DNA of 34,395 nt from a virus, in IMG/VR virus record IMGVR_UViG_3300019776_000249, positions 1 through 34,395 of that record, one strand, 5' to 3'. Position 1 is the first letter of the stretch; every line of letters begins with the position of its first letter. Under the pieces are notes generated by a model that made no database searches, was not told where the DNA came from, and worked only from the letters and a program-made list of their open reading frames with translations. A program made the position numbers and the translations under genes. This document shows positions 1 to 34,395 of the stretch, piece by piece.

Positions 1-21
1 GCGATTTAGGTGCTGTTAGTA
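1..21 (+). repeat. 3' half of an attC-like site at the window edge
   Basis: Bases 1-18 match 33464-33481 at 17 of 18 positions (GCGATTTAGGTGCTGTTA against GCGTTTTAGGTGCTGTTA). That is the 3' (L'-R') side of the complete attC-like palindrome at 33414-33487. The terminal GTTAGTAG (14-21) would be the R' core, cut after its G in a canonical integron. Its exact complement CTACTAAC lies at 403-410, after the gene at 48-395. The 5' half of this site is outside the window. The match is seen directly; the attC interpretation is inferred. Confidence 0.5.
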
Positions 22-47
22 GTCTTTAATTTAAAAAACTTTGAGCA

Positions 48-395
48 ATGGCTAAAAAGAAAATAGAAAAATATGAACCGTTTACTATAACGGAATTTAC
101 AAGCGATTGGTATTATCCAAAAAATATTGAAATTGAGAAAGGATATTGGCATAAATTCGTTTTGACATTAAGATATGGTGGAGGGGTAAACGGGCTCACA
201 AGTTGGTATTTAACCGCAGAAAGGTTTAAAGATGGAAAAATTTGTGAAAGCATTGACTACCCAATTATTTATATAAATGAGGCGGTTAAATGCTATGAGA
301 TATTGCCAATTAAAGAGATAAGGACTTATGACAATACTAATGGATTGCACGAATTTATTAAACGTATTGCGAGCATAGGCAAAAAAGTTTTTTAA
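48..395 (+). CDS. hypothetical protein in a candidate attC-flanked cassette
   Basis: This encodes 115 residues that I do not recognise. The protein is soluble-looking, with a lysine-rich start (MAKKKIEKYEP), many aromatic residues, no signal peptide and no transmembrane segment. A short 26-base leader separates it from the attC-like 3' half at 1-21, and eight bases after its stop comes CTACTAAC, the exact complement of the core at 14-21. That framing suggests a single-gene cassette. It lies upstream of the helicase operon on the same strand. Function unknown. Confidence 0.7.
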   Translation: MAKKKIEKYEPFTITEFTSDWYYPKNIEIEKGYWHKFVLTLRYGGGVNGLTSWYLTAERFKDGKICESIDYPIIYINEAVKCYEILPIKEIRTYDNTNGLHEFIKRIASIGKKVF

Positions 396-402
396 ATTAT
401 TG

Positions 403-410
403 CTACTAAC
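403..410 (+). repeat. candidate R''-like arm closing the 48-395 cassette
   Basis: CTACTAAC is the exact reverse complement of GTTAGTAG at 14-21. In integron cassettes the bases at the cassette start are complementary to the R'' box at the same cassette's end, so this would be the closing arm. No clear L boxes or 3' half follow: downstream sequence is AT-rich with ACTAACTA repeated at 405-412 and 422-429. Eight bases in AT-rich DNA could match by chance. Confidence 0.3.
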
Positions 411-514
411 TACCTAATAAGACTAACTAAAAATAAATATTTAATTATCAATTAATTAAACACTATTTTATAATACAATGCTTATAATTAAAATATAATT
501 ATTATATTTATAAT

Positions 515-712
515 ATGAATACACAAATAAACATAACAGAAACAAACGAAACAAACCTTACTAAACTTAAAACAATAGGTTTAATTAACCTAAAAGATGT
601 TAGTAATAAAGAAAAGTTAGTAAACTTTGCTATTAAAATTGCAACAGAATGTATTGAAAATTTAGACGAGGAAAGTTTAATAAATGTTTGCAATCTTAAA
701 AAAACGTTTTAA
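515..712 (+). CDS. small protein upstream of DnaB
   Basis: This 65-residue hypothetical protein is threonine- and asparagine-rich at the N terminus and looks helical in its C-terminal half. Its stop codon overlaps the dnaB start (TAATG), so it is probably translationally coupled to the helicase. By position it could be a helicase-loader or replication accessory protein, but no motif supports that. The start follows a very AT-rich stretch containing TATATTTA at 503-510, too close to the ATG to be a confident promoter. Confidence 0.7.
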   Translation: MNTQINITETNETNLTKLKTIGLINLKDVSNKEKLVNFAIKIATECIENLDEESLINVCNLKKTF

Positions 713-2124
713 TGATTAACCAAAAAACACCCCCAAACTCAGCCGAATTAGAAGATGCTGTACTTGGTGCTTTGCTTTTAGAAAGTAGCGAATACATACA
801 TACCATAAACTTAATCCTTAAGCCTGAGAGCTTTTACAAAGAGCAAAATAAAATTATTTACAGGGCAATAGTTGAACTTTATAACACAGGAACGGTTATT
901 GATATTTTAACCGTTACACAAAAAATAAAACAATATAACCAATTAGATTTAGTTGGTGGGGCGTTTCATATTTCCTCTTTAACAAATCGCATAGCATCGT
1001 CCGCAAATGTCGAATACCACGCAAGGATAGTTCAACAACATTACCTATTAAGAGAATTAATACGAATAGGCACACAGTTAGAATATAACGCATCTTTACC
1101 CAATGCTGACTGTTTTAGGTTAATTGACACTTTAAACAAGTCTATAAGCGATTTAACAGCGTTTGTAACTACATCTACAAAAAAAATAGACCAAATATTT
1201 ACAGAGTTGGTTAATGAAACAAATGATGTGATTGAAAAAGGATTGCCAACTGGTTTATTAACTGGCTTTGAAAATATTGATAGGGTTACTGGTGGATGGC
1301 AAAGAGGTAATTTAATAATTTTGGCGGCTCGTCCCGGAATGGGTAAAAGCGCATTAGCATTGGCATTTACTAAACATCCTGCAATGGTACTCAATAAAGC
1401 AGTAGCCATATTTAGTTTAGAGATGACGGCTTTGGAGTTGGTTGGTAGGTTGGCAAGTTCAGAAAGTGGTATAGGAGCTACCCAAATTAATCAAAAGAAA
1501 GTTAATCGCTCTCAATTACAGCATATTGTAGGGAATTGCAGTAAGTTAATAAATGCACCCATTTATATTGATGATACAAGCGGATTAACGTTAAATGATT
1601 TAAAGGCTAAGGCAAATAAGTTAAAACATGAATTTAGTATTGAATTAATTATAGTTGATTATTTACAATTATTAAGTGGCTCTGGTGAGGGTAATCGTGA
1701 GCAGGAAATAAGCACAATTAGCAGGGGTTTAAAAACACTTGCTAAGGCTTTAAACATTCCTGTCATAGCTTTATCCCAATTAAGCCGTAAATGTGAGGAG
1801 AGGGCAGATAAACGACCTCAATTAAGTGATTTAAGAGATAGCGGAGCGATTGAGCAAGATGCGGATATGGTTATGTTTATTTGGCGACCTGAGTATTACG
1901 AGCTTTGTCCTAATGGTTATGAGTATGGAAATAGGGTTTTAAATGTCCAAAACTTAGCGATGTTGGATATTGCAAAGGGTAGAGGAATACAAATTTGTGA
2001 ACTGCCCTTAAAGTTTTATGGGGAGTTTATGAGGTTTGATAATTATGATTTGGAGAATAAAATAATAAATATTAAGGACTTTACAGAGCCTTTGAGTAAT
2101 AACGATAATTTGTTAGCATACTAA
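712..2124 (+). CDS. dnaB: replicative DNA helicase, DnaB family
   Basis: At 470 residues this is close to the usual DnaB length. The N-terminal domain opens with the typical PPNSAELEDAVLGALLLE stretch (about residues 7-24). The RecA-like domain has Walker A GMGKS (209-213), Walker B with IIVDYLQL (313-320), SQLSR (355-359) and DLRDSGAIEQDAD (373-385). It is the hexameric 5'-3' helicase that opens the phage fork. It is coupled to the small upstream gene. The replisome-organizer-like gene lies at the other end of the window, so the replication module probably spans the contig ends. The family call is secure. Confidence 0.97.
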   Translation: MINQKTPPNSAELEDAVLGALLLESSEYIHTINLILKPESFYKEQNKIIYRAIVELYNTGTVIDILTVTQKIKQYNQLDLVGGAFHISSLTNRIASSANVEYHARIVQQHYLLRELIRIGTQLEYNASLPNADCFRLIDTLNKSISDLTAFVTTSTKKIDQIFTELVNETNDVIEKGLPTGLLTGFENIDRVTGGWQRGNLIILAARPGMGKSALALAFTKHPAMVLNKAVAIFSLEMTALELVGRLASSESGIGATQINQKKVNRSQLQHIVGNCSKLINAPIYIDDTSGLTLNDLKAKANKLKHEFSIELIIVDYLQLLSGSGEGNREQEISTISRGLKTLAKALNIPVIALSQLSRKCEERADKRPQLSDLRDSGAIEQDADMVMFIWRPEYYELCPNGYEYGNRVLNVQNLAMLDIAKGRGIQICELPLKFYGEFMRFDNYDLENKIINIKDFTEPLSNNDNLLAY

Positions 2125-2210
2125 TGAAACGCAAACGCCTAACCATACTAATTAAAAAGTATCTGCCAAATGCTATATTTGTAAGCGCATTTTTTTTATG
2201 TGGTGTTTAA
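2124..2210 (+). CDS. possible 28-aa basic/hydrophobic peptide
   Basis: A short ORF begins in the stop codon of dnaB (TAATG). It has a basic N terminus (MKRKRLTILIKK) and a hydrophobic C-terminal stretch, so could be a small membrane peptide. The overlap with dnaB is the main support. It lies at the edge of a region of decayed genes and may not be functional. Confidence 0.3.
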   Translation: MKRKRLTILIKKYLPNAIFVSAFFLCGV

Positions 2211-2293
2211 CCCTAATAGGCTTGGTACTTGGGCAGGTATTTTCTTGAAAAATATTAATTTAATAATGGGTAAATAATTATAAAAATTGGAAT

Positions 2294-2525
2294 ATGGAAA
2301 ATTTACGAATAACAGAACTTAGAATTGGGAATTGGGTTAATATTACTGATGGTTTTTTAAGCGGTAATTGTCAAATTGACATGGGACAAATGGCTCAATT
2401 ATATTACTGAAAGTGATAGTTTTGCGTTATGTGATAGAATTAGCTGGATGCCTATATTATACGTCCACCAACTACAAAACCTTTACTGGTGTTTGTGTGG
2501 AGAAGAATTAAAATTAAACAACTAA
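2294..2525 (+). pseudogene. frameshifted remnant of a small Bacteroidota phage/prophage protein
   Basis: Reading from the ATG gives MENLRITELRIGNWVNI and then a stop at 2408-2410. In another frame translation continues with WLNYITESDSFALCD and ends YVHQLQNLYWCLCGEEL before a stop at 2523-2525. I recall that start and the YVHQLQNLY...GEEL ending as the two ends of one small protein family common in Bacteroidota prophages. The two halves are out of frame and the middle looks shortened. It is a decayed gene unless the frameshift is a sequencing error. Confidence 0.55.
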
Positions 2526-2536
2526 CCCCAAACAAT

Positions 2537-2685
2537 ATGAGCGAAACAAACAACTTGCGGAGGCTTTAGATAATTTAACAAAAGTTGTTATAAAACACAA
2601 TCCATTTGTTAATATACCTAAAGAAGAAGATTTATACAACTGTATTCATAAAGCGAAAGAAGTCCTAACCAATTACAAAAAATAA
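2537..2685 (+). pseudogene. frameshifted small gene remnant
   Basis: An ATG starts MSETNN and then runs to an early stop. The other frame reads QLAEALDNLTKVV onward to a stop at 2683-2685, about 45 residues of plausible helical coding sequence. Restoring one base near 2550-2556 would give a continuous small protein. It follows another frameshifted gene, so this stretch is either decaying or contains assembly errors. I do not recognise the family. Confidence 0.4.
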
Positions 2686-2745
2686 ACAACCGAGAGTAAA
2701 TGACCGAAAATCAGCAGTTGAATTGCTAAATTACGGTTATTTAAT

Positions 2746-3102
2746 TCAGTTATTTGTTATTTCAGAACTATTGTTTGGTAAATTATCTACATAGCTATTA
2801 ATAGCATCGTACACCGTTGCTGGTTTACCTAAAGCATACACAATATTTCCACTTTGAAATACAATCTCTGTGTAATATTTTTTATTAGTTTTACCCTTTG
2901 GTACAAAACATTTAGGATTAAGTTGGCAAATAGCATCATTACTTAGATTATAATATCCCTCAGTTGTTTCAAAATCCTCTAATATACCCTCATTGTTTAG
3001 TTTAATTCTATCAACCTCGCTTAATTCTTCATTGGTTAAAAAATCGCTTGTAATTGGATAAATAATAGGTATTTTTAGCCATTTTATTAAATCTGTTTCC
3101 AT
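2746..3102 (-). CDS. hypothetical protein, last gene of the late unit
   Basis: This encodes 118 residues with no membrane segment and no recognised domain. It is acidic overall, with a central EGYYNLSNDAICQLNPKC stretch. Its start overlaps the stop of the metallophosphoesterase gene by one base, so the two are likely co-translated. It is the final gene before the convergent region. Function unknown. Confidence 0.75.
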   Translation of the reverse strand: METDLIKWLKIPIIYPITSDFLTNEELSEVDRIKLNNEGILEDFETTEGYYNLSNDAICQLNPKCFVPKGKTNKKYYTEIVFQSGNIVYALGKPATVYDAINSYVDNLPNNSSEITNN

Positions 3103-4364
3103 TATATAACTATTTGCATTATTACCGGATGCTGTTTTAATTTACTTGTTGATTTAGCGTTATAAGCCTCTAATTGGCTTATTATCTCATAACCATCAAT
3201 ATCATCTACATCCTGCACATCATTAACCTGAGTGTAACGTTTTTTACCATTAACAACAAAACAGTTATGTGTTGCCCTACCTGTTAATCCTAAAGCGTTG
3301 TTAGCATAAGCATTATCACCACATAACGAACTTGAACGAGCTGAAATTTCTGTTAAGTTTAAAGCGTGAATATGACCACCAACTAAATAATCTATTTTGT
3401 GTCCTTGCAAGGACAACATTCCAATATGGCTTTGCGCTCCTTTTTGACTATCTACTGAGCCACTTAAATTATGAGATACGCCCCATTTCTGTTGCCCAAA
3501 ATCTACTATCTCCCAAACTTTATCATATCCTTTAAAATTGACATCTTTGATTTTAGCAAACTCAAATATTTGTTTTAACTGAGCCATTACTGTAAAATCA
3601 TAATTATCACTCAATGCCTCATTACTAAACGTCATTTCTTTACCTACCCTACTTTCATTTCCTAATACACTTATAATATCAACAGGGTATTTATTTCTAA
3701 CATCACAAATAGCTTGTTTTAAAATATGAATGGTTAAAACAGTTGCTTTTGCCCTGTTGGTAGAAGCGGAAATTAATTCATCTAAACGCCTATCTGAATT
3801 AATCAAATCGCCAGTAAATAACATTAAAACTTTTGATACTTTACGAAATTCAAAATACGATAAACTTTCTGTAATATGGCTTTTTAAACGTTTAGCCATT
3901 ACATTAAAATCATATTTATTATGTGGTAAGTCAATTAACTCATTAGCGTGTACATCTGTTATTTGAATAATACCTGTACCGCCCTGTGTATGTTTTAATT
4001 GCTTAAAATTTATTTTAGATAATTCCCTTGCAAATTCTTTATTTTGCTTTGTTAATTGAGAACCAAATTCAGCTACTGCATTTTCAACCCTTGCATCTTC
4101 TCTGAATGATTTGTTTTTTATTCGGTTTAAATCTTGAGCTTTTTGTGTTTGTTTCTGTAATCTTACATTTTCCGCAATAATTTCTTTATCTATAAAATGA
4201 TGTTGAATTAATCGCCCTACATATTTTGATATTGCGTTTTGACTTTCATCTAATTGATATTTAACTATTATTTTTTTTGCTATCTCTAACTTATTAATTC
4301 CTTTTCCATCGTTCCATAGCTCTAAAATTTCATCGTCAAATTTATTGTATTTTGATTTAAACAT
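3102..4364 (-). CDS. calcineurin-like metallophosphoesterase
   Basis: The protein has 420 residues. The N-terminal 120 residues are helical and charged, with a possible HTH-like part near residues 25-50. The phosphoesterase core shows ITDVHA (135-140, D137 and H139), TGDLIN (184-189), GNES (235-238, in place of GNHD/E), SHN (297-299) and GGHIHA (329-334). This is the five-block metal-binding layout of calcineurin-like and SbcD/Mre11-like enzymes. Phages use such proteins as nucleases or phosphatases; the substrate cannot be told. It starts just after a strong hairpin/T-run, so it may be expressed separately from the lysis genes. Confidence 0.85.
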   Translation of the reverse strand: MFKSKYNKFDDEILELWNDGKGINKLEIAKKIIVKYQLDESQNAISKYVGRLIQHHFIDKEIIAENVRLQKQTQKAQDLNRIKNKSFREDARVENAVAEFGSQLTKQNKEFARELSKINFKQLKHTQGGTGIIQITDVHANELIDLPHNKYDFNVMAKRLKSHITESLSYFEFRKVSKVLMLFTGDLINSDRRLDELISASTNRAKATVLTIHILKQAICDVRNKYPVDIISVLGNESRVGKEMTFSNEALSDNYDFTVMAQLKQIFEFAKIKDVNFKGYDKVWEIVDFGQQKWGVSHNLSGSVDSQKGAQSHIGMLSLQGHKIDYLVGGHIHALNLTEISARSSSLCGDNAYANNALGLTGRATHNCFVVNGKKRYTQVNDVQDVDDIDGYEIISQLEAYNAKSTSKLKQHPVIMQIVI

Positions 4365-4383
4365 TATATATACATTTTTTTAT

Positions 4384-4444
4384 AAAAAAAGTCCAGTTTA
4401 TTAAGGTGCATCAACAATAGTCGGCTTCTCTTCTAAACTGGACT
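4384..4444 (-). terminator. long-loop Rho-independent terminator
   Basis: On the minus strand AGTCCAGTTTA (4444-4434) pairs perfectly with TAAACTGGACT (4400-4390). The 11-bp stem encloses a 33-base loop and is followed by a run of seven Ts (4390-4384). It lies between the spanin gene and the metallophosphoesterase gene. The stem and T-run are seen directly. The loop is unusually long for a simple terminator. Confidence 0.65.
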
Positions 4445-4453
4445 CTAACCAAA
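4384..4453 (-). ncRNA. candidate small RNA ending in the long-loop terminator
   Basis: A Bacteroidota-type -7 element TATCTTTG lies on the minus strand at 4467-4460, about seven bases before where this RNA would begin. The RNA would be roughly 65-70 nt, closed by the 11-bp stem and ending in the T-run. It carries no ORF, and its loop is less AT-rich than its surroundings. No clear -33 TTTG was found at the expected spacing, so the promoter is weak evidence. It could simply be a terminator plus an intergenic leader. Confidence 0.3.
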
Positions 4454-4480
4454 ACAAAACAAAGATATAAACAAAAATAT

Positions 4481-5005
4481 TTATTTTTTTAACTTTAGAT
4501 AAAATTTAACAATTTCATAACCAAGCAATATAAACAACACAGCTAAAGATATACGACCTGTTTTAATCCAAAACATATCCCATTTAGTAATGTGGTTTAA
4601 ATTACATATCGCAGGCTTAACAATTACTTTGTAATGGAAATTATTAGTAGATGTATCTTTAATAGATATAACCTTTTTAAGGCTATCTATACGCTCTATT
4701 AATACTAATTGATTATTCTTTACAGTTAATGTTTCTTTAGTGCCTTTATTGCTTTTAATTTCTTTTTTAAAAGTTGGTTTTAAGTTTCCTAAACTATCGC
4801 ATAATTCAGCACATGGATTAGGTAAAAAATAATTGAACGTATCAGTAATGTAAAAAGGGATTTTCTTTTCCTTAATTTCTACATGAATACTATCTTTAAT
4901 GATTGTGTTTGTTGGACAAGTCTTGCATATTCGTTCACGTTGTGTTTGTGTTACGCATCCAACAACCATACAACCTATGGCGAAACTAATTAGTAGTGTT
5001 TTCAT
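4481..5005 (-). CDS. lipoprotein with C-terminal membrane anchor, probable unimolecular spanin
   Basis: The 174-residue protein has a short lipoprotein signal ending in a lipobox at VVGC (14-17; an alternative is AIGC at 9-12). The central region is periplasmic and partly charged. A single C-terminal transmembrane helix lies near residues 152-170, followed by lysines. An outer-membrane lipid anchor plus an inner-membrane helix in one chain is the u-spanin layout known from phage T1 gp11, which disrupts the outer membrane at the end of lysis. The gene overlaps the holin-like gene and sits in the lysis block. The call comes from topology, not similarity. Confidence 0.75.
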   Translation of the reverse strand: MKTLLISFAIGCMVVGCVTQTQRERICKTCPTNTIIKDSIHVEIKEKKIPFYITDTFNYFLPNPCAELCDSLGNLKPTFKKEIKSNKGTKETLTVKNNQLVLIERIDSLKKVISIKDTSTNNFHYKVIVKPAICNLNHITKWDMFWIKTGRISLAVLFILLGYEIVKFYLKLKK

Positions 5006-5258
5006 CTTTTTTATTTAAAAATTTAATCAAATCGGGAATAGTAACCAACCCTATACAAGTAGCGCCTAATGTCATCCAGCCGAATATTACCCATTTTTTA
5101 ATAGTATCATCTACAATAGATTGCTGTAAGGCAAAGGCATAGTGCATTGCTAAAATAGCGTATAATTTACGATAGCTAAAGCCTTTGTCATTATTAAAAA
5201 AACTATTATAAACATCTATAATAGGCTTAAATATTATCCATTCTTTCCAGTTTTTCAT
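4986..5258 (-). CDS. small membrane protein, probable holin
   Basis: This 90-residue protein has one hydrophobic stretch around LYAILAMHYAFAL (residues 32-44) and a clearer one around WVIFGWMTLGATCIGLVTI (55-73), with a charged C-terminal tail (KKDENTTN). The size, topology and place between the endolysin and the spanin fit a holin that permeabilises the inner membrane. The gene overlaps both neighbours, suggesting one lysis operon. Confidence 0.65.
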   Translation of the reverse strand: MKNWKEWIIFKPIIDVYNSFFNNDKGFSYRKLYAILAMHYAFALQQSIVDDTIKKWVIFGWMTLGATCIGLVTIPDLIKFLNKKDENTTN

Positions 5259-5430
5259 ATTCTACTTTTTCTAAAGTTACTGTGTTTAAATCAATTTCTA
5301 ATACCTCTTTTAAAACGTATGTGAAGCACATATTGAACAACTTATCATGTATGTATTTCATATCTTTATCTAAAAAAGGCTCTATACATTCTTTATCAAA
5401 TGCTTTGAACTTTACTATTTTTAGATTCAT
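5227..5430 (-). CDS. small hypothetical protein in the lysis block
   Basis: A 67-residue soluble-looking protein rich in Lys, Glu and Asp. It starts three bases after the endolysin stop and overlaps the holin-like gene by 32 bases. No motif was recognised. Position suggests a lysis accessory role, but nothing in the sequence proves it. Confidence 0.65.
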   Translation of the reverse strand: MNLKIVKFKAFDKECIEPFLDKDMKYIHDKLFNMCFTYVLKEVLEIDLNTVTLEKVEYEKLERMDNI

Positions 5431-5433
5431 ATT

Positions 5434-5877
5434 TTATTTTAACCTCGCAAATACAGCTATTTTTTTACTTCTTACCCGTTCCATTACTTCGCCACCATTA
5501 CTATCATTAGTTAATGATGTGTTACCCTCTATGGCTTTAAATTTATCTTTACTAATCCACTCAACAAATATGCCAGTATGGTCATAACGTTTATCATTAT
5601 TCCAATCATATAATACAATATCTCCCGGCATTGGGTCTGTTACTAATAAACCATTTTTCACAAAATAATTATATGCTGTCTGGCAACCTGCGTACCCATG
5701 AGAATAACCGCCCCATGTTATTGGCTTTCCCGCAGAAGCGTAACACCAACTTACAAATATTGCACACCAAGGCTGGTGCTGCATACCAAACCACTCGCCA
5801 TATTTAGTAACGTTACTATTTGGTGGATTTTCTTTTGTGCCTATTTCAGCTCTTGCAATTTCAACTATTTTATTCAT
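5434..5877 (-). CDS. CHAP-domain endolysin
   Basis: This 147-residue single-domain protein is typical of compact phage CHAP amidase/peptidases. The catalytic Cys is in PWCAIFV (C38), the His in YDHTGIFV (H100), and the polar third residue in the EGNT segment (E117/N119). The stretch PMPGDIVLYDW before the His is the classic CHAP strand. It would cleave peptidoglycan amide bonds. There is no signal peptide, so export probably depends on a holin. The start overlaps the preceding small membrane-protein gene by four bases. Confidence 0.92.
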   Translation of the reverse strand: MNKIVEIARAEIGTKENPPNSNVTKYGEWFGMQHQPWCAIFVSWCYASAGKPITWGGYSHGYAGCQTAYNYFVKNGLLVTDPMPGDIVLYDWNNDKRYDHTGIFVEWISKDKFKAIEGNTSLTNDSNGGEVMERVRSKKIAVFARLK

Positions 5878-6113
5878 TTATTTTCCGTTTCTAATTCTGT
5901 TTCTTTTGGCAATATAGCCATATTATTAATGCCACAATGTTTTTCTAAATCATTTAACCTAAAATTAATAATCTGTTTTTCTGCCGTATCAAAAGTTTTG
6001 TTATCGTGTATTTCTTGTTTCAACATAAAAAAAAGAATAGCGCCACCAACAATGATTTTAATATCATTAAAATTAAATTTAGCTGATTCAAAAAAACCTT
6101 TTACGTCTGCCAT
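5874..6113 (-). CDS. small single-pass membrane protein, possible holin/antiholin
   Basis: The 79-residue protein has a short charged N terminus, one hydrophobic segment (IKIIVGGAILFFML, about residues 19-32), and a charged C-terminal half. It directly precedes and overlaps the endolysin gene, so it is a second holin-type candidate or an antiholin. Only topology and position support this. Confidence 0.6.
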   Translation of the reverse strand: MADVKGFFESAKFNFNDIKIIVGGAILFFMLKQEIHDNKTFDTAEKQIINFRLNDLEKHCGINNMAILPKETELETENK

Positions 6114-6115
6114 GT

Positions 6116-6307
6116 TTATTTAACTAACAATGTTGCTAATATAAATTTAATTTCATCTGATGCCTCAATTTTATTGATGTCAGCACAAAAATCTTTATTT
6201 GATTTACTTTCTATTTCCACATCTAAAATTGAATGGTTAAAGCCGTTTAATTTATTTAAAACATATTCGTCATTTAGTGCTTGTATTTTATTCCTTAGTG
6301 TTGCCAT
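6116..6307 (-). CDS. small hypothetical protein
   Basis: A 63-residue helical, charged protein with no membrane helix. It begins immediately next to the stop of the SGNH-like tail protein and is two bases from the next gene, so it is in the same tightly packed operon. Possibly a small tail-fibre accessory or chaperone, by position only. Confidence 0.65.
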   Translation of the reverse strand: MATLRNKIQALNDEYVLNKLNGFNHSILDVEIESKSNKDFCADINKIEASDEIKFILATLLVK

Positions 6308-7504
6308 TTACGTCCAATCGGTTATTACTTGGTTAATTAATCCTTTTAAAACAGTAGTATTAAATGAGCCATTTGGGTGTACATGGTCACCGCTATCATA
6401 AGTGGCTTTTAAAACTCCTGCCGTTTGGCTTGGAGTGTAACTATCATAATATTTACTCGATATTACTTTTGTTACTGCAACAGCATTTCCAACAGTCGCA
6501 TCAACTCCGCCCGAACCTTCGGCAGTTGAATTTATAATAACAACAATAGACCCGTTTGCAGTATGTGTGCTAATTAATGTATCTAAGTTTGTAGAGGTAC
6601 TTCCACTAATTCCAAACCTTACATCATTAGTAAAATCATAAAAACAAACTACTTTAGCTTTATAATTTAATAACTCTGTATTTTTTAGTAAAAAACGAGT
6701 CGTTGTATCGTTAAAACCTGAATTGTTTACAATTCGTTTTGTTGGATTATCTACTTTTGCACCCTCAATAGCTTTATTTGCAACTGCCCCGCAATAAGCG
6801 CCAACCCCTTTAGAATTAGACACAAAAAGAAAGTCACAATATTTATATTCTGTGGTACTTTCATTTATCGTAGTCAATGTATAATCACCACCTAATAAAC
6901 GAGTTCCCTGATAACTTAATGTTCTGGTTGTTTGTAAAACACCGCTTGTATAAGTTTCAGAAAAAGTCAGTGTTTGTACAGCGCTATTTTGTGTTATATT
7001 CTGAACAGTAGCGGTATAAGTATTAACATTAACTGTTAATGTTATTTCAATAGTATCACCGTTATTTGTAGTAGGTAAAACCCCAGCACCAGAAGTAAGC
7101 ACATTAAAATTTCCAGCGCAAATGTAAAACGTACCCTCGTTGAATGCGTGTCCAAAAATAGCGCTTATGTAATCGCTTCCTGCTCCGTTGTAATTAAACA
7201 GACTTGCTCCTATTCCCCAGCTTTCAGAATTTTTATTATTTACAACATACCTACGAGTTGATGTGTTATTGTCACGTCCTGTTAAATAAGTATTGTTATA
7301 AACTCCGCAAGGCGCTAATGTATGTGAGCCTTGTACAACTCTTAAAGTGTTTGATGTTGGATTGCTTATAGTTGTGTTTATGGCTGTATAATTTGATACA
7401 TCAAATACACCTGTTATATAAGTTCCTATTGGCGTAGGTGTGTTTCCTGCGCTAATTGATGGTCTTTTAAAGACTGGCGATATACCTAAACCTATTCCCG
7501 GCAT
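6308..7504 (-). CDS. tail-associated protein with SGNH/GDSL-hydrolase-like domain
   Basis: The 398-residue protein has an N-terminal half that is beta-rich, glycine/asparagine/threonine-rich and fibre-like. The C-terminal half, about 220-398, has the blocks of an SGNH hydrolase: FLFVSNSKGVG (Ser231 in the GDS position, written SNS), a Gly at 263, FTNDV (Asn293), and DHVHPNG (Asp373, His376). Such domains remove acyl groups from surface polysaccharide. In a fibre this would be a receptor-modifying esterase. The first block is divergent, so activity is uncertain. The gene is coupled (TAATG) to the upstream 98-aa gene. Confidence 0.7.
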   Translation of the reverse strand: MPGIGLGISPVFKRPSISAGNTPTPIGTYITGVFDVSNYTAINTTISNPTSNTLRVVQGSHTLAPCGVYNNTYLTGRDNNTSTRRYVVNNKNSESWGIGASLFNYNGAGSDYISAIFGHAFNEGTFYICAGNFNVLTSGAGVLPTTNNGDTIEITLTVNVNTYTATVQNITQNSAVQTLTFSETYTSGVLQTTRTLSYQGTRLLGGDYTLTTINESTTEYKYCDFLFVSNSKGVGAYCGAVANKAIEGAKVDNPTKRIVNNSGFNDTTTRFLLKNTELLNYKAKVVCFYDFTNDVRFGISGSTSTNLDTLISTHTANGSIVVIINSTAEGSGGVDATVGNAVAVTKVISSKYYDSYTPSQTAGVLKATYDSGDHVHPNGSFNTTVLKGLINQVITDWT

Positions 7505-7800
7505 TATATTTTATGCAATAAAATTCTACCACTTGTTAAAGTTATTGCAGTAATATAATCTGCATTTTTTGTATAAAGCACATCACCTGCTTTTAAATTA
7601 AGCCAGTTATATTTAGTATCTGTTTTAAAATTAACAGTTGTTGTATCGTCATTTCCATTAATTCCTGTACAAACACTAATTACTGTGTCAGCAGTAGCTT
7701 GAATGCAGCATGATTTAAAGCTGGTAATTGCAGATGTACCATCAACGATTTGAGTACCTCCAGTTGGAACTAATACTTGGTTTGTGGCAAATTGTGTCAT
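7504..7800 (-). CDS. small beta-rich virion protein
   Basis: This 98-residue protein starts MTQFATNQVLVPTGGTQIV and is rich in Thr, Val and Ile with no charged helices, like small tail-fibre or capsid-decoration proteins. It lies between two fibre genes and is coupled to the SGNH-like gene. Probable fibre-associated structural protein; no family recognised. Confidence 0.6.
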   Translation of the reverse strand: MTQFATNQVLVPTGGTQIVDGTSAITSFKSCCIQATADTVISVCTGINGNDDTTTVNFKTDTKYNWLNLKAGDVLYTKNADYITAITLTSGRILLHKI

Positions 7801-7836
7801 TTTTTTTATTTTATAAAGTTAATATTTTTTTTTAAA

Positions 7837-9093
7837 TTACGCTACTATTTCTGCATCTGCTACCCAATGAATTGAAACTAAATCACCTATCGCGCCATTT
7901 GTTGTTGCTTCACTTGTTGCGGTTACTATTGTACCTAAAGCAGTTGTCGCATTTGTTTGTATAGATGTTGTTCCTTGAGCTGCTGGAGTAGTTCCTGTAT
8001 GCCTATAAACAACTGCACCTGTCGTTACTGGTGTAAATAAAGTAACTGTCGGTGCTTTATACATATTAACAGGAAACTGAATAGGAATAAAACAACAGTT
8101 TGCAACACCACTACCTGACTTACTTAAAATACCACTTGCGCCATAACCTCCAGTTGCAACAGCTACCGAAGCAGCAGGTGTTACAGCAATAGGAAATGAT
8201 TTAGCATAACGTCTTTGACATCTAATTAACGTTTCTGCTATTGGTGGCTCAATCCAGTTAACAATATCTTGGTCGCTTGTTAATTGAAATTCAGCAATAC
8301 TAATATTATCAGTAGTTCCACCCGTTGCATCACTAAATAAAACAACTACTAAGTTTTTAGCCGTCGTAGGTATTGTAAATGTTGTAGATGATTGCATCCA
8401 CATATTCTGCTGTGTATTAATTACTAAATAATTACCCGAAATTGTACCATTTTGAGGTGTGATTGCATCGGGAGTTATAACAGCCAAGTTAGTTCCCCAT
8501 GATGGGTCAACGCCTGTCGATGTACTCCATGCACCACTTAAAAAGGCGGGCGATGTATCAACCGTTCCTGATGCAGTTAAATATAAAAGTCCTAATTTAA
8601 AGTTTTGAGCTGAACCTACTTTTTGATTTGTTTTAACGGATAAACGAACTTTTCTACCAAGTAAGTGCATCATGTCTTGGTTTAAAATCCATTGTGATAA
8701 CATTACTTTTTTACCTGCTGTTGAAGAAATAATACTACCATAATAACGAGATAATAAACCTGTTTCGGGGGCGGCACTTGTATCTACCTGTTGCCAGTTT
8801 AAGTTAGATGCAACTGATGCTGTAACGCTCCAACAATCAGCTACAACTCCGCCCCTTGTTGTAGTAGATATACCACTTATTGCTGTTGAGGCTGGTGCAA
8901 AACGTTGTTGGATATTAAACCCCCCATTTGTAATAATATTACGTTCATCTAATCCATCATGATTAAATGAAGCGATAACATTGCTTGAATTGAGTTGTTT
9001 ATATTTGCCGTCTGCACTATCAACGTAAAATAAATTTTGTGTTGATGATGGAGCGGATGGCGCTGATGTTTGTGTAAGATTTAATAAACTCAT
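7837..9093 (-). CDS. tail fibre / receptor-binding protein
   Basis: The 418-residue protein starts with a low-complexity Ser/Ala/Pro segment, then a short YVDSADGKYKQLNSSNVI stretch of the kind seen in fibre shafts. The phrase NIITNGGFNIQQRF (about 53-66) is common at the start of phage fibre carbohydrate-binding-like beta domains. The rest is Thr/Ala/Ser-rich beta sequence, ending in a compact C-terminal domain. It likely forms a trimeric host-recognition fibre. The exact receptor cannot be predicted. Confidence 0.75.
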   Translation of the reverse strand: MSLLNLTQTSAPSAPSSTQNLFYVDSADGKYKQLNSSNVIASFNHDGLDERNIITNGGFNIQQRFAPASTAISGISTTTRGGVVADCWSVTASVASNLNWQQVDTSAAPETGLLSRYYGSIISSTAGKKVMLSQWILNQDMMHLLGRKVRLSVKTNQKVGSAQNFKLGLLYLTASGTVDTSPAFLSGAWSTSTGVDPSWGTNLAVITPDAITPQNGTISGNYLVINTQQNMWMQSSTTFTIPTTAKNLVVVLFSDATGGTTDNISIAEFQLTSDQDIVNWIEPPIAETLIRCQRRYAKSFPIAVTPAASVAVATGGYGASGILSKSGSGVANCCFIPIQFPVNMYKAPTVTLFTPVTTGAVVYRHTGTTPAAQGTTSIQTNATTALGTIVTATSEATTNGAIGDLVSIHWVADAEIVA

Positions 9094-9094
9094 G

Positions 9095-9307
9095 TTATGT
9101 TATTTGTAAAATTGCGTTTAGTCCTAATGTAATTGTTTGTCCCGATGCTATGGTAAATATATAAGGTACAATAACACCATAACCCGACGGTATTGTTTGG
9201 GATGTTGATGGGGCTAAATTCACTAATGGCAAATCAAACAAAGTATCCGTTGGGGATATTCGTTCCATTTGACCATTATTTAATATTAACGCTTGTTTAA
9301 CAGCCAT
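9095..9307 (-). CDS. short fibre-module protein
   Basis: A 70-residue protein beginning MAVKQALILNNGQMERIS. Its first 25 or so residues resemble those of the next upstream gene (MAIKKPLVLTNGQIEQLQ), so the two look like duplicates of one attachment module. Its start overlaps that gene's stop by one base. Likely a structural, fibre-associated protein. Confidence 0.65.
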   Translation of the reverse strand: MAVKQALILNNGQMERISPTDTLFDLPLVNLAPSTSQTIPSGYGVIVPYIFTIASGQTITLGLNAILQIT

Positions 9308-9777
9308 TACAATTTAATACGTGGTTGTACTTCGATTTTTAACTCAGTAGTGCTAATTGCAATACCAATTTGAACTACAAACTGTCCTGCTGCTGATGGA
9401 GCTGTTGATGTTAATTGACCCGCTGTTGATGCAGATAAATAATAAATAACATCTTTAGTCAACCCCCCTGTAGTTCCTGCCACAGCATCCCATTGAGTTG
9501 TAGTTGCTGTTAAAATACCACCTAAAACAAAACCACCGCTCGCAGATGCTGAAATTGACGAATCTCCAACTAAACCAATTACGTTAGTTGTACCTACCGC
9601 ATCCGCTTTAGCTTTATCTACTTGGTCATTTCCTACTGCATAAACAGGCGTTCCAATTACTATTGGACTTGCATTGTTGTTTGTTAACTGAATTAACTCA
9701 GTTTGTGTTATTGAGTCTGTACTTTGTAACTGCTCAATTTGTCCGTTTGTTAGGACTAATGGTTTTTTTATTGCCAT
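9307..9777 (-). CDS. fibre-associated beta-rich protein
   Basis: This 156-residue protein shares its N-terminal pattern (MAxKxxLxLxNGQxE) with the 70-residue neighbour. The remainder is Ala/Thr/Ser-rich beta sequence with the phrase VIGLVGDSSISASASGG, and ends IEVQPRIKL. The next upstream gene ends in the similar IEININPTIRI, suggesting a shared C-terminal fold resembling capsid-decoration or fibre-head modules. Probable structural protein. Confidence 0.65.
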   Translation of the reverse strand: MAIKKPLVLTNGQIEQLQSTDSITQTELIQLTNNNASPIVIGTPVYAVGNDQVDKAKADAVGTTNVIGLVGDSSISASASGGFVLGGILTATTTQWDAVAGTTGGLTKDVIYYLSASTAGQLTSTAPSAAGQFVVQIGIAISTTELKIEVQPRIKL

Positions 9778-9782
9778 GATTT

Positions 9783-10289
9783 CTATATTCTAATTGTTGG
9801 ATTGATGTTTATTTCTATTGTTGTTGCGTTAATTGCTTTGCCTATTATTTGTATAAATCCTGTTGATGGCGGTGTTTTACTTAAAGTTGTACCATTAATG
9901 TAAATTAAATCATTTGTACTCCAATTCCATGCCGGGTTAGTTATATTACCAATTAATTGAACATTACCACTAAAACCGCTATTTATATTAGCCGTTGCTA
10001 ATCCTAAACATAAATCACGCTTATTTACAAGCGAACTATCTGTTAATGTGCCATCTATATTAACTGCCTGATAAGCACTAATATTTACTGTTGCATTAAT
10101 TGATATAGTATTACTTGAACCACCTAAAAAATTTAATGCACTTAATTGTGTAACACCATCTCCAATTTTATATTTACCACTTTGGTCATCTAAATACACA
10201 ATTTGACCCTCAAATAATATTCTATTAGCCTCAGCAGTAAACCACGAAGCACTTTTATAACCTAATTGTATATTTACCAATGTACTCAT
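9783..10289 (-). CDS. tail fibre protein with Mtd/hyaluronidase-type N-terminal module
   Basis: In this 168-residue protein, residues 1-55 (QLGYKSASWFTAEANRILFEGQIVYLDDQSGKYKIGDG, split here only as a description) follow the pattern of the short phage-fibre N-terminal module in which a target line ends KIGDGxTxxxxLxxLG. The C-terminal part is a beta domain resembling the neighbouring fibre proteins. The module typically anchors or trimerises fibres. Clustered with other fibre genes just after the connector genes. Confidence 0.7.
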   Translation of the reverse strand: MSTLVNIQLGYKSASWFTAEANRILFEGQIVYLDDQSGKYKIGDGVTQLSALNFLGGSSNTISINATVNISAYQAVNIDGTLTDSSLVNKRDLCLGLATANINSGFSGNVQLIGNITNPAWNWSTNDLIYINGTTLSKTPPSTGFIQIIGKAINATTIEININPTIRI

Positions 10290-10886
10290 TTATGATAAAT
10301 TTTCTATAATTGTAAATGCGTTACTATCAATAGTATCTTTAATAGAATCTAAAACAGTTACTGTATAATTACCCGGCATAGTAATAGTTGCTAAAATATT
10401 ACCATACTGGTCAACTATTGTTACTCCCGTAGGTGGATATGATGAGCCATCAAAATCACAGTATGTATTATCATAAAACTGTTCAATATTTATAGTGGCA
10501 GTCCATCCATATACATCATCATCTAATATCCCTATCATTGGGCTAAAATCAGATGTTAAGCTAACAGTACCATCATAAGTATATTGCATTACTGCTTTTA
10601 GCTTTGAATAAAAATTCATTCCAGCTAATAACATATCACTCAATACATCGTCTTTATTACTCTTATCTTGGTTAACCAAATCTAAGAAAAATATTGTAAA
10701 ACTATATGTAATTATTTTATCATTTAAGTTTGATTTATCAACCTCAACTCCAACTAAAGGGTATATAATTGGGCTTTCTGTCCCAAATTCATAATCACTA
10801 TCGAATAAAAACGTACCGTTACTTGTTAGCTTTTGGTTCGTCTTTATATCGTTTAGTACTTTCTTTATTTGATTTAAAGTTAGCAT
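10290..10886 (-). CDS. probable neck / tail-completion protein
   Basis: This 198-residue protein has a helical start (LTLNQIKKVLNDIKTNQKL) followed by a beta-rich domain containing IIYPLVGVEVDKSNL, in the manner of tail-terminator or neck proteins. The C-terminal 60 residues look like a small added beta domain (ILATITMPGNYTVTVLDS). It follows the head-tail connector gene, where a tail-terminator would be expected. The assignment is by fold impression and position. Confidence 0.5.
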   Translation of the reverse strand: MLTLNQIKKVLNDIKTNQKLTSNGTFLFDSDYEFGTESPIIYPLVGVEVDKSNLNDKIITYSFTIFFLDLVNQDKSNKDDVLSDMLLAGMNFYSKLKAVMQYTYDGTVSLTSDFSPMIGILDDDVYGWTATINIEQFYDNTYCDFDGSSYPPTGVTIVDQYGNILATITMPGNYTVTVLDSIKDTIDSNAFTIIENLS

Positions 10887-10947
10887 CCTTTATTTTTTGT
10901 TCAAACTCTTTTAATTTTTCTAAATTTTCTTTTGCAGTTTTAGCCAT
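10819..10947 (-). CDS. possible 42-aa lysine-rich small protein
   Basis: This ORF fills the gap after the connector gene and overlaps the next gene by 68 bases in another frame. It encodes MAKTAKENLEKLKEFEQ and then a strongly basic tail. The composition is plausible for a real helical peptide, but the overlap means part of the coding signal may be shared. Low confidence. Confidence 0.35.
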   Translation of the reverse strand: MAKTAKENLEKLKEFEQKIKDANFKSNKESTKRYKDEPKANK

Positions 10948-10948
10948 A

Positions 10949-11515
10949 TTAATACTGTCTTGGTGTATAGTTTCCGATTAAAATATTATTATCATTGTCA
11001 TCGTACCATTTTGAGTCACCTATCCATATACCTCCTGTTACATTGTTTCTATTTGGTTTAACTTCATCATAATTCACATTTTGTATATACAAAGGATAAC
11101 TGTTAACGTTAAATCTCAAATACCTTGTAGCCCGTTCCGCAAACATTTCAGCTTTGTTTTTTTCCCTATCCATTAAAAATTGTAATTCTTGTAAGTCAGC
11201 AGATGTACTATTGTCGCTATTCTTAACCTGCACTCCCTTATTCATTAATCTATATTTTAAATCAGGCAAAGCTTCGTATTTAGCATAGTGCATTAAACAA
11301 GGTAAAATATAATTGTCTAATAAAGTTTGATTAAGTGTTGTTACTGAGTTACTGCCAATCTGTGATAAAATTTCATTATATAATTTAGTTCCTAATATCG
11401 GCAGGATATAATTTAACTGTGCCTCGTAAATAGCAGGCGTTAATATAGTCATATCAACATTTTTGTTAATATTAGTATATTCTTTTAAGTAATTTTCTGA
11501 GGCTATTAAGTTCAT
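10949..11515 (-). CDS. head-tail connector / head completion protein
   Basis: The 188-residue helical protein opens with LIASENYLKEYTNINKNVD and has conserved-looking central helices (YILPCLMHYAKYEALPDLKY). It resembles the DUF6712-type adaptor proteins I recall next to portal genes in Bacteroidota phages. Its start overlaps the portal stop by four bases. Likely part of the head-tail interface. Confidence 0.65.
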   Translation of the reverse strand: MNLIASENYLKEYTNINKNVDMTILTPAIYEAQLNYILPILGTKLYNEILSQIGSNSVTTLNQTLLDNYILPCLMHYAKYEALPDLKYRLMNKGVQVKNSDNSTSADLQELQFLMDREKNKAEMFAERATRYLRFNVNSYPLYIQNVNYDEVKPNRNNVTGGIWIGDSKWYDDNDNNILIGNYTPRQY

Positions 11516-13611
11516 TTCTTTTTAATTTTTGTTATTGACTTCCAAATATGCCTACAATACGCTGTCGTTTCTCCAGTATCAGGGTTAGTATAAAAACCGC
11601 CTCTATACGTCCAAACTTCCTCACCTAATTGATTTGTAATGTTATCTAATTGCTCCCTTGTCCATACCTTACCATTACGTGTTAACGCTAACATTTTTTT
11701 ACAGAAAGGGCGTGATGTTTGTGCATCAGGCACATCTTTACGAGTTACATACTTGTAAAATATTTGAGTTTCTGTTTCAACAGCAGGAACATTTTTATCT
11801 AATCCTTTATCTGTAATTGTTATGTTTCCTAATAACCCATCAACTAATTCTTTAACAGCTAATATTCCAATCGTTTCGTTTATTGAATTTTCATCAACGC
11901 CTAATGCTTTTGAAATCTCTGAGCCTGTAATTAATGGATTACCTTTTAATAAATCTAAAATACTTTTACTTAAATCGTCTAATCCTGCAAACTTTTGTAA
12001 AGTTAATTTTTCACTCATAAAAGCTTCAGAGCTTGTCTTAAAATCAATGAACTTTTCCTCTACTACTTCGCCCTCAGGTTCATCAATAGCGCACGCCTCA
12101 AATAAACTTAGTATATAGTCTTCTGAATGTTTATCAAACGCTCTAAATGTCTTTTGACCAAACAATGTATTTAAGTCATTATCATTTAAACCATAAGCGT
12201 TTTTAAGCATCATACATCCTACTTCTTTAGTAACTTTACCATTTGCCACATCTCTAATCATCCTTTTAATGTGCATCCAGTCTTTACCGCTTAATTTTTT
12301 TAAGTTCTCATTAATTGGTATTTCAGATTCCATCTCCCCCTCTTTTTTAGATACAGGGTTATTTGATGTTGGTAATGTTTGCCCTTGTTCTAATGGCTCT
12401 AATCCTAAATATTTTCTTACTTCATCAACAGTTACATAATTGGCTAAACTTGGTAATGTTAAGTCATAACTGGCAGGAGCTTTTTGTCTTACTTCTAAAT
12501 AACTTAAATCTATGCCATTAATTTCTGCTATTTTTTTTATAATATCTAAGTGTACATTTTGTCTATGTTCTACATAAGACTTCATCCACCTATCATACTT
12601 TTGTAAATAAATAGTGTTATCTCCAATTGTTTGGCCATCTAAAATAATAGATACTAATTGAGGGTCAATTCTATGTCCTGTTAAAATATTTTGTTGAGTA
12701 CGTTTTGTAACTTCAATAAACATTTTATCTAAATCACTTTGTGTTAGTGTTGTTAATTCTGCCTTTTGTCCACCTTTATCAACAAAGTTAAACATTATTT
12801 TACCTGTGTTGCTTGTACCGCTAAACTTTCTATCAAAAAGTTTTTCATATTTCTTAATATCACTCGGGTCGGGTGTACCATTAAATAAACTTAACATCGC
12901 AGCTGCAAACATTCCATTTTTCATATTACTAAAATGGAAATTTGTAACCTCTATGTCTGTTTCAATATCTTGGCAAATCTGAATATAATTAGGGTCAGGA
13001 TAAATATTGCCGTATTTATAACTTGTCGGGACGTCGAATTTATAATAAAGTATTTGTGTTTCTGTTCTTAGGTTTGGATTAAATATAGGATATTTTTTAT
13101 AACTTGAATCTTTTTCAGGATGTGGATTCATTGAGCCGTCATCTTGTAACCAAGCATCGCAATATATAACGTGTTTTCCGTCTTCTGAACGTCTAAATTT
13201 TGCAAATTCTTGCGAATAAACACCTACTATTTTACCACCAATACCATAAACTATTTGTAATGCTAATCCATCAAATAACTCAAATGGCAAAATATTTTTT
13301 CTAAACACACTATTCCAATCTTCAAATCTATTAGCGTTATTTAAAAAATTTTCATAAATAGCAATATCAGATAGACTTAATTTAGTTTCATCATAACATA
13401 AACCTTTTCCGTATATATGGTCTGCTTTAGTTTTTATAATTGAGCCATGATAGGCATTACGTTTATATAACTCAATTAAATATTCAGGATAATTATTTTG
13501 TTCTCCCCATAATAACCATTCTTTACCGCTTTTCTTTTTAACCACAGGGGTAATATGAGATTCAAATTGTATCTCTAATAAATTACCTGCTTGTGTTATT
13601 TTATTGCCCAT
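11512..13611 (-). CDS. portal protein with C-terminal extension
   Basis: The protein has 699 residues. The first 420 or so are a portal core of the kind seen in Bacteroidota siphophages (EWLLWGEQNNYPEYLIELY early on, then KADHIYGKGL, and RTQQNILTGHRIDPQLV). From about 500 a second region holds a winged-helix-like segment (NPLITGSEISKALGVDENSI). The last 90 residues have Cys/His-containing motifs (TSRPFCKKML and TTAYCRHIW), as in capsid-associated C-terminal domains of related phages. It forms the DNA entry ring. The portal lies after the capsid gene here, not before it. Confidence 0.85.
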   Translation of the reverse strand: MGNKITQAGNLLEIQFESHITPVVKKKSGKEWLLWGEQNNYPEYLIELYKRNAYHGSIIKTKADHIYGKGLCYDETKLSLSDIAIYENFLNNANRFEDWNSVFRKNILPFELFDGLALQIVYGIGGKIVGVYSQEFAKFRRSEDGKHVIYCDAWLQDDGSMNPHPEKDSSYKKYPIFNPNLRTETQILYYKFDVPTSYKYGNIYPDPNYIQICQDIETDIEVTNFHFSNMKNGMFAAAMLSLFNGTPDPSDIKKYEKLFDRKFSGTSNTGKIMFNFVDKGGQKAELTTLTQSDLDKMFIEVTKRTQQNILTGHRIDPQLVSIILDGQTIGDNTIYLQKYDRWMKSYVEHRQNVHLDIIKKIAEINGIDLSYLEVRQKAPASYDLTLPSLANYVTVDEVRKYLGLEPLEQGQTLPTSNNPVSKKEGEMESEIPINENLKKLSGKDWMHIKRMIRDVANGKVTKEVGCMMLKNAYGLNDNDLNTLFGQKTFRAFDKHSEDYILSLFEACAIDEPEGEVVEEKFIDFKTSSEAFMSEKLTLQKFAGLDDLSKSILDLLKGNPLITGSEISKALGVDENSINETIGILAVKELVDGLLGNITITDKGLDKNVPAVETETQIFYKYVTRKDVPDAQTSRPFCKKMLALTRNGKVWTREQLDNITNQLGEEVWTYRGGFYTNPDTGETTAYCRHIWKSITKIKKK

Positions 13612-14011
13612 AGCTTACTGAGGAATCTTTTAAATCTTTATAATAATTGTTTGTAACTGATGGAGCTTGCCAATACATTTTACCTGTTTCTAATAGTCCA
13701 GTCATTGTTCTTAAATCTAAACTATCAACATTTGCATAATCAAAACCTGCCGCATTATTTGTTTCGTAAATATAATAAAAATAATAACCATAATCGTCTA
13801 AAAGTACTTTATTTAATAAAGGACTATTAACACCTACCTCTATATTAAATATACTTTTAAAATCAACTGAATCAATCTCTAAACTTGTACAGGCAAATTT
13901 TTTATTAGTAGTTGAGTTAACAAAAATAAAAATATACTCAGGATTAATTAAAGTAATTTTTTCGTTTACCGTAACAGTTATTACATTATTTCCTGTATTT
14001 AAAAGTATCAT
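13601..14011 (-). CDS. structural hypothetical protein
   Basis: I place the start at 14011 (MILLNTGNNV, 136 residues). An upstream in-frame ATG at 14035 reads through the terminator hairpin (MDCFFFVK), so is probably not used. The protein is beta-rich and aromatic, with no recognised motif; it ends SYGQ and overlaps the portal start by 11 bases. It sits between the probable tail tube gene and the portal gene. Probably a minor virion protein. Confidence 0.65.
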   Translation of the reverse strand: MILLNTGNNVITVTVNEKITLINPEYIFIFVNSTTNKKFACTSLEIDSVDFKSIFNIEVGVNSPLLNKVLLDDYGYYFYYIYETNNAAGFDYANVDSLDLRTMTGLLETGKMYWQAPSVTNNYYKDLKDSSVSYGQ

Positions 14012-14017
14012 TTTTAC

Positions 14018-14047
14018 AAAAAAAAAGCAATCCATGTTAGATTGCTT
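14018..14047 (-). terminator. Rho-independent terminator after the capsid/tube genes
   Basis: On the minus strand AAGCAATC (14047-14040) pairs with GATTGCTT (14032-14025) around a 7-base loop, followed by a run of nine Ts (14026-14018). It would end or attenuate transcription after the most highly expressed structural genes, leaving the portal and fibre genes at a lower level. Confidence 0.85.
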
Positions 14048-14069
14048 TAATAATTATTTAAGTATTATT

Positions 14070-14594
14070 TTAAGCAGGTACTATTAATGCAGCCAATAAA
14101 CTACTTGGTACTTCATTAGCCAATGTTCTTTCTTCTCCCTCAAATACTAATGAGTAACCGCTATTATCATTTCCTATCTTACCACTCGCTGCCGTATTTG
14201 TCAACATTCTAATGCCAAACTCCTCGCCTAATAAACGATATTTTCCATTCTTATCTTTGACAATTATTAGTAAATCTTGCTTGGCAAGTAATAAAAGTAA
14301 TTGAGCTACCGATGCTTGTTTTTTAGGGATATAACAGTTAAACGTTTGTTTATTTGAGATAGTGCCGTTTGTATTAGCAGTTAATACCTCTGTTTCGTCT
14401 GCTTGTCCATATTCTAATTGAAAAGTCCAAAACTTTTTACCAGTAGATAAAAAAGATACAGAATTAGTTAAAATACCACTTGCAGATGTAATGGCAATCG
14501 TAGCGTTTGTTTTTTCAGTAACATAAAACTCTACAATACCGGGACTTGCATCTCTGCAATCTCTTATAATTCCACTATTTATAGCACACGCCAT
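14070..14594 (-). CDS. probable major tail (tube) protein
   Basis: This 174-residue beta-rich protein contains IIVKDKNGKYRLLGEEFGIRM (split: DKNGKYRLLGEE is the key part) and NSGYSLVFEGEERTLA, a pattern I associate with tail-tube-type proteins of Bacteroidota phages, where a query on sample values or offsets is followed by a Gly-Glu-Glu strand. It lies directly after the major capsid gene and is followed by a strong terminator, consistent with a high-copy virion protein. Other beta-rich virion roles remain possible. Confidence 0.6.
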   Translation of the reverse strand: MACAINSGIIRDCRDASPGIVEFYVTEKTNATIAITSASGILTNSVSFLSTGKKFWTFQLEYGQADETEVLTANTNGTISNKQTFNCYIPKKQASVAQLLLLLAKQDLLIIVKDKNGKYRLLGEEFGIRMLTNTAASGKIGNDNSGYSLVFEGEERTLANEVPSSLLAALIVPA

Positions 14595-14612
14595 TTATAT
14601 AATTTTATTTAA

Positions 14613-14632
14613 AGGGAGTTGTTATACTCCCT
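14613..14632 (-). terminator. hairpin downstream of the capsid gene
   Basis: AGGGAGT and ACTCCCT (minus strand, 14632-14626 and 14619-14613) form a 7-bp stem with a 6-base loop, six bases after the capsid stop. The following sequence is T/A-rich but not a clean T-run. It may partly terminate transcription or protect the 3' end of the capsid mRNA. Confidence 0.5.
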
Positions 14633-14637
14633 AATTA

Positions 14638-15549
14638 TTATGAATTTAATTGAGATACTACTTGGTCACCAAATGCGATGTTAACACCAAGTTTTAATTT
14701 AGCAGAAAAACGTAATTGGTCAGCTTCAACAGCATAAAATAATTTAGCCATTGACAAAGAATCTGTTTCGCTTTCTAAATCTGTACCCAAGTACATATTA
14801 TCAGTAGCAATAGCATAAATCTTTTTAGTTCCACTTAAACCAATTACAGGTACAATTTCAATGTCGGTATTTTCTAAATACAATTTGTTATCAGCACCAG
14901 TTAAATGGTAAAGGTTATCAATACCTAATTTCATTCTATAATCACGTGCCTCAGCAGTACCCATAAACACTTTAAGGTTTTTGTTTACTAACATATCATC
15001 TGTAATTTTTGCGTAAACATTTTGTAATGCTGTACGACTATTAGCAACAGACCAAGTTACAGAAGTTGCAACGATTGGAGAAGCCCCTGCAATTTGAATA
15101 CACAAACCATCAAATTTATTTAGATAAGCATTAGTACTTAACAAATCACCTTGCCAAATAGCAATTTCTTTACGCTTATTAAAGTTCATTACAATATCAT
15201 CAACAATCTCATTACGATAAGTTAACATATCATAATTAGAACCTGCTACCATTGCTTTTTGATAGAATAGAGGCTCTAATTCTTGTTCACACCATGAACC
15301 TTCTAATTTAATTTTACCTACTGTAATAGTACGTTGTGTACCAGTTGTAGTACCTGATGCGTTAAATCCACAACCGCTATTTGATTGCCAAACTAATTCA
15401 GAAGCAAATATGTTAATTGTTTCTGCTGACTTAATGCCAGTTTGTAACTTCATCATACTTGCAGTAGTTCCCTCTGCAATAATTTTACGGATAACGTTTT
15501 TAGCGTCTTGTTCTGTGTATGCTGGTATCGAACCTATTGAATAACCCAT
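14638..15549 (-). CDS. major capsid protein
   Basis: A 303-residue protein in the size range of HK97-fold capsid proteins. It has a long early helix (TEQDAKNVIRKIIAEGTTAS), a central LEGSWCEQELEPLFYQKAM stretch and the end part EADQLRFSAKLKLGVNIAFG, as in major capsid proteins of Bacteroidota siphophages. It follows the protease and scaffold-like genes and is flanked by hairpins suggesting strong expression. Family membership is inferred from pattern and position. Confidence 0.8.
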   Translation of the reverse strand: MGYSIGSIPAYTEQDAKNVIRKIIAEGTTASMMKLQTGIKSAETINIFASELVWQSNSGCGFNASGTTTGTQRTITVGKIKLEGSWCEQELEPLFYQKAMVAGSNYDMLTYRNEIVDDIVMNFNKRKEIAIWQGDLLSTNAYLNKFDGLCIQIAGASPIVATSVTWSVANSRTALQNVYAKITDDMLVNKNLKVFMGTAEARDYRMKLGIDNLYHLTGADNKLYLENTDIEIVPVIGLSGTKKIYAIATDNMYLGTDLESETDSLSMAKLFYAVEADQLRFSAKLKLGVNIAFGDQVVSQLNS

Positions 15550-15563
15550 GATTTCTGTTTTTT

Positions 15564-16235
15564 TTATTTTTTAAATATTGATAATGCTTTGTCTTTTTTT
15601 GTGTTAATATGATTAACTTCCGATTCGATTGGTTCTCCAATTGGTAACTCTAATAGCTTAGCGAACTCATCGGAAAATTTATTAATGCTAATTTTAATTT
15701 CTTTATTCTCATTTTCAATAGCTGAAAATTTAGAAATTAAAGCAGATATAATTTTAGCAGATTCAGCTAATTTACTTTCAGCATCTGAATTCATTTTCAT
15801 TCCTGACCCTTGTAATTCAGCTACTGCTTTTTCTAAAGCCTGTAAGCGTGCCTCTGTTGATGGGTCTGCATCAGGTGTTGATGCCATTTGCGCAGGATTT
15901 TCAGCTCCGGGTGTTGTATCTTCTGCCGGGTTTTCTATTTCAGTAACCACACCTTTAGCAACAGTTAATATAGTTCCATTTGCTAATGTAATTTCTCCAT
16001 CAGGTGCAGGTAATTCTCCGTTAGGAGTAACAACAGTAACAACAGAACCAACTACAAATGATGGGCTGTCTGACTTAATTACTGTACCATCGGGTAATGT
16101 TTCTTGCGCATTTGCGCCAGTCGTAGGCGCATTATCGGGAGTAATAATAGGTGTTTCAAACTTAAACACTTTAGCAAAAAAATCTTTCTGCTCTTTACTC
16201 AAATGTTTATTTACAATTTCTTTAAATGTCATCAT
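15564..16235 (-). CDS. capsid scaffold-like protein
   Basis: This 223-residue protein has three parts: an N-terminal helical part (FKEIVNKHLSKEQKDFFAKVF), a middle part of beta-like repeats (LPDGTVIKSD, VVTPNGELPAPDGE, TLANGTILTVAKG) and acidic Pro/Ala linkers, and a C-terminal coiled coil. This layout is common for proteins encoded between the prohead protease and major capsid in these phages. It likely guides head assembly. An AATTGTTATAT sequence lies just upstream of its start (see findings). The first two codons are both ATG. Confidence 0.7.
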   Translation of the reverse strand: MMTFKEIVNKHLSKEQKDFFAKVFKFETPIITPDNAPTTGANAQETLPDGTVIKSDSPSFVVGSVVTVVTPNGELPAPDGEITLANGTILTVAKGVVTEIENPAEDTTPGAENPAQMASTPDADPSTEARLQALEKAVAELQGSGMKMNSDAESKLAESAKIISALISKFSAIENENKEIKISINKFSDEFAKLLELPIGEPIESEVNHINTKKDKALSIFKK

Positions 16236-16261
16236 TTAGATATAACAATTTTTTTCAATAA

Positions 16262-16900
16262 TTATATATTAGGAAAAATATTTCTTATAATACGTTCGCA
16301 TTGTTCTTCACTTAACTCAGTTTCCATTGATGTAACTGGTCTTTCATAAAAATTACCCTCAATACTAAAACCTCTGTAAATACCTGTTTTAATAAACTCG
16401 TTCCATACATTATTATCTCCAACATAAACAAAACCAAACCATGTTCCATCGGGTAAATGAGATTGATTTAAAGGTGGCATAATACCCATAGAACGGTTAA
16501 TTATAAATGATTGATACAAATAAGAATCTTTTATAATTTTATTAGGGTCGTGCATTTGGTTTATATTATTAGCAAAGTTTAATTGAGAAAACTTTTTTAC
16601 TATTTGCTCAATAGTATCTTTAGTAAACTTTACATTATATTCTTTTCCTGTTGCATCATCAACCCTGTAAATCTCCATTTCAGGAATCATTAAAGCACCT
16701 GCTAATATTTGTTTATCCCCGTCAACAGGTTTAAATACATCTTTGTTTGAAGATAATTGTATGTTATATTTTTTTAAAGATGAATTAAAAGCAAAATAAT
16801 TCTGATTAATAGCAGGGTTATCAACGGTAGCAATAGCAGTTGCGCCACTTCCATCTTTAGGGTCAGGATTAATAAAAAGCTCAATTAATTCGAGTTCCAT
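16262..16900 (-). CDS. prohead protease, XkdF-like
   Basis: I take the ATG at 16900 (MELELIELFINPD, 212 residues); an in-frame TTG at 16915 is less likely. Features are QMHDPNKIIKDSYLYQSFI, which resembles the His-to-Ser region of XkdF-type phage proteases, then LPDGTWFGFVYVGD and GIYRGFSIEGNF. It probably cleaves scaffold and capsid proteins in the prohead. It precedes the scaffold-like gene. The catalytic His is probably in the QMHD segment and the Ser in YLYQSF; this is inferred. Confidence 0.72.
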   Translation of the reverse strand: MELELIELFINPDPKDGSGATAIATVDNPAINQNYFAFNSSLKKYNIQLSSNKDVFKPVDGDKQILAGALMIPEMEIYRVDDATGKEYNVKFTKDTIEQIVKKFSQLNFANNINQMHDPNKIIKDSYLYQSFIINRSMGIMPPLNQSHLPDGTWFGFVYVGDNNVWNEFIKTGIYRGFSIEGNFYERPVTSMETELSEEQCERIIRNIFPNI

Positions 16901-16933
16901 ACTATTATATAACAATTAGTTTTAAATGTTATA

Positions 16934-18544
16934 TTAAAAGCTTGACTCATTTGTTAATTTGTTAATTCTATTCGTTGCACTTCTATTATCAGTTTCAACG
17001 ACTATCGCTTTAATTGGTGCAAAGTTATTATTTTGATTTCCTGTAAATGTAGTAGTAGGTTGTATGGATGTTTGCTGTTGTGTATTTGGCGCTGCTTGAT
17101 TAGTAGCAGGTAATGATGAATTACTTGACGTATTAATATTTCCTGCACTTGAGGATTGGAATTGAGTAGCTGAAATTTTAGCTACCGCAGCAATAGTCTG
17201 AATAGCGGAAATAGCAGCATAAGCAGCACCTAAAGCGGGTGCAGCACCCGGAACAGGAATAGCCGCTCCTGCTTTTAAACCTGCGCCATAAGCAGTTATT
17301 CCGTTTTGAATACCCTGAGTGATAGTTAATCCAATTTGAAAGGCTTTATTAATTTCAAACTGTTTCTTAGCTAATTCTTGTTCTTCTTGACTGCCTTTCT
17401 TTACTTTAGATAATTTTACAGAAAAAAAAGCGTCTGTTAGTGCTTGTTCTGCTTGTAGTGATTTCGTGACTAAATCTAAACCTATATCAAATTTCTCTTG
17501 TTCTATTTTTTTAAAATAATCGCTTGCATTCCTTAAACGCTCCCTATCTAATTGGTCGTACTTTTCGTTTATGCCTTGTAAACCTTGCCCTAATAATTCA
17601 GCATCGTCTAATTTCTTTTGTAATAAAGGGTTTATTCCTGTTCCTTGTAATTCTCCAAACTCTTCTTTTTTAGTTTCTTTAAACTGTTTACGTTTCTCGG
17701 TTTCAACCTTTGCAACCTCAACTAATTGTTGATTTTCTAAATTTTTAATTAATTCTAAGGCATCATTAGCTGCTTTAATATTTTCTTTATTACGTTCAAA
17801 CTTTTCAGCTTGTATCATTTTTTCCAGCTTATTAGCATACTCATCCTGTCCTAATTTCCTTGCTACCGATTGTGCCAATCTATAATAAGACTCCGTTGCA
17901 CTATCATTGTTTATAACTTCCTGTACTTTAGCATAATTCAATTTTGCTGTAAGTATCGCCTCGTTTTTTTGGGCTTCTATTAATTCTTTTTTCTTTGCTA
18001 AGATTTTATCATGGCTCGCTCCTTGCGCTTCCATTAATTGTATTTCTCTGTTTAACTCATTGGTTAACTTTGAAGTAATTATTTTTTGCGCTTCTATTTC
18101 AGCGTTTAACTTGCGAATTTGTTTTTCCTCGTCGCTAAAAAGATTAAATAATTGTTTGCCAAACTCTACAACTTCTTTAAAATTTTCAATTAAAAACTTA
18201 AAACCCTCAACTAATAATAAAATGGGAATAGCTGACATCGCTTGTCCTATACCCTTTAAACCGACTTTCGCTTTATCAAAATCGCCAGTTGCTAACCCTT
18301 CACGTAACAACCCAAAAGACCCATTTAAACCCTCAACACCATCTTGTTTAAGAGAGCGTGTAGCATCCGTTAAATCTTCAGTCTTATCTTTTAATTCGGC
18401 TAAGGCTTTTGCTGCATCCTTATCTCCCTTAATAAATGCGTCAGTAGCATCTTTTTTAGCTTGTTTTAATTCTTTTAATGAGTTAATTTGTCTATCAACA
18501 CCATCAATAGTAACCTTAAAAGCTATGTCTTTATTTTCTGCCAT
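16934..18544 (-). CDS. tail tape measure protein
   Basis: The 536-residue protein has an N-terminal half of long charged coiled coils (KQAKKDATDAF, AKALAELKDKTEDL), a hydrophobic segment (MSAIPILLLVEGFKFLI, near 103-119), more coiled coil, and an alanine/glycine-rich hydrophobic region (GAAIPVPGAAPALGAAYAAI, near 425-444) before a Gln/Asn/Thr-rich tail. This is the usual tape-measure arrangement. The length suggests a rather short tail, on the order of 80 nm by the usual rule. Confidence 0.82.
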   Translation of the reverse strand: MAENKDIAFKVTIDGVDRQINSLKELKQAKKDATDAFIKGDKDAAKALAELKDKTEDLTDATRSLKQDGVEGLNGSFGLLREGLATGDFDKAKVGLKGIGQAMSAIPILLLVEGFKFLIENFKEVVEFGKQLFNLFSDEEKQIRKLNAEIEAQKIITSKLTNELNREIQLMEAQGASHDKILAKKKELIEAQKNEAILTAKLNYAKVQEVINNDSATESYYRLAQSVARKLGQDEYANKLEKMIQAEKFERNKENIKAANDALELIKNLENQQLVEVAKVETEKRKQFKETKKEEFGELQGTGINPLLQKKLDDAELLGQGLQGINEKYDQLDRERLRNASDYFKKIEQEKFDIGLDLVTKSLQAEQALTDAFFSVKLSKVKKGSQEEQELAKKQFEINKAFQIGLTITQGIQNGITAYGAGLKAGAAIPVPGAAPALGAAYAAISAIQTIAAVAKISATQFQSSSAGNINTSSNSSLPATNQAAPNTQQQTSIQPTTTFTGNQNNNFAPIKAIVVETDNRSATNRINKLTNESSF

Positions 18545-18545
18545 G

Positions 18546-21404
18546 TTATTTAATATAAATATCTGTTCCTATTGATATAACATTTATGTATCCCCAAGTT
18601 ATCAAACTTGTATTAAATGGAGTTGCCCTACCATCAACAGTTCCTGATACATCATTATCAATATAAAAATCTTTAGTCCCTGCAATTACTTTAAATGAAA
18701 TCTGTTTGTTATTTGTTAAATCTGAAAGAAAGGTTGCTGTAACATCATTAGCTGATGTATCAATTAAATAAAAACTTACACTTCCATCAACTGTAAAATC
18801 AGATGTTTTTGTTTCTACACCAATAGCGGGAGAAAATACACTACCATTATAAGTATCTACTATAAATTTATCTCCTGCATTAAACCTATTATTGCTATCG
18901 CTTGTTATTGTTGTATCGCTTAATCCAACACCAATAAACCCAACTACATCGCTATTAACTATTACATTTGTACAATTTGTTAATTCAACCCCAGTTGCTC
19001 CTGCACTAATATAATTACCAGTACCGCCGCTTATTTTACTTGCTGTACCTAAGTTAACATTATTGTCTTCTTTTGTAGCGGAAGCACCCCCTATGATTCG
19101 TTCTGTTACAGTTATATCAGATGGAGGTGGAGAAAATGAAACAGGTGTATAAGCATCATAATCTGTTAACTTTAATAATTCAACAGGCGTACTTATTGAG
19201 TCACTTTTTAATATATCATAATCTTTTATATTGTTTACTAAAAAATAAGCATCTGTATCAAAAATAATTTTTCTAAAGCTAAAATTTTTTATATCAAAAG
19301 GGTTTAATACATAATGTCTAATTTCAATTTTACTTACTTTATCAGTAATTTGTTTAATCATTTTGTCATAATACCTATTTTTTAGGTTATTATCTGTATA
19401 AGTTCCTGATGGGTATAAATAATATATTTTTTTTGGTGTATCCCAATTAATTGTTAATGTTGGCGTATATGGGTTATCTGTATCCCCTGCATAAGGATAG
19501 GTAGTATAAACAGTATCTCCACTTAATGCGCTTTTTAATGTCCAACTTCCAAAGCTTAATGCAATTTCCCCACCATAATATAAATGCCTTAAATTTGTCT
19601 TAATAGGCTTAACAATCCCATTATCTATTTGGTAAATTTTAGATATTACCAATCCGTTTATATTGTTTCCTACTGTTGGAGTTGCTGAGTATATTAACTC
19701 TTTTTTTTGTTTATTTACAAGAAAATCATTTTGTATTTCATAATACCCATAACCATAAACCTCTTGGTATTCATCAAAATAAAGTTTATTGTAATAATCA
19801 TTATCCTGTTTGTATGTAAAATCATAGCGTTTCCAATCTAAACTACCCATTGGTAAAATCTTTCTTTTTTTGCTATAATCTCGCTTATTTGTCCAATCTA
19901 AGTTACCAGTATAAAAATCTTCCCTCGTTTCTATAATTATTTTATTGGGAGTTGTTTTGTCTAATTCTAATAATAAATTACCTAAGTATATTTCATTCAT
20001 AATCCAATCAACAACTTTAGTATTAATCGGCAATACTTTATTCATACTTAAGGTATATCCCTCTGTTATAACTGTACTATCTAAATTAGCATAATAAACA
20101 CTATTAGCTTTATAATTCATTTTAGCGGTTGTAACCCCTGTTGATATAATCGCTAAAGCACCTGTGTATAAAGTAAACTGAACGGCGCTAAATTTTAAAT
20201 ATACTTTATATTTTTCCCCTGCATTTAAAGTAACACCCGGAAACAATACACTAATTTGAAAATCTTTTGTAGTTAAGCCTGACTGAGTGCCTGTTGGTGT
20301 AAAGAAATAAGAATTAGTAGCTACCGGCAAACCATAAGGAGAGCCATCGTATTTTCTTAATGTTGCTGTTACTGAACCTGTATTTACGGCATGATAAGCT
20401 GCTGTTCCTAATGAATTAGTAAATGTAATGCTAAAGTTAACAACTGATGCAACTGTATAAACATTTGTATTTGCTACAATAAATTCGCCTGTTCCTGTAT
20501 TATACTGTGCACCTGCATCATTATAAGGCAGAGTACTGTCATCTGTAAATATAACAACATCCCCTGCTGTTCCGCTTATACCCGTATTCCATGCACCACT
20601 ATACGAGCAAGTTTGAGCCGTTCCTATTTGGGTACTTGTTCTTGCCGCATAGAATTGTGAATTATTTATTTCTGACTGTGTTAATGTTATATCATTTGGA
20701 TTTGTAGGCGGTATAACTAATGATTTATAATAAGTTGATGTTAAATAGCTGGATGAATAAGACCAATTAATTTGGGTCATTAATATATCCCAAATCATTT
20801 TTTTATAAATAGCAGGTCTAAAATGCTTAACATGATGTTCTGTATTGTTACCGCCATTTAACCCCCAGTCTATTAATGGGTAAACATATCCATATCCAAG
20901 AGTAAACGGAGTGTGCCCTAAACCATCAACTATTTGAGTACTCCAACTATCTGTAATGTTTGTTTTATTTAATACATGGTCAAACTGACTAAAGTTTAAA
21001 TCGGTTAAAAGTAAATCTCCAATAGCCTTAAAAAAATCACCTAATTCTCCAACGATTGATATTTCATAATTAACCTCCTGAGTTAAATCATCTACCGACA
21101 TTTCAAGCAATTGAATATATCCTTTAATGTACTCAACGCCGTTTATTTTATAAATAATCCTACATTTTAAATTAGGGTCGAAATAATTAAAGCTAATATT
21201 TGTACGCCAATGAAATTTAAAAAAATCATTAATCTCATTTGTACCGGGCAAATTAATAGTTTTACTAAATGAACTATTACGCTTATCAGGTCTATTGATG
21301 TCAGATATTAAAAAGTTTAATGAAATTGGAATCTCATCAATATAACTTATGTCATATTCAACATCGCTTTGGTCGTATAATAATAATTGAATGTTATCAG
21401 TCAT
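18546..21404 (-). CDS. large tail protein, probable distal tail/hub
   Basis: The 952-residue protein begins MTDNIQLLLYDQSDVEYDISY, followed by SFSKTINLPGTNEINDFF. These features recall a family of large structural proteins placed next to tape measures in Bacteroidota phages. The middle is beta-rich with many Tyr/Asn. The C-terminal 200 residues are Gly/Thr/Asn-rich, like fibre or carbohydrate-binding sequence. It probably forms the tail tip or baseplate hub. Starts one base after its upstream neighbour's stop. Confidence 0.68.
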   Translation of the reverse strand: MTDNIQLLLYDQSDVEYDISYIDEIPISLNFLISDINRPDKRNSSFSKTINLPGTNEINDFFKFHWRTNISFNYFDPNLKCRIIYKINGVEYIKGYIQLLEMSVDDLTQEVNYEISIVGELGDFFKAIGDLLLTDLNFSQFDHVLNKTNITDSWSTQIVDGLGHTPFTLGYGYVYPLIDWGLNGGNNTEHHVKHFRPAIYKKMIWDILMTQINWSYSSSYLTSTYYKSLVIPPTNPNDITLTQSEINNSQFYAARTSTQIGTAQTCSYSGAWNTGISGTAGDVVIFTDDSTLPYNDAGAQYNTGTGEFIVANTNVYTVASVVNFSITFTNSLGTAAYHAVNTGSVTATLRKYDGSPYGLPVATNSYFFTPTGTQSGLTTKDFQISVLFPGVTLNAGEKYKVYLKFSAVQFTLYTGALAIISTGVTTAKMNYKANSVYYANLDSTVITEGYTLSMNKVLPINTKVVDWIMNEIYLGNLLLELDKTTPNKIIIETREDFYTGNLDWTNKRDYSKKRKILPMGSLDWKRYDFTYKQDNDYYNKLYFDEYQEVYGYGYYEIQNDFLVNKQKKELIYSATPTVGNNINGLVISKIYQIDNGIVKPIKTNLRHLYYGGEIALSFGSWTLKSALSGDTVYTTYPYAGDTDNPYTPTLTINWDTPKKIYYLYPSGTYTDNNLKNRYYDKMIKQITDKVSKIEIRHYVLNPFDIKNFSFRKIIFDTDAYFLVNNIKDYDILKSDSISTPVELLKLTDYDAYTPVSFSPPPSDITVTERIIGGASATKEDNNVNLGTASKISGGTGNYISAGATGVELTNCTNVIVNSDVVGFIGVGLSDTTITSDSNNRFNAGDKFIVDTYNGSVFSPAIGVETKTSDFTVDGSVSFYLIDTSANDVTATFLSDLTNNKQISFKVIAGTKDFYIDNDVSGTVDGRATPFNTSLITWGYINVISIGTDIYIK

Positions 21405-22606
21405 TAGCCTATTTGTCTATTATTTTGATGTGTATATTCTAACTTAAATGTTAAATTTCTAAGTCTATCCCTGTTCTTTTGTGTATATCCGTTATCAGTT
21501 ATTTTAACACGCTTATACGGTGTACTTGTTCCTAAATCTAATCTAATGTCAGGTGATGTAAATAAATCTTTATGAGCATCGAATTCTGTTTGTGTTAGCC
21601 AGTCACTTTGAACAAGTAAACTATCTTGTATATTAACACTTAATGTCTTTTCCAAACCACCAGAGGCATCTAAAGTTTTAACATTTGATACTGTTGTCCA
21701 CCCTGATTTTTTATAAGATGTAGTTGTTTTAGTGGTTGTTAATTCAGTAAACATTTTACAATGTAAAGTATTATACGCCCCTTTTGTGTTTAAATAATGT
21801 AAAGTGTAAACTGTAAATTGAGAACAGTCAATGGTAATAGTTTGTAATTTATTTAATGTATCTAAATCTAAAACATCATAATAAGCTACATTAGAAGTTA
21901 TAATAGGAGCAGAGCCGTAAGTCAATACATATTCGCTGCCGCTAATATTGTTTAATCCTTTATAACCAACGTCAATGCAGCAGTATTGGTCTGTATATAA
22001 TCCTGTTGTATAGTCAGGGCGTGGTATTTCATAAATACCCAATATAGTTCCTGAAGCATTATAAGTAACAATTCTTAATGCTTGTAAATCTGACAACAAA
22101 CCCTCTTTAACAATTACATATAAATAATTACTTCTATTTACATAAGTTTTAGATGCTAATGTATTTAAAAAAGGATATGTAGGCGATGTGCTATCGTAAA
22201 CATAATTAAGTACATTGTAATTAGCAAAATCAAATAACTCTAAGGCACTATTCCAAACTAAGTAATAATTATCACTTCCTGCATGATAGGTAGCTGGGCT
22301 GCCATAAATTTCGCCTATATTTACTTTTATCTTTCTGCTACAATTCGTGCATTTTTTCCACCCATAAAGATTTACAGGTAAATAATTTTGAATATAAACC
22401 TTTGCAAAAGCCCTTACGTCTACTTCAACATTTCCTGATAAATTAGCATTATAATCCTCAGTCCATGATGCGCCCGATATAACATCGGTTATTACCACAC
22501 GATATTTAAAATTAGGCTGTGCCGTTTGATTACTTGAAGCTACAAACCATTGCTCGTTATAACATGGTGTAGTATATGCAGGGCTTGATAATACTGTTAT
22601 TGCCAT
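21404..22606 (-). CDS. tail structural protein
   Basis: This 400-residue beta-rich protein contains a CTNCSRK cysteine pair near residue 87 and several repeats of Ig-like character. It lies between the gp10-like gene and the large tail protein, overlapping both by one base. Likely a minor tail or tail-tip protein. No enzymatic motif was seen. Confidence 0.6.
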   Translation of the reverse strand: MAITVLSSPAYTTPCYNEQWFVASSNQTAQPNFKYRVVITDVISGASWTEDYNANLSGNVEVDVRAFAKVYIQNYLPVNLYGWKKCTNCSRKIKVNIGEIYGSPATYHAGSDNYYLVWNSALELFDFANYNVLNYVYDSTSPTYPFLNTLASKTYVNRSNYLYVIVKEGLLSDLQALRIVTYNASGTILGIYEIPRPDYTTGLYTDQYCCIDVGYKGLNNISGSEYVLTYGSAPIITSNVAYYDVLDLDTLNKLQTITIDCSQFTVYTLHYLNTKGAYNTLHCKMFTELTTTKTTTSYKKSGWTTVSNVKTLDASGGLEKTLSVNIQDSLLVQSDWLTQTEFDAHKDLFTSPDIRLDLGTSTPYKRVKITDNGYTQKNRDRLRNLTFKLEYTHQNNRQIG

Positions 22607-23145
22607 TACTGTAATTGAATATTAACTATTATTTCTTTACTAATTAAATTAGAAACCTGTTCGCTTAATTTATTAATCCTACCGTCCTGTAATACTTTAT
22701 CAAAAAATGGTTTAGGTTTTATACCCTTATTTTTAATGCCCCTTGCAATTAAATAACTTAACTGTTTAACCGCTTTTTCAAATGGTAATTTCTTTACTTT
22801 ACGTTTAAGTTTATGTTTTTCATAATACTTTTGCTGCATTTCCTGAATTATCTTAGGAGCAGAAACACCTATCTCAGCCTGATAACGTTTGCCGAAAGGA
22901 GTTGATGGCGGCATAATTCCTTTTTTTCTTCCACTTTCAATGTACCTCCAATACTTACCACTTGCTAAAATGGTTATAGTTAATTCATTGTTCTCAAATG
23001 CTATTTTATGAGTAAAGTTTAGTTTCGCTTCCTGTGGTTGTTTTCTGCCACCATTACGCAAAGCAGTATTTAAGGAGTGGTTTAAATCCTCAGTTAAAGT
23101 AATGGCAAAGCCATCTAATAAAGTTTTTAACTCATCATTTAGCAT
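22606..23145 (-). CDS. HK97 gp10-like head-tail/tail protein
   Basis: The 179-residue protein shows the phrases YWRYIESGRKKGIMPP and SYLIARGIKNKGIKPKPFF, the pattern of gp10-like tail-completion proteins in which an IE-x-G-RKKG-x-x-PP line is followed by a late G-x-KPKPFF. The basic surface suggests contact with nucleic acid or with an acidic partner. Its start overlaps the stop of the chaperone extension. Confidence 0.6.
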   Translation of the reverse strand: MLNDELKTLLDGFAITLTEDLNHSLNTALRNGGRKQPQEAKLNFTHKIAFENNELTITILASGKYWRYIESGRKKGIMPPSTPFGKRYQAEIGVSAPKIIQEMQQKYYEKHKLKRKVKKLPFEKAVKQLSYLIARGIKNKGIKPKPFFDKVLQDGRINKLSEQVSNLISKEIIVNIQLQ

Positions 23146-23416
23146 TTAATAACTGTTCTTTTATTTTAATACTGTCTAACATTTTATTTTTATCTTTAAT
23201 ATAACACAATCTGTTTAAAAACCGCACTACTTCCCATTTATAAACCTCATCTTCTTTTAAAGCATCGCCATGTGTAATTTCATCTATCAAACAATACCAT
23301 CCCCAATAGTTCCGAAATTCTGAAGACTCATCTCTTGGCTGTTCTTCTGTATCTTCTCCACCGCCTCCAAATAATCCAGAGTATTTAAACTCCAGTTCAT
23401 TAATACTTCTAAGCAA
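23135..23416 (-). CDS. tail assembly chaperone, -1 frame extension (T-like)
   Basis: This 93-codon reading frame has no ATG near its start. It overlaps the upstream gene by 130 bases in the -1 frame and begins at the slippery T-run at 23423-23415. After shifting, the protein continues LLRSINELEFKYSGLFGGGG, then an acidic linker, then WGWYCLIDEITHGDALKEDE. I read this as the T part of a G/GT chaperone pair, giving a fusion of about 260 residues. The layout is that of lambda gpG-gpGT. Confidence 0.72.
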   Translation of the reverse strand: MLRSINELEFKYSGLFGGGGEDTEEQPRDESSEFRNYWGWYCLIDEITHGDALKEDEVYKWEVVRFLNRLCYIKDKNKMLDSIKIKEQLLNAK

Positions 23417-23916
23417 AAAAAAAGCGTGTTATAAGCCTTTTGAACAGTAATATACTTAAACAATTCTTCTTTATAAATAAAACTAAAATCCTTGCCAAAA
23501 GCACGTTTATAAACAATAGCACACAAAGTATGTAAACAATCTATTTCTTTATTTTCAGAAATAACCGTTTTAATACTGATATAATCCCCAGTATTTATAT
23601 CGTTAACATCTTTATACGCTTTAAATAAATGACCTTTAAAATATATTAAATTTCTTTTTTTAGGGTAATAACTAACTTTTTTAATTAAAAAATTTTGTTT
23701 ATTAAGCTTTACTTTAGCTTTTGGTAATTCTTTTAAAAAAGATAATTTACGTACACAATATTTATAATACCTTAAGCTAAAAGCCTCAACCTCATCGTCT
23801 GTTTTGTTTAGGAAATATCCTATAATCTTTGTCCAATCTTTTTCATTTTCCAAAAAAGGCTGAATAGTTTGGAGCTGATTAATTGTAATTTGATTGTAAT
23901 TAAAAGGTAATCCCAT
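23287..23916 (-). CDS. tail assembly chaperone, short form (G-like)
   Basis: I take the ATG at 23916 (MGLPFNYNQI, 209 residues) over an in-frame TTG at 23931. The protein is helical and basic with no membrane segment. Overlap with a -1 frame ORF at a nine-T run identifies it as a tail chaperone G-type gene. The position, right after the terminase instead of next to the tube gene, is unusual. A 17-base sequence upstream is shared with the protease gene (see findings). Confidence 0.65.
   Translation of the reverse strand: MGLPFNYNQITINQLQTIQPFLENEKDWTKIIGYFLNKTDDEVEAFSLRYYKYCVRKLSFLKELPKAKVKLNKQNFLIKKVSYYPKKRNLIYFKGHLFKAYKDVNDINTGDYISIKTVISENKEIDCLHTLCAIVYKRAFGKDFSFIYKEELFKYITVQKAYNTLFFCLEVLMNWSLNTLDYLEAVEKIQKNSQEMSLQNFGTIGDGIV
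23415..23423 (-). other. -1 frameshift slippery site
   Basis: On the mRNA strand the sequence is C followed by nine Ts and then GC. In the frame of the short form it reads CTT TTT TTT TGC. Slipping back by one gives TTT TTT TTG CTT AGA, leading into the T-like frame. The run fits an X-XXY-YYZ slippery heptamer. Homopolymer length should be verified, since it decides the frame. Confidence 0.7.
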
Positions 23917-23946
23917 ATTCTTATATAACAATTAGTTAGTTAAAAA

Positions 23947-25146
23947 TTACGCAAAAGTGTATTTTCCTGAGTTTTTTAATGTTTTTAATGCGTGATACGC
24001 AAAAGCGCATGACATTATACCATCATCATGAAAGCCATTTGGAGCTGTATATTTTATACTTCTTGTCTTTTGGTTATATTCATAAGTAAATAATTCAAAT
24101 TCTTTTTCAAGCCAATCAATATCTAAAATACTAAATTCTTTATTTTGGATAGCAACTTGCAACTGCTCTATTATATCCTGCTTACTTTTTGATGTGGTAA
24201 CAAATGACTCAACTTTTGAATAAACAGATTTAATCTGTTCAAATATAGCATCACCAATACTATTAACTTCAATATAACATTTAGCATTCCACTTTTTTAA
24301 GTGTGGTATTAACTCGTTAATAATGTTTTTCCATGTATTATGCCTCCATCTATTACAATAAACCTGTTGACCTTTAGAGTTTAAAACTGTTAAAACTGTA
24401 TAATCATCTGCTCTACCTAAATCTATTCCGGCATAGTAAATAGAATCTCCACTTGGATGGTTATTTATAGGTACATTTACAAATACACCTGCACCACCAT
24501 CTATAAACTCAGCTAAATATTCCTGTCTAAATACATTTATTGGTAGTGTTAATTTAGCATCATCAATCTCAGTAGGGTTAATTAATGGGTTATCATAAGA
24601 AGTCATTGTAAAAGACTTGTATTGTGAGTTTACACCATCTAAGGCATGAAGTTTATAAAACCAATTTTTACCCTTTGGAGTTGAAAGAAATAATACTTTT
24701 TTACCCCTAACTAATACTGTTGCTCTTAATACCTCAGTCCATGCCTGTTCCTTTTGCCATGCTGACTCATCCATTACAAGATAGTCAAATGTTTCCCCCC
24801 TTATGTTATCATAGTTCTCAGATGAAAAGAATTGAAGTGTTGACCCTCCATGACTTTTAAAGAATAAATCAGTTTTATTTATTGATTCAAATACTAACTT
24901 TTCAGAGAATGCATTATCAATATCCGTAAATACTTTTTTGCATTGTTTGTAAATTGGTGACACCCAACCAATTTTACAATTAGGAACATTAAAAAGCCAA
25001 TATAACGCCTGATTAGTTCCTAATAAAGATTTACCAAACTGCCTACCAATATTTAATGAATAGTATTTGTATGGCTCATTATTTATACTATCATGTATTT
25101 TCTTCTGATTTTGGTGAGGATTGTATAGTGTTACCGAAATTTGCAT
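23947..25146 (-). CDS. terL: terminase large subunit
   Basis: The 399-residue protein has Walker A-type GRQFGKS (34-40), Walker B YLVMDESA (122-129), motif III STPKG (155-159), and the RNase H-like nuclease residues in GIDLGRADDYT (D242), YIEVNSIGD (E293) and GFHDDGIMS (D374/D375). It packages DNA into the prohead by ATP hydrolysis and cuts it. It overlaps the small subunit gene by 56 bases. All catalytic positions are present. Confidence 0.97.
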   Translation of the reverse strand: MQISVTLYNPHQNQKKIHDSINNEPYKYYSLNIGRQFGKSLLGTNQALYWLFNVPNCKIGWVSPIYKQCKKVFTDIDNAFSEKLVFESINKTDLFFKSHGGSTLQFFSSENYDNIRGETFDYLVMDESAWQKEQAWTEVLRATVLVRGKKVLFLSTPKGKNWFYKLHALDGVNSQYKSFTMTSYDNPLINPTEIDDAKLTLPINVFRQEYLAEFIDGGAGVFVNVPINNHPSGDSIYYAGIDLGRADDYTVLTVLNSKGQQVYCNRWRHNTWKNIINELIPHLKKWNAKCYIEVNSIGDAIFEQIKSVYSKVESFVTTSKSKQDIIEQLQVAIQNKEFSILDIDWLEKEFELFTYEYNQKTRSIKYTAPNGFHDDGIMSCAFAYHALKTLKNSGKYTFA

Positions 25147-25546
25147 TTGCGTTTATGATAGTATTTTTAACATCCTGCTCAGTTTTATCTTTCCAGTATT
25201 CAGCACCTAAATTCTTTAAAGCAAAGATAGCACCACCATAAGTCATATTACTTAATTTCTCCTCATAATAACTTTCTACTGCTAATCTTGCCCTTTTTAT
25301 AAGTGTGGAAAACTCTGGCTTATCCTCATAATCCGACAAACTTTTACGGCTTTCAAATCCTAAATAAAGAGTTAAACCTGTAATTGTTATCTTGCCTTTG
25401 TTATCATCCTCTGCCCATTGAAAGTATTCCATTATTTTGTTGTATAATTCCTCAGGTGTTTTATATATAGCAGGACGCCCCCCATTGTTACCTATTGAGA
25501 AATTATTACCCATTGCAAATCTATGTCCTATTTTCTTTTCAGCCAT
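25091..25546 (-). CDS. terS: terminase small subunit
   Basis: The 151-residue protein starts with a basic segment including NGGRPAIYKTPEELYNKI, followed by the helix-turn-helix-like region GLTLYLGFESRKSLSDYEDK and the helix YYEEKLSNMTYGGAIFALKN. This matches phage small terminase DNA-binding proteins. It selects packaging sites on the phage DNA. It overlaps terL and is coupled to the 34-aa ORF upstream. Confidence 0.88.
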   Translation of the reverse strand: MAEKKIGHRFAMGNNFSIGNNGGRPAIYKTPEELYNKIMEYFQWAEDDNKGKITITGLTLYLGFESRKSLSDYEDKPEFSTLIKRARLAVESYYEEKLSNMTYGGAIFALKNLGAEYWKDKTEQDVKNTIINANANFGNTIQSSPKSEENT

Positions 25547-25650
25547 TAATTATGATAAACTATAAAAGTCATGCCTAAAGCTGTAAACAAATCTATTTTA
25601 GTTTGTAACTCGTTTAGGTAATCAAAGTATCTTATTGGTGTTAGTGTCAT
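25546..25650 (-). CDS. 34-aa small ORF coupled to terminase
   Basis: The peptide starts MTLTPIRYFDYLNELQ and ends TFIVYHN. Its ATG overlaps the stop of the glycosyltransferase-methyltransferase gene and its stop overlaps the first base of the terS ATG, so it fits exactly between them. That tight fit supports real translation, perhaps as a coupling peptide. Unrecognised. Confidence 0.5.
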   Translation of the reverse strand: MTLTPIRYFDYLNELQTKIDLFTALGMTFIVYHN

Positions 25651-26981
25651 TACTTTATACGTTTAAAAACTCTAATGTGAACTACTGAGCAAATTTCTTT
25701 ATAATATTCATTTGGTAACAATTCATCTACTGCTTTAGATACGGTTTCAATTCCTTTAAACATTCCATCAGGTAAATTATATTTATTACAACAGTCATCA
25801 ATCACTAAATAACCACCTATTTTAACAAATGAGGAATATTTATAAACGTCTGAATGTGCAACCTCATAAGAATGACCACCATCAATATAAATAACATCCC
25901 ATTCCGTTTTACTTGCTTCAGTTAAAATGGTTTCATCTGTGCTTAAACCTTTAATTATTTTAGGTTGCTTTAGTTTAAATTCTGTGTGTATTTTTGCTAT
26001 ATCCGCTGCGTAATCTGATTCCCAATGACCATCAGTAGAATCTAAAGGGGTAATACCTACAATGTTTGCTTTAGGTGCTAAAGTACGAATTAAGGCTAAT
26101 GTTTGCCCTCTGAATACACCAATCTCTAAAAAGTTAAAATTAGGTTTTTGAGTATCAACTAATAATTTAAACAGCCAGTAGAATGAACGCTCCCCAAACC
26201 CATGTATATTTGCTTCTACATAATCGCGTAGTGCTTTTAGTTTTGGGGTTTTATTAACTTCAATTTCAAATAACTCATTAATATCCTTATGTCTTTCGGG
26301 TGTATCTTTCCAATATGCAGAAAGCTCATTTAACGAATTTGTTACATTAACACTTGCATATATTAAAAATTTATCTAATGAAGTGTGACCATTACCGTGA
26401 ATAAATACAGGTTTTGTTTTAGTTACTGTGTTTAAAATCTTATCACTTAACTCAAAATCGGTATCAGAACAAAATGCAATAGTCTGAAATACATTACAAT
26501 TTGAGTCTAATTTAACATATTGTGGGTATTTTAAAAATAAGTCAGTAAACCATACTTGGTCATTAGTTTCAACTGTTAAAGGGTTTGCATTTACCGCCTC
26601 AATAAAACATTGGGCGTTACAAAACCATCCCCCACCATTAACATATTTAAAAGGTGTTTTACATTCAGGGTATAAAGTAGCTTTATCAGGATGAGGATAA
26701 CACGCTCTTTCTGCACTCATTAAGATTAAATCTTTATCCTTTACCTGAGATAAAGCGTACTCCATTGTATTAACAGAAATGGTATCATAAGCATCTGAAT
26801 AAAAGAAATGAGTAATATCAGGATTAGCTATTAAGTATTCATAAGTCTTAATTATCTTATCCCCAAACCCAAGCCAATCATGTACAATAATATGATAATC
26901 CCATCCATGTTTCTTTAAGGATTGTTGTAATAACTCCGTTTTGGTTATGTCGGAGCAGGTGGTTATTAATTTACATTTCAT
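25650..26981 (-). CDS. glycosyltransferase-methyltransferase fusion protein
   Basis: The protein has 443 residues in two parts. Residues 1 to about 215 resemble PLOD/procollagen-type glycosyltransferases: GFGDKIIKTYEYL (38-50), the metal-site SDAYD (62-66), and YVNGGGWFCNAQCF (113-126). Residues from about 275 form a class I SAM methyltransferase: LEIGVFRGQ (285-293), YIDGGHSYE (365-373) and VIDDCC (393-398). It likely adds and then methylates a sugar. The target, virion glycan, DNA or host surface, cannot be told. Confidence 0.82.
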   Translation of the reverse strand: MKCKLITTCSDITKTELLQQSLKKHGWDYHIIVHDWLGFGDKIIKTYEYLIANPDITHFFYSDAYDTISVNTMEYALSQVKDKDLILMSAERACYPHPDKATLYPECKTPFKYVNGGGWFCNAQCFIEAVNANPLTVETNDQVWFTDLFLKYPQYVKLDSNCNVFQTIAFCSDTDFELSDKILNTVTKTKPVFIHGNGHTSLDKFLIYASVNVTNSLNELSAYWKDTPERHKDINELFEIEVNKTPKLKALRDYVEANIHGFGERSFYWLFKLLVDTQKPNFNFLEIGVFRGQTLALIRTLAPKANIVGITPLDSTDGHWESDYAADIAKIHTEFKLKQPKIIKGLSTDETILTEASKTEWDVIYIDGGHSYEVAHSDVYKYSSFVKIGGYLVIDDCCNKYNLPDGMFKGIETVSKAVDELLPNEYYKEICSVVHIRVFKRIK

Positions 26982-27747
26982 TTGGTTTGTAATATATTGG
27001 TTTAATTCCGTTTAAATAATCATTTACTAAATTAATTACCGTTTGTGTTTGTTCGCCTGAGTGCCTATGCTTCCAGTCTTGGTATGGTGTTTGTCCGTCA
27101 TCTATGTGGTCTATTTCAATTTGAGGTAAAAATACATTTTTAAACCCTGCAATTTGAGAACGCCACGATGCTAAAACATCATCATAACCATAAAGACTTG
27201 GTTGGTAAAGATAACCAATTTTATCTAATAAAGCAAAATTATATAATTGGCACGTTCCGATAATATGTTTAGCATTTTCAACCACTAACCATTTTTCTCC
27301 TGCTGTTTGCGGCAACATTATTAATTCAGATTTATAATCAGGATTATCGTGTTGAGGTTTCTCCCAACAATCCTTACGTTTTAAGCCTATTATACCAATT
27401 TTATTATCTCTGCTTATACACTCCTCTAATAAATCTAACCATCCATCATTATAGATTACTACATCGTCATCCATTTTTAGGCAGTGTTGATTAGGTTTAC
27501 GTTTTGCCCATACTTTATTAATAGCCTCCGCAGTTCCTATGTTTGTAGGATTAAATATTACTTCACTTATAATATCGTTAAACGAATCTAATATTGTTTG
27601 TGTTGTTTCGGTTAAAGCATTAACAGACAACATTAAACTATGCTTACTAAAATCAACAGTTTTTTTTAAACTAACTAAAGTCTTAAATAAACAATCATCC
27701 TTTTTATTTTCGGGTGTTGAGTACACCGCCATACCTATTAAAGCCAT
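26971..27747 (-). CDS. family 2-like glycosyltransferase
   Basis: The 258-residue GT-A fold protein has the nucleotide-sugar Asp triplet in CLKMDDDVVIY (DDD at 93-95), preceded by NPTNIGTAEAINKVW with the typical Asn-Gly spacing. The late part has DDVLASWRSQIAGFK and IDHIDDG, resembling the acceptor/catalytic region. There is no membrane helix. It overlaps both neighbours in the three-gene glycosylation block. Confidence 0.82.
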   Translation of the reverse strand: MALIGMAVYSTPENKKDDCLFKTLVSLKKTVDFSKHSLMLSVNALTETTQTILDSFNDIISEVIFNPTNIGTAEAINKVWAKRKPNQHCLKMDDDVVIYNDGWLDLLEECISRDNKIGIIGLKRKDCWEKPQHDNPDYKSELIMLPQTAGEKWLVVENAKHIIGTCQLYNFALLDKIGYLYQPSLYGYDDVLASWRSQIAGFKNVFLPQIEIDHIDDGQTPYQDWKHRHSGEQTQTVINLVNDYLNGIKPIYYKPNEM

Positions 27748-28859
27748 TCCTTATATAGTTCTAATCTTTTTTTAGTTAACAAATCTAATGAATATTTTTG
27801 GGTATCAATTTTTAATTGTGCCTTTGTATCTTTTAATGAATTAGGGTTTTGATTAATAAACCTTGCCCATTCAAAAAATGTTCGTTTATTTAAGTCGTAT
27901 GAATTTTTATCAGTAGCTAATACAGAGTAAGGCGCACGATGATAACACATAACTCCGCAATCCTTAAACCCAGCCTCAATTAATTTAAGTTCTGATTTAC
28001 AAGAATTAAATTCATTAAACTCTAAAGGGGCTATACATACATCAATAGCATCGTAACAATAGCCAAAATTAAATACATCTATTGTGTTTATACGTCTATA
28101 TGGCTTATCTAAAGCTAATGGCGTTTCAAGTATTTTAAGTTCATGCGAGTAATCAGGATAGTATTTAGCCAATGTTTTATGATTATCCGTCAACATATTT
28201 TCATAGCCGATGTAAATACTTTCTTTTTTATATTCAGCATTAAAACCACATAAGACCATTTGTATATTGCCTGCTAACTTAGCATCATAGAACGCTTTTT
28301 GTACGTCTTTATGTATTTGTAATAAATCAAAGTAATGAGTGCTACCACCTGTAAAACCATAGCGAATAAATTTAGACTCTGATTTATGTGGTTTCCAACT
28401 TTCATCCTCAACATCAATACCGTTTTCAATTATGTAAACATTTTTATTATGAGCCTTAATTTTTTCTGCTAATATTTCGGTTGTTGTAATTACAAAATAT
28501 GCACGTTCTATTGATTTAATTATAGTTTCTGAATAGTTATTAGTTTTATAATCCTCATACGCTATATGATTTTCAGGTAAATACCAGTAATCATCAACAT
28601 CTATACCATACTTAATACCAAATAAATCTAACTTATCACAGTATAAATGATTCAAAGTTCTTGAAAATATTACTAAATTAAATTGTTTAAAAAAATCATC
28701 ATCTAACCCCGCATCATTCATTAATGCTTGTGTAAATTGAATCTCCGGGTTAAGTCTGTTTAATACTTTATGCGGCTTATATAAACGATGATATGCAACA
28801 GCATTAACAACCGCTTGACCATTTTTAAATGTAAAATCTGATATTAAAAGAATTTTCAA
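27738..28859 (-). CDS. GT-B type glycosyltransferase (family 4-like)
   Basis: This 373-residue protein starts at a TTG (MKILLISDFTF) that overlaps the previous stop as TTGA. It has an N-terminal Rossmann-like beginning, IENGIDVEDESWKPH in the middle, and a C-terminal donor-site region CIAPLEFNEFNSCKSELKLIEAG with the Glu-Ala-Gly motif of GT-B enzymes. Third enzyme of the glycosylation block. The sugar and acceptor are unknown. Confidence 0.72.
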   Translation of the reverse strand: MKILLISDFTFKNGQAVVNAVAYHRLYKPHKVLNRLNPEIQFTQALMNDAGLDDDFFKQFNLVIFSRTLNHLYCDKLDLFGIKYGIDVDDYWYLPENHIAYEDYKTNNYSETIIKSIERAYFVITTTEILAEKIKAHNKNVYIIENGIDVEDESWKPHKSESKFIRYGFTGGSTHYFDLLQIHKDVQKAFYDAKLAGNIQMVLCGFNAEYKKESIYIGYENMLTDNHKTLAKYYPDYSHELKILETPLALDKPYRRINTIDVFNFGYCYDAIDVCIAPLEFNEFNSCKSELKLIEAGFKDCGVMCYHRAPYSVLATDKNSYDLNKRTFFEWARFINQNPNSLKDTKAQLKIDTQKYSLDLLTKKRLELYKEWL

Positions 28860-29116
28860 AATTTATAGTTTTTTGGTTTAGGGTGCTTTTCGTTTAAGTA
28901 CTTAATATATTTTAACCTATGTCGGTTAGCATCTATTATCATTTCATTCCCACAATTAGAGCAAGTTTGTTTATAATCAGGATTAATAGACATGTAAGCT
29001 AATGTTATTTCTCCTATTATACTTTCCATTGCTCGGGGAATATATTTTTCCCTTGCGTATAATTCAAAGAATTGATTATGTTTAATAAATATCTCACAGG
29101 CTTCTGTATAGGTCAT
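28856..29116 (-). CDS. small protein with Cys4-less zinc-ribbon-like pair
   Basis: This 86-residue helical protein contains one CSNCGN pair near residues 52-57 and a basic C-terminal tail. One CxxC pair is not a full zinc ribbon, but could bind a metal as a dimer. It overlaps both neighbours by a few bases or less in the late operon. Function unknown. Confidence 0.65.
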   Translation of the reverse strand: MTYTEACEIFIKHNQFFELYAREKYIPRAMESIIGEITLAYMSINPDYKQTCSNCGNEMIIDANRHRLKYIKYLNEKHPKPKNYKF

Positions 29117-29367
29117 TATGATAAAAATTTATAATATAATCGACTTAATATAATTGATACAAATGATGTGAGTAAAGGTAAATAAAAAAATTCATATTCT
29201 CTACAACCATAAATATAAAATACACCTACCCAAAAGCCTAAACATTTTGAACAATCAAAAGGTATTAATCGGTTGGTATCTAACCATTGTATGATGGTTT
29301 GAGGTATGGTTGAAAGTTCTGCAAACCAAAATGAGCAAATGGATATTATTATTACGGTTTCAATCAT
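29116..29367 (-). CDS. small membrane protein, DUF1360-like
   Basis: The 83-residue protein has an N-terminal hydrophobic helix (ETVIIISICSFWFAEL), a central PFDCSKCLGFWVGVFY motif and a second hydrophobic stretch near the C terminus. The CxxCLxFWxG line resembles DUF1360 membrane proteins. It follows the sigma-like gene. No role can be assigned, though a host-interaction or superinfection function is possible. Confidence 0.6.
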   Translation of the reverse strand: MIETVIIISICSFWFAELSTIPQTIIQWLDTNRLIPFDCSKCLGFWVGVFYIYGCREYEFFYLPLLTSFVSIILSRLYYKFLS

Positions 29368-29878
29368 TCTTTAATTTTTTTTTTAAATATTTTTTATAGG
29401 CTATACAAGCCTGTTGTACTGCTGTTTTTGGTATTTTTGAATTCCTTGAAAATTCTGCAGCACTATTAAAGCCTATCGCATCTAATTCAGCTATGTTATT
29501 ATGAGAATAATTAAACACACGTGACTTATAAAAAATACCCTGATTGCTACTGTCACAATCTTTTTTTATAATATCTATCATTTTTTCAATCGTCTTTTTA
29601 TCATAATCATGGTTATCATCTATTAACTCATCAATGTTAATAGCTAAATCACAATGCTCAAATAAATCATTTGTGGTAGATTTTTTGTATTTTTTTTTAC
29701 GGTCTTTGTTATGCCATAACCTAAATAAACAAGCGCATAAAAACTGTTTTAAATAACCACCACTATACGCCTCAAGGTATCTATTATCATTACATTCTAA
29801 AATATTTAAACAAAGTATCTGTATTAATTCTTCTGCTAAATGACAACGTGGATAAACAATGCGCTCACTAACTGACAA
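29360..29878 (-). CDS. sigma-70-like late transcription regulator
   Basis: A 172-residue protein in the pattern of short sigma-like proteins in Bacteroidota phages: an N-terminal region-2-like part (HLAEELIQILCLNILE, then YLEAYSGGYLKQFL), an acidic linker, and a C-terminal helix-turn-helix (AAEFSRNSKIPKTAVQQACIA). As first gene of the leftward unit, it is well placed to activate late genes. No classic -10 recognition residues can be confirmed. Confidence 0.65.
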   Translation of the reverse strand: MSVSERIVYPRCHLAEELIQILCLNILECNDNRYLEAYSGGYLKQFLCACLFRLWHNKDRKKKYKKSTTNDLFEHCDLAINIDELIDDNHDYDKKTIEKMIDIIKKDCDSSNQGIFYKSRVFNYSHNNIAELDAIGFNSAAEFSRNSKIPKTAVQQACIAYKKYLKKKLKND

Positions 29879-29948
29879 ATAATATTTATCAGTACTTAAA
29901 TGTATGGCTATGTCATTGTTTGAATTAACGTTATTAAAATACGCATTA

Positions 29949-29956
29949 CAAATGTA
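29949..29956 (-). promoter_or_regulatory. -7 promoter element for the leftward late unit
   Basis: On the minus strand the sequence is TACATTTG, matching the Bacteroidota -7 consensus TAnnTTTG. It lies about 70 bases upstream of the sigma-like gene. No clear TTTG was found at the -33 position. It faces the early promoters. Confidence 0.5.
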
Positions 29957-30015
29957 GCAATTTTATCTTAATTGTTGGGTTTTTAAAATAAATAATTTAT
30001 TAAAATAAAAAATTT

Positions 30016-30100
30016 TACATTTGATTTTCAATTGTTTACATAATTTATATAAAATTTATACATTTTGTTTACATTTGTATTAAAATTAGTTGTATATTTG
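30016..30100 (+). promoter_or_regulatory. early promoter cluster with operator-like repeats
   Basis: Three TAnnTTTG elements lie in series: TACATTTG at 30016-30023 and 30070-30077, and TATATTTG at 30093-30100. The last is best placed, ending about 27 bases before the first early gene. TTGTTTACAT occurs twice (30032-30041 and 30065-30074), 33 bp apart or about three helical turns, as expected for paired operators. The first gene encodes a small HTH-like protein that could bind here. Confidence 0.6.
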
Positions 30101-30127
30101 TAGAGTAAAAACAAGTAAAACTAATCA

Positions 30128-30337
30128 ATGGCATTTAAAAAAACACTAAAACCCGAAATTTTACAGAAATGTAAAGAAAGCCAACAAGTTATTAATAGAT
30201 TGGCTTATGAATATGTTAAACACTCAAACACTATTAAACGTTGGTTTGAAACTGAATCAGTAGAATTAACAAGAAATGAAACGCTGAAATATATTAGCGA
30301 GGAATTAAACATTAAAAAAGAAGAATTATGTCGTTAG
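30128..30337 (+). CDS. small helix-turn-helix-like regulator
   Basis: The 69-residue protein has helices around VINRLAYEYVKHSNTIKRWF and NETLKYISEELNIKKEEL, the spacing of a Cro/phage-type HTH protein. It is the first gene of the early unit and lies directly downstream of the operator-like repeats. It may autoregulate the early/late switch. Confidence 0.65.
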   Translation: MAFKKTLKPEILQKCKESQQVINRLAYEYVKHSNTIKRWFETESVELTRNETLKYISEELNIKKEELCR

Positions 30338-30588
30338 AATTTGCGCAAGAACCGGGCAATCCATGTTACGGACATGATGCTGAATTTATAGAAGAAACGC
30401 AATATTGCGTAATTAATCAAAAAGAATATCCCGAAAGTCAAATGTTATTTATACCAAGCCAACATGAGTGGGTATGTTTAGATAGCATAGATTTATATTT
30501 GCATCTAATATATACACACGATGACTTATGTGTTTATCATAAAAAAAAGAATGAAATTGACAAATTGCTTTATATAAGAAAGAAATGA
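30328..30588 (+). CDS. early hypothetical protein
   Basis: An 86-residue protein with four Cys and three Trp/His-containing short segments, e.g. NPCYGHDAEFIEETQYCVI and LCVYHKKKNE. The order of Cys and His residues could make a metal-binding fold, but no known pattern fits. Starts inside the end of the HTH gene. Confidence 0.65.
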   Translation: MSLEFAQEPGNPCYGHDAEFIEETQYCVINQKEYPESQMLFIPSQHEWVCLDSIDLYLHLIYTHDDLCVYHKKKNEIDKLLYIRKK

Positions 30589-30671
30589 ACGGACTAATAA
30601 TATTTACTATTTGGATAGTAGCATTAGGTATTATAGGAGTAATAACACTAATAATTGAACATAAAAAATAA
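30585..30671 (+). CDS. 28-aa membrane peptide
   Basis: An ATG overlapping the previous stop (ATGA) opens a peptide, MNGLIIFTIWIVALGIIGV and on to EHKK. It consists of a single transmembrane helix with a basic end. The overlap and a clean hydrophobic profile support translation. Small membrane peptides are common in phage early regions. Confidence 0.55.
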   Translation: MNGLIIFTIWIVALGIIGVITLIIEHKK

Positions 30672-30692
30672 CCTTTTAAAACCAAAATAAAA

Positions 30693-30866
30693 ATGGCAAA
30701 AACAAAACCAAAAACAAACGAAACACCAACACCTGAAATAACTAAATTAGCATTAACAGATTTAATTCAAGAAGTTAATTGGAGTATTCAGTATCACACT
30801 GAAAAACTAAACGAGCAAAAAATATTACTTAAAATATATACTAACCAATTAAACCAACTAAACTAA
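30693..30866 (+). CDS. 57-aa early protein
   Basis: The N terminus is Lys/Thr/Pro-rich (MAKTKPKTNETPTPEI) and the rest is an amphipathic helix (LTDLIQEVNWSIQYHTEKLN). Its stop overlaps the next ATG (TAATG). Unrecognised; possibly an oligomerising accessory protein. Confidence 0.6.
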   Translation: MAKTKPKTNETPTPEITKLALTDLIQEVNWSIQYHTEKLNEQKILLKIYTNQLNQLN

Positions 30867-31030
30867 TGACTTGGGAATACGGAATACCTTATGACGATGC
30901 TTGGGCAGAATTTACACAATACAAACTTTGTGGTGTGAGTTGCCGTTTTTGTAAAGTAAAAGACAAACCATTATACGCAAATATCCTATGGAGTAAATAT
31001 TTTATTAAAAACAATATTGTAAACTTATAA
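30866..31030 (+). CDS. 54-aa Cys-containing early protein
   Basis: The peptide has a compact cysteine cluster (LCGVSCRFCKVKDK) suggesting metal binding, and ends with a basic/hydrophobic helix. Coupled by TAATG to the previous gene. Unrecognised. Confidence 0.55.
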   Translation: MTWEYGIPYDDAWAEFTQYKLCGVSCRFCKVKDKPLYANILWSKYFIKNNIVNL

Positions 31031-31037
31031 ATTATTT

Positions 31038-31253
31038 ATGATTTTCAACCTAAAAACAACTATACAAGGAAGTTTAAAGCCCAATAAAATAGAACTATTG
31101 CACAGAATTGAGATTATAGAATACTCATTAATTGACAGATGCAAACAAATTGCTTTCTTAAAGCGCACCGGTCAACCATATCAAGCTGTCGAAAATTATT
31201 GTAATAATTTAAAAACAGAATTAGAAACATTAACGAACGAATTTTTATTTTAA
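31038..31253 (+). CDS. early hypothetical protein
   Basis: This 71-residue helical, basic protein starts MIFNLKTTIQGSLKPNK and ends in a coiled-coil-like stretch (NNLKTELETLTNEFL). It lies one base before the recombinase gene, so it is co-transcribed with the recombination genes. Unrecognised. Confidence 0.6.
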   Translation: MIFNLKTTIQGSLKPNKIELLHRIEIIEYSLIDRCKQIAFLKRTGQPYQAVENYCNNLKTELETLTNEFLF

Positions 31254-31254
31254 C

Positions 31255-31782
31255 ATGGAAACTAAAAGTATAATAATTCCGACATTACAACAAATTGTTG
31301 AGGAAAATGAATTAACGCTTAAAGACAACGCTCTAATGGTATTACTTAACCAAGACCCACCAAAAAAATGGTTAAAAATACACCCAATGACTAAAGGCGA
31401 TTATTTGCCTATTGAAAGGGTTGAGTATTTACTTAGCCGAATATTTAATAAATGGTGGGTGGAAGTAAGAGATAGTAAAATAATGGCTAATAGTGTTGTT
31501 GTTACTGTTAGGTTATATGTAATTAACCCAATAACTAACAGTGAAGAATGGCAGGATGGAATAGGAGCAATGGCAATACAAACCGATAAAGACAAAGGCG
31601 CAATGGATTGGAACTTCGCTAAAGCCGATGGTGTTATGAAGGCTGCCCCGGCTGCTGAAACTTATGCTATAAAAGATGCTGCTGAGAAGTTTGGTAAGCT
31701 ATTTGGCAAAGACCTAAACCGTAAAGAAATAATTGAATATTCATCATTACTTAAAAATCCTACAAAATGGAATCAAGAATAG
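31255..31782 (+). CDS. single-strand annealing recombinase, Rad52/Sak-like
   Basis: The 175-residue protein has WLKIHPMTKGDYLPIERVEYLLSRIF early, the beta hairpin region EVRDSKIMANSVVVTVRLYV, and then MKAAPAAETYAIKDAAEKFG, LFGKDLN. The late A-x-x-A-xx-KDAA-x-x-FG-xx-FG-x-x-L pattern is the mark of Rad52/Sak annealing proteins. It works with the exonuclease encoded downstream. Overlap with that gene is 16 bases. Confidence 0.78.
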   Translation: METKSIIIPTLQQIVEENELTLKDNALMVLLNQDPPKKWLKIHPMTKGDYLPIERVEYLLSRIFNKWWVEVRDSKIMANSVVVTVRLYVINPITNSEEWQDGIGAMAIQTDKDKGAMDWNFAKADGVMKAAPAAETYAIKDAAEKFGKLFGKDLNRKEIIEYSSLLKNPTKWNQE

Positions 31783-32423
31783 AAGCATACAGTCCCGAAT
31801 GGTGGGCATCAAGACATGGTTGTTTTACAGGTAGTGAAATTTGGAAATTATTAACAAGCCCTAAAACTAAAAGTGCAACATTTAGCGTAACAGCAGAAAC
31901 ATACATATTTGAGAAAGTATGGGAGTTTTTAAGCCAACAATCTAAAAATGGCATTGATAACTTTGCCACTCAATGGGGTGTAGAAAATGAGCCTTTAGCC
32001 AAAAAATGGTACACTAAGTTAACCGGGCAAATTGTTGATGATAGTTACTTAGTGTTTAAGGATGGTTTAAATGGCTTTACAGGAACGCCTGATGGGTTTG
32101 TAGGTAAAGATGGGTTAATTGAAATTAAATGCCCTTATAATGGCGCAAATCATTTAAAACATTGTTTGATTGATAGTGATGAGTATTTTAAGAATGAGCA
32201 TAAGGAATACTACTGGCAAATGCAAAGTTATATGTTTTTATCCAACCGTAAATGGTGTGATTTTATCTCATTTGACCCTCGCATTAATTCTGATATTGGG
32301 TTTTTTAAATACCGTTTAATGGCAAATACTGATGATTTTGAGTTAATGGAAATTGCTGTTAAACAAGCAAGAGTAAAGTATTATGAATTAATTAATCAAT
32401 TCCAACCAGTAATAATAAACTAA
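31767..32423 (+). CDS. YqaJ-like recombination exonuclease
   Basis: The 218-residue protein begins YSPEWWASRHGCFTGSEIWKLL, with the conserved R-x-x-x-xTGS. Catalytic candidates are E73/E75 in GVENEP, D109 in GTPDGFV, E119 and K121 in LIEIKCP, and Q151 in EYYWQMQ. It would resect double-stranded ends to give 3' single strands for the Sak-like protein. A classic phage exonuclease/annealase pair. Confidence 0.92.
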   Translation: MESRIEAYSPEWWASRHGCFTGSEIWKLLTSPKTKSATFSVTAETYIFEKVWEFLSQQSKNGIDNFATQWGVENEPLAKKWYTKLTGQIVDDSYLVFKDGLNGFTGTPDGFVGKDGLIEIKCPYNGANHLKHCLIDSDEYFKNEHKEYYWQMQSYMFLSNRKWCDFISFDPRINSDIGFFKYRLMANTDDFELMEIAVKQARVKYYELINQFQPVIIN

Positions 32424-32632
32424 TGGCAAAACTAAACCTACAAAGCACAGAAAATTACAAAGTCGGATGTGTGGATATATTTAAAAACGACACAGAAACG
32501 ATTATGACCGTTCCTATCGACTTAAAAGAAAATAGTGTAACTATCGGTCAGGTAGTATTAAAAGTGAACGCTAAACACATTGATGCGTTTGAAAAGAGAT
32601 TTGAAAATTTATGTAAATTATTAGTAAAATAA
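32423..32632 (+). CDS. early hypothetical protein
   Basis: A 69-residue protein (MAKLNLQSTENYKVGCVDIF...) with alternating beta and helical parts, beginning in the stop of the exonuclease gene (TAATG). Possibly an accessory to recombination or single-strand binding, by position only. Unrecognised. Confidence 0.6.
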   Translation: MAKLNLQSTENYKVGCVDIFKNDTETIMTVPIDLKENSVTIGQVVLKVNAKHIDAFEKRFENLCKLLVK

Positions 32633-32655
32633 TTTTTTTATATCAAAATAATAGT

Positions 32656-32663
32656 TATATTTG
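32656..32663 (+). promoter_or_regulatory. -7 promoter element upstream of the replisome-organizer unit
   Basis: TATATTTG matches TAnnTTTG. Upstream, at about 20 bases, is a T-run, not a clean TTTG. A transcript would start near 32670, just before the 33-aa leader ORF. This suggests a separate promoter for the replication gene. Confidence 0.55.
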
Positions 32664-32680
32664 TAACGCTGTAACCCTTA

Positions 32681-32782
32681 ATGAGAAATTTAAAAAACAT
32701 TCCCGAAATAACATTGCCAATAGTAGCAACCGCTACAAAGGGTTCAGCCTTTGTTAAAGTAGGGATATTTTTTTATGGCTGA
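32681..32782 (+). CDS. 33-aa leader-type ORF overlapping the replisome organizer
   Basis: The peptide runs MRNLKNIPEITLPIVA, then TATKGSAFVKVGIFFYG. Its stop lies inside the first codons of the next gene (ATGGCTGA), so the two would be coupled. The same stretch holds a hairpin (GTAGC-AACC-GCTAC) and an outer pairing AACCCTT (32673-32679) with AAGGGTT further on. It may be a small phage protein or a leader peptide. Confidence 0.45.
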   Translation: MRNLKNIPEITLPIVATATKGSAFVKVGIFFYG

Positions 32783-33422
32783 AAATAAAAAAGGTTTTGT
32801 GCTTTATGCTGACCAAAAACATATTTTTGATAAATTAACCGATGGAGAGGCCGGTAAATTAATTAAGCATATTTTTAAATATGTTAATGATGAAAACCCA
32901 ATAATGGATGATAGGTTTTTGGATATGGCTTTTGAGCCTATAAAGTTACAGTTAAAACGGGACTTAAAAAAATATAACGAAATTAAGTTAAAACGCTCTG
33001 AAATTGGTAAACTTGGTGGAATAAAAAGCGGAGAGGTAAGAAAGCAAAACGAAGCAAACGAAGCAAATGCTTCAAAGTTGAAGCAAAACGAAGCAAACGA
33101 AGCAGTAATAGTAACAGTAAATGATACAGTAAATGATACAGTAAATGTAAAAGATAAATTAATAAATAGTATAGATGTTCGCAAATTAAAATTTGCTGAC
33201 ACTCTAAAACCTTTTTTAGAAACTTATGGTAAAGACTTACTAAACGAATTTTATAAATACTGGACAGAGCCAAATAGGTCAAATACGAGATTTAGAATGG
33301 AATTACAAAAAACTTGGAGTTTAGAACGCAGGTTAGAAACTTGGGCAAGGAACGATAAAAACTTTAACTTAAACAAAACAAACGTAGAACAGCCAAAGAA
33401 AAGACATCAGCCGTTGGGGTAA
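32775..33422 (+). CDS. replisome-organizer-like protein with DUF6291-type N terminus
   Basis: The protein has 215 residues. The N-terminal 75 or so (KGFVLYADQKHIFDKLTDGE, then LIKHIFKYVNDENP) resemble DUF6291 domains; a basic low-complexity linker follows with KQNEANEA repeated and VNDTVNDTVNV; the C-terminal part (LNEFYKYWTEPN, then RRLETWARNDKNF) is the DnaB-loader-like end of phage replication initiators. The stop TAA lies inside the attC-like arm GGGGTAAC. It probably opens the origin and loads DnaB. Confidence 0.7.
   Translation: MAENKKGFVLYADQKHIFDKLTDGEAGKLIKHIFKYVNDENPIMDDRFLDMAFEPIKLQLKRDLKKYNEIKLKRSEIGKLGGIKSGEVRKQNEANEANASKLKQNEANEAVIVTVNDTVNDTVNVKDKLINSIDVRKLKFADTLKPFLETYGKDLLNEFYKYWTEPNRSNTRFRMELQKTWSLERRLETWARNDKNFNLNKTNVEQPKKRHQPLG
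33042..33147 (+). repeat. iteron-like repeats inside the replisome-organizer gene
   Basis: A 24-base sequence is repeated exactly at 33042-33065 and 33081-33104, 39 bp apart; it contains GAAGCAAACGAAGCA. Then ACAGTAAATGAT occurs in tandem at 33114-33125 and 33126-33137, with ten more bases of the unit at 33138-33147. The following sequence is very AT-rich. Iterons plus an AT-rich tract inside an initiator gene is the layout of the lambda origin. A low-complexity linker could also explain it. Confidence 0.5.
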
Positions 33423-33487
33423 CGTTTTGCGGCTAAATGCTCGGTTTGTTTTTTCACAAACTGGCGTTTTAGGTGCTGTTACCCCTT
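33414..33487. repeat. complete attC-like palindromic site
   Basis: Outer arms GGGGTAAC (33416-33423) and GTTACCCC (33478-33485) are perfect complements. Inside, CTAAA (33433-33437) pairs with TTTAG (33468-33472) and GC (33439-33440) with GC (33464-33465), leaving unpaired bases. The centre has the hairpin GTTTGT/ACAAAC (33444-33449 and 33456-33461) with a 6-base loop. Conserved outer arms, unpaired spacers, inner arms and a terminal stem match integron attC architecture, and 70 bp is in its usual range. The core is GTTACCC, not the usual GTTRRRY. No T-run follows, so it is not a simple terminator. Confidence 0.6.
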
Positions 33488-33505
33488 GTTGCGGTTACGG
33501 AGTGT

Positions 33506-33584
33506 TAAATTTGTTAAATCTTTGGCTATTTGATTAAATAATTGAAAAAACATTTGGAAAATCAAAAAAGCCGATGTATATTTA
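33506..33584 (+). promoter_or_regulatory. candidate promoters inside the cassette
   Basis: Two Bacteroidota-type elements are present: TAAATTTG at 33506-33513, and TTTG at 33553-33556 followed after 20 bases by TATATTTA at 33577-33584. The second has good spacing but lies only four bases before the chosen ATG, so its transcript would be nearly leaderless or start later. The first would give an ordinary leader. Low confidence for each. Confidence 0.35.
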
Positions 33585-33588
33585 CGCC

Positions 33589-33891
33589 ATGAAAACAACA
33601 CAACTAACAATCGAAAACTTAAAAGCTCGCAAAAGCTACATCATTGCTAAAATAGCAAAATTGGGAATGGCTGATAGAACAGCCGCCTTCATGGGTGTTA
33701 TGAAAATGGAAGTTGAAATGGGCTGCGAAAAAACTATATATGAGTTATTAATGGAGGTATATCACTCGATGCGTACATCTTCACGCAAAACTACTAAAGT
33801 AGCAGAAGGGAGAGCAAGAGTATCAGAGGCTACTGGTGTAGAGCAAATTTCTTGGGGCGAACAAAAATTTGGAAAACAACATAACTTTTAA
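33589..33891 (+). CDS. hypothetical cassette protein
   Basis: I take MKTTQLTIENLKARKSYIIA at 33589 (100 residues); an earlier in-frame ATG at 33574 lies inside the promoter-like element. The protein is helical in its first 65 residues and basic/polar later (SSRKTTKVAEGRARVSEATG). Not recognised. First gene of the candidate cassette that begins at 33479. Confidence 0.65.
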   Translation: MKTTQLTIENLKARKSYIIAKIAKLGMADRTAAFMGVMKMEVEMGCEKTIYELLMEVYHSMRTSSRKTTKVAEGRARVSEATGVEQISWGEQKFGKQHNF

Positions 33892-33902
33892 TAATCAAAA
33901 CA

Positions 33903-34154
33903 ATGAAAACAACAATGAAAACAACAATTAAAATCGAAAAATGGAATACCACTTCTGAATTATCAGGAAAATTCGGGTGCTTTGGCAGATTTGGCCATGC
34001 GAAACAAATAATTGCATCCAAAGGAACAATTGGAGAAGAAGATTATGAGCCTTACCATGAAGAACTTTTGCTTTTTCATAATCAAGAAAAAGCTGTAAAA
34101 TACGCGGAGACAAACGGATATCATACTGTTATTCATTATGAAAAAGCAGATTAA
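33903..34154 (+). CDS. hypothetical cassette protein
   Basis: An 83-residue protein beginning MKTTMKTTIKIEKWNTTSEL, with Gly/Phe-rich and acidic segments and no membrane helix. Its first residues (MKTT) echo those of the previous gene. Overlaps the next gene by 17 bases in another frame. Unrecognised. Confidence 0.6.
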   Translation: MKTTMKTTIKIEKWNTTSELSGKFGCFGRFGHAKQIIASKGTIGEEDYEPYHEELLLFHNQEKAVKYAETNGYHTVIHYEKAD

Positions 34155-34335
34155 GCACGGCGGGGCACGTCCCCGTTCTGGTCGCAAGCCGGTCGAAGAC
34201 CCGAAAGAGGGGATTACAGTTTATATCCAAAAGTCCATCATTGAGTCGAACGGCGGTAAAGATGCCTGTCGTGATGCAATGATTGAGTTCCTGTCCGCAA
34301 GGGCTAATCGGTCGCAGTCCCGCAATAAGGGGTAA
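34138..34335 (+). CDS. ribbon-helix-helix-like small DNA-binding protein
   Basis: The 65-residue protein has a basic, Gly/Arg/Pro-rich start (KHGGARPRSGRKPVEDPKEG), a short beta-like stretch (ITVYIQKS) and two helices (GGKDACRDAMIEFLSAR). This follows the pattern of short RHH-like proteins. The gene is clearly GC-richer than the rest of the window, suggesting a different origin. The stop TAA falls within the GGGGTAAC arm of the second attC-like half-site, as seen in the replisome gene. Confidence 0.65.
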   Translation: MKKQIKHGGARPRSGRKPVEDPKEGITVYIQKSIIESNGGKDACRDAMIEFLSARANRSQSRNKG

Positions 34336-34395
34336 CGTTTTCGGGCTTGGCGAAGGCGGGGATTTTAACCACAAAAGTTTAATAGAATGACAGAA
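34327..34395 (+). repeat. 5' half of a second attC-like site at the window edge
   Basis: GGGGTAACGTTTT at 34329-34341 is identical to 33416-33428, the 5' side of the complete site, and is followed by CGGGCTTGGCGAAGG where the first site has GCGGCTAAATGC. Its outer ten bases AAGGGGTAAC (34327-34336) are the exact complement of GTTACCCCTT (33478-33487), the start of this same cassette, and a better match than the first site's own arm. The 3' half lies beyond the window. Confidence 0.55.

Follow-up and report, generated by a model that had tools for sequence, protein, structure and literature searches.

Chromosomal integrons and superintegrons, for example those of Vibrio and Treponema, are arrays in which cassettes with hairpin sites number in the hundreds and one end lies close to a tyrosine recombinase gene; integrons are usually detected with models of the classical sites. 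The arrays considered here are alike in build, but the core of their sites is mostly GTT[A/G]NNNG, their recombinase lacks the IntI insert, and the array extends on the downstream side of the recombinase gene instead of diverging from it, the phage versions being reversed in polarity. In a 2022 survey with IntegronFinder 2.0, only In0 elements were recorded for Bacteroidetes proper, and then one complete integron, in Salinibacter ruber (PMC9024848).

In phages, attC sites and CALINs (attC clusters lacking an integrase) were published in 2023, including those of Polaribacter phage P12002L, the attC2 of which is recombined by IntI1 (Qi et al. 2023, PMC9892861), so that cassette sites in a phage, which the first-pass annotation had considered unusual, are not without precedent. 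Like the locus described here, these phage CALINs combine attC-type sites lacking a nearby integrase with DNA methyltransferase cargo, and P12002L contains members of the present site family, as found with covariance model R2 (see below). The published work differs in its classical GTTRRRY framework and covers neither the crossover side, the inverted polarity and the start codons in loops, nor phage-borne recombinases of the present type or cassette loss between isolates. We found no description of this site class, of the polarity flip or of an active phage-borne array in the open-access literature exclusive of preprints. In the following we explore a site that very probably serves a gene cassette as its attC-type site, within the replication module of a Bacteroidota phage.

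The cassette locus after the organizer gene

The window, i.e. the whole stretch of 34,395 nucleotides analysed, is a linear, unclosed virus record encoding terminase subunits, a portal protein, an endolysin, DnaB, a YqaJ exonuclease and a DUF6291 organizer-like protein. Its coding sequences include no Phage_integrase domain, in agreement with the first-pass annotation, which had seen no integrase. The features of the locus are as follows.

33416 to 33485, minus strand: site 1, a complete attC-type hairpin, defined by sequence, fold, covariance model R2 and orientation from relatives
33421 to 33423: AAC triplet, the putative crossover, from same-cassette pairs and Freya junctions in relatives
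33423 to 34335: complete cassette of 913 bp (site 1 hairpin and three ORFs), by the unit definition from relatives and by GC content
33574 to 33891, plus strand: cassette ORF, 105 aa, relatives not found
33903 to 34154, plus strand: cassette ORF, 83 aa, family not found
34138 to 34335, plus strand: cassette ORF, 65 aa, its stop TAA being part of the site 2 TAAC
34329 to 34395, minus strand: site 2, cut by the contig end, its left arm identical in 79 stretches of viral contigs
1 to 22, minus strand: right half of a third site, cut by the contig start, matching the site 1 right half
48 to 395, plus strand: ORF, 115 aa, the presumed gene of the last cassette
399 to 410: ATTGCTACTAAC, the presumed array end, fitting the family cassette-end consensus (flank profiles)
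712 to 2124, plus strand: dnaB helicase gene, which follows the organizer directly in nine related loci
32775 to 33422, plus strand: DUF6291 replication-organizer-like gene, its stop TAA (33420-33422) being part of the site 1 TAAC

Site 1 is bounded by TAAC (33420-33423) and GTTA (33478-33481) with complementary GGGG/CCCC flanks, and consists of outer arms GGGGTAAC (33416-33423) and GTTACCCC (33478-33485), inner arms CTAAA/TTTAG and the terminal hairpin TCGGTTTG(TTTTTTCA)CAAACTGG, every part of the palindrome previously named thus being present in its place. The architecture is that of an attC site, namely an imperfect palindrome with R and L box pairs, unpaired spacers and a variable terminal stem-loop, and the AAC and the L stem are intact. 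The core, GTTACCC, fits neither GTTRRRY nor RYYYAAC, and the outer flanks deviate from the cassette consensus in missing T at -7 and G at +4. In folding predictions for single-stranded DNA, the plus strand of site 1 reaches -19.4 kcal/mol (z -4.03; none of 200 shuffled sequences equally stable) and the minus strand only -11.8 kcal/mol (z -1.26); in a family-wide folding run the values were -17.7 for the plus and -9.6 for the other strand. One strand thus folds much better, in line with the first-pass annotation, the reading of which needs correction on one point: with the crossover at the TAAC side, the minus strand gives the direction of the attC, and the predicted fold favours the plus strand, its bottom strand.

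The partial copies noted earlier are real, since positions 34329-34395 repeat GGGGTAACGTTTT and the window opens with the right half of a third site in its initial 22 bases, GCGATTTAGGTGCTGTTAGTAG; hence each contig end falls within an attC-type site. The loop of site 2 is of the start-codon-carrying type (ATGACAGAA). Beyond the presumed array end, ATTGCTACTAAC, follow one small ORF and then dnaB, and from this gene order we infer that the two contig ends belong together. The best explanation is that, with the ends joined as inferred, the stretch from organizer to dnaB comprises one complete cassette, a second of which only the start is present and a third of which only the end is. By the yardstick of a CALIN, it offers one complete and two truncated sites and no Phage_integrase domain on an open contig. 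The cassette has a GC content of 39%, as against 31% for the remainder of the window, and both ORFs upstream of sites (the organizer and the 65-aa ORF) stop at the TAA of TAAC. No relatives of three cassette ORFs of the window (the 105-aa, 65-aa and 115-aa ORFs) turned up in the viral contigs searched. Where the window holds the cassette, nine related loci pass directly from organizer to dnaB, so that gene content at this junction does vary among related phages, as the first-pass annotation had proposed to check.

Some further observations concern the surroundings of the locus. At the presumed array end, TAACTACCTAATAAGACTAAC (407-427) loosely resembles the sequence preceding phage recombinase genes and is possibly, judged from this resemblance, a relic of an attI that has no recombinase. 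Within the organizer gene, two exact 24-bp copies of AAGCAAAACGAAGCAAACGAAGCA lie 39 bp apart (33042-33104); relatives (e.g. L081, L099) have repeats like them (KQNEANEA), and those of the window could be origin iterons inside the gene. Elsewhere, at 25650-28859, three consecutive minus-strand ORFs (373, 258 and 443 aa) have no family assigned and look by eye like glycosyltransferases and a methyltransferase.

A covarying family of sites

Searches with site 1 itself were of little help, as Rfam contained no match at gathering score, the exact site-1 pattern had zero matches in viral contigs, and blastn yielded nothing useful in phages and only weak chance matches in plasmids. The left arm of site 2, which occurs in 79 stretches of viral contigs, led to a family with the consensus TAACG-TTTT-CGGG-C-TTGGCGAAG-[stem-loop]-TTTTGCCAA-A-CCCG-T-GTTANNNGC. 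Different genes follow each family copy in the viral contigs, and the same site architecture is present in Bacteroidota chromosomes. The stems covary: in alignment A1 there were 46 two-sided cells compared to 16.8 in shuffled alignments, and in alignment A2, which comprises 104 distinct sites and, being fitted to the structure, leans toward pairing, there were 412 compared to 109, with 96.7% of cells paired. A structural detector reported 232 sites in real viral loci and 4 in mononucleotide-shuffled ones. The three bases outside TAAC/GTTA, on the other hand, are complementary no more than chance would have it (0.330 against 0.337; in a second set, 0.346 against 0.318), and since the stems covary and these flanks are not complementary, the left and right flanks are independent of each other, as expected if they originate from different cassettes.

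Because the family was found through the arm of site 2, site 1 serves as an independent test of it. With a first, too narrow covariance model, R1, site 1 did not stand out from the background (E 0.16), and this model was replaced by model R2, built from the wider family and without the window sequence. R2 ranks site 1 first in the window with 23.8 bits and a rough and modest E of 0.0044, the next match having an E of 1.7. Closer cousins of site 1 (GCAG-CTAAA ... TTTAG-GTGC-T-GTTA) occur in three viral loci (L194, L196, L197). Of the 104 family cores, 8 are GTTRRRY, 86 are GTT[A/G]NNNG and 4 are RYYYAAC, which bears out the earlier suggestion that a core departing from GTTRRRY marks a different class of site. 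The strand equivalent to the window's plus strand, i.e. the attC bottom strand, folds better in 80/88 family sites and in 81/112 sites of the chromosome considered below.

It is thus close to certain that site 1 belongs to a covarying attC-type family of Bacteroidota phage contigs and chromosomes, a large family with recombinases nearby. Family membership, covariation and the R2 match uphold the original identification: site 1 is a genuine cassette site of the attC type, and its class, which is non-classical, is linked to Bacteroidota.

Crossover side and mobile unit

The direction in which the cassettes move can be read from the complete chromosome CP058707.1, a MAG of Bacteroidota bacterium SSA2 (G017), in which an array with about 342 sites in one orientation and 1 in the opposite orientation extends over ~507 kb (about 3475742-3982497; L159-L185), the recombinase gene being situated ~3.3 kb beyond the last site. 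To our knowledge, this array is among the larger cassette arrays known. Among 784 pairs of near-identical cassettes in this array, 634 have in common the hairpin that precedes the gene in the TAACG reading but not the one that follows it, 42 share both, and the reverse pattern, in which only the hairpin after the gene is shared, does not occur (0/784); the pairs are not mutually independent, yet the direction is one-sided. Followed position by position, identity switches within AACG, such that base 0 (T/C) tracks the upstream unit and the bases from 5 on track the downstream unit. In viral contigs, the hairpin before the gene is common to 17/20 same-gene pairs, and of the mere 4 pairs that test the opposite direction 1 shows sharing. 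The crossover side is alike in chromosomal and viral cassettes as far as the viral pairs show.

Together, the pair counts and the switch within AACG place the crossover, of the G|TT type and within the AAC triplet, on the strand opposite to the TAACG reading, so that in these relatives the hairpin travels with its cassette. A crossover at the GTTA side, which was our first reading, is ruled out by the count of 634 to 0. Applied to site 1, a crossover at the TAAC side would put the attC on the minus strand and would make the mobile unit the hairpin together with the genes after it (33423-34335); the plus strand of the window, on which the fold is more stable, would then be the bottom strand.

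Gene polarity and start codons in the hairpin

The orientation of genes relative to the hairpin distinguishes phages from chromosomes. Chromosomal cassette genes end at their site and point in its direction, as in classical attC sites (185:14 in CP058707.1; 25:0 in other genomes), whereas in viral contigs and in the window the polarity is reversed (106:2 in viral cassettes, with 43 contigs exclusively one way; 4:0 in P12002L). Of 171 upstream ORFs at viral sites, 64 stop exactly at the TAA of TAAC. At 68/234 viral sites, an ORF begins at a start codon within the hairpin, reads across the arm and continues for at least 60 codons past GTTA, methyltransferase genes being among these loop-started ORFs. 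Such ORFs gain an N-terminal peptide, e.g. ...FAKPVLGAV (loci L002-L080, e.g. L009, L010, L013, L027, L067).

Recombinases at the arrays

When nine chromosomal contigs were fetched by their best TIGR02249-like matches, family sites were found in eight, mostly starting within a few kb of the recombinase gene and on its 3' side. The enzymes linked to arrays have in common with IntI (TIGR02249; PDB 2a3v, IntI4) and with Xer the tyrosine recombinase fold and the catalytic motifs, which most of them carry as judged by pattern, and the closest PDB sequences are an archaeal Xer and IntI4. They are nonetheless not IntI, as they fall below the TIGR02249 cut-off, which was exceeded in 0/17 genomes, and lack the IntI-specific insert, residues matching IntI2 178-205 and 220-231 being absent. 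A tree of the recombinases leaves the relation of phage, chromosomal and IntI enzymes without resolution.

Related enzymes are also encoded at the array end in four phage records (G018, G019, G023, G044). Among the viral contigs, L067 is certainly a phage, as a portal protein (E 4e-93), a large terminase (E 5e-148), a methyltransferase cassette, a recombinase and an array are all located within 9 kb. The 169-kb, phage-classed record IMGVR_UViG_3300043411_001575 (G018) carries 40 sites at 77769-116491 with the recombinase 0.8 kb past the last; its terminase was not found with the single family tried. Ahead of the recombinase start, at a distance of at most about 65 bp, L067, L029 and G023 have TAAC or CAAC followed by a stretch resembling TATATGTA, at the position of which Freya (see below) and G018 are more divergent; we offer this arrangement as a candidate attI, as a lead only.

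A related enzyme was encountered on the Acinetobacter plasmid p34AB (L218, 3052-5120), where a tyrosine recombinase beside tet(X3) shares 47% identity with a recombinase from a chromosomal array, groups with such a recombinase in the tree, and is accompanied by TAACA after the tet(X3) gene. No complete family site was found at this locus, and tet(X3) may, by these sequence resemblances, once have been a Bacteroidota cassette.

Cassette loss and gain in Freya isolates

In the isolates of Polaribacter phage Freya (L212, L219-L224), a phage not closely related to that of the window, family sites adjoin a phage recombinase. Seven isolates were compared after rotation to the recombinase, and in their first 41 kb they deviate from Freya_1 at 0-4 bases. 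Relative to Freya_10, however, five isolates lack 4942, 4100, 3198, 902 and 307 bp, respectively. All five junctions fall on the TAAC side and read AAC (one of them CAAC), and four of the deletions share one fixed endpoint, GCT-AAC-ACCCC, ~50 bp before the recombinase start. These losses are exact cassette excisions and the decisive observation for the mobility of the family. Freya_6 possesses a 472-bp unit at the fixed point that is absent from the other isolates compared, an apparent insertion at the attI-like site.

The paper describing Freya gives genome sizes of 44.0-48.9 kb, takes the integrase to suggest a temperate lifestyle, and makes no mention of integrons or cassettes (PMC8776804). 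The gene annotated as integrase adjoins a cassette array which varies among otherwise nearly identical isolates, and the temperate reading may need revision.

How the site may operate

From these relatives we can outline how site 1 might operate. Single-stranded phage DNA arising during replication would first fold at the site, and a Xer/IntI-like tyrosine recombinase would then act on the folded strand, the plus strand of the window being the attC bottom strand. This enzyme could be supplied by a host integron, by another or companion phage, or by a gene in an unassembled gap. Exchange inside AAC (33421-33423) with an attI-like or other site would let a cassette enter or leave, the mobile unit comprising the hairpin and the following genes and ending at the AAC in the site after them, and phage transcription would run through the array along the direction of the cassette genes. 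Folding of the single strand in vivo is presumed, and the copy of site 1 in the window's phage is likely to be active.

More generally, we lean towards the view that Bacteroidota phages run an integron class of their own, with a Xer-like enzyme devoid of the IntI insert and an AAC-containing attI-like site upstream of its own gene. Its cassettes would be of inverted polarity, the attC hairpin forming their 5' leader and often providing the start codon; phages without a recombinase, such as that of the window, would carry and exchange such cassettes, and host chromosomes would hold mirror-image arrays of hundreds. Against our explanation of the window count its lack of a recombinase, its one complete site, the deviating outer flanks of that site, the open contig and the modest model E; no second genotype of the window's phage with other cassette content was found.

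The same features could mean that site 1 is a relic, once mobile and now fixed, with no recombinase at hand and with flanks that have drifted. The absent recombinase, the atypical outer flanks, the single complete site and the modest model score would all accord with this, but AAC and L stem are intact, the fold is strong, and the next site along belongs to a very common type. Moreover, a recombinase was likewise absent in 27/31 array-bearing viral records searched, and for this reason its absence is no mark of a dead site. We regard fixation as a possible but unlikely state of site 1.

It appears improbable that site 1 is a classical integron attC, captured out of the chromosome of a host, which a canonical IntI mobilises: the G|TT crossover and the recombination by IntI1 of an attC from P12002L (PMC9892861), a phage in which R2 finds sites, speak for this, but GTTRRRY cores are rare in the family, the array-linked recombinases fall below the TIGR02249 cut-off without the IntI insert, and the polarity of phage cassette genes is opposite to the chromosomal one.

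Least probable is that the organizer gene ends in a conserved operator or transcription terminator, a notion raised by the first-pass annotation against its own identification and favoured by the frequency of terminating hairpins at gene ends and by a consensus scan that flagged a stem with a weak T tail (33441-33464), since the T-rich stretch is paired within the longer palindrome, relatives with organizer and dnaB directly adjoining lack the palindrome at the same junction, the flanks are decoupled exactly at the arms, and the family travels with genes. Palindrome-free relatives and the internal T stretch rule out termination or operator activity as a sole function; weak termination may occur as a side effect.

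Significance

The preferred reading of site 1 as a mobile cassette site of a non-classical class connects the window to a system on two scales: one Bacteroidota chromosome has about 340 sites in a ~500-kb array, and in phage contigs the arrays comprise as many as 40 sites. Sites of this family let Bacteroidota phages gain and lose whole genes as swappable cassettes, and existing cultured phage isolates allow the exchange of cassettes to be tracked directly. The putative mechanism, with its folded strand, AAC crossover, reversed polarity and loop start codon, is immediately testable, and would offer the phages a modular swapping of DNA methyltransferases and unknown genes.
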